From Paraphaeosphaeria minitans (taxonomy: Eukaryota > Ascomycota > Dothideomycetes > Pleosporales > Didymosphaeriaceae), in contig WJXW01000002.1 of NCBI GenBank assembly GCA_015832175.1, positions 1,302,001 through 1,366,000 on the forward strand: a stretch of DNA of 64,000 bases. Reading direction: 5' to 3'. The notes below the pieces were generated by a model, which was given only the letters and a program-made list of their open reading frames with translations, was not told the origin of the DNA and made no database searches. The position numbers were made by a program, and so were the translations under genes. Position 1 is the first letter of the stretch, and each line of letters begins with the position of its first letter. Shown piece after piece: positions 1 through 64,000 of the stretch.

Positions 1-414
1 TTCTGACATGAACAAGGGCCTAGATCGGCAGGCACGTAGGCACGCAGACGCGCCATTTGGATATGTTGCAAGGAAGACGAGATGGCTCTTTTGCGCTTGA
101 GCACTCGCCGCAGGGATGGGGTCCGTTGTGGTGATTGCATGCATGCGGGCTGGGGCGGAGATCAAAAACCCCACGCTCCCCGCGTAAACGATCGTCCTCT
201 TTCTTACCTGCGCCCGACTTCACATCCAGCTTGCCGTCTTTCCTTTGGGTGCGCTCAGCCCCTTTGTCGCTTTTGTTTCACGTCGCCAGTCGACATTTTC
301 CTTCCTTTGGGAGGTTTGTGGTGAAGGTCCTAGTGACTTGCTTTGTTCCTGTGTCTATACCGCGCCTTCTCTTCGAAACAGCATTGATCTTCACGGAAAA
401 AGTGATTGCTCAGC
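1..414 (+). promoter_or_regulatory. Upstream region and 5' UTR of the AA9 LPMO gene
   Basis: This stretch holds no convincing gene. Short open frames cross it but overlap each other in different frames and lack family features. It directly precedes the LPMO start codon at 415, so it should contain that gene's core promoter and leader. I saw no GGCTAAA-type XlnR site on a visual scan. GC-rich CreA-like boxes such as CTGGGG near 150 occur, but they are too short to mean much alone. Confidence 0.4.
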
Positions 415-2165
415 ATGAAGGCTCAGTCGATCCTCCTCGCGGCTCTTGCTGCCGCGCCTACCGTTATGGCGCACACCGTTTGGTCTGTTCTTTACGTCAA
501 TGGAGAGAGTCAGGTAAGACAAACGGCTAACATGCTTGACATCTTGCTAACTTCAGACAGGGAGACGGCGCGGGTATCCGCATGAGAAAAGACCCTGCCA
601 AAGCTTCATTCCCTCTCGTAGACTACAGCAGTGAAGACATGGCCTGCAACGTCGACGGAACCAAAGGGGTCGATTTCGTCAACCCAGTCAAGGACGGCTC
701 CATCCTGACGTTCGAAATGCGCTCGTGGCCCGATGACCCATCCAAGGAGTCCCTTGACAGAGGCCACTACGGTCCCTGTGCCGTTTATCTGAAGAAGGTC
801 GCCTCCGCCATCGACGACAAGGCTGCCGGTGACGGCTGGTTCAAGCTAATGGACGACGGCTACCACGCCGACACTGACAAGTGGTGCACTGACCGCCTCA
901 TCGACAACAAAGGTCGTCTCTCGGTGGAGCTCCCCAAAGGCCTCGAGGGTGGCTACTACCTCGCTCGTCCGGAAGTCGTAGCTATGCACAATGCTACCAA
1001 CGGCCAAGCCCAGTTCTACACTGGCTGCGCACAGATCTTCCTCGAGAGCACCGGTAGCTTGGTCCCCGAGAGCACCATCGCGATCCCAGGCCCCGAATAC
1101 GTGAGCGCCGGCCAGTCCTCCGTCAAGTTCAACATCTACGTCGGCAAGAACGCAGAGTACCAGGTCCCTGGCCCCGCCGTCGCGAACTTCACGCGGAACT
1201 CGAACCTCGCTTCCGACGCACAGCTCCATCAGACCGAGGGTCTCGTGCCCTCGTCCTGCATCGCCCAGAGCGCAAACTGGTGCGGCAAGGAAGTCGCCTC
1301 GTACAGCGACGAAACCGGGTGCTGGGCCTCGGGCGAGGACTGCTGGACGCAAGGCAAGAAGTGCTTCGCGGAGGCTCCCGTGACGGGCGGCAGTGTCTGC
1401 CAGCTCTGGAGCGACAAGTGCACGGCCATCAACGACCAGTGCACAGCGAAGAACTTCAACGGGCCGCCCAACAAGGGGAAGGTCCTCACGCCTAAGCACG
1501 AGACCATCGACATCGGGTTGATCATCAAGCCCGTGGCTGGCGGTAGCATTGACTCTGGCTCCACCGCGCCCAAGTCCAGCGCACCGCCAGCCTTTACATC
1601 TGCGCCCGCGCTGGCGCCCTCTGCGTACGAGCCCAAGTCCGATGTGACCGAGACGTCGGCTCCCTCCAGCACTCAAGCGTCCTTTATCGAGACGCCCTCG
1701 TTCTCTTCCACCGTCTCGCTGCTCCCCTTCGAAGGCGGCGCATACGGCGATGCCTCGTCCAGCGCACCACCAGCCTTCACATCCGCGCCCGCGCTGGCGC
1801 CCTCTGCGTACGAGCCCAAGTCCGATGTGACCGAGACGTCGGCTCCCTCCAGCACTCCAGCCTCCTTCATCGAGACGCCTTCGTTCTCTTCCACCGTACC
1901 GCTGCTCTCTTTCATCGGAGGCGGCTACGGCGATGCCTCTCGCTCGTCCACGACCAAGAAGGTCGCCAAATCCACGGCTACATCCACCGTCAAGGTGCCT
2001 GCCTCGGAGTACGTCGTCGCGCCGAAGCCGACTGCCGCTGCGGAGGCTGCGGACGAGAACGGCGTGACTTTTGTGACGAAGACCAACGTCGTGGTCGTGA
2101 CCGAGACGCAGTATGTCACTCTTACGGCCGGTGGACACAAGCACAGGAGGCACCGCAGGTACTAG
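415..2165 (+). CDS. AA9 lytic polysaccharide monooxygenase, secreted, with Cys-rich module and duplicated Ser/Thr tail
   Basis: The spliced CDS is 415-513 plus 561-2165 (567 residues). It encodes a copper enzyme that oxidatively cleaves cellulose or related beta-glucans outside the cell. Residues 1-19 form a signal peptide ending at Ala, so the mature protein starts with His20, the first ligand of the histidine brace. The second ligand is His102 (GHYGP); the axial Gln-x-Tyr motif is Q184/Y186 (AQFYTGC), with His176 before it. These place it in AA9. The 47-nt intron has GTAAG, a CTAAC branch site and CAG, and splicing joins ...GESQ to GDGAG as the family expects. Residues about 266-335 are Cys-rich (NWCG, GCW, DCW) and resemble the X282-type module appended to some AA9 enzymes; that name is from memory. 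Residues 372-493 are two tandem 61-residue copies, and the tail ends in a His/Arg-rich stretch. No CBM1 is visible. Function is confident; exact substrate is not known. Confidence 0.93.
514..560 (+). other. Intron 1 of the LPMO gene (47 nt)
   Basis: It begins GTAAGAC and has TTGCTAAC as branch site shortly before ACAG. An alternative acceptor (TTCAG) lies 4 nt upstream but would break the reading frame into the GDGAG motif. Confidence 0.85.
1575..1940 (+). repeat. Two tandem in-frame 183-bp copies inside the LPMO tail
   Basis: Copy 1 is 1575-1757 and copy 2 is 1758-1940, each starting TCCAGCGCACC. They are nearly identical at the DNA level, with scattered single-base differences (for example ACTCAAGC against ACTCCAGC). 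Each encodes 61 residues rich in Ser, Ala, Pro and Thr. The unit length is a multiple of three, so the duplication kept the frame and simply lengthened the presumed O-glycosylated linker or tail. Confidence 0.93.
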
Positions 2166-2206
2166 ACGTATTCGGCAGTCCGCAAATTATCTTTCATTCT
2201 CCTGTC

Positions 2207-2334
2207 TTTTTTTCTTCTTCTTTTCTTTCTTCTTCTTTTCTTTCTTCTTCTTTTCTTTCTTCTTCTTTTCTTTCTTCTTCTTTTCTTTCTTCTTCTTTTC
2301 TTTCTTCTTCTTTTCTTTCTTCTTCTTTTCTTTC
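2207..2334 (+). repeat. Polypyrimidine minisatellite, 15-nt unit
   Basis: The unit TTTTCTTTCTTCTTC is repeated seven times without error from 2221 to 2325, with partial units on both sides. The block starts about 40 nt after the LPMO stop codon, so it is likely transcribed in the 3' UTR. Pure pyrimidine on one strand and purine on the other is the composition that permits triplex (H-DNA) formation. Open frames on both strands here are an artefact of the repeat. Confidence 0.95.
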
Positions 2335-3173
2335 GATGCTACGACGCAGACGTCGTGAGCTTGAAGCTCTCTCTTTGGCATGGATGGAGTTTGCAACGGA
2401 TGCGTGGACGGATGGATGGATGGATGGATGACTTTCGCCTTGCTTCTCGACGACAATGTATCATCGGCGTGAATTTATCTACCTCGCGTGCAGGCGCGGC
2501 GGGCGTGCCAACACCAGTGGAAAATCTATGGCGTTACACGTGATGATTAAGTAGAGCACCTTTGATGTGCAATCGCGGGCTTCAGGAGTGCTCACAGTCG
2601 ACGACAACGGCCCACGCGACTCCTGTCATCTTCTGTCAAGGGTATCCACCGCCCTGGGGAAAGGCTTGCTTCACACGACGAGCATGACGCCGATCTTGCT
2701 TTTCCTTTCCACTTCACAAACATCTTTTGTGTCCGCTCATGCGTCTCGGTCTCGTCATCTAGGCTCTATCTCGTGACTCCGTAAGAGATGCAGTGTTGAA
2801 GAAACGTGGAGAGAAAATTGTCGGCAATGTTTTCACCGCTGGGGGTCAAAGTGCGATAGATGCGCAAGGGCTGCCGCCTCGGTATCAGGACTGGAGGCAG
2901 GGTCATCGTACACCGAAAAAGCCGGCGCAGGAATGATGCCGTGTCGATGTGGCATTGCCTGGCGCCTGAGACGAGAGGAGCGCGAAAGAGCGATAGCATG
3001 GATTGTACGAATGGATTTGCCGAGGACCGATGTGCGGCATCATGAATAAGTCATGCATCCATCAATTCTCTTTAGGCCTTGGTCATGGGAGTCAATATCG
3101 CAATGCTACGTGACAACGTAGCATCCTTTCTTTCGATTCACTGCTGTGACAAGTAGACTTGAGGGTTGAAATG
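2335..3173. other. Intergenic region after the LPMO gene, with GGAT microsatellite
   Basis: A short (GGAT)n tract lies at about 2410-2430. I saw no gene, tRNA or convincing family similarity in the rest. It separates the 3' ends of two convergent genes, the LPMO (+) and the membrane protein (-). Confidence 0.5.
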
Positions 3174-4120
3174 TCACCACCAATTGGGGTATATATGCCA
3201 GTGGATCGAGCGAATATGACAAAGCAGCGGTGAAAGGCAGTTCCACAATTCCAAGCCTAAGCGTGAAAGGAATGGTGCATAGCAGTCCCAGAATGTTGTA
3301 CCGAAGACAAAAACTCCCAGGAAAGAGGCGCAGAAAGAAAACGTCTTGGAGAAAAAGGGTCGGATAGACGTCGGAGCTCCTCCGAAACGAGGCCTAGGTA
3401 GCTGAAAGAGCCATGCCCCAAAAAGCAGTGCTACGATACCATACGTGACTTCTAAAGGCTGTAGGAAAAACTCAGTGTCTGGACGGCAACGACGCATCCA
3501 CTCCTTGTTAATGCCACATTTCATCAGAGGATGTCCTGGGTCGCAAGCTGTATCGTTCTGTAGACGGTCAATCATCAAAAGCATATTCTACATATCAGAG
3601 CAGGGCTGCTTACCTGATACGTCCTTTTGAACTCGCAGTAGTCCTTTTTAGCAGTCCATCTGGACATGAACCAGTCCTTGTCGGCATAATGTAAGCTTTT
3701 CGTACTAGCGACATCGCCGTGCACTGCGTAGTAGATGGTGATTGCTGCCGCAACGACCATTACTAGTGCAACGAGACGCTTCCATACCGAGCGTACGAGA
3801 CACCACACCTGGGAGGTTCTGACAGATGGCGCTGTGGTTTCTTGCCCATATACTACCCCTACATTAGGTGCTCCTGGAGTTGGTGAGCTTGGTGAGGTTG
3901 CTGGTTCTGGAATCGCTGGTACTGATGCAATCGCTGTAGATGCTGGAAACTGCTGACATGGAGTAATCGTTGGAGAGCTAGAAGGTGGTCGCTGCAAAGA
4001 CTGCGCGGACGCTAGCGCTACTATAGGTAGATGGGCTGGAGTGTTCGTGAAAGAAGTACAAGGAGGTTGCTGTCCAGGTTGTTGTAATGTGGAATCTGCA
4101 CTGGAAAGCTGCAGAGCCAT
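3174..4120 (-). CDS. Predicted multi-spanning membrane protein of unknown function
   Basis: The CDS is complement(3174-3557, 3614-4120), 296 residues, with a 56-nt intron (GTAAGC...CTACAG). The first ATG in frame that gives a sensible start is at 4120. Residues 1 to about 110 are rich in Pro, Ser, Thr and Gln and look disordered. A hydrophobic segment follows (about 117-134, LVALVMVVAAAITIYYAV), then a W-T-A-K-K-D-Y-C motif and several Cys residues. After the splice come two more hydrophobic stretches (PLEVTYGIVALLFGAWLF, and one around FLGVFVFGTTFW). Tryptophan followed by a KD[YF]xxxC motif after a membrane segment reminds me of an uncharacterised protein family common in Dothideomycetes; this is from memory. 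No enzymatic motif is visible. Coding status is likely from splice-compatible frames and composition; the function is unknown. Confidence 0.6.
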
Positions 4121-5135
4121 CTCGGATGTCGTCGTCGTGTCGAGGGCCGAACGGCTAGCGATGTCATGGTAGCGACGATAAAAGTTGCCTCCCGTCAGGC
4201 ACAGCCTCGACAACCGCAGGCCTCGCCGTGTCTCACCTCAGCCGGTTGGTGCGAGCTGAGGATGATGAGTGCATGTGGCTGGGCTATACGGGATTGTTGT
4301 CGTCCTAGGCAGCCTTTTCGGTCTGCACACTGCAGGTCTACTTGCCTTGAACACAAGAAAATAGCGCCTCACGTCGATTCGTTCGTGTGGAGTTGAACTG
4401 AGGATACTGCTTAGGGTGATCAAGTGTATTGTCACTGAACAGGAGAAGCCTGCTCAGTAGTGTGTCTTATATAGACCTAGTTTACATAAGGAAGTAGTAA
4501 GCTGAGTGAGAAGCTCGTAGTAGTTAGGTGATCACCTCTCAGGTGATCGCCCTGTTCGTGTTGTAGGACCCATGGCCCTACCCGTATCCCATACGCGCCA
4601 CAGTTCGACACATGAAAAAGACGCCTCAAGTCGGTTCGCTCGAGCTCCGTGCATTCTGCAACAACCAGTGTCAGATGGCGAGTCCATGGGTGGCGGTGCT
4701 GGACGTCAAGGCCGTGGCGAACTCGCCCCAGGCTGTTGCTGTCCTGCGTACTTCCGCATCGGGACAACGGCGATTTGGTCCAGTACGTGCGAGAAAACAC
4801 TGAAACGAGGTCGAGAAATGAGACAAGAAATGGAAGACATGCTTCGCTAGAGTGAAGATGACTGCCCTGCGGTCGCTGATGTGCTCCATCTGCGTGTAGT
4901 CTCACGAGCTCCCACCTCGTTCGTGAGTCCCCCCAAGCCCTGTTCTTTCTCGAAATCTTGGAAACGCAACATCAGACAACGCAGCGTTGAGAACTGTAGA
5001 TCTACATCATATCTCACATGTATCAATAAGAACACGGAACAAGTCGAGCAAGATATCCAAGCGCACCTACCAGTGCAACTAACAACCAAAGTTGGTGAAG
5101 TCTCCCAGCCGACACTCGCACCAGATGCGAAAGCT
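4121..5135. other. Intergenic region holding a dispersed repeat
   Basis: It lies between the starts of the membrane protein gene and the 3' end of the ribose-5-phosphate isomerase gene. The middle is occupied by copy A of a dispersed repeat and by two diverged short direct repeats (about 4348-4384 and 4605-4643). Several overlapping short open frames are present on both strands, none with recognisable features. Confidence 0.5.
4408..4602 (+). repeat. Dispersed repeat, copy A (LTR-like fragment)
   Basis: This copy matches 34109-34294 along its length: shared blocks include TTAGGGTGATCAA, TTGTCACTGAACAGGAGAAG and AAGTAGTAAGCTGAGTG, and both copies carry a GTGATCACCT palindrome. The bounds given start with TG and end with CA, as a solo LTR would. 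However, similarity extends some 20 bp upstream of the TG and no target-site duplication flanks it. An LTR fragment or another old repeat family is equally possible. Confidence 0.65.
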
Positions 5136-6043
5136 CTACGCCGCCGTCCGCACCTCGACGCTACCGTCCTGCATGCCAAAGTACACGGCCACAGGCTTTT
5201 GTCCGCTCGTGACGGTCTTAACGCCGTCTGTCGACCGTATCTTCTCGGCGTCTGGGCCGTTCAGCCCGGAGAAGATGCCAACCTCTAGCACACCCGTGAG
5301 CGCCTTGATGGCCTCGCTCAGCTTGTTGACCTCCCACGTGCCGTCACTGCCGTCGCCCTTGCCCTTGCCTGCTTTTACGTCGGACCCGCAGAGCAGCGTC
5401 TTAAACGGTGCGTCTACGATGAAGAAATCTTGGTCTGTTTTCAAGGGCCCAGACTTCTCGAGTAGGGTGGTGCGCAGTTTCGGATTGCTGGAGCCGAGGG
5501 TGCGCAAGCCCTTGAGCACGGTGGGGACGGCGATGGGAGCAACTTCGATGGGTATCGTGGGCCAGATGGTGAGGAGGCGGTCTTGCTTTTTGCGGTAGTC
5601 TGTCGGCATTCGAATTAGCAGCCCCTCCAAGTGGTCTTGGATGTAGAAGAGGAGAAGGACCGACCCGCAACGCAGACAAACTTTTTTGCGCGCTCAGCAA
5701 CCAGCTTTTCCTGGAACAAACACGCGCCGCCACCCTTTATGCAGTTCAACTCCGCGTCAACCTCGTCGGCACCATCGAAGGCCACATCGAACATTGTGCC
5801 CTCGGGAAGAGAGTCGAAGGCCACGGGGGTTAGGCCCGCTTTCACAATGACCTGGCGCGACTGGTAACCGGTGGGGATGAAGCGGATGGCGGGGTTCGTG
5901 GATACCTGCTTGATGGCCTCGACGACGTAGACGATGGTGGTGCCGGAGCCGATGCCCACGTTGGTCGCGGTAGGGTCGAAGTGGTCCTTTACGGCTTGTT
6001 GCGCGGCGGCGCGTTTGGCGGACTCAACAGCTGCGTCGGACAT
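5136..6043 (-). CDS. rki1: Ribose-5-phosphate isomerase (RpiA family)
   Basis: The CDS is complement(5136-5599, 5665-6043), 280 residues. It interconverts ribose-5-phosphate and ribulose-5-phosphate in the non-oxidative pentose phosphate pathway. Visible RpiA landmarks are GIGSGTT near the N-terminus (phosphate loop), DGADEVD (catalytic Asp region), KGGGACLFQEK, and ADYRK across the splice. The 65-nt intron (GTCGGT...GACAG) restores the VADYRK motif. The ATG at 6043 (MSDAAVES) gives a normal family length. The frame stays open for about 111 further codons upstream, Ser/Arg-rich and acid-poor, to 6376; this is probably leader sequence, but a targeting extension is possible. The gene is divergent from ULA1, 613 bp apart. 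Confidence 0.95.
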
Positions 6044-6656
6044 GGTGGGCGAGCTGGAGAAGAGTCGCGAGGGGTGTGATGAGAGCAGATGGCTGGGAGA
6101 AGGGGCGGAGAAACTGCTATGGCGTGTTCTTCTGCGGGTGGAGAGTAGGGAAAATGTGCCAGTGGTCAATTGAGAGGTACGAGGAGTCAATTGGTGTTTC
6201 TGATGACTGATACAATGTCTCTGCTGAGTGATGAGATGCAAGAAGCGGAGGGGCGGGGAAGAGGAGCTCATAAAGCGAGCCCGAAAGTGGTATGCAGAGG
6301 CTATGGGAAACAAGGCCGAAGTCGCAGACGGACAATGAAGGTCAAGAAAGATTGTGGGTCGGGCTGTGGGACCCATAGGAAGGTAGGTAGTCTAGTGTAG
6401 CACACTGGCACTGAGGGGCAGACGGCGCGGAAGAGTGACGCGATACTCGTAGACCAATGGCGGGGCACCAGTGACGGTACGTACCTGCCGTGCCTACACA
6501 GTAGCTTGGCGCGGCGTCAGATGGGCGGTGAGCGACGGCAGAATGCCCAGTGCCTGGAGCTGCTCCGCAACTTGAAGCGCGACTCTAGAACATTCAGGAT
6601 CACTCTGGACGCGTTGATTCCCACTGGAGATCCCTGCCCCTCACACGTACGTCGAC
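6044..6656. promoter_or_regulatory. Divergent promoter region between rki1 and ula1
   Basis: The 613 bp between the two start codons must hold both promoters. The rki1-proximal half is open in the rki1 frame and could be a long 5' leader or N-terminal extension. No further gene is seen. Confidence 0.5.
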
Positions 6657-8505
6657 ATGGCAGACATCCCACCTCCCTTACAGGGTCCCACGGCCAAGGA
6701 GAAGAAGTAAGAACACCCGGAGTGCACACCTCTGATGGCTTCTAAAGAGTGCAGGTACGATCGCCAGCTGCGCTTGTGGGGCGCCACCGGCCAAATTGCC
6801 CTCGAGAACTCGCATATCCTCCTCATAAACTCGGGCCCGGGTGTTGTGGGCCTAGAGACGCTGAAGAACCTGGTGCTTCCCGGCGCCGGCACCTTCACGA
6901 TACAGGACTCGGCCGTGGTGGACGAGGCAGACTTGGGCGTGAACTTCTTCCTCGAAGAGAAGCATCTGGGTGGCTTCCGCGCAGAACACACGTGTGTTTT
7001 GCTGAAAGAGCTCAACCCGGACGTGCAAGGTCACTCCATCTCCGAGGTGCGTACGTGACTGCCCCCCTCATACATGCATTGCTGACTCGTCCAAAGCCCG
7101 TAGAGTCGTGGCTCACCCAGCCAGACGCACTGAAACCCTACTCGCTCATCATCGTAACCGCGCCCATCCAACCAGACCTCCTCGCCAAGCTCGCCGCACA
7201 CGCAGACCAAGCACTCGTCCCGCTTTTCTACATACACTCCGTCGGCTTCTACTCGCATTTCTCGATACACCTTCCGCCAGCGTTCCCTATTGTCGATACA
7301 CATCCAAGCCCCGAGACTACAACAGACCTACGGTTGCTGAAACCATGGCCCGAGCTGATCGCATACGCAGAGGAGAAGACGAAGGGCATAGAGAGCATGG
7401 CTGCCGATGACCACGGACACATACCCTACGTGGCCATTTTGCTGCACTACCTCCAAGTCTGGAAGAAGGAGCACAACGGCGAGGTACCCAATAACTACAA
7501 AGACAAGACAGCTTTCCGCCATCTTGTGACGGCTGCCACAAGGACAGACACCCCGGAAGGCGGAGAGGAGAATTTTGAGGAAGCTGTGTCAGCGGTCCTC
7601 AAGTCCCTTAACGCCCCGGAGCCCAGCAGCACCGTCAAGGAAATCTTCAAGGTCCCAGAATGCGTCATAATACGTGACAACTCGCCGCCTTTCTGGGTCA
7701 TCGCGCACGCAATCGGCCTCTTCTACACAAAGTACGGCGTGCTGCCCGTACCCGGCGCTGTACCGGATATGAAGGCCCGCTCGGCAGACTACATCCAGCT
7801 GCAGAACGTATACAAGTCGAAAGCGCGGAAAGATCTCGCTGAGGTACTGGAGAGCGTGCGATTCTTGGAGCGCAACGCAAACATGAGCACCCACATCGAA
7901 GAGAAGGACGTAGAAGCTTTCTGCAAGAACGCCGCGCACATCAAGCTCGTTCGCGGACGGCCGTTCCACGTCGTCCCGGCCGAGGGCGACCTGAAGTTTG
8001 GCGCAAACGCCAAATCGCTAGGTAAGTCAATCCTACCTGTCTGCCTGTTTCTGCAAGACTAATGTGGGTACACAGCACAAAAGCTCACTTTCCCCGACTC
8101 CCTCCTCCCCATCTACATCGCATTCCTCGCTTGGGACAAATTCACCGCCATCCACACCGCCTCTGACCTCACCAACCTCCCCAAGCCCCGGGCTCCTCCG
8201 ACGCAGACTTCGACTCCGACACCGAGAAGATGACCAGCACTGCGCTGAAGCTGGTGGACAGCCTCGTCAAGGAGGCAAGCTATACCATCGACGAGGACGA
8301 GTACGATACCATTCGGGCGCAGATTGCTGAGCTGGCGCAGGAACTCGTGCGCGCCGGGGGCGGGGAATTGCATAATATCGCTGCGTTGACGGGCGGGATG
8401 GTGAGCCAGGAGGTTATCAAGGTTATTACGGAGCAGTATGTGCCGGTGGATAATACGTGTGTTTTCGATGGGGTGAGGAGCAAGTCGAGCGTGTTCAGGG
8501 TATGA
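6657..8505 (+). CDS. ula1: NEDD8-activating enzyme E1 regulatory subunit (NAE1/APP-BP1/Ula1), with a frameshift in the last exon
   Basis: Exons are 6657-6706, 6755-7046, 7097-8021 and 8076-8505. The product pairs with Uba3 to activate the ubiquitin-like NEDD8/Rub1 for cullin modification. The first splice yields TAKEKKYDRQLRLWG, the signature N-terminus of this family, followed by the ThiF/Rossmann core (NSGPGVVGLETLKNLVLPGAG). C-terminal landmarks are ELHNIAALTGGMVSQEVIK and FDGVRSKS, matching the end of NAE1 proteins. All three introns are short GT-AG. The last exon cannot be read in one frame: it starts in the frame of KLTFPDSLLPIYIAFLAWDKF and must shift by one base in the C4G3 run at 8186-8193 to reach PGSSDADFDSD and the conserved C-terminus. 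No GT donor occurs between the acceptor and the shift, so an intron does not explain it. Either a base is missing or wrong in the sequence, or the gene is damaged. Length with the shift repaired is about 565 residues, normal for the family. Confidence 0.9.
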
Positions 8506-8860
8506 GGTGGGATATGGGGCTGCGGGTTTGAGCACACAGCATCACAGGGCGTTATGGTTCGATCACACCCGATCAAGGATGGGCACTGTGATGCGGGCGG
8601 AACACGAGATGACGCCTTGATGCACACGGTATCGCGTTGCCACAAACTAGACGGGGTGACGCGTTCTCACTGTGCAGCGCAACGCACAGGCTGGCATGCG
8701 CATGAGCTTTGATGCATCTATCATCTTTCCAACATGAACAAACATCTTACTATCGCACAGTCTAGCTTATACATCTGCCCAGCTGACCGCCATCGAACAC
8801 TCAACTACACGTACACGTACACGTACACGTACACGTACAAGTACAACCACACGATATCTT
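8506..8860. other. Intergenic region between convergent genes with an ACGTAC microsatellite
   Basis: A perfect (ACGTAC)n tract of about five units lies at 8808-8838. The rest holds nothing I recognise and should be the 3' UTRs of the two convergent genes. Confidence 0.6.
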
Positions 8861-9872
8861 CTACACCCTTACCAACGGCCTCCTCTCCACCTCGTCCTCA
8901 CTACTCTCCCGATCAAAATGCCCCGCATTCCCTGCCCTCTCAATAAGCGGACTACTCACCACCCTGCCCCTTCCCGGCGCCCCCGCCCCCGCTCCCGCCT
9001 TCACTTTTCCTTCCTTCGTAGGCGTCCCCCCCACCGTCCCCACAACCTCGAACCCCTTCCCAATCCCACTCACCGTGACGCTCGCACCCGCCTTCGTATC
9101 CAGAGCGTCCTTTTCTTCTTCGTATCGCTGGGAGTCCTCGAGTTCGATGACCACCCCAGCGGCAGGTTCGTCTCGCCGCCGGGAGGGCGTGTAAAGGGCG
9201 GCAGAGCGCGTGCTACTCCGCCGACTCAGGCCGGAGAGGCGGCGCGTGCGGTCCCAGATTTTCTTGCCCACGCCACCTTCACCCTCCTTCTCGCCAGTGC
9301 TTTCGGCACCCGCGGGATGTTGGTTGGGGTTGGGGTTGGCATTCAGCCGGCTCCGGCTGTGCGCAGACGACGGCGACGGAAGGTGCGTTGTCGATGCTGC
9401 GGCGGAGGGAGCTGCGGAGGCGAAGGGATCTGTCGGTGCGGGGCTGAGGGCGGAGGAGGAGGCGAAGGGGTCTGTGGGGGTTGTGGGGAGGGGCGTCGTG
9501 GGTTGGGTTGGGGGATGGGATTGCAGGGAGAGGAGACGGTAGGCGTCGTGGGTTGCTTTTTCTTGGATGAGCTTTGCACTGGGGGGACGTTAGTTGACCA
9601 TGATATAAACGAGCGGATGACGTGGGGAGGAGAGGAAGAGTGTACATGGGATGGAAAACTCACTCTGCCTCTGTGAGATCGGGCATGCCCTCGGTGATGT
9701 CCATGCGCCGGACGTCGGTCGTGGGGCCCTGTTATGGGGTTAGCATAGTGAGAGGGTACAGCAATGTGTGTAGCCAGACGATGTGTACAATTTTCAGCAG
9801 CGGCTTTTTCTTTTCTTTCCTGCAGCAGAGGAGGTTTCGTTTGATATTGTTGACGGTGGTCTTGAATCCCAT
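8861..9872 (-). CDS. Ser/Pro-rich protein of unknown function
   Basis: The CDS is complement(8861-9578, 9664-9728, 9789-9872), 288 residues. The model rests on two GT-AG introns (60 and 85 nt) that join phase-compatible frames: MGFKTTVNNIKRNLLCC... to GPTTDVRRMDITEGMPDLTEADAKLIQEKATHDAYRLLSL. That N-terminal segment (residues about 25-65) looks like the conserved part, because it is acidic, helical and free of low complexity. The middle is a Pro/Ser/Thr/Ala-rich stretch with a duplicated TDPFAS element. The C-terminal third is basic then acidic (IWDRTRRLSGLSRRSS, later RESSEDEVERR). No signal peptide, membrane segment or enzymatic motif is visible. An adaptor or regulatory protein would fit the composition, but this is only a guess. 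Confidence 0.65.
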
Positions 9873-10815
9873 GGTCGCGAGGATACTTTCGACTGAAATT
9901 CTGGAGAAAATGGTCTTATAATCGAACGACTTATAAAAGGACGCGGGCTTTGCAATTGCTTGGGTTGAAATGAGGGACAAAGGGAAAGTATGGCGAAACG
10001 TCAATGTATGGAGGGTCAGGTCATCGACGGGGGATGAGGACAGGTCGGCGGAGGAGCACTTGTGACCCCCAAGGGCGGGCGCTTATAAAGGAAGTGGCAT
10101 GAAACAGTTTCCCAAGCAATGAGAAACTTGCGCCCTGCCACGCGACGGGTTTGACGGAGCGAGGGCGACAGATTCCTTGCGCTGACGAGTAAATCTCAAG
10201 GTACCACATTCCTCGAGGTGCAATCGGTGGATGAATAGGCAGAAATATCTGCCAGTGACTGGAATGCGCAGGGGCTTCCTCTTCAGCATCAGAATCCATC
10301 AGGAGCCGTCTATATCTGTTGAAAAGTATGTGGAAGGTGCGAGAGCTACGTCGAGAGTAGGTAAGACCTTCAGGATTAGGCCGTAGATTCGTGTCACTAG
10401 ATTGACGCGTGACGTTGGCAGTGGTGACATCTTTGGGTAAGTCCTACACCCGTTGTACCACCGACCTTGCATAAGGCGCTCATTTCTCATTCATGTACCA
10501 AAGACGCGCGTTTGAGACGCGAGGAGATGATGATCCGCCTTGCTGATTCTGGAAATGGTAATTTTATGGCTGCGTACAGGCGAAGCTCCGATTCACTCTG
10601 CGATCAAGTGTCGTAGACACACGAAGCCGTGTATGGCGAAGCGTCGCTCGGTTGCTATCTTATTATAACACTACCCGATCGCCGGTCCTGTCCACAAAGC
10701 AGCGTTGTGCTTGGGTCGAACCCGCTGTGGAGAATGACCATGTACTGTGGTTGTTAGGAGCGAGAGACACAACGTTTCAACTCACGGGAGGGTTCGTCGT
10801 ACCATGTACAGCCAT
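9873..10815. other. Intergenic region between two minus-strand genes
   Basis: It contains the promoter of the Ser/Pro-rich gene and the 3' flank of the aldehyde dehydrogenase gene. Only short overlapping open frames are present and I see no RNA gene or repeat. Confidence 0.5.
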
Positions 10816-12325
10816 CTATTTCGGGTAATCTTTCACATGGTAACTCTTGAGCTTGACAAATTGGTCAAACCCAAATTTGGATAGTGTCTGACCCTTGCCA
10901 GAGTCCTTCCATCCTACCCAGGCAAGGTCCTAAAAGTTCTAGTCATCACGTGCGTGTACGAAATCAACCAAAACCACTTACTGGTGCAGGGTAATCGCAT
11001 CGGTTGACAAATACAGTGCCAGCCTCAACGTCGTCAACGAGCTCGTGACCCTTGTTGGTATCTTTGGTCCAGATACTGGCTGTCAACCCAAACCGACTAT
11101 CGTTCATGAGCTTGATAGCTTCGGCATCGTTCTTGACCTTCATGACTGGAACCACTGGACCAAAGGTTTCCTCGGTCATCACCGCCATGCTGTGATCCAC
11201 GTTGGTCAAGAGCGTGGGAGCAACAAAGTTTCCGTGTGCTGGAGGAGACTTGAAGGACTCGTTGTCTGGAGTTGCGTCTTTAGCACCTTTCTCGAGTGCG
11301 TCTTTGATGTGTGCACGGATGGAGTCTGCAGATCGCGAAGACACCACTGGGCCGACATGCGTGTCCTTCTCCATTGGATCACCGAGCTTGTAGCCCTTCA
11401 GGACATCCTGAAGGGCAGCTACAAATTCGTCGTGAATTTTTTCGTCGACGTAGACGCGCTCCACACTACAGCAGCTCTGGCCCGAGTTGAAGACTGCACC
11501 GTCGACAATCTCTTCGGCCGCCCACTTGATGTCGACGTCAGATCGGACATAGGCAGGATCTTTGCCTCCAAGCTCGAGTCCGACGCGGATCGGTACACGG
11601 TCGCTAGCGGCGGTCTGTACAGCGAGTCCATTGGCAACAGATCCAGTGAAGCATACTAGCTGGATCTGAGGGGACCGTGCAATGGCTTCTATCTGAGTGA
11701 TGGATCCACTGTGGAAAATCTGCAGGACACCTTCAGGCAAGCCAGCGTCGGCGAAGATCTGTTTAATTTGCTCCGCGCTTGTAGGCGTTTGGGGAGAAGG
11801 CTTCACGACCACAGAATTTCCAGCAAGCAAAGCTGGGATCAGCGAATTGACAAGTGTCAGGTAAGGGTACTACTGTTGTGTCAGCGGAAGACCTTGGTGA
11901 TGGTTGTACATTGAGCGCACATTCCATGGGAAAAGGATCAACACCGGTCCTATGGGCAGCTTTTTAATGTAGCGCTTGTAGCCTTTCTCCGCTTCGCCTT
12001 CAGTCTCTTTCAAAGCCTCATCGCTAATTTTCAGCATGTACTCGCCACGTGCTACTGCAGTCGTGATTTCCTTGGGTGTGTAGTTGATAGGACGGCCCAT
12101 TTGTTCAGTGAGTTCCTTGCCCAAAGCATCCTGGCGCTCATCCAGTAGCTTCAGAGCCTTTTTGATGATTGCTTGCCGATCTGAGAGAGTTGTGCGGCGG
12201 TAGGACTCGAATGCACGAGCAGCTGTTTCCGGTATAGAGGTGATGTCGGCATCCGATAAGCCATTGCGGGTGAGAATTGGCTTGTTGGTGACCGGTGATA
12301 TGGTCGTGATAGTCTCGACAGACAT
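10816..12325 (-). CDS. NAD(P)-dependent aldehyde dehydrogenase
   Basis: The CDS is complement(10816-10929, 10982-11869, 11921-12325), 468 residues, with introns of 52 and 51 nt. It oxidises an aldehyde to the acid. Family landmarks are FPWNYP across the first splice, the KPSPQTP cofactor region, FTGS, the general base Glu234 in LELGGKDP, and the catalytic Cys268 in FNSGQSC, 34 residues after the Glu as usual. EETFGPV and a C-terminal KFGFDQFVKLKSY complete the fold. Residue 269 is also Cys. The length is a little short of the 490-500 residues of classic ALDH and fits the YneI/EDX-like branch of fungal enzymes. No targeting signal is seen, so it is probably cytosolic. The substrate cannot be read from the sequence. 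Confidence 0.93.
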
Positions 12326-15300
12326 GATGTCGTAGCGGTTATGAGGCTAGGCGGATGTATTGGTTGTATGGATCAAGGGGAGATGATTATGGGGTGCGGT
12401 CAAATTTGGTGTCGAGGAAGTCGTCTCGTAGCGGAGCGGGGTGACGTATTGTCGGAGCAGCTTTGGCAGCTACGACCCCGCCGCCAAAGTTACCTAGTGC
12501 CTCCGGCTAGCGGCGCTTTTCGCCTTCTGCTATGGATCTTCAAGCCTCACATGTTGACTACCTACGACCCTCCTTTCACTCTCTCTGCGCAGTCACGACG
12601 TTTCCCAAAAGCGTTTATGCTGCTTAGCTGTGGTTGTTCGAACGAAGCACCGCCACTTTACGGAAATTTTCGGTGACCTGAGGACAGCTTTGGAGTAGGT
12701 ACCTCCTGGTCTCACCAAGAACGTGTTCGATACGCGCACCCGAATGCGCTCGCGTTTCCAGAGCTGTTGACACTGACAGGCCAGAAAAGAAGCCTCTGCA
12801 CTAAGCGATCCTCGCTGTGCATGGCATATCAAGGGTGGACAAGGCAGATCATTTCACCTTACGACCACAAGACGAAGGCCGCCATGCAGGTCTTCTTTTT
12901 GGCGGTATGCTTCCTCTTCGCTGGGAATGAGCAGAGGCTGTCAGCAACCGCCTTGTCAGTCGGCAGTCATCCTGCGGCCTGAGCATGCCCTGCCTATTGT
13001 AGGTTTTCTTTATCTATCGGCTTACGTCGTGCACCTGGGCACGGAGCTTGTCTTGCGAAAGCGGCGGGATCTAGGGCAGCCGAACCGACTTCGTTGCTGA
13101 GAAACACGTCCCAAGTCATCGCCCGATGCTTCAGCCACTGCCGATCCTCGACGGAAGCAAGATGGACCTTTGGGCGATCAACTCGTCATGGTTTCCCGTG
13201 CGTACGATGCCTTATCAGGTCTGCGAATGGACCACAGTTTCATCCACAGCTGCTTTTCACACAGTCCACAGTATCATCCACAGCTGCTTTTCATACAGTC
13301 ACCAGTACCACCTTTCTTGACCGTTTCGGTCACGATGACATTCGTTTAGCAGCGAAGTTACCCGTCGATTGCTACTTTATTCGAAGCTCTGAATATATAC
13401 CCCAACACGAAGAATCGCCTGTCCTAGAAGCGCACAACGTGAGGCGGAAGTCCTCGCGAGACGGTTCTGCGGGTGACGATTTGGTATATGCTCGGTTTTT
13501 CTCATCAGAAAAGCTCAATGACGGTGCTTCTCTTGTGACGATTCGGCTCGCTAATAGTTGTACAACTGCTATTGTGGTACTGCAGTCTTTGATATACTCC
13601 AAGATTGCCGGCGCTCATTGGCTGCAATTCATTGCACATTCGACTGCGTTGCGGCTTCCACTAATGCATGTTCAGGCTAGTCGGACCGTTACTGATCCCA
13701 TTACTGATCGGGGGCGAAGTGTGAACGCTAACAGTTGTCGGCTTAGGCCGAGTGGCAGAAGGATTCGGGAGCGACCCCAGTCAAGGTCTCTCCGTTCCCT
13801 GTTCTCTCCCTGCGCGGCAGTAATGGAGGGCGCGACTCCACCCCAAGTGGACCACCTCTGCAGAAAAATATCTGGTCTGGTCCGTCTGCCGCTAACCGAC
13901 GTCGACGTGAACCTTATGGAACGCCTCAACAAGAAGCCAAACCACAAAGCACGAGCGTCGAACAGTTCGCCCGAAGCCGCTGGGGTGGGTACGAACGGAG
14001 AAAACCACCCGTTCCCAAAACGGTGCCGTGACAACCACATTCTTCCCGCCCCAACTCTCGCGAGGCGAGTTTTGGGCCCAGTCGATCGCCTTCAGGACTC
14101 GGCGCCTGGACATCGTACTCAGCCTTTTCGTCAACAAACTCTTCGTCGTTCACATTTTTCACAAATTTATGCTATGATACGGTCCTCTACCTAGACCTTG
14201 GGCGCTGATGGTCTCGGAAGCGATGCTTCCTTGGATAATTGCAACGATGACCCTGACTGTGAATTGCCGGTCACTCGTGTTGGTCTTTGCGGAACTGCGC
14301 TATTGATCATCAGTCCCTGTGGACGTAGCCAAAGTTCGCACCACTCTCGACATACGTTCCTGCAGCTGAATGCTGCCAAGATGTCAGAGGCACGAGACAT
14401 TGAATGGGGTAAAGCGGAATGCCAGGTGCTGAAATGCGGAGCGATCCGCTGACTTTAGCGTGACGGCCAACCACCAATACCTACCGATCAATGACTGCGG
14501 CGGATGCGGCGTTGATAGGCTGTCGACGGCCTATGCAACGGCAAGACCACGTTTTCTACACCGTTGAAGCCACCGTTTTAGCGGATTCAGTCATACTTTC
14601 AGAATATATGGATGAGTGGAGAGGAATGGGCAGTGTGTCTAAGCGCGCGCCGTCTGCAACATTCGCACGCCATTTGCTCGCTGGCCGCACTTGGACAAGG
14701 CACGCAGTATTGGCCGGGGCACGGCCTACCGTTCTGGAACTCTTATTATCATATCTGACGTGTTATAGATGAGAGCTGGCGCAGTCTCTCCACACGACTC
14801 TTTTATGGTGAACCATATGCAAGCGACCTTTCAAGAGCTCAATCCCCTGGAGATTGCTTTACCGAGCTTGATCACGGAGGGCAAGTTTATGCGGTAGCCT
14901 CCAAGAGTGCGTTTGAAAGGCGATTTGTTTCCAGGTCGGATCGTGGAAGATGCAAGTGTTTTGGAAGACCCTCCGTCCGATTTCATCTGAGCATCGCTAG
15001 CATTGATTCATGCCCACCGGCTGCTTCTGGGAAAATTCTGGATGAAAGGCTGATCGCACAGGCTGCGGAAGGCTGGCGAGACGGATTCTTCGCCAGGATG
15101 CGATGACTGGCAGGGTGTGGCGGAAGGCTAGCCATGAACCCTAACCGGTCGCAGCTGAGGGGCAGCAACTTGGTTCTCGTTGTTCGAGGAATCTACAGCC
15201 GGGCAGCGCATACTGATGAGAGGGTTGAGCAGGCCGTCGAGTGCGTCGAGTTGATGGTCCCGTGCCACGATAAGGAGGTGTTGCGGGCAAATGCAGAAGA

Positions 15301-16139
15301 GTGGACTACGGGCCCCAATCATATCGCAGGCCGTTTCTAGATCGCCACTCAGTCGAGCGACGGATCTGATGGTGGTATTGGCGGTACGGGGGTACATGAC
15401 GGTACCTCTAGCCGGCATGTGTACGGTATGGCGCTCTTAAGACGAGCACGTATAGGGCTTGGATGGCACCGATCAAGCAATATCTTTTTTCATTACGGGC
15501 CTTGACGCGGCGACCAGCTCGGGGTGCATCCGCTCAAGCTCGCGGCACCGACGATCAATCGACTTTGTGCCCTGTGCTCAACGTGGAAGCGTTTACGCAG
15601 TGCCAGGGTCCCTAGGAGGTGCTGGGGGTGACTGCTGAGGCGTGATGACTGGGGACATGAGGCCTTGGCTCGAACCCGGCGTGCAGAAGCCATTTCCCAT
15701 CTCGTTTGCAGAGCAGCCCATGTGGCCCAGCAGTTTTCTGACGCGCGACGCAGCTAGTAGACCCCGGAGATGGGAGGTCGTTGCCCATGCCATCCGGTAT
15801 TGGCCACCCTGCACCTCAAGCACTGGCAGCCTGTGCTATACCCCGCGGGCACCACTAAGACATGACCTGGCTCGAGGCGGAGAAGGCTGCGGCCGGCAGC
15901 TACCTATATTGTGTACTCAGGGACACGGGCGACCGAGTCAAAAGAGCAGCGTGGACCTTCCTCTGACCTGCATCCGTCCTGACGACATCTTTCCCAGCCC
16001 GGCGCTGAGCGTATCTCGACCACGTATCTATCGCCTATCATCTAACCACCTTCCTCTGTTGATTCTTTTTCACTTGGATTAATATCCACGCCGCCGCCAT
16101 TGAGCCCTACCCGTCGTTGTCGAGCGCGGCGCTAGAAGG
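12326..16139. other. Long intergenic region upstream of xlnR
   Basis: This is 3.8 kb without a gene I can support, between the divergent ALDH and xlnR starts. A 366-codon open frame at 13094-14194 begins at TTG, has no recognisable domain and overlaps equally open frames in antisense, so I do not call it. A 34-bp tandem duplication lies at 13233-13300. The last few hundred bases should contain the xlnR promoter. Confidence 0.5.
13233..13300 (+). repeat. 34-bp tandem duplication
   Basis: Positions 13233-13266 and 13267-13300 are head-to-tail copies that differ at two bases. Each contains CATCCACAGCTGCTTTTCA. It lies about 2.8 kb upstream of xlnR, outside any supported gene. Confidence 0.9.
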
Positions 16140-19100
16140 ATGATGTCGACAAGTCTCCACCAATACGAGCAGTTTCCTCCACCAATGCAGCATCAACACC
16201 ATTTTGCTGCGCAGCATATGGGCCCGTCGCCGCTCGATACATTGTCCCATACCTCGCAGTACGCGCTGCAGTTCCATCAAAACCGCCATGTCTTGCCGCC
16301 AGGCAAGGGCCTCGTTAAGCCGCACCGCCTGCCTTACGCCAACGGGCCTCTTGCTGCAGCGCCGCGCAGCCAACGTGATGCGATGATGCACGAGCGCGCA
16401 GGACGAGGTGCTGCCGCTGCAGGGCCAGTGCGACGCAGAATCAGCCGAGCGTGTGATCAGTGTAATCAGTTGCGGACGAAGTGCGATGGCAAGGCACCTG
16501 TGAGTCGCCGACGTTGCCGTGATGGCATTGACTACGGCACGGTACTTAGTTGCTAACATCGCATAGTGTGCCCATTGTATAGGTATGTCCCACAGGCTCC
16601 ACCAAGCGTTTTTGACAGCTGTCGCCGCTGTCAAACAAACGTGACACTAACCGCATCGCAGAGTTTGGTCTGACATGCGAGTACATGCGCGAGCGCAAGA
16701 AGCGCGGGAAGGCATCTCGAAAGGACCTCGCCGCAGCTGCTGCTGCCGCCGTCGCGAATGGCACAGCGCCGCCCTCGGGCGAGTCCACGTCAGGGAGCCC
16801 TCAGTCGCGCGGAACTGGTCACCCTGACGACCAGAAGGAGTCCTCCCCCGCTGCTGAGCTACCCGAGGGCCAGCGACCTCTACCTGACCTGCCTCCGCCC
16901 AACCTGCCACAGCCCGCCAGGTCTGCCAGCATCGCTACCACTCGCGACATGGAAAACGCCGCAATGTTTTCCGTTGTCAACCCAGTATCACGAAACATGA
17001 GCATGAGCGCCATCGATTCCATCCCAGAGAGCCAGATGAGCGAGAGCATGCACCACCCCATGCAGCCACCACGGCTCCAGACCCAGGGCTTGCCAATGCA
17101 CAGTCATTCGATCCCAGAGTACACCCCCATGGACGACTTCAATCGTGCGTACCAGCAACCTCACCAGATGATGCATCCCATCATCCCCTCCAACATGTCC
17201 GAATATGCACAGAGCCCTTATGAGATGATGAGTCCACAAAGCGCACAAGGGCCTTCGAACTCGTTCAGGATGCCTCATGCAGAATCACCGTTACCGGGCT
17301 ACATCACAACCTCTCCCACCTCTGGCTCGCCAGGCTGGCTGTCACTGCCGTCTCCATCTGCAACCATCTACCCGAACGCACATCCATCGAGTTCCCAACA
17401 ACTACGATACCCGGTTCTTGCACCCCTGGTGCCCCATCTGGCGAATATCATGCCCGTGTCTCTGGCTTGTGATTTGCTGGAGCTCTACTTTCAGAGCTCT
17501 AGTACAGCCTTCATGCAGCCCACAAGCCCCTACGTGCTTTGTTACGTGTTCCGGAAAGACTCATTCTTGCGGCACAATACCCCACGCGTGTGTAGCCCAG
17601 CACTACTGGCTAGCATGCTCTGGATCGGATGTCTGACAAGCGAGTCGCCGTACCTGGCTTCGTCACCATCCACACGAAGCCAATTGTCAGAGAGGCTCAT
17701 CAACTTAACCATATCCCTCTTGAAGCCCCTGGTGCACCAGTCACAAGGCGAAGACGCGAGCCCCACATTCAGCTCCGGTGCAACAATGAACAACTTTGGC
17801 ATTTCAACACAGGACCCGAACATAGCATTACCTGGCGAAGGCATGTGGCAGAGAAGCTATGCAGCTAGTTCCGCGGGCGCTCCAGGTGGCATTGATGATG
17901 TCTGTACGTACGCTAATCTCGCAGTCGTCATAAGCGCCAGTGAGTACAAGGCCGCGTCGCTGCGATGGTGGAATGCTGCCTGGAGTTTGGCCAGGGAGTT
18001 GAAACTTAGCAAAGAGGTGCCATTGACCCCACCGCCCGAGGAAAACTCACAAGCCCGATCCGACCTTGACTCAGAGCGTGTCGGCGGCCTTTCAACTGGT
18101 CAGAATGCTTCCGTCAATCTCACCGAGGAGCAACGAGAAGAGCGACGTCGCGTTTGGTGGATGCTTTACACAGTGGATCGGCACCTGGCCCTATGCTACA
18201 ACAGGCCATTGTCGCTGCTCGATATCGAGTGCAGCGAATTACAGACACCTGTGTCTGATGATGTATGGCAATCACCGGCTCTCTTTGGAAACCCCGCTCA
18301 ATCATTTTCAGATCTTACCGTTCGACGAAGCACAGGACCCATATATGAGTGCACTGGGACATCCACATTTGGATTCTTTCTCCCTCTGATGAGCATTTTG
18401 GGCGAAATTGTTGAAGTCCACCATGCGAGAAACCATCCCCGATTCGGCTCAAAGACAAATTGGGACGACCACGCGGCGGAGATCACCCGGCAGCTAGAGG
18501 TATACGGCCATTCGCTTCGAGAGTTGAAGGCAAGAGCTATCGCAGAGGCCAACGTTGAACTTCAGGAGCCGACCCACCCAGGTACACCGTCCGGTCGATC
18601 AGTGAACTCCACCACCTCTAGAGCCCAAGAGTCGCTCATGCACGCGAGAATCGTAGTAGCCTATGGCACGCACATCATGCATACCCTCCACATACTACTC
18701 AACGGCAAATGGGACCCTATCTCATTGCTCGACGACAACGATCTCTGGATATCATCCCAGAGCTTCATCGACGCTACCGGGCACGCGGTCGCAGCTGCTG
18801 AAGCACTCAACGAAATTCTGGAACTAGATCCTGATCTCAGCTTTATGCCTTTCTTCTTCGGAATCTACCTCCTGCAGGGTAGCTTCCTGCTGCTGCTCAT
18901 AGCCGACAAGCTGCAAGGCGAAGCCAATCCGAACGTCGTCAAGGCTTGTGAGACGATCGTCCGAGCGCATGAAGCGTGCATTGTAACCCTCAATACCGAG
19001 TACCAGGTAGGAACCCCCAGATCTCTTACGTCGCAATGCCCCTTGAAGCACCTGTACCCGGGTTTCGCAGTTGCAGCTTCGTGCTTCCACCCTATTACCC

Positions 19101-19365
19101 GTCTGGGACGCGAACTTTCTGCATTCAGCCTCATACCCCACCGTTCCAACCGCCACATATGCATCGCTCCCCACAATCTCGGAAAATAAGAGGCGATCAT
19201 GCTGACCAAACAATGTAGAGAAATTTCCGCAAGGTGATGCGCTCGGCTTTACAGCAGGTGCGTGGACGCGGCATGGACGAAAATGCCGAGTTCGCGCAGC
19301 TGAGGAGACGCGAGATGCTCAGCTTGTACCGCTGGAGCGGCGATGGAACCGGACTCGCGCTCTAG
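16140..19365 (+). CDS. xlnR: Xylanolytic/cellulolytic transcriptional activator XlnR/Xyr1
   Basis: Exons are 16140-16499, 16567-16582, 16662-19006 and 19219-19365 (955 residues). XlnR is the nuclear Zn2Cys6 activator of xylanase, cellulase and D-xylose-use genes. The zinc cluster uses Cys105, 108, 115, 121, 124 and 131 ([13 protein letters not shown]...CAHC...C) and is followed by the ortholog signature [20 protein letters not shown]. The Gln/Pro/Met-rich linker is followed by the fungal_trans region ([68 protein letters not shown]). The C-terminus [13 protein letters not shown] is nearly invariant in Xyr1/XlnR. Exon 2 is only 16 nt and encodes C-A-H-C-I, and the last intron is 212 nt. Two adjacent ATGs (16140, 16143) are possible starts. 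Length agrees with the family (about 875-960). Confidence 0.96.
16567..16582 (+). other. xlnR: 16-nt micro-exon of xlnR
   Basis: It encodes Cys-Ala-His-Cys-Ile plus one base, supplying two of the six zinc-binding cysteines. It is flanked by introns 16500-16566 (GTGAGT...CATAG) and 16583-16661 (GTATGT...CGCAG). Skipping it would remove Cys121 and Cys124 and shift the frame. Confidence 0.9.
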
Positions 19366-22300
19366 GTCTTCCAGAAGACACACCGCCTCATGCTCTCGAT
19401 TTCGGAGCTTGACGCACCCCTTCACATTGCGGCACACGTATTGCCTTGATACTTATTGCTTTATTACTACTATTATACCTGGGTACTTTGAGCGGCACAA
19501 CTTATGGCTTCACGGATTGGGATACGATTTTATGATAGATAGGGGTATCTGATATTGGTACTGGCATGGGCGTTGGAGCGTGTTTGTCTGCGGTGGCTGG
19601 GTTTGCAATTTTCTCATCTAGGTATACCACTTCCCACTTTCCGCGTTGGCACTGCGTAAACGATATCCTCCCTTTGAAACGGCGGCGCATTCACATTCGT
19701 CTCTTGTCACTTTAGCGATGCTGTCTGTCCCGCGCATCCATCAGCAATCAAAATCCCTTCTTACTTGCAATCACTATACATCAAAATCCACAAAAAGCGA
19801 GTCATGGGCCGTCTATAACGCAGAGCAGATATCGAACCTCCGTGCTAGCTCGCCGTTGCGAACACCTTCTCGAACAATTTGCTGGCACGGGAAGGATCCG
19901 CAAGCCGGGCCAGGGCCAGCACCACCGAGTCGCGTCGGCATCACGAGATGGCATAAGGCAGACGGATAGTACATGGCATGGCGAGCGGATAGGCGCCGCC
20001 GGTCGATCAACGCAGAGGCCCAAAGCGGTGTAGGCCTAGGTATAGCACGGCAGGCCGGTCCATAACAAACGTTAATGCTGCCTTGGGTGCGCGCCAGTCC
20101 AACCGACGTGCGCGACCGACCGGCGGAGCGAACAACTCAAATCTCAGGTCGCTGCTCGCTGCACGCTGCACGCGCCTCGTGAAGTCGGGGCGTCGAGAGC
20201 GGCCGTCTTGCAACGGGCTAGCCAAGCGGCGCGCATGCGGTCGTGCCCGCGCAGAAGGAGGCGTTCCTCCGCTTGCTGGTACTATAGCTGGGAATGCTGT
20301 TTCGGGACGGGATCAGGATGGCGCAAATCGACTGCAAGCCACGCCTCTGCATGAAGCAGCACAGGTGAATGGCCCGGCTGCCAACTCGCAGCGTGCTCGC
20401 CGGTCTGGAGCCGGCCACGGCTACCTCCCCACTGTGCTCGATGGAGCGCATTCCTCCAGGAATCTATCAGTGCAACCGTCGCATCTGGCGTCGGAGCGCG
20501 CACCGTTATCCCCACTGATTTCACGGCCCACGGGCCATGCCGAAGCACTGAGTACGGGCATATTGGAGTCATGGGCAGGATGTGCCTCCTGGACTGAATA
20601 GGCGCGCGAGAGAGAGCATCGGTGAGCGCACCGTGCTGTCAGTCGTCATATCTTGCTGTTGGAGGCTGACATGCTTGTGGAGGGTTGGTGCCGCGGGCGA
20701 CTGCCGCTGAGCCGATTTGCTTCGTGGCTCCGCTGGGCCGTATTGGCAAAGGGGGCCCATATCGCGAACGTCTCGTTATTGAAGCCGAAACCGTCTTTGG
20801 AGATTTGATGGTAATCGTAGTGGAGGCTGCGGCCAGAGGCGCGAATAGTGACGCGGGTTGGGATCCGAGTAAAGCTGGCCGAATGCAGTCGGTAGTGGTT
20901 GGGTAGCCATGTGCTATGATTCATTGAGGTGCATTTGGCCAGTGACAAAGTGGATACATACTTTGGTACGTGGTAGCAACTGGAACTTGTCACTGTTTCG
21001 CTACCAGATTTGTGCCGCACCTGTACGCCATGTCAGTTGTCAGTTCTTCAACAGGGCGTGGTTGCCGAAGCTGCCCAACTGAATATGTGCCTATCCACAT
21101 GCCGGCGTCTTACGCACAATCACGGATGACGCAGAATTATTGATCGTGCAGCTTCTCGTTGAGTAGCCACTCAGCGAGGGTTGGGTCACGCAACACAGCC
21201 TCTCCACCCAAAGACGATCTTGCCTGTCCATTTCCTAGACCAGCAGGATACTTCGGACTTGGCATTTCTCGTATGTTAGTGACCCCGTGTATGTATAGGA
21301 GGCGTCAAAAAATCTTGGATATGAGGGATGCAGGTCGTCGCTCACTGCAATGCACCCCAGATCTACATTGGTCCCATGGCCATGATCGTCTCTGTGTTAT
21401 TTGAAAGACGCCTGTTTGTTGGCCAGCTGTTCTTCGTGCAGCTCTTGAGCTAAGTACAACCAAAGTCTCATGACTTGATGATCTGGGGTGGTGGGGTCGA
21501 CTTGTGTGGCTGTCCGCCGCCCGCAACCATTGTGGGTTTTTCATTGCCCACACCTCAGTTTCATGTTAACAGAGATACGTTAAGATGCACCGTGAGCGTC
21601 GTGCCGTCTCTCTACAGCACGGTGAGGCCGAAGGCACGGTCCCTGGTGGCTTGCGAGTGCCTTTGCGTCAGCACTTGCGGATGATGTACGGGTGGCATCA
21701 GTGCTCGAGTGCCCGCCCCTTACGCTCCGCTCAGCCGGGGTTGGTGCGGTAAGTGACAAGCACAATCCAGGTAGATACAATTCCAACAGTAACACCGCAG
21801 TATACGGTAGACGAATACGCTGCGGATGTCAGAGCCACCACTGCGGTATTCAGTTGCCACACTCTACAGTTGCGGCCCTCCACATTCCTCTGCAGATTCC
21901 GGTAGTGTTGAGATTGCAAGTCGTGGAGACTTCATTTGTGCAAATGAGGTCGACAAAGAAACCTGGGTACAGACCCCACCATGCAGTTGCTGCAGTGCGC
22001 GGCACGGACGCACACGCTGTGAAGGGGCGCGCGGAGAATAACGCGGCAAGCATAGACGCTACGGTAGATGCTGTCAGGGCTCTGCGCAAACGACCAAACG
22101 AATGAGGACTGTCATTTAGTCGTCAGCAGGGACATTTGTTGTAGCGTTGTTACTGGACGCCATCCACGCGACCATGGAATTGCACTCCGAAAGCACGAGT
22201 TTTTGATTAAGCTGTGGCTAGCCTCCTGGAAATGGTCACTGCAACCAACGCACGCTAGAAGGTCTTCTAGAACCGTATTAGATGAAGTGGTTTTGACTAG

Positions 22301-25300
22301 CAGCGAAACGTTTTGCTGGAGGTCTGCGCTCATAGACTTCAGTCCAGCACCGTGTGTTGAAATCACCCATACTCGGACAGCTTCTTGCCAAGATCATGCT
22401 CTTATTGCATACCATTCAGGTACCGGGGGGCCGTAGTCCGACTCCGAGCGGCAAGTGTTCGCCAGGGGACGCACGCAATGGTCGTGACATGCACGCGAGG
22501 GCAGCGTTCAGTAGGTAGGCAGTGCCAGCGGCAGCGAAAGTAGAAGCGAGCTACAGGATCTCCGTCTGCAGATGTGGGGAGGACATAGCTGCCGCAGGAC
22601 AGGGTCGCTAACGGTACCGGGGTACCTCATTCATCTTTCCATGTACCTCTTTGTATCCTCGGGCAGACAGCTTCCCAGGCTTGATTCGATACGATCGAAC
22701 ATTTCCTCTTCCAGGGAAGGGTCACATTTCTAGGAAGGGATGCATCTTGCTCCTTTGGCCAGTCTTGCGCCGTTTTGGGAAAGCGTTCGGTTGTTTAGCC
22801 TAAAGCCCGGTCTTGGAGATTTCGAGCCGTGATTCGCAACCTTAACAGACTCCTGTTAAGCTGTTATACGTGAACGTGTACAGCTCTCCTGACCTGGAAA
22901 ATCCCTCTAAATCGTATGCCGCAGTAGAAAGTGCTGAGGCTGTGTATGTAGAAGAGCCGTACAATAAACCGTCAAAAGGTTGACACCTTCCTGGTGGTAA
23001 GTATGACTGCGTGATTGGTGGCACAGAGTGACGGAACCTTGGCGGAATCAATTCTCAGTCACTCGAGCTCACTCTTTTTCTTCCAATGCGAGATGGCTTG
23101 AACAATGAGCAAGTGTAGTTAGCTCGCTTCCGCGTTTACATTGAAGCTTCTCCTTATCTGGGTTTCTGTGTCCCTGACGCACGGGGACATCTCATCATGG
23201 CTTTCGAAGAAGTAGGTAATATCTGCTTGGTGCAGGGCCTTTCTTTTCATGTTCAGAAGCTTAGTCGTAGCATTTAGTGGTAACTTAGTCGACAGACGCA
23301 ATCATCGAATGTAGTGACAGAAGAGGCGGAGTGCTGAGCAAGTGACTGGATCTGCATCTGAGAGTTGTGCTATAACTAGGCACTTTCTTCAATCTGCGGC
23401 AAGGGCACTGCGATCTATGTTTCCTAGCCTAATCGTGGCACTCCGCCCTTCCCGAAGTTGGCGGCCTGCATTGTGCTAATGCAGCAAAAATGCGCAGTAA
23501 AAATCTGTTCGTCAAAGTCATGTGCTCTGACCAATCGATTCGAAAAATCCTGACTTTCCGGGTCGACAAAGGAGATGCAGGTGATAAATCTTTTATATGT
23601 GCATACGCATCAGAGAGTGTCCGCCGGTATATTCGCTCTCTACGTGCCGCGTGGTCGTACCAAATCGGACGGTAGTTCAAGTGTTCGCGCCATCAGATTG
23701 ATATGCTCTGCGAATGGATACCAGCTGACGTATGTAGCGAGCGATCAGTCGAGTACAACTGATTGAACACTGCAGCATGGTATCGCCACGTACACAACCC
23801 ATTTACTATAATGTGTTGAAAGCTTTCGCTCAGACTTTTTCGGGTTATTTCAAGCTTCGCTGCACATGAAGCGACCACGTTTCAACGATCGTCCGTACCT
23901 CAATACTGCCCAGGTAGTATTCCAGCGCGGGCTGCAGACCTTCGTGAAACGCATGGCGATGTGAAGAATGAATGTGGACGCTCGGACCGTAAGCTAGGCA
24001 GGTTCGCACGTATGTATGTCCAGGTATACTGCATGACGCAAGTACAACGGCTGAAGACGATCAGCGAATACATGGGGTAGACCTTACATGATCTGATAAG
24101 ATGCAGGAGCATGGAGAACCGGCCCTTCAAAGAACTGTGAGGCTCCCCGCATCATGCTCTCCACATGGAAGTAACGGGTGATTGCGAATATCGGGGCGAG
24201 CAAACGTCCAACCTTTCACTCCGAGCTTGGCAATGTCGGATGTGTACCGAGTCGGAAAGATCGATACTATATGCATGTATCTTTGCCAGGAACAAGATCT
24301 CGTGGATAGGCAGGCGATACGTTAAGACAACCTGGTCGCCTCCGAAAAAGCCTGGGCCTGGTTTCTATTGTCCGATATAGTGGCACTGCAGACCATCACA
24401 CCAACAGGTGAACAGTCGAGCGCTCGGAGGTTTTGTCCAGGGTCTGCCATGTGTACTACTACCTGGAGGTACAAATGATACAGTGGACGGAAACTGATGT
24501 GTTTCGAAATCGATTGAGGGGTGCTACGTAATGCGACAGCAGCGGAGAAGCGAGAGCCGGGCAGGGTTTGCCAATGGATGAACAGAGAGCTGCATGCAAA
24601 GCATACGACATGCTACACCTTGTTTAGATGGGCGAACTGTCTGGGGTATAGTAGGCTTCTGGTGTCGACGTGTTATTTCCTTGCCTGGTCAGTCGATCGT
24701 GGCCATAGAAGGTCGCCCCTTGCTATATGTCTCCGCATTCTGATACTGCAGCTACAGAATTAGGCGGTTCTGGATCCTGTACCCGCCAGGTTTCAACCCA
24801 CTTAACTCAACTGATAAGTGTCAAGTGGCAAGGAGGTCAGCTGCTCCGCTGAATCTTGGAGTGTCTGCAACATGCAGCATCCACGACTGTCACATGCAAT
24901 GAGCTGCGTGACACGAACATTTCTGGCTTACGAGCTGCGCTGGTACCGTTTTTGACACATGAAAACAGGTATTCAATTTTTTTATTTTGTTTACGTCAGC
25001 AAGATTTATCGGGCCAGAAGCGTTGGGACGCTGATGTGTGACCATGGGGTCCTTCGTTCGCTCGCTTGCGGGAGACGGGAGGCCGAAAGATCGTTTGTGA
25101 TCATTCGGTGTTCTCAGGAACCGAAAAGGACAGTGCCCAATTTATTGAGAAGCGTGGGCTTGTAATCAAATGTTCTCGCCAATGTGATCATTGAGCTTCG
25201 TAAGGTTGAAGAAGTGCTGTCGCTTGGGAGTACACAGACGTGCTATCACTCGATCTAGATGCGCGGGAGTGTCGATGGGCTGCAACTTGGTCCAGGCAGC

Positions 25301-28300
25301 ATCGATCCTTCCGCTCACGAACGCTCACCGGCAGGTTGTAAGTCCGCAGACGGTGACGCATCCGAATTCGTGTTGGTAGAGCCGTAGTAGTACTTGGTAC
25401 CGAGGATTCGATGTAGCCTGGAATATGGTTCAAGTCGACATGTACTGGGACTGGTGCTGCTTTCCTGGTTGGAGGTGGGCAGGGCGCGAATGTAGATTGA
25501 TAGGTGTTCGACACTGAGTAAGATAGATGAGCTTCCGTCAAACCGCACCCAATTTCTCATCCTTATTATTTCGGAGAGGGAGTTTATCTGCTATTGCCGT
25601 TCCATATTGTTAAGTCGGTTCGCTCTCACTCTAGCCTGAGCGCTGTCTGTCGTATCGTTCGCTGTCGCTGTCGCTGTGTTGTGTCGCACATGCCTTCGTT
25701 CGGCCCTGTTGTCATCCTCTCAGTTCACATCCCCACCATCCTTCCATCACTCAAAAGACTTCCGATAACTCGAGTAGATGGAATTTCGAGGGTGTGTTCC
25801 TGACTTCATGTATCATAAGTAGTAATCAGAGCAACGTTCTGCAATCAAATGTGGCAAGGAAGCAGCCGGCCACCATCCGCAAACATCCCTCCTGTTCGGC
25901 TCGATGATGCAATTGGATCAGGCAAGACTTGATGAGGTGGTATGGTGAAAGATTCGTTTCGAGCGGCATTGCGTTGGAGCCATGGAACACCGGCAAGCCT
26001 CGGACGCACAAGGCGCCGCTCTAGACACTGCACCTGGGCCATCGAACTCACGCCAGCCCAGGTCGCATTGAACAAGAGTTTATATGCGCACGTCACGGTT
26101 CTTGAAGAGTCGTGAAGCGTTATCAAACGGCGGCGCGTACACAAGCGGCTTGTGGTCGAATGTGCACCGGGTGGCGACGGTACGGTACGTGAACGAGGCC
26201 TCGGAAGCCGATCGGAAGAGCAAGGAACCGGCGGGTCCTGTTACGGCCTTTTGGTCTTCGAATGTTTGTATCCGAGTGCGGTTGAGTTGTTTGGTGATGA
26301 TTGGCAAGGAGGAGGTGCGACGTCGTCGTCGAACTACCTACGGTAGGTACCTACCTAGCGTGCTCTTTCCGCGTTTCCATGTCCCACAGCACCACAACCA
26401 TCCCGGATCAAGCCTTTCTCGAGGTGCATGATACCAAAGCTAGGTATTGCAGTAGTCATTATTATTTGATCGCTGAGCCAGTACCTACTGCCAGGGAAAC
26501 TGAGGAAGATTGTCTCGCCGAGTTATATCACACACGGGCAACATCCGGGCGAAGCCATATCAAGGTCGTCTTCGAACTCTGTAACAGAAATTCCGGTTGT
26601 TGTAAAAAGGAACCAAATTCAATGCATTGGCCGCTTGGGGTTTCCGCGGGTTTCCTTCAGTTCACTCGGGCTTCTCCCACCGACCACCGCCACCTCTTCC
26701 ACGAGCCGTCGAAAAAGAGATACAGATCATACTCCGCCGTCAAAATGGAGGAATGGAGGATATACACATCTTAAAGACCGTGATTTTGTGTGCGTCCTTG
26801 CATTGCCGTTACGTGGCTTGCAGCAATACCTACAATGCACGCACGATGTTCTTCCACGAATCAGAGATCGCTATTGCCGGCACACGTACCTTTTGGATGG
26901 GCAACATGACCGATACAGAATCCTTCTAGAAGAATAATGAGAAATTGGCGAATCGCTGAAAATACTATCTTTACACAGTAAGTGGTGGCGGCTTGCCGGC
27001 AATTGTATTTCGGCGTGACTGGCTTGTGCAATGACCATGAAAACGCGAGCAGCATGCTCGCCATAATCCTCATGGAGACATTAATCTTGTTTCTGCCTAA
27101 AATCCGTTTACTGTAAATGCTGCCGCATCAAGCTCCCTCCATGTATACCTTGATTGTGTCATTGCAGAAACGCATCTAGTAGGCCGAAAACAAAATTCTT
27201 TTAGAGAAAAACCAACTGCACATATCTTATATGATCTGTAGGATACTGCGGGAGTATTCTAAGAGAAATTACGGATAAAGTTAAGATACTTCTGCCTTCA
27301 TTTCATAAGACATGTTGACCTAGGTTTCAGCTAGTTTCAAAACGCACATTCGCTGTCCTAACAGTCTCTTTGGCCACCACAAATCCTAGCAAATCTCCTG
27401 GTGGCGATTTGGTGAAGAGATTGTCAGCAGCCACGCCCTAGGCAAAACCAGCAACGATTAACGCAAGCATTGTCCTGCTATATCTGGATGAGGATGATTG
27501 AGGATAGTGGTTAGTAGGGGTCGTGGGGCTAACTTGAGTCTTTGAAAACAAGTCCACTGTCGAGATATCAGCACAAGTCAACTGTCGTGTCGAAAGCGTG
27601 GTGGCTACGTCTGACGGTTTCTTCGCCTCACTTGCCCCTCTGAGACTCTCCTTCAGCACTAAGCCTAAGTCATTCGCCTGAGATCGGGCAGTGACACCCA
27701 TCACGCAAATCACAGGTACGTAGTTGATGCGATAGTTTATTGCGCTGTGCCAGTTGCGCTCGTCGAGTATAGTTCTAAATTCCACGCTACTATGCTGCGC
27801 TTGTATTATCTTTTGGCTAGTAGGGTTAGCATTGTTGTTCTTCTTCTTTGTATCGACTATATTTAAACCGCCAATCCTAACACTTACTGCATCCCTTTAA
27901 GTCGCATGATTCTCAAGATAACACGTTAACATGTACGCCTAGGAAAGATTGGTTACTGTTGTCGCTGGTCCTTGCGCCCCTGTAGATTATCCCATGAGTT
28001 CGACAGGTTCTCAATGACGGTGTCTTCTCGTTCATCTGCAGACAGGACAGAATATCAGCGAAGAAAACCTTGCCTATTAAATGGCGCTGCTCTTGCAAGT
28101 AGCGAACTGGGTGTTGGAGCCATACATGGAAACCTGAGAACGAGCTCGAGGTAGAATTGACGATTGGCGAGATTATGCGACAATTTTTCAGTATCACAGA
28201 CCCACCCGTCCAGCCCTACAGCGAGTATTATGGGGCGCAACCGGCGTTGTTCGTTGAAAGCACATCTTTTTCGACAGCGTTGGAAAACTGTGTCGCCGGT

Positions 28301-29637
28301 CTGAAACGCAAACGTGTAAAGTATTCAGCATCATGAGCTGGAGCGTGCTAAGGCATTGCGAGCAGATCCTTTGAATGCATTTGGTACGCGGCGTGGAGCA
28401 CAACGGTCGCAGTATAGAAACCAGAGTAAGCTTCATACTGCGAAAGTATCCATCCTCCCCAACATGATAAACCTTTGATGGGTGCTGGTGCCTTTTGTCG
28501 AATCCTTCAGCCTAAACTGAAACGGCGCCCAGCTGACCTTTGACAGGGCGATATCTTTAGTTTGAGCGCAATCTTCCAAATGCACGTTGAGCATCTACAA
28601 GTCGGCGAAAAACTGAACACATCTTTGGGAGCAGTATGGGTGGAGCCCCCAATGCTTTTTCAAAGCCTCCCTGCTCTTTAAGACTACTCTGCACCCATTC
28701 GAGGTTGCCCACGGACAGTTGACCTCTTTCGGGGTGCGGACCACTGATTTTGTGTGATCTAGTGCTGCAGTATACTGGAAGAAGAAAGCACCACAGCTGT
28801 TTTGGCACGGGATTGTGCGAGGAGAGAGGCTGCGTAGACGTAGCAGGGACGGTAGTAGATCAACGCGTGGATAGCCGTTGAAAAGCCCGCGATCGGTGAT
28901 GGACCGCGCGAGGTCAGTGGAGTGTTGAGATGGCGAAATTCAGTGCGGACCGCAACAGGCTGTAAAGAAAGAGGAACGCCTGCTGCAGAATGGAGATGCG
29001 TATGAGGAACGGACGCGTTGGAAAGGAACGTAAGAAATAATCGTGGGAGGGACATGATTCAAGGGCCATAGCAGAGGTCTACTGGTGCTGAAAAAGACAA
29101 TTCTTGTGCCTAAGAACATTCAGCATACCTTGTTAGTTTTGAGTTTTACGACCATATGATAGCTTGAGTACTTACAAGATGATATCAGTCCCTATAGTCC
29201 TACACCTCGAGGGTAGCGCTCCACGGCGGCTCGTTAATGGCACTGACGTATTGTAGAACAGACCTATGCGGATCAACTGAAATGACGCGACGGTGTGCGA
29301 TTCCATCGTGGACATGGACACCAAGATGTCCTCGGTCTTCGATAGACGCAGTGAATTACAGAATAGTCAATGGAAATTGGCGTAGTCGCCCTACAAGCAA
29401 ATTCACTGCGAAGCTTATATGATTTCTTGTTGCAGATGTGTGGAGAAGCAAAAGAATAGTAGACCTTGATGGCAATTCTAAGTAGTTGCTCTCAGACGCT
29501 GAGCACACATACTGCTAATCTTCCCACATTCTCGTACTGATGAAGATTGTTTACAAACTAAAAGAAAATCGAATTCTCGTGGTGGACAAGAATGCAAAAA
29601 TATGTTTCCCGTAAACTGCTGGTGGAGCAGACGAATA
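19366..29637. other. Gene-poor block of about 10 kb
   Basis: No open frame here shows a conserved domain, a plausible splice structure or one-sided coding composition. The longest (20083-20601, 172 codons) has antisense competitors. A visibly AT-richer pocket occupies about 27000-27900. Short frames that look slightly coding-like occur at 26080-26307 (-), 27438-27785 (-) and 28759-29055 (-), but I cannot tie any to a family. The block could hold decayed repeats, long non-coding RNAs or lineage-specific genes. The tRNA-Leu gene at 29638-29785 marks its right edge. Confidence 0.5.
29596..29600 (-). terminator. Pol III T5 terminator after tRNA-Leu
   Basis: Five T residues on the minus strand, 38 nt past the tRNA 3' end. 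It is the first run of four or more T I see downstream. Confidence 0.6.
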
Positions 29638-29681
29638 TGATGAGAGTGGGACTCGAACCCACGCCACTTTCGTGACCAGGA

Positions 29682-29697
29682 AATGATGTTAAGAGAA
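29682..29697 (-). other. Canonical tRNA intron (16 nt), position 37/38
   Basis: On the minus strand it reads TTCTCTTAACATCATT, between base 37 (G) and base 38 (T) of the anticodon loop. This is the site cut by the tRNA splicing endonuclease in eukaryotes. Confidence 0.8.
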
Positions 29698-29711
29698 CCT
29701 TAACCTGGCGC

Positions 29712-29761
29712 CTGCATCTGTGAGTAAGGTGTCAAGGCGTATTGATTAGAACCGAACTCAC
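29712..29761 (-). other. 50-nt D-stem insert of the tRNA gene, resembling a spliceosomal intron
   Basis: On the minus strand it starts GTGAGT, contains TTCTAATCAAT (branch-site-like), and ends ACAGATGCAG. Its size falls in the range of this genome's mRNA introns (45-85 nt for most). Excision as GT-AG restores TTATGGCGCCAGG, the normal D-arm/anticodon-arm junction. The boundary is ambiguous by one G because a G occurs on both sides. It is not at the position used by known eukaryotic tRNA introns. Confidence 0.75.
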
Positions 29762-29785
29762 CATAACCAACTCGGCCATCTCACC

Positions 29786-30298
29786 GTGATGTGATGCGGG
29801 GAGATGAAAAATACTCATATATATAGCAGTTAAAAAAAGAAGCAATCATACTGTGGTTGATGCGGATTATACATCCGCTAAAGAAGGACGCACTGAGATT
29901 TTTTACGTAGGCGGGCCGATTAACGCGAATTAGTCAGGGCCCGAAAATTTCGTGGCAACGAACCACAGCGGAGGAATAGGTATAACCTTGGCGAGCTCCT
30001 AGATTCGCAGCGATCTGGTCTCAAATACATCTCGGAAGATGCAAGTAATTTGGAAGTTGGTTTTTACACAAGGGGCCTACTATCAAATTTCTAGTCGTAG
30101 TTGTTGGCTGTTGTACTGTGCGACCTGCAGTGACCGATCCCAGCCTCATAAACATCACACAGAGCTTCATTGAGAACTCCACAGTCCTTTCATGACGATG
30201 GCAAGCCAAATTAGCTTCCGTTCGATGTCCCATATAGTACGTGGATTCAACCGCTGCGTTACATGTACGACGATGCCTAGGACTATATCGGAATAGCA
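29786..30298. other. Intergenic region between tRNA-Leu and the lactate dehydrogenase gene
   Basis: Upstream flank of the tRNA (AT-rich, TATATATA near 29818) and 3' flank of the convergent-side minus gene. No gene seen. Confidence 0.5.
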
Positions 30299-32010
30299 CT
30301 ACAGACGACTCTTGATACTGATGCTGTTGCTTTCTGGTCTCCACATCTCATTCAAAAGTCGCGACGCATTCACCATTTCGGGTTTCAACTGGTCCAATGC
30401 GGTGACACCCAGTAGGCGCATGCCCAAAGTAAGCTCATCGGCAAGCACTGTGGTGGGTCACTTAGTGTCACGGTGGCTCGCTTGAACGGATTGAACTTAC
30501 CATCGATGCACCTCTCTACACCTCGGCTTCCGTATGCCGCAAGCGCGTACATGAAGGGCCGGCCTACTCCGACTGCCGTCGCACCCAGGCAAAGAGCCTT
30601 GAGAACGTCACTTCCGTCGCGCAATCCGCCATCGAGGAAGATCTCTATCTTTCCGATGATCTCGGGGCAGTATGTCCGTATCTCCACCAACGTCATGAGC
30701 GCGCTGGGCGCAGTGTGCAATTGACGACCACCGTGGTTGCTCAACAAGATGCCATCGCAACCGTATTCGAACGCCAGCTTTGCGTCGTCGGCGGTCTGTA
30801 TGCCCTTCAATACAATGGGGCCTTCCCATTCCTTTCGTATCCAGGCTAGATCTTCCCATGTTGTGTGCGGACTCAGCTGCCCACTGACGACTCGTCCGCC
30901 CATTGCAGGCGCAAAGGCGTTCTCTCCCCCAGCCTCCCATTTCGCTGTGCTCTCTTCATCTAATCCTACAGAAAGCGCTTCTTCGGCCTGCAGTACACGA
31001 TCGGCAGTCCGCTTGCCGAGAACAGGTGTGTCGACTGTTATCCAGATGCCCTTGTATCCCGCCTTTTTTACAATGTGTATCAGCTCGATAGCCTTTTTGC
31101 GATCCACTGGCATGTAATATTGATAGAATAACTGCGTCGGGCTCTTGTCATTCAGCCTTTTCTGCTCATCTGCGTATGCTTGCATGATCTGCTCCGAAGT
31201 CTTTGTCGATGCTGTGCTGACCACCATATGCGCGCCTTTTCGCACTGCTCCGCGGACCATCTCTGGCTCCGCTTCTGGATGAATGGCACCTAGCGTGCCC
31301 ATAGGAGAAATGTAAAATGGGTATTGCGAGGTGTGCCCAAATATGGATCGTCGAGAATCGACGTCACCTACATTGCGCATCACGCGCGGGCGGAAGTTGA
31401 TATGGCCCCAATCGTCAAGATTCGTCTTCAATGATAATCCGCTGTTCGCCGATGTGCTGGCATACACAATGCTCTTGTGCGGGAGCACAGCTCTCGCTGC
31501 CTTCTCAAAATCTGGACATGATACACACATGGTCAGGTGGGGTATCTCTTTGTCGGTATCTGCTGACTGTGTAGGTGCGGCATTGACTTCCTTTTTCTTT
31601 CGCAGCTTTCCTAATGTATCTGCATTAATAGATCCGACTAAGCTCCCTTTCGGTAGATCGTTTACATAATCCTGAACGCCAGTTACAGATTAGCACTCTG
31701 CGTTCAAATCAAATGACCTGCTTACCAAGGGATGGTACTTCTTGAATTCTTCGGTGGCATCCTCTCTCTTGTCAGCAGTGTCATGTTCACCTTACAAGGA
31801 ACATACCGTGCCAGCGTTCTTCAAGATGATAGCTGCACCGCCTGGATGGTTCGGAAGAAAATTCGTGACATCGTACACTTTGGAGTCGAGAACCTAAGAG
31901 GGGGTGCAAGTAAGTAATTGACGATGAAGTTGAGCATGCAGGCAACGTACAATCCAACAAGACTTCCTGTTGTCATGCCTCGCCACCTCTGCGCCATCTA
32001 CTGCTGCCAT
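30299..32010 (-). CDS. Flavocytochrome b2-like L-lactate dehydrogenase (cytochrome b5 plus FMN domain)
   Basis: Exons are complement(30299-30447, 30501-31671, 31726-31761, 31807-31893, 31951-32010), 500 residues. It should oxidise an L-2-hydroxy acid such as lactate and pass electrons to cytochrome c through a fused b5 heme domain. Heme ligands are His36 (NHPGG) and His59 (KYHPL). In the FMN barrel, the catalytic His374 and Arg377 lie in SNHGGRQL. ITVDTPVLGKR contains the catalytic Asp and FYQYYMPVDRKK the substrate Tyr region. Four introns of 45-57 nt were placed by GT-AG and motif continuity; the three in the b5 domain are close together. After SNHGGRQL most family members have Asp, but this one has His. 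The N-terminus (MAAVDGAEVARHD) has no mitochondrial presequence, unlike yeast Cyb2, so a cytosolic or peroxisomal location is possible. The exact hydroxy-acid substrate is not determined. Confidence 0.93.
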
Positions 32011-32292
32011 CTTACAATGTTTACTGAAAACAAAAGGGAAAGAAGATGGGAATTGATGACAGATAGCCGACCAACCGGGTATTTGAGGGGCGAGTTGGTA
32101 CTAGGCTGGAAGGGGCGAGGCCGTGTCTCTCAGCCGAGGTCGGAGAGAACATCGTTGACATGATGCACATGCACGCTTTCCTCCGTACTTTCTGCAGTAC
32201 ACACCTGCAACTCCGTCTTTTGTTAATTTATAAAAACGTGCTGAAAAAATCCTTAACGAGTTGAGGCGTTGTAGATCCAAGCATTTGCAGGG
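32011..32292. promoter_or_regulatory. Upstream region of the lactate dehydrogenase gene
   Basis: Holds the promoter and leader of the minus-strand gene. No other feature seen. Confidence 0.4.
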
Positions 32293-33206
32293 ATGAAGTC
32301 GCACGGGTGTTGGCTCAGTGTACCTGGTAAGGTAGCAGCAGACGTAGCAACGCTACAAACCCTACCGTACATGAACCATTCCAAACTATCCCTCTGTCGG
32401 ATGGACCGATTCCTGGAGATAGAGGCATCATTCTTCTGGGCCAACAACATCTTCGAGATCCGCCCACTCTGCGTCAAAAATTGGCCATCCATCAGTGAAG
32501 ATCTATAACTCACGCAGCTTCACTTGTGCCCCCGTCTTGATATCTCCAAGGACATTCTTCTTAGATGTATTCATTTTCTAGCATTCGCTCCGTTCTTGAA
32601 ACTTCTCCTGAAGCTCATGGAGAGCATCATCTGGGCACTAAGCCTGCTAGACAGCCGGCTACTCCGTCTGATACTCACTTGGCCGGATAAAAAGTAGATT
32701 CTGCAAAAGCACTTCGCGGGAATTCTAGCCGGACTAGCCCCTTGCAAAGTGCTACCCACATACTTCCATCATCACTCAGCAGGCTTCACCAAACTCCATT
32801 ACCTGTCCATATGTATTTTCGCCCGTGCCAGGTTATGATAGCCGACCACAGGGCCTTCGAATCGCTGTTCAAAGATTATTGGTCGCTCGCGCGCAACCTC
32901 GTGGGTGACTTTGCTGCTATCTTTTCTGCCATGCCTAGTCCAAAGCATCTACATATCGAATACGAGACATTGGAAGATACTTCGCTTAGGGAGTGCGAGG
33001 AAGAACCAGCAATGTCCCAAGAGCTCATGGATTGCCTGAAGAACCAGCTGGAAGCTACATACTCCCGACGATACGGAAGAACGATCCGGTTTGACATGTG
33101 CACCAAACGCTATGAGAAAAGCCTTTGGTACGCGGACCACAGGGAGTACTACTTGAAATCTGATTACTCTCTGTACCCTATGCGCGGGATCTTTACTTGC
33201 GTATAG
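32293..33206 (+). pseudogene. Decayed gene, possibly an F-box/2EXR-like hypothetical protein
   Basis: Three coding-like stretches follow each other on the plus strand but in different frames and with stops between. The first (to 32508) includes MDRFLEIEASFFWANNIFEIRP, which resembles the 'xEALxxFYxxNxFxF' element of fungal F-box/2EXR-like proteins. The second (about 32520-32697) is Leu-rich and ends in a stop after LILTWPDKK. The third (32742-33206) reads 154 codons with acidic then basic segments and ends FTCV. No combination of GT-AG introns I tried gives one clean frame. I infer a degenerating member of a variable fungal family; a genuine multi-exon gene is not excluded. Confidence 0.35.
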
Positions 33207-34517
33207 TTTGAGCTTGTGGGGGAAATACCTTAAGTGGCCGCTCCGCTACAAGTGGTCTTAATTATCTAGTTCTAGGACTCCGCTTGTATACCACTCTGTA
33301 CCTATACCCATAGCATAGGCATGACTTTCGAAGCTATGATTTAGTGGAAAAGAAAAGTTTGGTGGATTCGGTTTGGCTTTGCTTTGCCTGGTGAACAACG
33401 TGCCATCAAGGAGGCTCGCAAACTTGGATGACAACTACGGTATTTCTTTCTCCGGATCTCCATCACAGGCCTTCTTGCTAGCTAGCCTATCTAGTACTTT
33501 GAACTACCCTGGTGTTGTATCTGCCGTCCGTATTTCCACAGGACGAACAGCACCCTACAATTCCTTCGGCTACTGCGAAAGTTTTCTGTCCTGATATATA
33601 TCAAGGCTTAAATCAGCATTCATTACCATTTCAGTAATTACTCACAACGGTTCAAGTACGAAACTACTTACAAAAGAAAAGCCTTTAATGCAAAGATCAA
33701 AGAATCCGAATGCTTTAGTACATCACTAAGACGGACACTGGCACCTTAACATTGTAATTTCATCTTCAAAGAGATGATACTCTTCAGTTGAAATGAGGTT
33801 CATTTGCTCCCAGCTTTTCCACATATCTATTAAGCTTTAATCACCAGGCTGTCCTTTCCATATGTCAGCGCATAACCCAGTGTTCTCCCTTGCTCGTTTC
33901 ATCGCAGACCGCACGACTTGAGCTGTAAACGATTCGAATATAATACGAAACTCTCTGCGGGACAACCAGCGGAAAATGGGTCATATTCATGTTTGGAACA
34001 TTTATGGAGTGCTGGGTGCAAAGGGTAAGATTTGGAGACGAACTCCATGTCGGAGTAAGTTGTGATGGACTCTAGTCATCTTTTTTGTGGAGGTGAGCTA
34101 GAAGATACTGTTTAGGGTGATCAACTGTATTGTCACTGAACAGGAGAAGCCTGTTCAAAAGTGCGTCTATATAGTCCTGGGTTACATAAGAAAGTAGTAA
34201 GCTGAGTGGGAAGCTCGTCTCAGTCATGTGATCACCTTTCGGGTGATCGTCCTGTAGGGCCCACAGGCCCTACCTGTGTATCTCATAGGCCACATTTTTG
34301 CTTCCAAACTAGGAAAATACATGTCGTCTCGATGGGCAAGTATCGTTGTCATGGAATCTATTGTGTTGGTATATCTGGAAGACATGTACAGAAGACATGT
34401 ACAGTGAAAACGATGCGTGGGTGGTGTACAGGAGCGGCTCTGCAATGCAAAGTGCCTCGATCAAACTGCCACCTTGCCAAAAAACAAAAAACCAAATGTC
34501 CCCCTTGCAAGCACGTG
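33207..34517. other. AT-rich intergenic region with dispersed repeat copy B
   Basis: No gene is supported. A 73-codon frame at 33373-33594 is the only one of note and has no recognised motif. The segment 33600-34100 is AT-rich. Repeat copy B (34109-34294) lies just beyond the 3' end of the Zn2Cys6 gene. Confidence 0.5.
34109..34294 (+). repeat. Dispersed repeat, copy B (LTR-like fragment)
   Basis: Direct-orientation partner of 4408-4602, about 29.7 kb away. It begins TGTTTAGGGTGATC and ends GGCCACA. Weak similarity continues past the end (AGGAAAATAC...GTCGTCTCG), resembling the short repeats that flank copy A. No target-site duplication is visible. Confidence 0.65.
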
Positions 34518-36039
34518 TCACCAAGACATGGAGGGCTGCAAAGGCTTGGTTGGGAACGCCGGCTCCTTACGGATAGACGCAAAAATATTGAGAAGCTGCG
34601 TGGCTTCGACGCCGCCATTTTCTTGCCAGAAAGGTGGGGAGGGTGCTTGTTGCATGGCGAGGTCGTAGCAGGTGTCGAGCAGCGAGTTGGTGCTTTCCGG
34701 GCTGTTCTTGATGCGCATCTTCATGCCGATGGCCATGGCCATGAAGACGTGGAAACGAGCCATTTGCGTCGATACAGGGATCTTGGGGGCAATGCCCCGC
34801 TTCTTGGGGTCTGGATAGACAGACTCACAGAAGCGACTGAAGAGGCCAGGCGTCACAGAGTACCCTCTCTGTTCCGCAGATTCCAAATGCTGAATGAATT
34901 CGGAAGCCAAAGTTTCGGCTTCGAAGCGGCTCGGGAACGGTGTGCTCGTGAGGGCTCTACTGCTATCGGTGAAGTTGGAGCGCAAAGAGCCCGGTGGCGG
35001 GCTTTCGGTGTGGGCAGCGAAAAGTCCGGGACGGGGTAGGCGAGGCGCAGACGCAAGGGGTAAAACATCGGTTTCGTCTTCAGTGCCGACCTCCTCGCTT
35101 TCCATCGAGGGGGAGGATGTGGAGGTGGCGCGGGAAATGCTACCACTCAGAGGTGCCTCAGGCTTCAATTTGTTTCTTTGGGCCATGAAATCCCACTCCG
35201 TAGCGTGCGGTGGGCCTGGTGACGGTGTGTAAGATTTCGTGCTCACAAGACACCCCATCGGTGGATACGATGGCGCACTCGTAGGCGGGGCATCGGGGGA
35301 CGACGCGCGTGTGGTGCCTGACCAGAATGATGGTACGGGTGACGATACAACTGCCGCCTTGGGGACAAGCTCACATTCGGTGATGGCTATTGCGGGCACT
35401 CTTGGATCTACCCCGCCAGCCGAGAAGCTTCCCAGATCCAGCTGCGAGGGTTCCGATGTGAAAGCGGGGGCGAAGGTGGTGTCAAGTGACAGTGGAGTTG
35501 GACTTTGTCCCCAATCAAAGCTGGTTGGTGTCGAGACCATGAGATTTTCGTCTATCGACTCCATTCCATGCATGGGTGCATTTACATGCGCCGCCAACTG
35601 CGCCTCGAGATGGTGTATTCGACTTTCTAGTGCGGCTTGATGTTCTCTGCAAAGTGTTGGTACAGTCACGTGATAACGCGTATCACCGCCGCGCAAGGGG
35701 GCCAGGTACTGACGATGCAACGACTTCTCTTGGTTTTTGCGTTCTTAAGCCTAGAGACCGTCAGCCAGCATCTCGGAAGAAAGCGCACTCTATCAAGGAC
35801 ACGCACATGTTAATGAGAATCTTTTACACGTTGCACAGGGAGTGTCCCCATCGCATCGGATCTAGGGAGGTTCAGACATGCCACCTTCGCTGCAGAGAGG
35901 CACGCGCTACCTTGCGTCTTCGGCATCTTTCACAGGCGTTGGACACGGACTTGCGTCTTGGAGCCCAGTCCTGGACGGCTGCAGGTGAAAAGCGAGCCGG
36001 GCCTTCGCCTGCTGGCAACGAGGCTGTGGTCGTTAGCAT
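34518..36039 (-). CDS. Short Zn2Cys6 transcription factor
   Basis: Exons are complement(34518-35646, 35714-35750, 35807-35861, 35911-36039), 449 residues. The zinc cluster is Cys36, 39, 46, 52, 55 and 62 (NACERCRRRKIRCDGDTPCATCKRFSLTC); it is split by an intron after Lys43 and again inside the Cys62 codon. A short coiled-coil dimerisation stretch follows (EHQAALESRIHHLEAQLAAHV). The middle is Ser/Pro/Thr-rich. The C-terminal part (RFEAETLASEFIQHLES to FWQENGGVEATQLLNIFAS) looks like the opening of the fungal_trans middle-homology domain, but the protein stops about 25 residues later. Typical members are 600 residues or more, so the regulatory half appears to be missing. Repeat copy B lies some 220 bp beyond the stop. 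DNA binding is confident; whether it is a working regulator, a repressor form or a truncated gene is open. Confidence 0.75.
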
Positions 36040-37446
36040 GTATGTATATAGGTAGTTGGATGCTTCTCTGGGCATGCTCACTGAATGGACACATGTTCTC
36101 GGATGTCGTCGTCCCCGTGGGCTGTGCAAGGTGCCTCGGGGATGGACGAGCACGAGAGCAGGAGCAAGAACGTCGGAGATCCCGCACCGGATATCGAGCG
36201 ATCCGAAGATTGAGAAGAAGTGGGCTACAGGCAGAGGACAGAGGAGCAAGAAGGCGGAAGATGAGAATCGGGGTTGTTTTAGGACTGGAGCCAGAGCAGC
36301 TGCCAGGACATCGGTTTGGGTGACTAATCGGCAGCGCCTTCCCTCTGGCGACGGCGGAGGCAGGGTCGAAGCAGATCTGCCGCAGCAATGTCCGCACCAC
36401 CACGACTGCGACTTGCTCAGACGTTCCGGACCGTCTCGAGGGCGCTGCTTTGCTTATGCGCGCGCGTTTTGCCCAGCAATCATACCTCTTGTGCATTAAC
36501 TCTCGCCCTCTCTCGACATGCGCGTGCACCTGCCCTTAGGGAATCGACTTTTCCTCCAGAACGGCCATGCAGGCGCGGGCCCGCTCCGCCCTCCTCCGCG
36601 CGCTAACGGGACCCATTCACTCGTCTGCGCAGCGCCTCGAGGCGGAGATCTGCCCGTCCTCCGTCGCCTCTGCCTCTGCCTCTGCGATGCCTCTGCGATG
36701 CCTTTCGCCTCGCGCTTTTGCCAGCAGTTAGCCTTGCGGCGCGTGCTGGGAACCAGGTCTAGCGCATCGTAGGCGTTGGCTGAGACATCGCCACCATGGG
36801 TACCCCGGATGCGCAAAGATCATCTTACAATGAGCTGAAAAGCAGAGGAGAGTTGGGAAGACGGGCAACAGCGGGACCTCGGTTCCCAGCACTTGCTTAG
36901 CGGCAACTCGTCGGTCTTCTCTGTATCATCCTGGCCCCCTCACAGCGTCACCGCCAGGGTACTTAGAATATGCATTTCGGAAAGTGGGCGTCTAGGGCTA
37001 CAAGGAGCCTGCGCTACCTATGCCACTGCGCAACCTCGGCTCGGACGCCATAACCCGATGCAAGATTCAACGTCCGCTTCATGTCGATCTTCCTCCGCAG
37101 CTAACAATTCACGGGGTACCCCAAATTCGTCGTGGCCATGCCGTTAAGCGGTCCATATCCGCCATCTAATCATAAGTCGTCTTCCAAGCGTACCCTACCT
37201 ACGTCACCTATACAGAGCATTCGTGCACAAATACAATGGGCTTGTTGCTCCTCGAGCACGCGAGGCACTGGCCTAAGGCTACTCCCTGCTGTCTGCTGAA
37301 ATGTAACCCACTAGGCGGTGGTAACTATCGCTTGGTAGCAAGGGCAGTTTTTCCGGCGAAAAGAATGTCTAGCAGCATGTGCGTGGTTGTGTGGCTATGT
37401 AGCCGGACCTCTGCTATCGTCGGAGCTCCCCACGACTTGACTGACG
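36040..37446. other. Intergenic region upstream of the short Zn2Cys6 gene
   Basis: GC-rich, 1.4 kb between divergent loci. Long open frames on both strands (for example 35930-36529, minus) overlap each other and read as Arg/Ser/Pro-rich low-complexity text, so I call none. It should contain the promoters of both neighbours. Confidence 0.5.
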
Positions 37447-38194
37447 ATGCGTCTAACTTCGGTGATCCTCGGTGCCTGCGGGCTGGGTTTCTCCACAGCC
37501 CAATCGGATCCCCTTGAAGGGTACGCGTTTCTATACTTTACCGGCGAGAACATCTTTCTCGCCGCGTCCGCTGGCAACGACGCGTCAAACTGGACAGAGC
37601 TTAACGGTGGCCAGCCCATTTACAAATCCTCGTACGGCACAAAAGGATTGCGAGATCCCTTTGTTATTCGCTCAGCAGAAGGCGTCCTAGACCGTACGAC
37701 GGGGAAGTACTACCTGTTTTGGGGTAACACAGGAACAGGGCAGCCGCTGTACGCCGAGCTTGCGGACGACATGGTGACTCTCAAAGAGGAGACGCTTGCT
37801 ACGGCCAGCGGCCTCACCAAGCTCCGCGAAGGCGTCTTCGTGAACTACCGCCAAGGTCTATTCCACATGACATTCGATCGACGACACCGGCTCTGAGACC
37901 TACCGGGTAAGCTACGCTACGTCGCTCAACGTGACCGGCCCTTGGACGTACCGCGGTATCATCCTCCAGAAGAATGCAGAAACGGGAATTTTCGCAACAG
38001 GACACGATGGTATCGTGCAAGTGCCTGCGACCGTCGATTGGTATATTGCGTATCATCGGTTCCGGATGGGAATGGGATGAATCGGGAGACGACTATTGAC
38101 AAAAATATTCTTTGATGAGGAGGGGATCGTGATCCCGGTTGTGCCGACGTTGGAGAGTGTGGGACCGCAGAGGATAGGCCAGTTGGGGTATTAG
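37447..38194 (+). pseudogene. GH43-family glycoside hydrolase pseudogene
   Basis: The start is intact: a signal peptide (MRLTSVILGACGLGFSTAQS) followed by PLEGYAFLYFTGE, SNWTELNGGQP and GLRDPFVIRS, the first blade of a GH43 beta-propeller. The frame then continues into KYYLFWGNTGTGQPLY rather than the long middle that GH43 enzymes have. It breaks at about 37875, where the next frame reads SIDDTGSETYRV and VPATVDWYIAYHRF, the late-propeller region. Two more shifts (near 38080 and 38110) are needed to reach NRETTID and FDEEGIVIPVVPTLESVGPQRI. So the copy has a large internal deletion and at least three frameshifts. The active enzyme would have been a secreted arabinan-, xylan- or galactan-degrading hydrolase. 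A functional truncated protein is very unlikely. Confidence 0.8.
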
Positions 38195-39613
38195 ATGAGG
38201 TGGGATAGAGTTGATCGAGTAGGTAGTAGTTAATTTGAATCTAGTTTCTTGCTGAAGGGTATTGTACTCGAAGAGATACGACTGCGGAAGAAAAAAAAAG
38301 ATGTACGTTTAGATGCTACACATCACAGCACGCGCTAGAAAAGCCAAGGTGTGATGGTCAGCAGTGTTGTTGTCAGATCTCATTTTCCCTCAGGTAGAAC
38401 GGTCTGCCACCCCTGTGAGCGTTGCAGATAGCTGACTTGATGGGTCCAAGAACGCGAAACGTGTCGGCAAGCAGCGAATTAACCATCTGATTCCCGTAAT
38501 TTTGATAAAACTTGCAAGCGACCAGGAGATGCGCATCGGACAGACCGTGCATGGACAGCCGCCAGTCTACGCACAGTGGCTGACACGAGAACTGAACCTT
38601 GAGTATTTACTCCACTTTTACGATAGGTACCACCTATAGGTAGATTAGGTCGCTTCTTACAAAGGTACTAGCTCAACTCTATTGCAAAATTTTACAGTAC
38701 CTTCCACTGTCGGCTTCTGCGACGTGTAATGAGGTGGGAGAGGTTACCAAATAATTCCTGACTCGTCCGGTACGAGTAGTTGTTCAGGTAGAGGTGCCAT
38801 ATCTGCAGGGTCCTCTTGCTAAAGCTTACGTGACGCAGGGTGTGATGATGCACCCCAAGGTAATCCTCGTCGGCATCGCAAAGTTGCCCTGGCAGGGATC
38901 ATGATTCTTGGGTTCAGAGCTGCTCGAAGGTACCGTAGGTAAGTACTCATGGCGATTTCTGTTTCGAGGGTTGAAAGCTCAATTACTATGCAGACTGCGC
39001 GGCGCCCTGCGTCTGCATGGTGAGGGTACTCCTCAACGGTTTCGTTCTCACAACAATATCCTTGTCCCATTCGCTCTACTTTGGACTCGGTAGCAATACG
39101 AACGCGACTGCACGGCGTTCCCTTGGCAATCGGAGCTTTGGTTACGGTGGGTCTGGGATTCGCCGGGGACAGCAACATGTTTTGCATCCCCACGCAACGG
39201 TTCACTTGACCACGTAACGTACTATTCTTCTTCCGATCTGGTCAGCTCCAAGAACCAATGGAACCGTTTCCGACGATTACTACCCGATGGTCTCGTGTTT
39301 GGGTGGCGTAGACGTGCTAGAACAGGGAAAAGGCCGACCGAAGAGGGGCCGCCCGTATCCCCACCTTTTGCTTCCCCAGCTACGAGCGTCATTTCTATTT
39401 TGCACAACACCAGTTCGCATCGCATAGACCCTGGCGGCCACCTCTTCCCCACGAACTTGTCTTTCCGAGTGTCCCACCGGCAGGGCCCACGCTCCTCAAA
39501 ACCATATTTACCACGTGCCCGGTTTCGGAGAGTTCTGGCGATGAAAGACTAGCGAGATTGGTGCATCGCGTAAAGGCGCGCTACCATCGCAGAGCCTCAT
39601 CGTGCCCAGGCGG
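38195..39613. other. Intergenic region between GH43 pseudogene and Zn2Cys6 gene
   Basis: Includes an A-rich run near 38288-38298. An open frame on the minus strand at 38819-39205 (128 codons) has no recognised feature. The final few hundred bases should hold the promoter of the Zn2Cys6 gene. Confidence 0.5.
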
Positions 39614-41391
39614 ATGAACATGGCGCCGCGAAAAGGGACGCGGAGAGCCTGCGATCCTTGCTCTGTGCGAAAGGTGCGATGCGATGGCAATCAGCCTTGC
39701 GCGCGTTGTCAAATTGCGAATTGGGATTGCACGTATTTGAAGACGCATGGCAAATCAGGTCCCAAGGGCCCTCGCCGCACGACCGAGGCTGCCATCAGGA
39801 GGTTCCAGGAGCGTAGTCGGGGCGACCTGTCGCAGAGGGCGAACAGCGACAGTGACACGAGTTTGGACGATGGGAGCCCGACCACGATTGATATCCCACT
39901 TGGCGACCAACTGCCTCCCATCAGTGAGCCAGGCCAAGGGCGGCCGGATGCTGCCCATCCTCCGCCGCATGGGTACAGAGGACCTCAGAAGATTTCGACC
40001 AGTACCATATCACCATACCTCGACACGTACCAGGCACGTGGCTACGCAATATGGCCAGTCGTGGATACGGAATCGTTACTCGCCTGTCTTCTGACCAACC
40101 CAGACGACATGGAAGCATATGCGCTTGCTACCGCAGTTTGCGCCGCGACTATAACCCAATTCCAGATCGATGCAGAGCCTGGCAGTCCAGTGGAAGGCCA
40201 TTTTCGAGTGTCAAGTGCCGTGTTCGACAGCGAGGCGAAGAGAGCCCGAGAGGAATCCGACCACTCGGAACATGTTACAGTTCCATCTCTCCTAAGCGCT
40301 TTCTTTCTCCACGTCTATGCCGCGAACATTGGTCGCATGTTTACTTCGACAGTATATCTCGGTGAGGCCATCACCAAGGCGCACATGATCGGGCTGCACA
40401 AACCTCTATATTACCAGAACATGGAGGTAGAGCGTGTTCAATACAACGTGAGGATTTACTGGTTGCTGTTCATAACCGAAAGGTATTATCAATTTACCGC
40501 ACACCTTTTCACGGTCACTGACAGTATATTTACAGAGCCCATTCCATACAGAACGATGTGCCGACAATGCTGAAGCGTTCCCCGGATATACCGCAGCTCG
40601 AAGATCTTCACGATGGCTCCGTAACCACAGCTTTCATCCATCTCTGCCGGCTTTTTAACATTCTAGATGCGACTCTCACCGCCGACCCTGCCGGCGCCCG
40701 TAGCGCACTGGCACTCGCACAGCAGCAACTTGACGACGATCAAACAACGAGGAATCTGGAGAACGTACTACAGCGTGCCGACATATCAATGACACAACAG
40801 TGGATGCGCATCTTCCTGTGGCAACACGCTCTGAGCGTGACGAATCTGCGATCCTCCGATCAAGAGGACGGCTTCTCCTTCTCCTTCCCCGCAAAAGTCG
40901 CGCAGAACGCCCTGTCGTTCCTATGCACATTACCCAAGGAGAGCCTAGAAGCACATGGCCCCGGCATGGCAAGTCGCACCATCTCCTTCTCCACGCGCCA
41001 CCTCTCCACTAACAACCCTCCCCAGGAGTCCAAACTATTCGACATCGCAAACTCCCTCGCCGACGTAATGATCTGCGTCCCGTCTCTCAACCAAGACACC
41101 GGCTTCGGAATCGGCCCGCGCGACCTCATCCACTCTCTGTCCTCGCTGCTCGGCTCCTTTCGCGGCGGCAATCCCGCCGTCACCAGCATACTGCAGGACA
41201 AGCTAACGTCATTGGGTTTGTGGGTCTCGTCGCCGCAAAAGCGACTTACGGATCTTTCGTCCTCGGAGGACGAGCGCGAGGACTGGAGCGAGGGCACGCC
41301 GCGGTCGCTGACGTGGAGCGATAATGGCGGATGGACGTCGCCGATTACGCCGGTATCGCCGATATTTCCCAGCATAATGTCGTCGATGTAA
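39614..41391 (+). CDS. Zn2Cys6 transcription factor with fungal_trans domain
   Basis: Exons are 39614-40482 and 40536-41391 (574 residues), with a 53-nt intron (GTATTA...TTACAG) that joins LLFITER to AHSIQNDVPTML. The zinc cluster is Cys13, 16, 23, 29, 32 and 39 (RRACDPCSVRKVRCDGNQPCARCQIANWDC). It is followed by the linker CTYLKTHGKSGPKGPRR, which recalls the Mal63/MalR-like group. The middle-homology region contains SEHVTVPSLLSAFFLHVYAANIG, AITKAHMIGLHK and VRIYWLLFITER. The C-terminus is Ser-rich and acidic (SSSEDEREDWSEG) with SPITPVSPIF. I start at the first ATG (39614), and a second ATG two codons later is also possible. Its neighbours are a broken GH43 gene upstream and a sulfate transporter downstream. 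A role in sugar or oligosaccharide use is possible but unproven. Confidence 0.88.
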
Positions 41392-42284
41392 AGGAGCGGT
41401 TTGTGGCTGTTGCGAAGATTTGTATGAACGGGCTACTGTTTTGTATGTACTGCTTTCACGAATTGCATCTTTTCGACAGCTCGTGTTGGGTATTCCAACA
41501 TGGAAACATACTCTCGCGCTTGGAATAACTTCCAGGCGCGATTTTAAGCAATATGAGGCAAGTATTAAGGTCTTCTCGTTCTTTTGCCTGCCAGCGAAAA
41601 AGGCTGCATCTACCATGGTGTTGCTGCGGGCGACGTTGATGCTAAAGTGCGATAGCACGTTCTCAACCCGGAATACTTTTGTCACTCCATTGGGTGCATT
41701 TATACTACTGCTACGTCGATTAATTGTGAAAAGCAGCGCCATGCCCAAGCCTGGAGAGTACGCCGTGTTGTGGGGATGGGGTATCCAGACTCTTGCACAA
41801 AAGTCGCGTAGCCACTCTCAAGACTTAACAAGATCGTGCTGTTTCTCATGTTGATCAGAATGCACATCATTCTAAGCCTTTCACTGCAATCTGTTGATGA
41901 CATGGCCGACGGCCAACGCCATGCCAGAACTTGGAGTACCCTGTGTTGCCCTAGGATAGGAATTGCAGTATCATGTCTTCACCATACAGGATGGAACAGC
42001 TACCAAGAAACGACATCATATTGCACGTGTGTTTAACTCAATTCTACTAGACACAGACGCGATGCAGAGAGTGTGGGGGGAGTTCCGCGGGAACAAAAGA
42101 AAGAAGAAGAAGAAAGGAAGAGAGTAACAAGAGAGTTAAACGCATACAACGAGATCCTCCGCCATTGCCCTGCAACGTTCCTCTAGGAAAGACGACGAAA
42201 ACCGAGGAAAAGAACAGAGACCGCCCAGCAGAAGCGACAGACTACGGCATGTGTGTCCACCAACAGATTCACCTCCGCCAACGC
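41392..42284. other. Intergenic region between convergent genes
   Basis: Holds the 3' flanks of the Zn2Cys6 and SulP genes. A polypurine tract (GAAAGAAGAAGAAGAAAGG and neighbours) lies at about 42095-42140. No gene called; open frames at 41209-41748 (-) and 41420-41854 (+) overlap and lack features. Confidence 0.5.
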
Positions 42285-44523
42285 CTACACCTTCTCAGGA
42301 CCCACGACCATGACTTCATCCGGCTCCTCCTTTGCCATGCGGCGGTGCCGAATGGCTTCGCCAACTGAGTTGAAGACAGCATTGCCCTTCTTCGCGTCGG
42401 ACGCCTTCTCATCACGGAACGCACTCCCATCGTACAAGTCCCAACCGAAGCGTTCAAAGCGCACCTTGACACTGTCATGCATGTTTGCCAACCGGAACTC
42501 TGAAGATTTGCCAGCGTAGCGCTCAAAATCTGCCTTGAGATCCTGCAGCGCAGTGAGCCCGGTCGTGTCAATTGTCGTCACCATGCTCATGTCGAGGACG
42601 ACGAGGTGGATACGCGCAGGTTCCGTTATGATACCCGCGCGTTTGCGAAGGGCTTTGGCGCGGCGCTCGCCCGCGGTGCTCCAATTGCGCTGGGCGCGGA
42701 GAACTTCGAAGGATATGTTTGCGCCGGAGGAGTAGGTTTGGATAGCGTCGAAGCACTGGGAGGTCATGCTGAACGCGTTAAAGAAGATGAGGGAGGTGTG
42801 CGGCTTGAAGACTTGCACATCGGTGGGCATTTGGTCAAACTCGGGCGTGGGATCGCGCTCGGGGAGTGCCGTGACGCGGCGCACCCTGGAGAATGCAGAG
42901 GCCAGTATGTGGTAGACGAGCTGGAAGCCGACGGCAGTGCCGATGCCGATCTCGCTGGACTCAAAGAGAGTGAGCCAGAAGGCGAGCATAGCGGCGACAA
43001 AGTCGACGAAGGAGGTTTTCCAGAAGTGCCAGAAGATCTTTGGGGGCGATAGGATCGACCAGACGGCTGTGACAATGATTGCTGCGAGGGTGGCTTTGGG
43101 AATCCAGAAGAGGGCCGCACTGAGCTCGAAGATGGAGAGGACGACGACGCCACCTGCGACGATAGCATAGGCTGGTGACTTGACGCCCGTGGAGGAGTTG
43201 ACGGCCGTACGGGACATCGCGCCACCCACAGACATAGAAGAGAAGAAGCTATTGAAGAAATTTGTTACGCCAAGATAGACGAGTTCTTGGGCGGGATCGA
43301 TCATATAGCCATTCTTGCGGGCGAAGGCTTTGGCGATGGCGAGATGTTCGATGACGGCGGCAAGGAAAGGTGCGACGGCGCGAGGAAACACTTTCGAAAA
43401 GAGTGCGCTTGGAGGCATCTTTGGGGCATTGATACCGTTGGACTGTTGTCAGGTCAGTGAAAGTCCTTCAGTATCTCTCAACCTACAAGGCATCGGGGAC
43501 AAGCAAGACTTTCATGGGAACCGCCAGTGTGTCAGGGAGAGAATAACGTACTTTGACCTTGCTCAGCTCCCAGACCGGATCATCGTTCTTGAGATCGATA
43601 TCTTTATTGACGCCATATGATATACCGGTGAATAGTACCAGGATGATGGCTGCACGAGCCAGAGCAATGAACCAGATGGCCTTGTTCTTGCTGCCCCATG
43701 TCTGGCCCATCTTCTGGAGAGCAACCAGAAGTACGATGCCACCCAGCCCGACACCGACAGTGGGTCCCTTGAAGTCCTAGGCGCTGTTAGGTTTGCCTTT
43801 TGTTTGCCACTCTCCTGAATTTACTCACCGGAATCTGGGCGAAGAGATCGTGAATGATCGTGCCAGTACCCGTTCCGACCTTGACGCCAAAAAGTGAGGG
43901 TATCTGACCGAGCATGATAACGATACCCGCAGCAGAGATGAAGCCGTGCAGTACCGGTATGGAGACGAACTCAAGCAGGAAGCCAAGTTTGAGCCCGCCG
44001 ACAATCAAGCAGTAGATACCGACACACATGGCTACCATAGAAGCGATAGCCTGCGCAGAGAACCCCTCGCTGGTGTAGTCAAGGACGATCTCTGCCGTTA
44101 AAAGACCGAGTAGAGAAGTTGGTCCTGTCGACATGTCTGCTCTCCTTCTTAGCATTGTTCGTTCACATGTGAAGACCATGTAGGAATGTCTGAGTGCATA
44201 CCCTTTGAGGTGCCCATGAAGAAGTACAAGAAGTTGGGCAGCCAGCTGCTCATCAACCCAAACTCTCCAGAAATCGTTGCAATCTTCGCGTATGCCAGCG
44301 CTTGAGGAATGAGCATCACTCCGATGGTGATGCCGGCGAGAGCGTCGTTGGCGAGCCATCGCGGATTGTACTGTGGAGCCCAGTGGACTACAGGAACTTT
44401 GTCGACCAGATACTTACCCGCTACCCGAGGCAGGGCACGAGCAGCTCTCACAGCACCTCGCCGTGCCCTCTGAACATTGTGGTCTTCTGCAACGAGCCGC
44501 TTGGTCCCGCGAACAAGACCCAT
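42285..44523 (-). CDS. SulP/SLC26 family sulfate (anion) transporter with STAS domain
   Basis: Exons are complement(42285-43442, 43552-43776, 43829-44136, 44202-44523), 670 residues. It is a plasma- or organelle-membrane anion transporter, most likely for sulfate. Landmarks are the N-terminal APQYNPRWLANDALAGITIGVMLIPQALAYA (SulP signature), FFMGTSKDMSTGPTSLL across the first splice, GFISAAGIVIMLGQIPSLFG, IEHLAIAKAFARKNGY and ELVYLGVTNFFNSFFSSMSVGGAMSRTAVN. About ten hydrophobic segments are visible. The C-terminal cytosolic STAS domain has VVLDMSMVTTIDTTGLTALQDL. The third intron is 109 nt, and reading through it would reach a stop. The protein is shorter than yeast Sul1/Sul2 (about 860-890) and closer to the compact fungal SulP branch. 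The ion specificity is inferred from the family. Confidence 0.94.
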
Positions 44524-46911
44524 GATGTTCAGAGATCAGAGAGAAGGCGGTGCGAGACGAAAGAGGGGTAGTGAAGGAGTGCACCTAGAACAGAATCGTG
44601 GTAAGTACCGAAGAGCGGGAGAAGTGGAGAAGGCTTACTCGTAGACGTGACTTGTGCAAGCGAGCTCACAAGTTTATACTCTGTCGGTCTCGGTATCCAC
44701 ACTAAGGTCTCAACACTGGGTTTTGCATTAGTGGTCGTCGGCTGAGTACTGTATACAACCCAACCCACGTCGAATGAACAAGAGGAGCAGCACACCCAAC
44801 TATCACGCAAAGTTTCACAATCCTATGAGTTTGACAAGGCTTCGCAGTAATCTGTCCTTCGCAAGCCGACCCACCGAATAGGCGCCTTGGTTCAAAGTGG
44901 AGGCTTGACTTAACGAGTGTTATCGTCAGTACGAGCATGCCCAGCAGTTAGCAGGAACAAGGCGAATGGGAAAACGGAGCCATTTTTGGATCCGAACAGC
45001 TTTCTGCAAAGTGAGCGCGGCCGGGCAACCCTAGACGTGGCACTGAGCTGAATGATGTGCATGGGATATTGAGCCTAACTGTTCACGTCGGGTACCGGAG
45101 AAAGGCCAGGGGAGCTGCGCGATTGCAGATCGCTGAGCGCTTGAGGAAGCTTATTAGATGACTGTGGAGCATGGTCAAGTTAAACATTCACTGTCCCGGG
45201 ACTGCTCAAAACGCAAACCTCGTGGATGTCACGTCGACCCGGACTCCATTTGCTACGCCGCATCTCGTCTAAGAAGACAAAGGATCCAGAGGACTAGAAC
45301 CACTAGACTACCCCGCATGAGTTCCTGCTGAGGACGGGCTCTCACGGGTGGTGGTCGCTAGCAGGCTTCCCCGCTGCATCCTAGTGTGAAGGCAAAGAGG
45401 TGCACACAAGCTCGGGGCTAAGCTTCCACAAGTGATTGGCGCATCTATATCCTTGTCGCTTTCGACGCGCAACGTTATAAGTCTGGAAACAACCGCCGCG
45501 GTGCTGTTTTTGGTGTCGTACCCGTCCACTCTGAAGTCTTATCTCTTTGAAATGGCGCGAAATCCCGTTTCGTCTGTGCTGGTGATCGGGCCGTTGCCGT
45601 TGTGGATCGGATGGAAATATACCCGAACCGGATCCCACACTCCCCAAACTTCAAGCAAACGTCGTCTAAAACATGGAGATCAGTAAAGCCGAGGGGAAGT
45701 ATCAATTGTTGTCGACTGTCGCGGACGAACCATCGTAGATTGCAAACGTGGCCTTGGCCCAACCGAGACATGACCACCCGGACGCTCACCGCGTACAGGA
45801 AGGTGATTGATGTTCCATGAATACCATATCAAACGCGTGCACACCTATGCCGAAGCACTCTCCCGATTGGGCTTCGGGTATGATAAGGCAAGGTGCGTGC
45901 CCGTATGCAGAGATGTTGCGTGCGTGCATGCATGGCTGGCTCAGACCGTGTCTATCGTCGGTGTCTCCTTGGGCCTCAATAGAAAGTCGAAGGTAGGATC
46001 TACGCAACGACTATTCTGATTGAGCCACAGTGCGCGAACCGAAATTAAGAGGCGTAGGCAAGCGTAGCGTCAGGGATGGTCATATTTCGAGTCGACGGGG
46101 ACTCTGGCGTGATGGTCCCGATGGAAGTGGTGGTATCAGCTCGAAGTTGGGCCCCTCCCTCCGGGTGTCGCGATTACTGAAGCGAAGCCGATGGTACCTA
46201 GCTTGTTATCATCAGATCAGAGACCATGTGGAGAAATCAAATCGCACCAGCGTGCCGTTCCGAGATGCGTCAACACGTGGGTTCCCTCGGCCTCGCTACA
46301 ACGCTCCGGCGGACAGAGCAGGCGAATATGTAGGACTGCGTCTGGTGACTGCTCAGATTAGTTATTCACCTGGTTGCAAGGAATAGTCGCAGTCGTTTCT
46401 AGAACCACGCAGTTCAACATGGAACCTTCAGTCGACTCTGCGGCATCAGTGACGGATCCATGGACTTGTAAGTATCACGTGATGTGCATGAGAGAGATGT
46501 TGATTGCAAGGGAAAAGCGCATCTCGTTGCATGTCTCCACTGTGCGGTGTTTGCGTAGGACGGCGAGTCTGCTGCATATACCAGATACGGTAGGTAGGTA
46601 GGATAGATGGCTGGGGGGGGGGTCCGCTACACCGTTCACCGACGCGCTCCAGATATGTAATCACACGAGATGCAGAACAAGTGTGAACAAGACAGTCCGC
46701 ACGGTGTGTACGAGCAGGCGGAGAGCGGCCAACAGAAGAAAGGTGGAAGTGAGTCTGGGGGTGGTGAGGTCAGCGGCCGGTGCAGCCTTTGTCGGAGAGA
46801 CTGCCGCCAAGAAAGCGGAGCACAAATTATTGAGAAGTAACAACGCGCATACCGCACCACACGGCCACGCTGTATCGCAAACTGCTGCCCAGTGTCGCTT
46901 GTTCCGCCGAA
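44524..46911. other. Intergenic region of 2.4 kb between divergent genes
   Basis: Contains no supported gene. A G10 run occurs at 46613-46622 next to short TAGG repeats. The minus strand near 45285-45340 has an A-box-like string (TAGTCTAGTGGTT) but no matching B box or cloverleaf. The ends should hold the SulP and 46.9-kb gene promoters. Confidence 0.5.
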
Positions 46912-49287
46912 ATGGCCAAGAAAAAGAAGAGCGCGCAGGTCGACTCTCCTTCGGACAACAGCGGCACCAGCACGCCCCAAACGTCCAACGGCAGCTCAAA
47001 GAAGGCGCTGCCGCCGCCGCCCGAACCGTCGACTTCGGCACTGATCATATGTCGTAATAAGTAGGTCTCATGGAGGCACGTCGCTGGACTTCTTCAGGCT
47101 GTATGCGCACAGAGTGGGCTCTGACTGTCGTTTTCCAGGCATTGGCGCTACATCTCTTCCTTTCACGGCCCGTGGCTGCAGCTCCCCCCAGAGGTGCTCG
47201 AGTCGCTGGCGCACAGCAACTACCTCTCTCCCCGTCCCCACCCGATCGACCCCGCCGTCTTCTACGACCTCGTCAAGATACGCAAGGCCGTCGACGAAGC
47301 CACGAATCTCGCCGTGCGCGCCACCAGCGGTCTCACCTCGGCGGCGCTCAGCAATTCACTGAATGCGGGCAATGGCATGCTGGGGAATGCTGCAGCGCTG
47401 GGCATAGGGTATGGCGGGCATGGGGGGAACGCTAAGCTGAGCAGGGAGCGGAAGCATCGAATGCGCGAGTTGGCGACAGCAAAGTTAAGCCAGGCATACC
47501 ATTTAGACGAGATTGCGGCCAGTGTCGCGACGATGCAGTCGGCCTCGACGCTCGAGGATGTCGCGCAATTCGTGTTGCAGAGGAATCCCAACGATGTCGA
47601 TGCCAGATACGTGCACTTTTTCCACGAGAAGATCCCGTCGCGCATGATGGCCCAATGTACGCCGCTCGACACCCTGAATGAGATAATCGCAGAACGCCCA
47701 AGTGACGGATCCCCGCTGCGGACACGGGCATTGACACGCATCTTTAAAGAAGACTTCGTGAACTCGGCTAGAGACCTTTCAGAAGCATTGGCTGTGGCGC
47801 GATATATGAACGCTCAGCATCGCGCAGGCAAGGACCAGTTAGTGCTGGCCAAATCCATGCAAGACCAACATGGACGGGACTGGAGACAGGAGATCAAGAT
47901 CCCCGACCAAGATCAACCCAGCTCACTAGAAACACAGCTGCTTTTTCACCGTGCTGGTGTATACTTCACAATCGCTTGTCAGCATGTGCACGGCGCTCTG
48001 GAGGGACTGAGAGAGGCCGAGGAGGCCAAAGCAGCAAGAGATGCCCAGGTCGCCGCACGCCAAACGCCAGACGAGGAGTCCTCCGAGGAAGCGCACGAGA
48101 ATCGCCGACGCGCAGAAGCACGCAAACAAGTGCGGACGAACGCTAAGCGTGCCCTGCGTGACTACACAGCATTCCTGTCACATTTTGATTACACGCCTGG
48201 CATCTCAGCAGATGTCGCCGAGGAATTTCTGAGGCGGCTTGAAGGGTCAGCGAACGGCTCCAAGGGAACGCTTAACAAGCCGTTGAATCGTCTGCTCGAC
48301 TCATCTTCCCCCGCCGCGTCGCCCACCTCCGAGGCTCTGGTGCCTCATCGTGGTGCCCGGGGCCACGACCGGGCTGCTTGGCCTAAACTACCAGCCCCTG
48401 AGATCTTCAACATCTCACAGCTCTTCGATGCGGCGCCACCCGCATCGCTCCCTCCTTTTCCGAACGCAGGGCCCAGGGATGCTTTCGATTCCACAGCATC
48501 GGCTGCAGCCACTGCCTTTGCTGATTCGCATGAGAGCATCACCTATCATCCACTCCTCACCGATGCCCTGCACTCACTTCTCCTTTGCCATGCGCTTGTT
48601 CAGACGCCACCAAAGGAACTCCACCGACACGCACATAATGCGGCTCGTCTCGCTCGCGTCTGTGATGGCTATCCAATCTTCCTGGCAGCGCGCTCGCCTG
48701 CCCGCGCAGACTGGATCGAAGTGCTGCGTCGTGCAGGCAATTGGGTTGGCCTGTCTACTTCCTGGGAGAAGCTTTGTCGCCCTGCTCCGCTTCCTGGCCA
48801 TGGCAAGAACGGCTCATCCGATCCAAGCAAGAGCGAGCGCCAAGAAACCGAAACACAGAAACGTGAACGCCAGAAACATGAAGCCATTCTCGAAGCTTTA
48901 GCTGACGAGCGTGTCGTCGACGAGGAATCATTTCAACGCGCCGTCCGCGCCCGTGAACGTCGCTTTCGAGAAGACGAGGAGGCGGAACAGCGTGCCAAGA
49001 ACGGCACTGGCAGTCCCACTGATTCTTCAGCAAACGGCAGTCCTGCTAGTCCCGCCCCCGCGCCTAAGCGATGGGCACAAGACGATGGGCGAGAGTACCC
49101 CATCTCCACGGAGCGTGCAGAGGCAATTTCCCGCTGGGTGCGTGACGCTCCTCCGATCACAGATGGTACGGGGAAGAAGCGCAGACCGAGGCCTAAGGGC
49201 AAGAAGCCCAACATGCCCAAGCAGGAGAGCACAGGCTTGAAAGGTAGCGTTGAGACCATGAGCGTACAAGACGAAGAGGTGGAATAG
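46912..49287 (+). CDS. Conserved filamentous-fungal protein of unknown function
   Basis: Exons are 46912-47060 and 47139-49287 (765 residues). The 78-nt intron joins SALIICRNK to HWRYISSFHGPWLQLPPEVLESL. That block, with the following IDPAVFYDLVKIRKAVDEAT and LSRERKHRMRELATAKLSQAYHLDEIAASVATMQSA, looks strongly conserved and I associate it with a Pezizomycotina-wide family without a known role. The central part is helical and solenoid-like (LLFHRAGVYFTIACQHVHGAL, ANAKRALRDYTAFL), which might be TPR-related. There is a charged coiled-coil stretch (about 580-660) and a Lys/Arg-rich tail (GKKRRPRPKGKKPN), a possible nuclear signal. The N-terminus is Lys/Ser/Pro-rich. No enzyme motif is visible. 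Confidence 0.85.
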
Positions 49288-49888
49288 CATTGGAGTGAGT
49301 CTTGTGTTTGGTTTCTGGATACTGTTGGCCTTGGCCAATTTGCCTGCGTTGGCACCTCTACCCTACATCCGTTTAATCAAAAGTGCGGTTCTACCAGTGC
49401 AGAACATGTGTACGATATTGATGGCTGATATTGCGTGGAAGCTGTGTACGTGTACTTCTGCTTTTTTGGCACGTTGAGGTGAATGTCCGGCTTCAATGCC
49501 GCGAGACTTCCATGGTCGAGGTTAGGTGTCTTTGCTACACCGCTACAAACGCAGCCCTGGCATTGCGAAATTACAGCAACGTCGACCCTCCGCCAGCACG
49601 GATACGGCTGTGAAAGCACAAGTCTGCGTCACTTTCGCGTTGCCAAATCTATAGTTTCACTTCACGCCGGCTCGAGACACACAGCCGCGTCGTTCACCCA
49701 CAATCAAGTAACAGCGAGCATGGCCTTAACGTCGGTCACCTCGAATTCGCAACCGCCTTCGTCAAGTATAAAACCCACGCCACCCACTCTGCCAAACGAT
49801 TACCCTGCTTCGCGTTCGTCGGTTGAAGAGGGCATACTGACAGGGTTGTGAATAGGCCGAACATTGAAGAAGAGACACCACAAGCACA
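49288..49888. promoter_or_regulatory. Intergenic region between two plus-strand genes
   Basis: Holds the 3' end of the preceding gene and the promoter of the next. No other feature seen. Confidence 0.45.
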
Positions 49889-52264
49889 ATGGACGACAAC
49901 TCACACGAAGACTTCTCCGATCTCGTGGACTGGCTCGCCGGTGACACTGTGCAGTTTGTCGGGGCCGGTAACAACACCAGTGCAAGACACGCGCGGCCCA
50001 GCCTGCGTACGCTCGCACCCCAACAGTATGTGTCCCCATACTCCTTCCACCAGCCGCACTCCGACACGAGTGCACCCAATACCATCGTGGGAAGCTCGCC
50101 GTATGCGATCCAGCCGGACAGCACTCAAGGTCGCCCGCAGGATGAAGTGCGCGAAGATGAAGGAAGGTATGCATATCCTTGGGGGATCTTATCATGGTGT
50201 AGACTGGGTGCTAACAGTCAGCCTCAGTGATCATACAAGACACCGGTCGTTCCTCCCTCGAGAGGAACAACACATCGCAAGACCACCCAGCATGGTTCAG
50301 ATGCCCCCAGCCCCAGTTGCCCATGGTGCAGGACGCGGTGCTCCGCAGTTCGAATACATCAGCAACATACCCCAGCCTGGTATAACTACCCATGGCGGTA
50401 TTCCTGGCGGTGCTGGACACTATTCCAGGGCTGCGCCGCACTCGACGTTCGAACATACTGGAAATGCGGCGCAACATCTCACTACTCCCGATAGATCTGA
50501 GTATGCTACCCACGGCTTACCCAACTTCCTCGAAGATACTGCTGGATTTTTACAGGACTGGGCAGGTACTCAAGACGCGCAAGCCAGGGCAGGTCGTATG
50601 CCGCCACCCTTTGTTCCCGCTTCACTGTTGAGAACGATTGAGGCAACTGATGCTCTGGTCTCACTTCAGCAGGCCAGCCAACAGCCACCCAGGCGAGGAA
50701 GACATACTTCTTTGAGCTCATCTGCAGCAGGAAGACCGTCATCTTCTTGCAGTACATCAGGCGAGGACCATGATTACAGTGCAGCATACCTCTCCGCTGG
50801 GCAGCAATATGCTCCACCCATGACGCCTCCTTATGAGACCAGTTCGAGCCCGAGGCGCCCCTCCATCAGCACCCACGTCCGTAATCGGCATACTCCTCTA
50901 CACCCTGCTGAAGACGCCCGAAGTGGTAGGACCGGCTTCACCCTGCAGCCCTCCTGCACATTCAACCCATACACGGTCCCTAACCAAGGAGTGCCGCCTT
51001 TCAACAACAATCCTTGTATGGCCCGAAGTGGTAGTACCGGCTACACTCTGCAGCCCTCTGCCCCTTACCCAGGAGTGTCACCTTTCAACAACAATTCTTA
51101 TATGGCAAGTCGCTTACCTAGCATTCAGGAAGAAAGCGCTTTTGTTCCACCTTCCCGTGGCAACACGCGCCGTCAAGCCACTTTTGCGCCCTTTGTTCCC
51201 GACGGACCCAGTCCCTATTCAGCACACCAAGGCTACTCTGGTGCAAATCCCTACGGCTATTCCCAAGATTACCAACGTGTCAGTCATTCGCTCCCAGAAC
51301 CCACCATCGGCGACTTATTCTTACAGATCCACGACGAGCGAGGTCATGTAGGCTCTACCTCGCAGAGCCAACCCTATGGATACGTACAGCCGCCGATTGA
51401 GCCTGATCCGAGCGCGCTACGCCCCGAGCAGCGCATCGTCACAGATTACATGGAGTACCACGCCCCCGCAACGCTCTACGAGATCGTCCCCGAGGCCACG
51501 GGTTGCCAGCACGCGTGAGTCGATCCCCTCCCTACTGACCTACTACTATCCTTCCTCTTCAGCAACTGACACCCCACAGACAAGCCTGGCTCCTGAACGT
51601 AACGTCGGATCCTCAGCCCTCCCCAACGCTCATCCCGGAAGATGTTACGAAACCGAACATCACAGCCCGCTTCCACCACGCCACCGAAGGCTTCATTGCC
51701 GCTGGCAACCCGCGCTCCCTTCTGGTCTTGCACAATGCCACAAATCCGTTCCTCGGTACCGCCCCCGCCGCCTCCCGCACCACAACGATAGGCACGTACG
51801 GATACCACTGGTTCGCCGACGACTGGATTCATTTCGCCACCTTCGCGCCCGACCTCTCGACCTGGCTCGCCGACGTCGAGCGCAAGGGCTACATCCGCAA
51901 GGCCCGTGAGTGGGCACCGGACATGTCAGCGCGAGAGAAGCGGTTCCACAAGGCGTACTGGACTGCGGCGAACCGACGGGCGTTGGGCGGCCTCTTGCGT
52001 CGCGCCCCGCTCGATAATACGGTTGATCCAGATGCTGTGGATCAGGAGGAGTGGTCGAAGATGACGGTCGCGGATCTTGATGGGGAGTGTGGGTATGTGG
52101 GCGAGGAGGATAGGAAGGATGCGTGGACGGTGATTATGGGTGAGGCTGAGGGTATTGGCGCGATGAATCAGAACCACATCGTGTGTGGAGATCCGGAAGG
52201 GCCGCTATATGAGCAGTTGCTGCGGTTTGAGCGGTTGAGGGAGTCGATGGAGTTGAGGGAGTGA
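49889..52264 (+). CDS. Low-complexity protein with a folded C-terminal domain, function unknown
   Basis: Exons are 49889-50166, 50228-51514 and 51580-52264 (749 residues), with introns of 61 and 65 nt. The N-terminus is acidic (MDDNSHEDFSDLVDWLAGD). Residues about 90-520 are rich in Pro, Ser, Gln, Tyr and Asn and look disordered; they include a tandem repeat (50916-51110) with SG[RS]TG[FY]TLQPS and PFNNN. The C-terminal 200 residues have ordered composition: LVLHNATNPFLG, YGYHWFADDWIHFATFAPDLSTWLADVERKGYIRKAREWAPDM and a Glu/Met-rich end. The bipartite layout could suit a transcriptional or RNA-related regulator, but I do not recognise the C-terminal domain. The second splice completes an Ala codon and continues a clear coding frame. 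Confidence 0.75.
50916..51110 (+). repeat. In-frame tandem repeat inside the 49.9-kb gene
   Basis: Two imperfect copies start at 50916 and 51021 with GCCCGAAGTGGTAG. They encode the SGRTGFTLQPS...GVPPFNNN and SGSTGYTLQPS...GVSPFNNN elements. Confidence 0.8.
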
Positions 52265-52730
52265 GGTGGGGATACGCCTGCCTCTGTTTTGGGTGTACTT
52301 CGGATGACTGGAGGGGGATATTGAGCGCTTGCATGGTGGAGCATGAAGTACATGGGAAAACTACTTGAGGGGTTCTACTGCATGACATGTAGTGCAGTGC
52401 GCACGACAGACAGGCCAAAAAGCTTATGGTATAAGCAGCTGATGAGAGCATTTTCAATGAAATAAATGCAAACTTTCATAACACACTCGCTCTTCGCTCA
52501 ATCATACAGAACCCTACCTTAACCCCATGCCCCTTTGGAACACCGCCCTACGTCGCGAAATGCAAACCGCGAACACACAGAACGCCGAGCTAGAAATGCC
52601 TTCCACCAAACCGTCTCTCAAACCCCACGTACATGCTGTAAATCATGATATTGAACCACTCTTCCAACTTTTCCATACGGCCTCCTTCTATCCCATGTCC
52701 CTTCCTACGCCAGGTCCGCGTCCGCCTGCA
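52265..52730. other. 3' flanks of two convergent genes
   Basis: Between the stops of the 49.9-kb gene and emp24. No gene, RNA or repeat seen. Confidence 0.5.
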
Positions 52731-53540
52731 CTACACCAGCCGCTTGACCTCGAAGAAGCGCTTGATCCACCACACCTGGAAAATACCCTCGCCGGCCAGG
52801 AGCGTCATTTGGAAAATGGACCACCACTTTACGCGGGAGTTTGTTGACTCGGCGGTGTTACGGTGCGTGCGTTCGCGGACGACGATGTAGGACTGCTCAT
52901 CTTTGACTTGGGAGACGAGCTCGGTCAAGGATTTGACTTGTGAGCGTTAGCAGGGGGCTTTACGCAAGTCATGCATGGCGTGATAAGGGAAGGGTAGTGA
53001 TTCTGGGGATACGCACCTTCGTTCTCGAGCGGGTCCTGTGGCGCCTCGTGCTCGGGCACATATACGATGCCGTGGACGTTGAAGGAGACCTCCTTTGTAT
53101 TCGCGCCCCAGTGCTCGTTGTTGAAGCAGTAGGTGTATTTGCCGTCTTCCGTGGCGGTGAAGGAGTGGTCTCCCGAGGAGACGCCGCGCTCGTGGACCTG
53201 GTAGGCGCGGGAAGGGGTTTCAATCTATCTTCAGCGTCAGTGGTGTCTTTCTACATCCATCCACATGGTTTCGGAGGAGTGCATGCGCATGCGGACCGGA
53301 GCATGGTCCACCCTTGTGAAGGACTTGGTAGATGCAGGAAGGCGAGCATACCCAGAAATCTATATCCAGGTTCCCGCTGCCCCCAAACTCACGGTCGCCG
53401 ACCTGGAATGTGACCGTCATCTTGTCGTCCTTGTGCAGCTGCTCGTGGAAGCACTCGCGCATGTACGCCTTCATTTGGATGTTGTGCGCCGAGGCGAGCG
53501 CGAGGAGCGAGGTCGCTGCGGCGAGGACGTTGAGCAGCAT
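52731..53540 (-). CDS. emp24: p24 family cargo receptor Emp24
   Basis: Exons are complement(52731-52936, 53017-53224, 53352-53540), 200 residues. Emp24 is a type I membrane protein of COPII/COPI vesicles that sorts GPI-anchored and other cargo between ER and Golgi. A signal peptide (MLLNVLAAATSLLALASA) precedes HNIQMKAYMRECF. The GOLD domain has the two expected cysteines (ECFHEQL and YTYCFNNEHWG) and FNVHGIVYVPE. The coiled-coil/juxtamembrane signature KDEQSYIVVRERTHRNTAESTN is almost identical to yeast Emp24. One membrane helix follows, and the cytosolic tail RRFFEV-type end is KRFFEVKRLV, with the FF sorting motif. Introns are 127 and 80 nt. Length matches the family (about 200). Confidence 0.96.
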
Positions 53541-54453
53541 TGTGGGCGCTGGATCTTGAGAGGATTCGGGTGGGGGAATGGTATGCGCGTCGGTTGTTTC
53601 GATGTTGGCCTGGTATTTGGGCGGCGCATTGGAGATGCCACGGTTCCAGGGTTCGGCCGGGACAATGTCGGGCCGGCACTCGTGTGGGGGTGGACGGGTG
53701 GGTGGGGGCGTGATGCGTTGAGACCTTGCTTCAATCTCGACTTTAGAAGCTGCATCAACTGACGGCTTGCTTTGCTATCCAATTGACCTCTTCCGATCAT
53801 GTATCCTCTACACTACATTACAAGATGACTGCAACAGGGATCCTGGAACCGATGACTTCCGCAACGGCCTGCTCTCCGCAACACAGATAATTATGCTACA
53901 GACCATGGTGACGCCGGCTCATCGCGGCAGTTAATTGAAACGGACGATACATCTTAGGTATTTGGATGATAGACGGTGAGTTGAAACAGTATCATCAACC
54001 CTGGAATTGATGGCTCGACGACCTGTTTGGCCTTCCTCGTACACGGCAAGAGCGTACTTCGCAATGTAGGAGCTGCCATGCAGCTTCCCTATACCTAGTT
54101 GATTGAAACACTCGCCAGAGTTTAGGTACCTTCATCCCGTGTATTTCTTTGTACAAACAAGTAGCGAGTCTCATACGTTTCGTCAACTTCTACTCACGTC
54201 ATTCACCTCGTCCTTTCTCTCACACAATGGCTACTGTTGTCCCCGCAACATTGGCCGGCTGCTTTGCCAAGACAGCGAAACCCGTCTTCCACTCTCAATC
54301 TCACATGCACAGCCGTCGTCACGCCTAGTCTTCTGTCAATCCAGTCAGACCGTACGATTTCATTCTACACATCTCACGCGGTCACCACAATCAAAACTGC
54401 GCTCTCTTTCTCAGCAATCTCAACCCAGATCTTGTAATCCTGTATCTCACACC
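53541..54453. promoter_or_regulatory. Divergent promoter region between emp24 and the Myb-like gene
   Basis: About 0.9 kb between two start codons. A 183-codon frame at 54103-54654 runs through the leader of the Myb-like gene and is not supported as a gene. No other feature seen. Confidence 0.5.
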
Positions 54454-56032
54454 ATGGGCGACAACCAGCTTCTGCGTGTCAGGACGTCATACCTTCTTGG
54501 TCTCAGCAACAAGCCCTACAAAGACCCGCCAAAGCCCCCGCCGCTAAACAGCTATCGCGGAATGGTAAGCAAACGCCCTCGCGTTCAGCCCATATTTCCG
54601 CTAACGCATTACGTAGTTGAGAACGCCTGGTGCAGCCATCGAATGGGCAGCTAGCGATGGCCGGAGGGGCAGGCTGATGGGTAGAGGAAAATCGCAGCTG
54701 TTGAGCAAAACAGATGCGGCGGCGGCGGAACAGGGCCAGGCGAATGCGAGCACAAACGTGAACGTGAACGCGAGCGCGAGCCAAGGCGTGCCGAATAACC
54801 CTGTCCAATCTGGCAGCGGAGGCAACGAGACAAGCAATCAGTCCAGCGGCCAAGCAGCTGGCTCGGGCGAGGTCGAGTACAAGAAGGTCGTCCCCAGCAA
54901 GGACTTTTCGGAAGAAGAGGACAGGATACTCATGCGTATGAAGACCGAGGACCAACAATGGGGCGAGATAATGAAGCACATGAACGGCAAGTCTAAGAAG
55001 CAGTGCACTCAACGTTTCAATGAGATCCGACCGGACGACTTTTACGAAAAGAAGAAAGCAGCAAAGGGTAATAGCAAGGGCGGCCAACAAGGCAACCAGA
55101 AGGATCAGAAGCAAGACAACAAGGCGCAAGACAAAAAAGAGGAGAATACCGCAGAGGCCGCTGGCGATGATGGATGGGATCCCATGGCTGCCCTTGTTGG
55201 CGTGTTCGGGGACGACAGCAAATCCAACGCTTCTGAAAAAGGTACCAAAAAAGACGGAAAACCTGGCGATACAGCGTGGAGTAACACCGGTAACGATTGG
55301 ACTGCCGTGGCTGCTGGCGATAAAGACAACAATGCAGGCGGAGCCACAGGATGGACCGATGGTGCGAATGACAACAGCGGACACAACGGAGGAGCAGACT
55401 GGAATGATACCGGCAATGGTGGGGTTGATAGCGGAGGCGGCGCCGCGACAATAAACTGGGAGATTGAGTGCAATAAGAGCAAGTCAAGCAGCTCGCACGC
55501 GTCAAAGACAAATTCGAAGAATCCTTGGGGAGCGGACGGAGACGATGGAGCGGCCGATACTGGCCAAGCGCAGAACTTCGGCGCTGCTGATTGGGTCGCT
55601 GCTACATCATTCAAGGAGGGCAAGTCTTCCAAAGGCGATGACCCCAAGAAGAAAGCCAAGAGCTCAGATCCCACGAGTTGGAATAATGGATGGGATGCTC
55701 CACCTTTTTCCCCGCGCAAGGCGGTCTCACGAGCCTCTTCCAAGGATCGCCAAAAGCACTGTTCATCTCATCGTCGCTCCGGTTCCAAGGAGAGCAGGCA
55801 TTCGCCACACCATCACCATAGCATCAGTCATCCCACAGAGTACAAGGTCGCGCCGGACAACACTTTCTCGCAAGACGAGCTGAAGCTCATCGCCAGGATC
55901 TTGCAGCAGGACTGCTCGATGGTGTGGGAGAGGGTCTCGTGGAGGTTCAAGGACAAGACTGGTAGGAACTTGGATTCTGATGTCTTTGAGAAGAAGATCA
56001 CGGGAAGTTTGGAGAAGGAGAGGAGGCACTAA
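54454..56032 (+). CDS. Myb/SANT-like domain protein
   Basis: Exons are 54454-54564 and 54617-56032 (508 residues). The 52-nt intron (GTAAGC...CGTAG) joins LNSYRGM to LRTPGAAIEWAASDG. A Myb/SANT-like helix set is at about residues 130-180: SKDFSEEEDRILMRMK, QQWGEIMKHM, SKKQCTQRFNEIRP. A second, related segment ends the protein (FSQDELKLIARILQQDC, VWERVSWRFKDKTGR). Between them lie Lys/Gln-rich, Gly/Asn/Asp/Trp-rich (repeated DW, GWTDG, WNDTGN) and Ser/His-rich stretches (HSPHHHHSIS). A chromatin or DNA-binding role is plausible from the SANT fold, but SANT domains also bind proteins. I do not know a characterised ortholog. Confidence 0.8.
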
Positions 56033-56740
56033 GTAATTGGCAATTACTGGGAGCGAACCTGTGAGTGTTGCCACGGCGTGCAGAAAGCAGCGGCATCTTC
56101 TGATTGTTGGCAAGTTTTAGAATGTCACACTTGGACCATTATGTCCATCCAGATACCTGCACGGTCTTTCTCCTTCTTGATGAACTTGTTATTGTTGGCT
56201 TGCTGTGAAATCGTCCCGGGATTCCTTCTGAAGTCTAGATGCGGGTTAAAGCCCGAACAGGCTTAGCTCGTCCCTGCGGAACCTCCGGGCTGGACTTCTT
56301 TCACAGAGTTCACGTGTCGTCCTCTTCCACCATCAAAGACCTCCCGATATCTTGGCCGGGAATCTAACCGCAAATCGCTCCGTGGAATCGTACTAGCGAT
56401 CATCCCCACGAGCAGCGTCTGGGGTCTGCAGAATTCCACACACATCCCCAGCATTCCCACCAGGAACTCCAGCATCGATGACAGCCCCTACACCGTGCCA
56501 TCGAAATCTGGCTTCGTGTTGAGCCAAGATGTCATGCAAGAGAAGAACTAAGGGTCTCATGTTCGGACGTCTGCGGGGTAGGTAAACTAGGTAGTTACCA
56601 GTGAAGCCGAAGCCAATTCACGTTCTCTGCTCTCACGCCAGAACAACACAAATATCAATCTATACACAACATTCACAACCCAGACCGCGGCCAGTCTCCA
56701 GTGCTGCCTTTCTTTCTGCGCCTCCTGCCTTGCCTTGAAT
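56033..56740. other. Intergenic region before the transporter pseudogene
   Basis: No supported gene; a minus-strand frame overlapping 56587-56889 is antisense to the pseudogene start. Confidence 0.5.
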
Positions 56741-58229
56741 ATGGGTGGACCAGCAGGCATCGTCTCCGAGAGCGGAAGCGCCGCGTACAAGACCTTGAGG
56801 AATAATGTTGCTTCGAGCTGGGCTAGAGACCCTGGTCTTGGACGACTGAATATCGGCATCGGGTTGATCTTTTGCTCTGCTGCGGCCAACGGGTTCGATG
56901 GAAGTCTGATGAACGGACTGTTAGCTATCCCGCAATGTCAGTGCATTGTTCAAAGATATTCTTGGCCTGTAACATTGCGTAGTTAAAAGAGGATCTAGGA
57001 AATATATCAACGAGTATTCTTGGCCTCATCATTGCTGGTATCAGCCTTGGTGGTCTCCCCTCTTTCATCCCAGCCTCATATGTCTCCGACCTGATCGGCC
57101 GCCGGTACACCGTCGCCATCGGGTCTACCATCACGCTCGCAGCGTCCATCATTCGGGCTGCAAAGAAAGGACCCTGGGCTATACTCGGCACGCGAATCGT
57201 GCTCGGCATAGGTCTCAGTTTCTCTCAGACTGCAGCGCCGCCTCTAACCACGGAAATTGCGCACCCAAAGCACCGCGGTCAGATCACGGCGCTGTTCCAG
57301 GCGGCTGGTGGCGAAGGGTAGGAATGATGAGGCTTTGCAAATGCTCGCAAGGTATCATGTCAATGGCGATGTCAACGATGAGCTGGTAAGAAATTCCCCC
57401 GCAGGCATGACATCAGCCCATTAGGATATAAATGTCACCACGACGCAGGTCCTCTTCGAATTCAGCGAAATCCGCCAAGCCATCTCCTACGAGCGCTCAG
57501 CCGCCAATTCTACCGGCTTTCTCTCTTTCTTCGAGTCGCGCGGAAACCGCCACCGTCTCCTTATCTGCGTTCTCGTCGGTTTCATGATCCAATGGGCAGG
57601 AAATGGTACGATATTCCATTTTTTGAAGTCCTGATGATTTTATACATAAACAATTCCGACATATCCCACCTTTGCGACTCCGCTGACTCAGTATACGCGT
57701 GTGTAGGCATAGTTTCGTACTACCTCGCCCCGATACTCGAATCCGTCGGCGTCACATCCGCCGTCTCCCAAGCCACCATCAACGTCAGCCTTCAGGTCTG
57801 GAACGCGCTCCTTGCAGCCGCCGGCGCCGTAGCTGCTGAAAGATACGGACGGCGTCCACTTTCGGTCGCATACATCGTGGAGATCCTGTCTTTCAGGCTG
57901 CGCTCGAAAGGGCTCTCGATCAACTTGACGGTGGTATTTGGCGCGGCGTTCTTCAACCAGTATGTCAATCCTGTTGCGCTGGGTGCGATACACTGGAAGT
58001 TTTACTTCGTCTACATCGGCACATTGCGGGGATGATTTTCATTGCTTACTTTCTGTTTCCTGAAACGAAGGGTCGTACGTTGGAAGAGATTGCTATTGTG
58101 TTTGATGGCAAGGCTGCTGAACCAGAGGTGCACCGCCGTGTGTCTGTGGGCTTGGAGGTCAAGGGTGATACTGGGCACATGACGGGGAAGCACAAGGAGC
58201 ATTCTACGTTTGCTAGAAGCGTCACTTGA
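56741..58229 (+). pseudogene. MFS sugar transporter pseudogene (lactose-permease-like)
   Basis: Fragments of one MFS sugar porter follow in order but not in one frame. They are: MGGPAGIVSESG with the first helix (LIFCSAAANGFDGSLMNGLLAIPQ); LKEDLGNISTSILGLIIAGISLGGLPSF, SDLIGRRYTVAIGS (the conserved RxGR-type loop) and HPKHRGQITALFQA; then directly RLVAKGRNDEALQMLARYHVNGDVNDEL in another frame; QWAGNG; IVSYYLAPILESVGVTSA; ERYGRRPL joined to VAYIVEILSFRLRSKG; and PETKGRTLEEIAIVFDG. At least two internal deletions are evident, each about 45-60 residues and each removing membrane helices (after ALFQA and after ERYGRRPL). There is also a frame break near 57313 and a first intron whose phase does not match. 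A working 12-helix transporter cannot be made. Confidence 0.8.
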
Positions 58230-58472
58230 ATAAGTTTTGTGCGGTTGAAATTGATTCCGCACACGCACAGTGGTATACAAAAATGATTTTATCTCGACCG
58301 AGACAAACCTGCGCCGCGCCGTGACCTGGTGGCTTGCGGACCCCAGTCTGCACTATAAAAACATTTAATGGTTAGGTATAGTATCACGGCTCTCATATAC
58401 GCCATTCACTTCAAAGCCAACGGAGAACACACTTTGATCAAGCTTTTTGCAAGGCAGCTCACAAACACCACC

Positions 58473-58909
58473 ATGTCCTCCAACCCCAGTCAGCCACCTT
58501 TCATTTACCTCACCCCTAACCATTGCCACTAACCTTATCCTTCTCAGACGATCTCCATATCTGGAACCAGATCCTCCGCACAAACAACCAATCCCTCTAC
58601 GCCGAATTCAAGCGCATTCAATCCGAGAACGCAGCCCTCTGCGCCGAGTTGATGGCGAAAAACGAGCAGATCAAGGATAAAGACGACCAGATCGAGAAGC
58701 TGGAGAAGATGGGTGTGGCGAAAGACGGGGTGCTCAAGGACAAAAGTGCCCAGATTAAGACGAAGGACAGGATGATCAAAGACAGAGACGAGCAGATTGA
58801 GAAGCTGGAGGCGGTGTGTGAGAAGGTCTTGAAGGGGCATGTGCGTTATCAGGAGCAGATGGAGAGCAGGTTTGAGGAGCTGGATAAGGTGCTTGAGAGG
58901 TTGGAGTAG
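58473..58909 (+). CDS. Small coiled-coil protein
   Basis: Exons are 58473-58488 and 58548-58909 (125 residues). The 59-nt intron (GTCAG, two CTAAC boxes, TTCTCAG) joins MSSNP to NDLHIWNQILRTNNQ. Almost the whole protein is a predicted heptad coiled coil, rich in Lys, Glu, Asp and Gln: IQSENAALCAELMAKNEQIKDKDDQIEKLE, then a near-repeat KDRMIKDRDEQIEKLE. No signal peptide, membrane segment or other domain is visible. It is the first of several similar small loci in the next 3 kb. Function unknown. Confidence 0.7.
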
Positions 58910-59384
58910 TGGGAAAGAGGAAGGTATGAGGTTGATGCAAGCATTCTGAACAGCCTTGGGTTCCTGGGCGTGGCCATACAATAGCAAGTTCGGTATTCCG
59001 TTATTAATGCTGGAGCAATACGAGGTACCGAAAGTAAGACCTGTATGGGACTTTTGTGTGTGTATGATGGTGTCAAATATAAGGCTGATGCGCGAGCTCG
59101 GGTATCAGCGTGGGTTCACGAGTACAGTAATGCTGCAACAAAATTCGTGGTTCTTTACTCATCATGAAGTAACACACCTTGATAATAATAAAGGACGCAC
59201 CTCGACAGGCAGTGTGGTTGAAGACAGGCATGAGCCACGCTGTGATGTAGTAATATAAGTTCGCGGGTGCGCTCCTTCATATTAAATCTCGCCCATTCTC
59301 CAATGCGCTCAGTTTCACCACTCTCCATTTTAGCTTGCTGCGTACGAACTACAGGTAAGCTCAATCTGTGGTTCATCACTCCCG
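58910..59384. other. Spacer between small coiled-coil loci
   Basis: No gene seen. Contains the 3' flank of the 58.5-kb gene and the leader of the 59.4-kb relic. Confidence 0.4.
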
Positions 59385-59786
59385 AATGTCTTCTGAAACC
59401 CCCAGCTCCCACCCTACCTCGGCATACCTTAACACAGCACCAGTCTCGCCACTTCTTCCTGCAGACTAGACGAATATTTCCGTCTTGAGGTCTACAATAT
59501 CGCAAACGAGATTTAAAAGATCATCGACAGACTCGAAGAAGGTGAGTGCGTTCCACTTCACTAAAACGTATGCTTCTGCTAACGAGTAGAAATAACAGTA
59601 AATGATGATGAGCAAGAAGATGAAAAATTTGCGAGCCATTCAAACTCTTCAGAACCGAGGCAGAGGCTCATTGGCCTGGGTGCGATAAGTTGAAGGCCGA
59701 GATAAAGGAGCACCTAGCCTTTAGGTGAGCTCGAAAGTAAGGCCGAGAAGTTGGTAGAATGGTGGAAGGAGGCTGGTGAGGTTTAA
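59385..59786 (+). pseudogene. Relic of a small coiled-coil gene
   Basis: It starts MSSETPSSHPTS and soon reaches a stop after LLPAD. A later stretch reads LDEYFRLEVYNIANEI, stop, KIIDRLEE, followed by an intron-like GTGAGT...CGAGTAG. Then FRTEAEAHWPGCDKLKAEIKEHLAFR is interrupted and continues in another frame as GELESKAEKLVEWWKEAGEV and a stop at 59784-59786. The end resembles the 60.3-kb gene (FRAYIDLHMRELEEKLMGKW), and the 3' flanks share GCGGCATGTTTGTAC against GCGGCACGTTTGTAC. I infer a decayed paralog. Confidence 0.5.
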
Positions 59787-60276
59787 TGCCCAAGTTATGG
59801 ATGTCGAAGACAAGAGATCATTTTCCAGAGAGTCAGCTTGATGGTTAACATTGCGGTTCGCGTGGCGGCATGTTTGTACAGGAAGCAAGGATGCCTCTTA
59901 TCACGGAGTATCATCACAGACCTTGTAGCTGTCGCGGCCGGGGCTTGAATCATGGCAGTTCTTAAACACCGTGGTTTAACATCGAATCTATTCTGTAAAC
60001 ACTTGATTAGACATCCTAGGGCATCGGGCCTAACTAAAAGATCAGCATGCGCGGTGACAATCATGGTAGTTCGGTTGAAAACCTAAACAAGCCACCTTGT
60101 GACTGCTTCTTATATAGCTACACGGTCGCGCAACTTCGATTATAAGACGTCCTTTACTCTCTTGCCGCCAAAACTTCTATCTCCGCTGGTACTCGACACG
60201 CGCGAGCGTCTGGTAAGTTCATGACACAACCCGTGGATTCATGCTAACATCGCCAGCCGCAACACTCCCTCGGCGC

Positions 60277-60790
60277 ATGCTACCTCTGGTGGATATCGAA
60301 GCCCAGCCGTCCGATCCGGTATTTCTACAAACCGCTATCGGCACAACATCATCCCTCGATCCCGAGCTACAGCCCTACATGGCATCTAGTTCCATCGACA
60401 GTTTCTCACGGAGCATGATGGAAAAGCCCAACGTGGGTGAGTGCGCGACTGACGATGATGAAGTATACACGCATGGTGATGATGGAAATACAGCAAAAGC
60501 TCGTTCAGCCGGACCAGCGCAAGCAGATTGTCAAGAAGCGTTCGGCCAAGCCCAGCAAGCGCAAAGAGGTGGACACACTGCGTGTCGAGTTCGAAGCCTT
60601 GAAAGCACAGACCGAGATGCGCATATGCAAATTTGAGGAGCAGCTCGCTGGCCATCGGAAGGCCATCGCGACCGAGCGTAAGGAGCTGGAGACATTGCGA
60701 GCTGAGTTTGTCGTCTTTCGAGCATACATCGACTTGCACATGCGCGAGCTCGAGGAGAAGCTCATGGGGAAGTGGAGTGCGCTGGATTGA
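60277..60790 (+). CDS. Small basic coiled-coil protein
   Basis: Exons are 60277-60432 and 60494-60790 (150 residues). The intron (GTGGGTGAGT...AATACAG, 61 nt) joins MMEKPN to QKLVQPDQRKQ. An upstream GTAAGT...CTAAC...CAG intron (about 60213-60256) appears to lie in the 5' UTR. The N-terminal 50 residues are Ser/Pro/Leu-rich; the rest is a basic patch (KQIVKKRSAKPSKRKE) followed by a coiled coil (VDTLRVEFEALKAQTEMRICKFEEQL, later ERKELETLRAEF). It resembles the neighbouring 59.4-kb relic at the C-terminus. Function unknown. The donor could also be the GTGAGT four bases later, which would change the frame, so the model is tentative. Confidence 0.6.
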
Positions 60791-62249
60791 TGACTCGGCG
60801 AGGTGGGTCGGTTGGTTCATGTCGGTTGTCGGCGAACTGTAGATGAGGTTTGGAATGATGCATTGCAATTTGCATTGCGGCACGTTTGTACCGAAACTCT
60901 TGGAGACTGAGTGTCTCCCATCTCGGGCATGAAAGTGTGGTGTTTATAGCTGTCACGCTTAATGCTGAACATCTTGTTGGTTCTTAGAAGCTGATGCCTG
61001 CCGTTAGATTTAGAATCTGGGGATTTGATTGTTCGTCATAGTATAATACAGCTTACGAATGGCCAGTACGAGAGCTGTATTAGAAACGGGCTTGGTGTGA
61101 TAAATTGTACAGAAACATAGAACTTGACGCATGATGATATGTTAAAGAAGATCGCGAAATCTCACCTAACTTAAGGCAAAACCCAATAGCGGGAAGAAGC
61201 ATGGACATCGGGCGTAGAAATGCGTCTTTGTAACCTCAACTTCGACTGATACATCGGGTTTATTCAGTGTGGTGTCCGATATCTTGCGTCAGACCATCCA
61301 GGACCGCACAATCAAACGGCGTCGGCTATTGGAAGAATTAAAGGAGCGTGAGGACATGCTTGTTGAAATGGCATGCTAAAAGCGTAAAAATCCCGAAACG
61401 GGAATTCCTCAATAGAGCCGTTTACCAGAACGTTCAGCCTTGAGCAATGACACTGGAAGATATTCAAGACGCTTGACCTCCTGGGTAACTATCGTGGCCG
61501 TATCGCAGAAGATCTCTGTCGACCTACATTGGCTGTCTGAAGATTCGTTGTAGGCTTGGGCTAATTGCGACGACAGGAAGGTGACCACTTCATCACGGCC
61601 CACGGTTTGCTGCAAAGCAGCTCATGAGAAACCTCCATATGAGAGTCAACGAAACCCTCCATTAGACTATCGGTGGCAGCCATCGCCGTGCCGACATACT
61701 TACTTGAACAGGAAGGTGGTAACGAATTAGCGCTTGACGCCCCGCAGCCAAGGTTCCGGGACCACCAACGGACAAGGCTCCCGGGACTTTTCCGTAGAAT
61801 GGGCCTCTCGTCTATCCTAGAAGCGGACTGATGAAATGCGGGATGACGAATTAATAGTCAAAAGATTTTCGGAAGGCCCCGCGCTGCTATCAGAATTGTC
61901 GAGATGGTGGTACATATGCCTACCGACATCGGAGATGCGAACGTATGCCGCGCTCACGACTCGCTGGTAGACTAAGTATAGAACCCATGTGTGGTATCGT
62001 GATAGATTGGCGGATTTCGCTCGGCTGTGTGGACACCCAAATTTTTGAGGATTTCCATTCGTCAACTTCGCCAACTGAAAAAGGAGGTACATCGTGCGAG
62101 TCGTCGCCGATTGCTGAAATAGTCATTGTGTCGGCACACAGTATCGCTCTGGAGACTTGCTTGATAGATACCGTAGGTATATAGCCGGATTGAGCGTTCT
62201 CGGTGGTCCTCGACACTGAACCCCCACTCCTCGCGCCGCGATAGACAAG
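60791..62249. other. Intergenic region with a possible orphan exon and small minus-strand frames
   Basis: Includes a coding-like segment at 61268-61379 on the plus strand. On the minus strand, frames at 61409-61615 (MQQTVGRDEVVTFLSSQLAQ) and 61920-62216 look mildly coding-like, and introns could be proposed between them. I see no family match and do not call a gene. Confidence 0.4.
61268..61379 (+). pseudogene. Possible terminal exon or relic of another small coiled-coil gene
   Basis: After a TTTATTCAG acceptor-like string the frame from 61269 reads 36 codons, including RQTIQDRTIKRRRLLEELKE and then REDMLVEMAC, and a stop. It is strongly charged and helical, like the neighbouring coiled-coil loci. 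No upstream exon with a matching phase could be found. Confidence 0.3.
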
Positions 62250-63805
62250 ATGAAGTCGGCGACTGAACCGCGCACAGTCGCGAGTGCTCTTCTCAGCGCA
62301 TCAGGTGTGGACGAGCTGGCTGAGAAGGTTTTCGCTGCGATTGACAAACAAGACGAGGGGCTGAGGACAATCAACAAAGAGGTATGCTACAATGAATTCT
62401 TGGACAGAAGTCGGTAGCTGACCAGCCGAACAGATCTGGGAGAACCCTGAGCTGGGATTCAAAGAAGTACACGCGCATAAAATACTCACAGATTTCCTAG
62501 AGGATCAGGGCTTCAAGGTGACTCGGAGCGCGTACAACATCAGCACCGCGTTTCGTGCGGAGTACTTCAGTGGCGAGGGACGCACTGTCTCGTTCAATGC
62601 GGAATTCGATGCACTTCCTGGTATTGGACATGCGTGCGGGCACAACTTAATCGCCACCATTGGTGTTGCTGCCGCGATTGGTGTCAAGGAGGCTTTGAAG
62701 AACCAGGGCGTGTCTGGGAAGGTCGTGTACGAAGGATTGTTTTCGAAGTAACGACTACGCGCGGCTAATGCTTTCTGTAGGCTCATCGGAACACCTGCAG
62801 AGGAGTCGCTAGGTGGCAAGGTCAAGCTTCTTGAAGCCGGGGCATACGATGACCTTGACTGTAGCTTGATGGCACATCCTGCGAATGATAGATATACGTC
62901 ATACGGCCGCACGCTGGCTTCTTGGAGAGCCAATGTCACCTGGACCGGAGAAGCTGCGCATGCGGCAGCCGCTCCCTACATGGGTCGCAATGCTCTCGAT
63001 GGTTTTGTGTCTGCGTACTCCAGCACTGGGCTTTACCGCCAGCAGCTCATGCCAACGGATCGCATCCATCATGTGATCCAGGGAAACCATGATATGGTTG
63101 CGAACATCATTCCGGATTCCGTCGACAGTGTGTGGGGTGTACGCGGGAAGACCAGGTAACTCTTCCTACATCTCCGTTCGACCATCCAGCTGATTCGGCG
63201 ATCACGTAGACCTCGCGTTGAGCAAGTGCGAGAGCAGCTTTTCAAGATTCTACATGCCTCTGCCAGCGCCACTAACACGTCAGTCGAGATCACGCCGTTC
63301 CAGGACTACTGGGACCAGAACCCCAGCTTGCAGCTTGCAAACGCATACTATGAGCTCCAGAAAAAATATGTCGACCCGGCGAAGGACACCGAGACGTCGA
63401 AATTCACCATCACGGCGCCTGAAGACGATGATGGCGAAGCAGCGGCTTCGTCGGATCAGGGTAACGTATCGTGGTTCTTGCCTTCAATCCAAGTTAGCTT
63501 TCCAGTTGGTGGCACTGCACCGGCGCACAACGCTGGGTTCCGCGAGCTCGCCGGGACTGTGAGTGAAATTTTGCTGGTCACATTTCCGAACACTGGCTGA
63601 TACATGGTAGGATTTTGCCCACGGGCAGGCTATCAAGACGGCAAAGGCGCTTGCCTTGACGGGGATCCAGGTGCTTCAGAACGAAGCGTTTGCTAAAGCT
63701 ATGTGGGAAGAATGGGAGGCGATGATCGCTAAGATCTCGGTGGGCTTGAAAGAGGGCAGTGCTGACTCGACGAAGAGAGCTGCGAAGAAGCGGCACGTGC
63801 ACTAG
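62250..63805 (+). CDS. M20 family metallopeptidase/amidohydrolase
   Basis: Exons are 62250-62381, 62434-62726, 62781-63155, 63210-63558 and 63611-63805 (447 residues), all introns 52-54 nt. The family hydrolyses dipeptides or N-acyl amino acids with two metal ions. Metal-binding and catalytic landmarks are FNAEFDALPGIGHACGHN, the GTPAEESLGGK loop with the catalytic Glu, and LMAHPAND. The dimerisation (lid) domain insert begins WTGEAAHAAAAPYMGRNALDG. The C-terminal half returns to the catalytic domain (GGTAPAHNAGF, DFAHGQAIKTAKALALTGIQVL), with the final metal His in AHNAGF or FAHGQ. Length is normal for PM20D2-like aminoacylase homologs. No signal peptide, so an intracellular enzyme. Substrate not determined. 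Confidence 0.93.
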
Positions 63806-64000
63806 AAGGACGGTCTTGACATTGCCTGGATTGAAAGTTAGGGAACGTTCCTGTCAGGAAGACTCGTGTTCGCGAGTGCGAGTACAAATGCATGTGTGTT
63901 CACGCGAAGAGATGCGTTTCGTCTGCGTATCGTTCGGACCAGTCGTAGAGCTTGGTCAGCAGTCTTCCAAGGTTCCCGAAGAGCGACTTCTGCGTGTCAC

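Follow-up and report, generated by a model that had tools for sequence, protein, structure and literature searches.

A tRNA-Leu(AAG) gene in the 64,000 nt stretch of DNA analysed here (the window, C2:1302001-1366000 of a 47.45 Mb genome in 30 contigs) is interrupted in its D stem by a 50 nt insert which, on the evidence of its sequence, is very probably a U2-type (mRNA-type) spliceosomal intron in a nuclear Pol III-type tRNA gene, and one of at least 15 in the genome. It is likely, if somewhat less firmly so, that the spliceosome is an obligatory tRNA maturation machine in this fungus: all initiator Met genes, all Trp genes and probably all Leu(CAG) genes would require it, the Trp precursors then also passing through the tRNA endonuclease, such that translation initiation would depend on the spliceosome.

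The window gene, which lies on the minus strand (29638..29785), is 148 nt long with two introns, and was identified both by direct reading and as a match to RF00005 (29785-29638, minus) scoring 37.0 bits against a gathering score of 29; it is the sole Rfam match in the whole window at the gathering threshold. All of its features are on the same strand. Exon 1 (nt 1-24; 29762..29785) extends from the 5' strand of the acceptor stem to the 3' strand of the D stem, and is followed by the proposed spliceosomal intron (29712..29761), with the 5' splice site GTGAGT at 29756..29761 and the 3' splice site GCAG at 29712..29715. Exon 2 (29698..29711) contains the AAG anticodon, and precedes a separate 16 nt intron at the canonical 37/38 position (29682..29697), the CTTAA of which is complementary to the anticodon region; exon 3 (29638..29681) comprises the 3' strand of the anticodon stem, the variable arm, the T arm and the end of the acceptor stem. 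The A box, TGGCCGAGTTGG (29767..29778), is uninterrupted, the B box is GGTTCGAGTCC (29649..29659), and a TATA-like stretch is found around 36-40 nt upstream of the gene (29817..29825). The initial annotation, made from the letters of the window alone, had described the D stem insert, the anticodon, the 37/38 intron and a type II variable arm, all of which direct reading and the Rfam match bear out. It had also assigned a T5 terminator; the T5 run does exist (29596..29600) and may be a Pol III terminator, but it is 38 nt beyond the end of the gene.

Excision of both introns leaves 82 nt, and the restoration of a complete tRNA by exact GT-AG removal, as originally proposed, is corroborated by the identity of this product to the mature sequence shared by three insert-free Leu(AAG) genes, on contigs C8, C12 and C1. 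The insert can be placed in three equivalent positions that give the same product, one of which has GT-AG boundaries. The branch site first suggested, TTCTAAT, is probably the wrong one, being 34 nt from the 3' end of the insert, whereas the branch A of mRNA introns is mostly 10-12 nt from the end. Likelier candidates are CTTAC (13 nt from the 3' end) and CTCAC (9 nt), which overlap in a region at 29720..29728 placed by analogy with mRNA introns. With a branch site that does not conform to CTRAY, the window insert is the weakest of the 15; its donor can also form a 6 bp hairpin with ACTCAC.

The insert is not peculiar to this one gene: 14 further tRNA genes were found to carry inserts of the same type. 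The full set, with exact GT-AG inserts of 49-57 nt, consists of genes for Leu(AAG), Leu(CAG) (two), Pro(AGG) (two), Pro(TGG), Val(CAC), Trp (two), Ser(CGA), Arg(TCG), Thr(CGT) and initiator Met (three). Searching the genome with the window gene using blastn identified a tRNA-Leu(CAG) gene (C2:4313256-4313403) whose 51 nt insert (GTAAGT...CAAG) is one base from the site in the window gene and different in sequence. Reading of tRNA matches and their flanks added an initiator Met gene on C1, with an insert (GTAAGT...ACTAAC...TTAG) at 38/39; a Ser(CGA) gene on C4, interrupted in the acceptor stem after nt 3; a second Leu(CAG) gene (L055, C10:238790-239060), interrupted after nt 10; and a Pro(AGG) gene on C7, interrupted in the D loop. 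Two further initiator Met genes, one of them on C17 and both with inserts after nt 45, emerged from blastn with spliced forms, whilst blastn with Trp and ten other tRNAs located Trp on C14, Arg(TCG) on C3 and Thr(CGT) on C10. The remainder, Pro(AGG) on C1, Pro(TGG), Val(CAC) and Trp on C5, were found using short patterns combining an A box with GTRAGT or GTAAGT. Ten of the 15 inserts were therefore detected by Rfam, ARAGORN or blastn without any splice site criterion, and are referred to as unselected below; four were detected by donor patterns, and one was the initial finding.

The inserts occupy the acceptor stem, the D arm, the anticodon loop (38/39) and the variable loop, following nt 3 to 25 in 12 genes, nt 37 (equivalent to 38/39) in one and nt 45 in two. 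The canonical 37/38 position is used by none of them, the initiator Met gene on C1 coming nearest. An ordinary 37/38 intron is, on the present reading of the boundaries, found in addition in ten of the 15 genes.

Approximately 76 nuclear-type tRNA loci were located by hand count, of which 15 are interrupted, although this set is incomplete and partly selected. The Rfam search of the genome, in which 62 of 1307 candidates were scored, gave at least 52 matches, four of which look mitochondrial and three of which have GT-AG inserts; the large blastn search of tRNAs against the genome had 40 of 77 candidates scored. Seven yeast tRNA queries had no match in the genome, and Phe, Tyr, His, elongator Met and Val(AAC) are outside the located set. 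Every gene found was interrupted for initiator Met (3/3), Trp (2/2), Leu(CAG) (2/2), Val(CAC) (1/1) and Thr(CGT) (1/1), as were 2/3 for Pro(AGG), 1/2 each for Pro(TGG), Ser(CGA) and Arg(TCG), and 1/4 for Leu(AAG). On the number of other Leu(AAG) genes, which the initial annotation regarded as bearing on the status of the window copy, the three intact copies located make its isoacceptor redundant.

Automated prediction copes poorly with these genes. ARAGORN missed the window gene in bacterial mode and called it tRNA-Thr in intron mode, in which Pro(AGG) on C7 became tRNA-Pyl; it also mislabels the Arg(TCG) gene, the identity of which was assigned by eye. When given spliced forms, it called a tRNA in 13 of the 15 cases, with both Trp genes called after a one-base correction of the canonical intron, whereas with the insert retained a tRNA was still called in two (Ser and the initiator Met on C17). 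These calls do not fix the boundaries of the inserts, as in a sliding-deletion control ARAGORN called an end-to-end tRNA at many wrong offsets.

Evidence for the nature of the inserts comes from their likeness to the mRNA introns of the same genome, which the initial annotation had claimed for the window insert and which holds for length, splice sites and branch spacing across the set. GT-AG dinucleotides are found at the exact exon boundary in every insert, including the ten unselected ones, for which the chance product is about 5e-22 with equivalent placements counted and uniform bases. A scan of 262,020 bases for mRNA introns in open frames, which required a GTRNG donor, a YAG acceptor and CTRAY 6-23 nt from the end, gave candidates with a length peak at 45-59 nt (35 of 76, against 4 of 30 in that range for a reversed-sequence control). 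The 49-57 nt tRNA inserts are inside this peak, and the introns of a neighbouring gene, judged by eye from the sequence and tblastn gaps, are 57, 45 and 54 nt long. The branch A was 10-12 nt from the end in 25 of 36 mRNA introns, given a scan covering 6-23 nt only; 13 of the 15 tRNA inserts have CTRAY with the A 10-13 nt from the end, the exceptions being Arg(TCG) on C3 (CTTAC) and the window gene (CTTAC or CTCAC). Donors of the form GTAAGT are more frequent in the unselected inserts (6/10) than in mRNA introns (2/35; p = 0.0006), perhaps because strong sites are needed when splicing is not coupled to Pol II; the difference in CTAAC (7/10 against 14/35) is not significant (p = 0.15). No insert contains TTTT (0/15), but the signal is marginal, since 4.8% of shuffled sets are likewise free of it, and mRNA introns (3/35) do not clearly differ; TTTT depletion was dropped as a sign of Pol III transcription, being too weak. 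The idea of a spliceosome-like intron in a two-intron tRNA is supported more by the 14 other genes than by the one in which it was noticed.

An indication that these introns are removed comes from tRNAs that have no substitute in decoding, namely initiator Met and Trp. Using blastn with spliced forms, no uninterrupted gene was found for initiator Met (13 of 13 candidates scored), nor by blastn for Trp (20 of 20), although very common words are passed over in the DNA search, which could in principle have missed an uninterrupted copy. Hence splicing of the inserts in these genes is to be expected, most likely with the spliceosome as agent and a Pol III pre-tRNA as substrate. The three initiator Met genes, with two different insert sites, give one identical 72 nt spliced tRNA, so each site serves as the uninterrupted control for the other, and the two Trp genes likewise yield a single spliced sequence. 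Removal of the insert also reproduces uninterrupted copies of Leu(AAG) (three), Pro(AGG) (one) and Pro(TGG) (one). Between the two initiator Met inserts after nt 45, 34 of 53 aligned positions are the same, with GTANGT, CTAAC and CACAG kept and the exons identical; similarly, the two Pro(AGG) inserts agree at 41 of 51 positions between identical exons. In the Arg(TCG) gene on C3, one pair of the anticodon stem has changed on both sides relative to the uninterrupted copy (TTAGT/ACTAA against TTGGT/ACCAA).

Maturation can be envisaged as follows. Pol III would transcribe the interrupted gene through its A and B boxes, the spliceosome would remove the GT-AG intron in the nucleus, allowing the cloverleaf to form, and end processing would come after this, with the tRNA endonuclease and ligase then excising the ordinary 37/38 intron where one is present. 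Excision of the latter probably follows the spliceosome, because Sen54 is reported to contact the D arm of the tRNA (available text of PMC4090602). As no uninterrupted initiator Met or Trp gene was found, the spliceosomal route should be obligatory for translation. In the Leu(CAG) gene on C10, the insert splits the A box after TGG; by eye, the closing CAG of the intron followed by CCGAGCGG re-creates a near A box.

How the inserts arrived is a separate matter, and spread into tRNA genes by a mobile introner-like element, which would be compatible with spliceosomal removal, is doubtful. The inserts belong to one size class with GTAAGT and CTAAC words in common, and pairs among 12 of them have a median identity of 0.59, compared with 0.53 in a sample of 300 pairs of mRNA introns, where the highest value was 0.65; that value is surpassed by several insert pairs from unrelated tRNAs, with the initiator Met insert on C17 and the Trp insert on C5 reaching 0.71. 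The available text of PMC9860276 counts Pezizomycotine fungi among the groups containing introners. Introner-like elements were also reportedly described in Dothideomycetes by van der Burgt in 2012, as spliceosomal introns gained in many genes. The present inserts differ in having no repeated genomic copies: 12 of the 15, searched as DNA genome-wide, matched only themselves (12 of 12 candidates scored), so there appears to be no recent introner family among them, and the initial suggestion of an introner-like insertion is not borne out if taken to mean a family of similar copies. Stronger splice signals in common could suffice to raise these identities, and the excess likeness may represent either this or an old, decayed family.

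Less likely still is transcription of the genes by Pol II, or by both polymerases, in which case the introns would be spliceosomal and their splicing of the ordinary Pol II kind. Spliceosomal splicing is normally coupled to Pol II, and TATA-like words occur up to 60 nt upstream of 12 of the 15 genes, although fewer than 60 nt were available for three of the genes, and A+T-rich flanks often contain such words. However, the A and B boxes are kept, and a run of at least five T is found within 13 nt downstream of 11 of the 15 genes (the Ser gene has one at 34 nt and three Leu genes none within 40 nt). U6 is likewise a Pol III product. In some fungi it carries spliceosomal introns (available text of PMC5832005).

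In archaea and the red alga Cyanidioschyzon, the tRNA splicing endonuclease cuts non-canonical tRNA introns at bulge-helix-bulge motifs, and it is very unlikely that the inserts belong to this class. Their positions in the D arm, at 3/4 and near 45 do resemble the archaeal list in the available text of PMC4090602, and that of PMC9602550 describes D and T arm introns in C. merolae; like the tRNA introns of C. merolae, nucleomorphs and archaea, those found here affect the D arm and other sites, with several per gene. Bulge-helix-bulge recognition is described for C. merolae and archaea in the available text of PMC4090602. The motif comprises a 4 bp helix between two 3 nt bulges at the splice sites, together with an inner helix. 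In a simple pairing test on 12 of the genes (all but Trp on C14, Arg and Thr), none had a four-pair central helix plus an inner run of at least three pairs; the nearest, as central and inner pairs, were Pro(AGG) on C7 (4+2), Pro(TGG) (3+5), initiator Met on C17 (3+4) and Val (3+3). Nor would such recognition explain the conserved donor, branch and AG signals. How nucleomorph tRNA introns are spliced is called unknown in PMC4090602.

That the interrupted genes are pseudogenes or dead duplicates is the least probable reading: the available text of PMC4090602 says that eukaryotic tRNA genes with short D or T arm insertions are for the most part presumed pseudogenes (with nucleomorphs and C. merolae as exceptions), and uninterrupted copies exist for Leu(AAG), Pro(AGG), Pro(TGG), Ser(CGA) and Arg(TCG), but the exons are intact, the inserts diverge whilst exons and splice signals stay, the Arg(TCG) stem has changed on both sides of a pair, and all the initiator Met and Trp genes found are interrupted. 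A recently killed copy, as the initial annotation had allowed, is possible for the window gene, given the three intact AAG genes, and the same may be true of the interrupted copies of these five redundant isoacceptors taken alone, but the reading does not explain initiator Met and Trp, and fits the set poorly.

The preferred reading, of spliceosomal introns in Pol III-type tRNA genes, has its closest parallel in the U6 snRNA and U3 snoRNA genes of fungi, which are likewise small structured RNA genes with normal spliceosomal introns; the difference is that here the host is the tRNA family, with many sites in many genes. In the available text of PMC5832005, U3 introns extend to Dothideomycetes, and no small structured RNAs apart from U3 and U6 are known in which introns are frequent. 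U6 has a single match in the present genome, end to end over 102 nt and with no intron (47 of 2663 candidates scored). An mRNA-type intron has reportedly been found in fungal nuclear 18S rDNA, to judge by a title cited in PMC11782384. In that case too, a spliceosome-type intron would interrupt the gene of a structured RNA produced by a polymerase other than Pol II, although the RNA is an rRNA, transcribed by Pol I, rather than a tRNA. Canonical nuclear tRNA introns, at 37/38 and removed by endonuclease and ligase, are carried by ten of the 15 genes as well; the GT-AG inserts are distinguished from them by being elsewhere, around 50 nt long, and equipped with mRNA splice signals.

No report of spliceosomal introns in tRNA genes was found in the literature searched, a body that did not extend to subscription journals and preprints. 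The word stem 'spliceosom' is absent from the available text of PMC4090602, and in that of PMC13247085 the matching words occur only in a cited title on non-spliceosomal tRNA splicing. In the related Paraconiothyrium, 114 tRNAs were predicted by tRNAscan-SE, with no mention of split tRNAs in the available text (PMC8872350).

In standard teaching, the introns of nuclear tRNAs form a class apart, excised by endonuclease and ligase; if spliceosomal introns can also reside in tRNA genes, that separation of the two splicing systems is not absolute. The spliceosome would have a tightly folded Pol III product among its substrates, initiation and Trp decoding would be coupled to the spliceosome, and, in the case of Trp, one RNA would be processed by two unrelated splicing systems in sequence. 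As ARAGORN misreads such genes, fungal genomes thought to lack a tRNA may hide interrupted ones. Intron gain in essential, tightly folded RNAs also becomes directly testable.

The genome is from the Pleosporales and probably from Paraphaeosphaeria minitans, a species indicated by one protein: a neighbouring L-lactate dehydrogenase open reading frame matches PMIN06_007388 of P. minitans with 100% identity along its full length. The best named match of a sulfate permease open reading frame is to Didymosphaeria variabile (85%). Exact patterns had no matches in viral contigs or in bacterial and archaeal contigs. The short-pattern matches in the genome itself were mostly to sequences other than tRNAs; 14 places were read (nine and five), of which four were interrupted tRNA genes and ten were not tRNAs. 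Amongst these matches is a dispersed TAGYNRAGAGG...GTAAGT repeat that is not a tRNA, and two A+T-rich repeats that are nearly identical to each other, each with GTAAGT after a degenerate A box (L082, C15:1350080-1350320; L083, C19:321240-321480) look like members of a mutated repeat family and were likewise rejected. Strings similar to TAGYNRAGAGGYRGGTAAGT constitute a dispersed repeat in the genome, whilst TAGTATAATAGGATGTAAGT, also not a tRNA, recurs near many contig ends and is a subtelomeric repeat judging by its places. One of the 52 Rfam matches (L032, C10:840122-840236, minus strand; 53.4 bits) is tRNA-like, and the long GC-rich insert in its anticodon region lacks GT-AG boundaries. Finally, two mitochondrial-looking tRNAs (L017 and L020, C3:2835700-2858100) are found in a nuclear contig, representing either an insertion of mitochondrial DNA or an assembly join.
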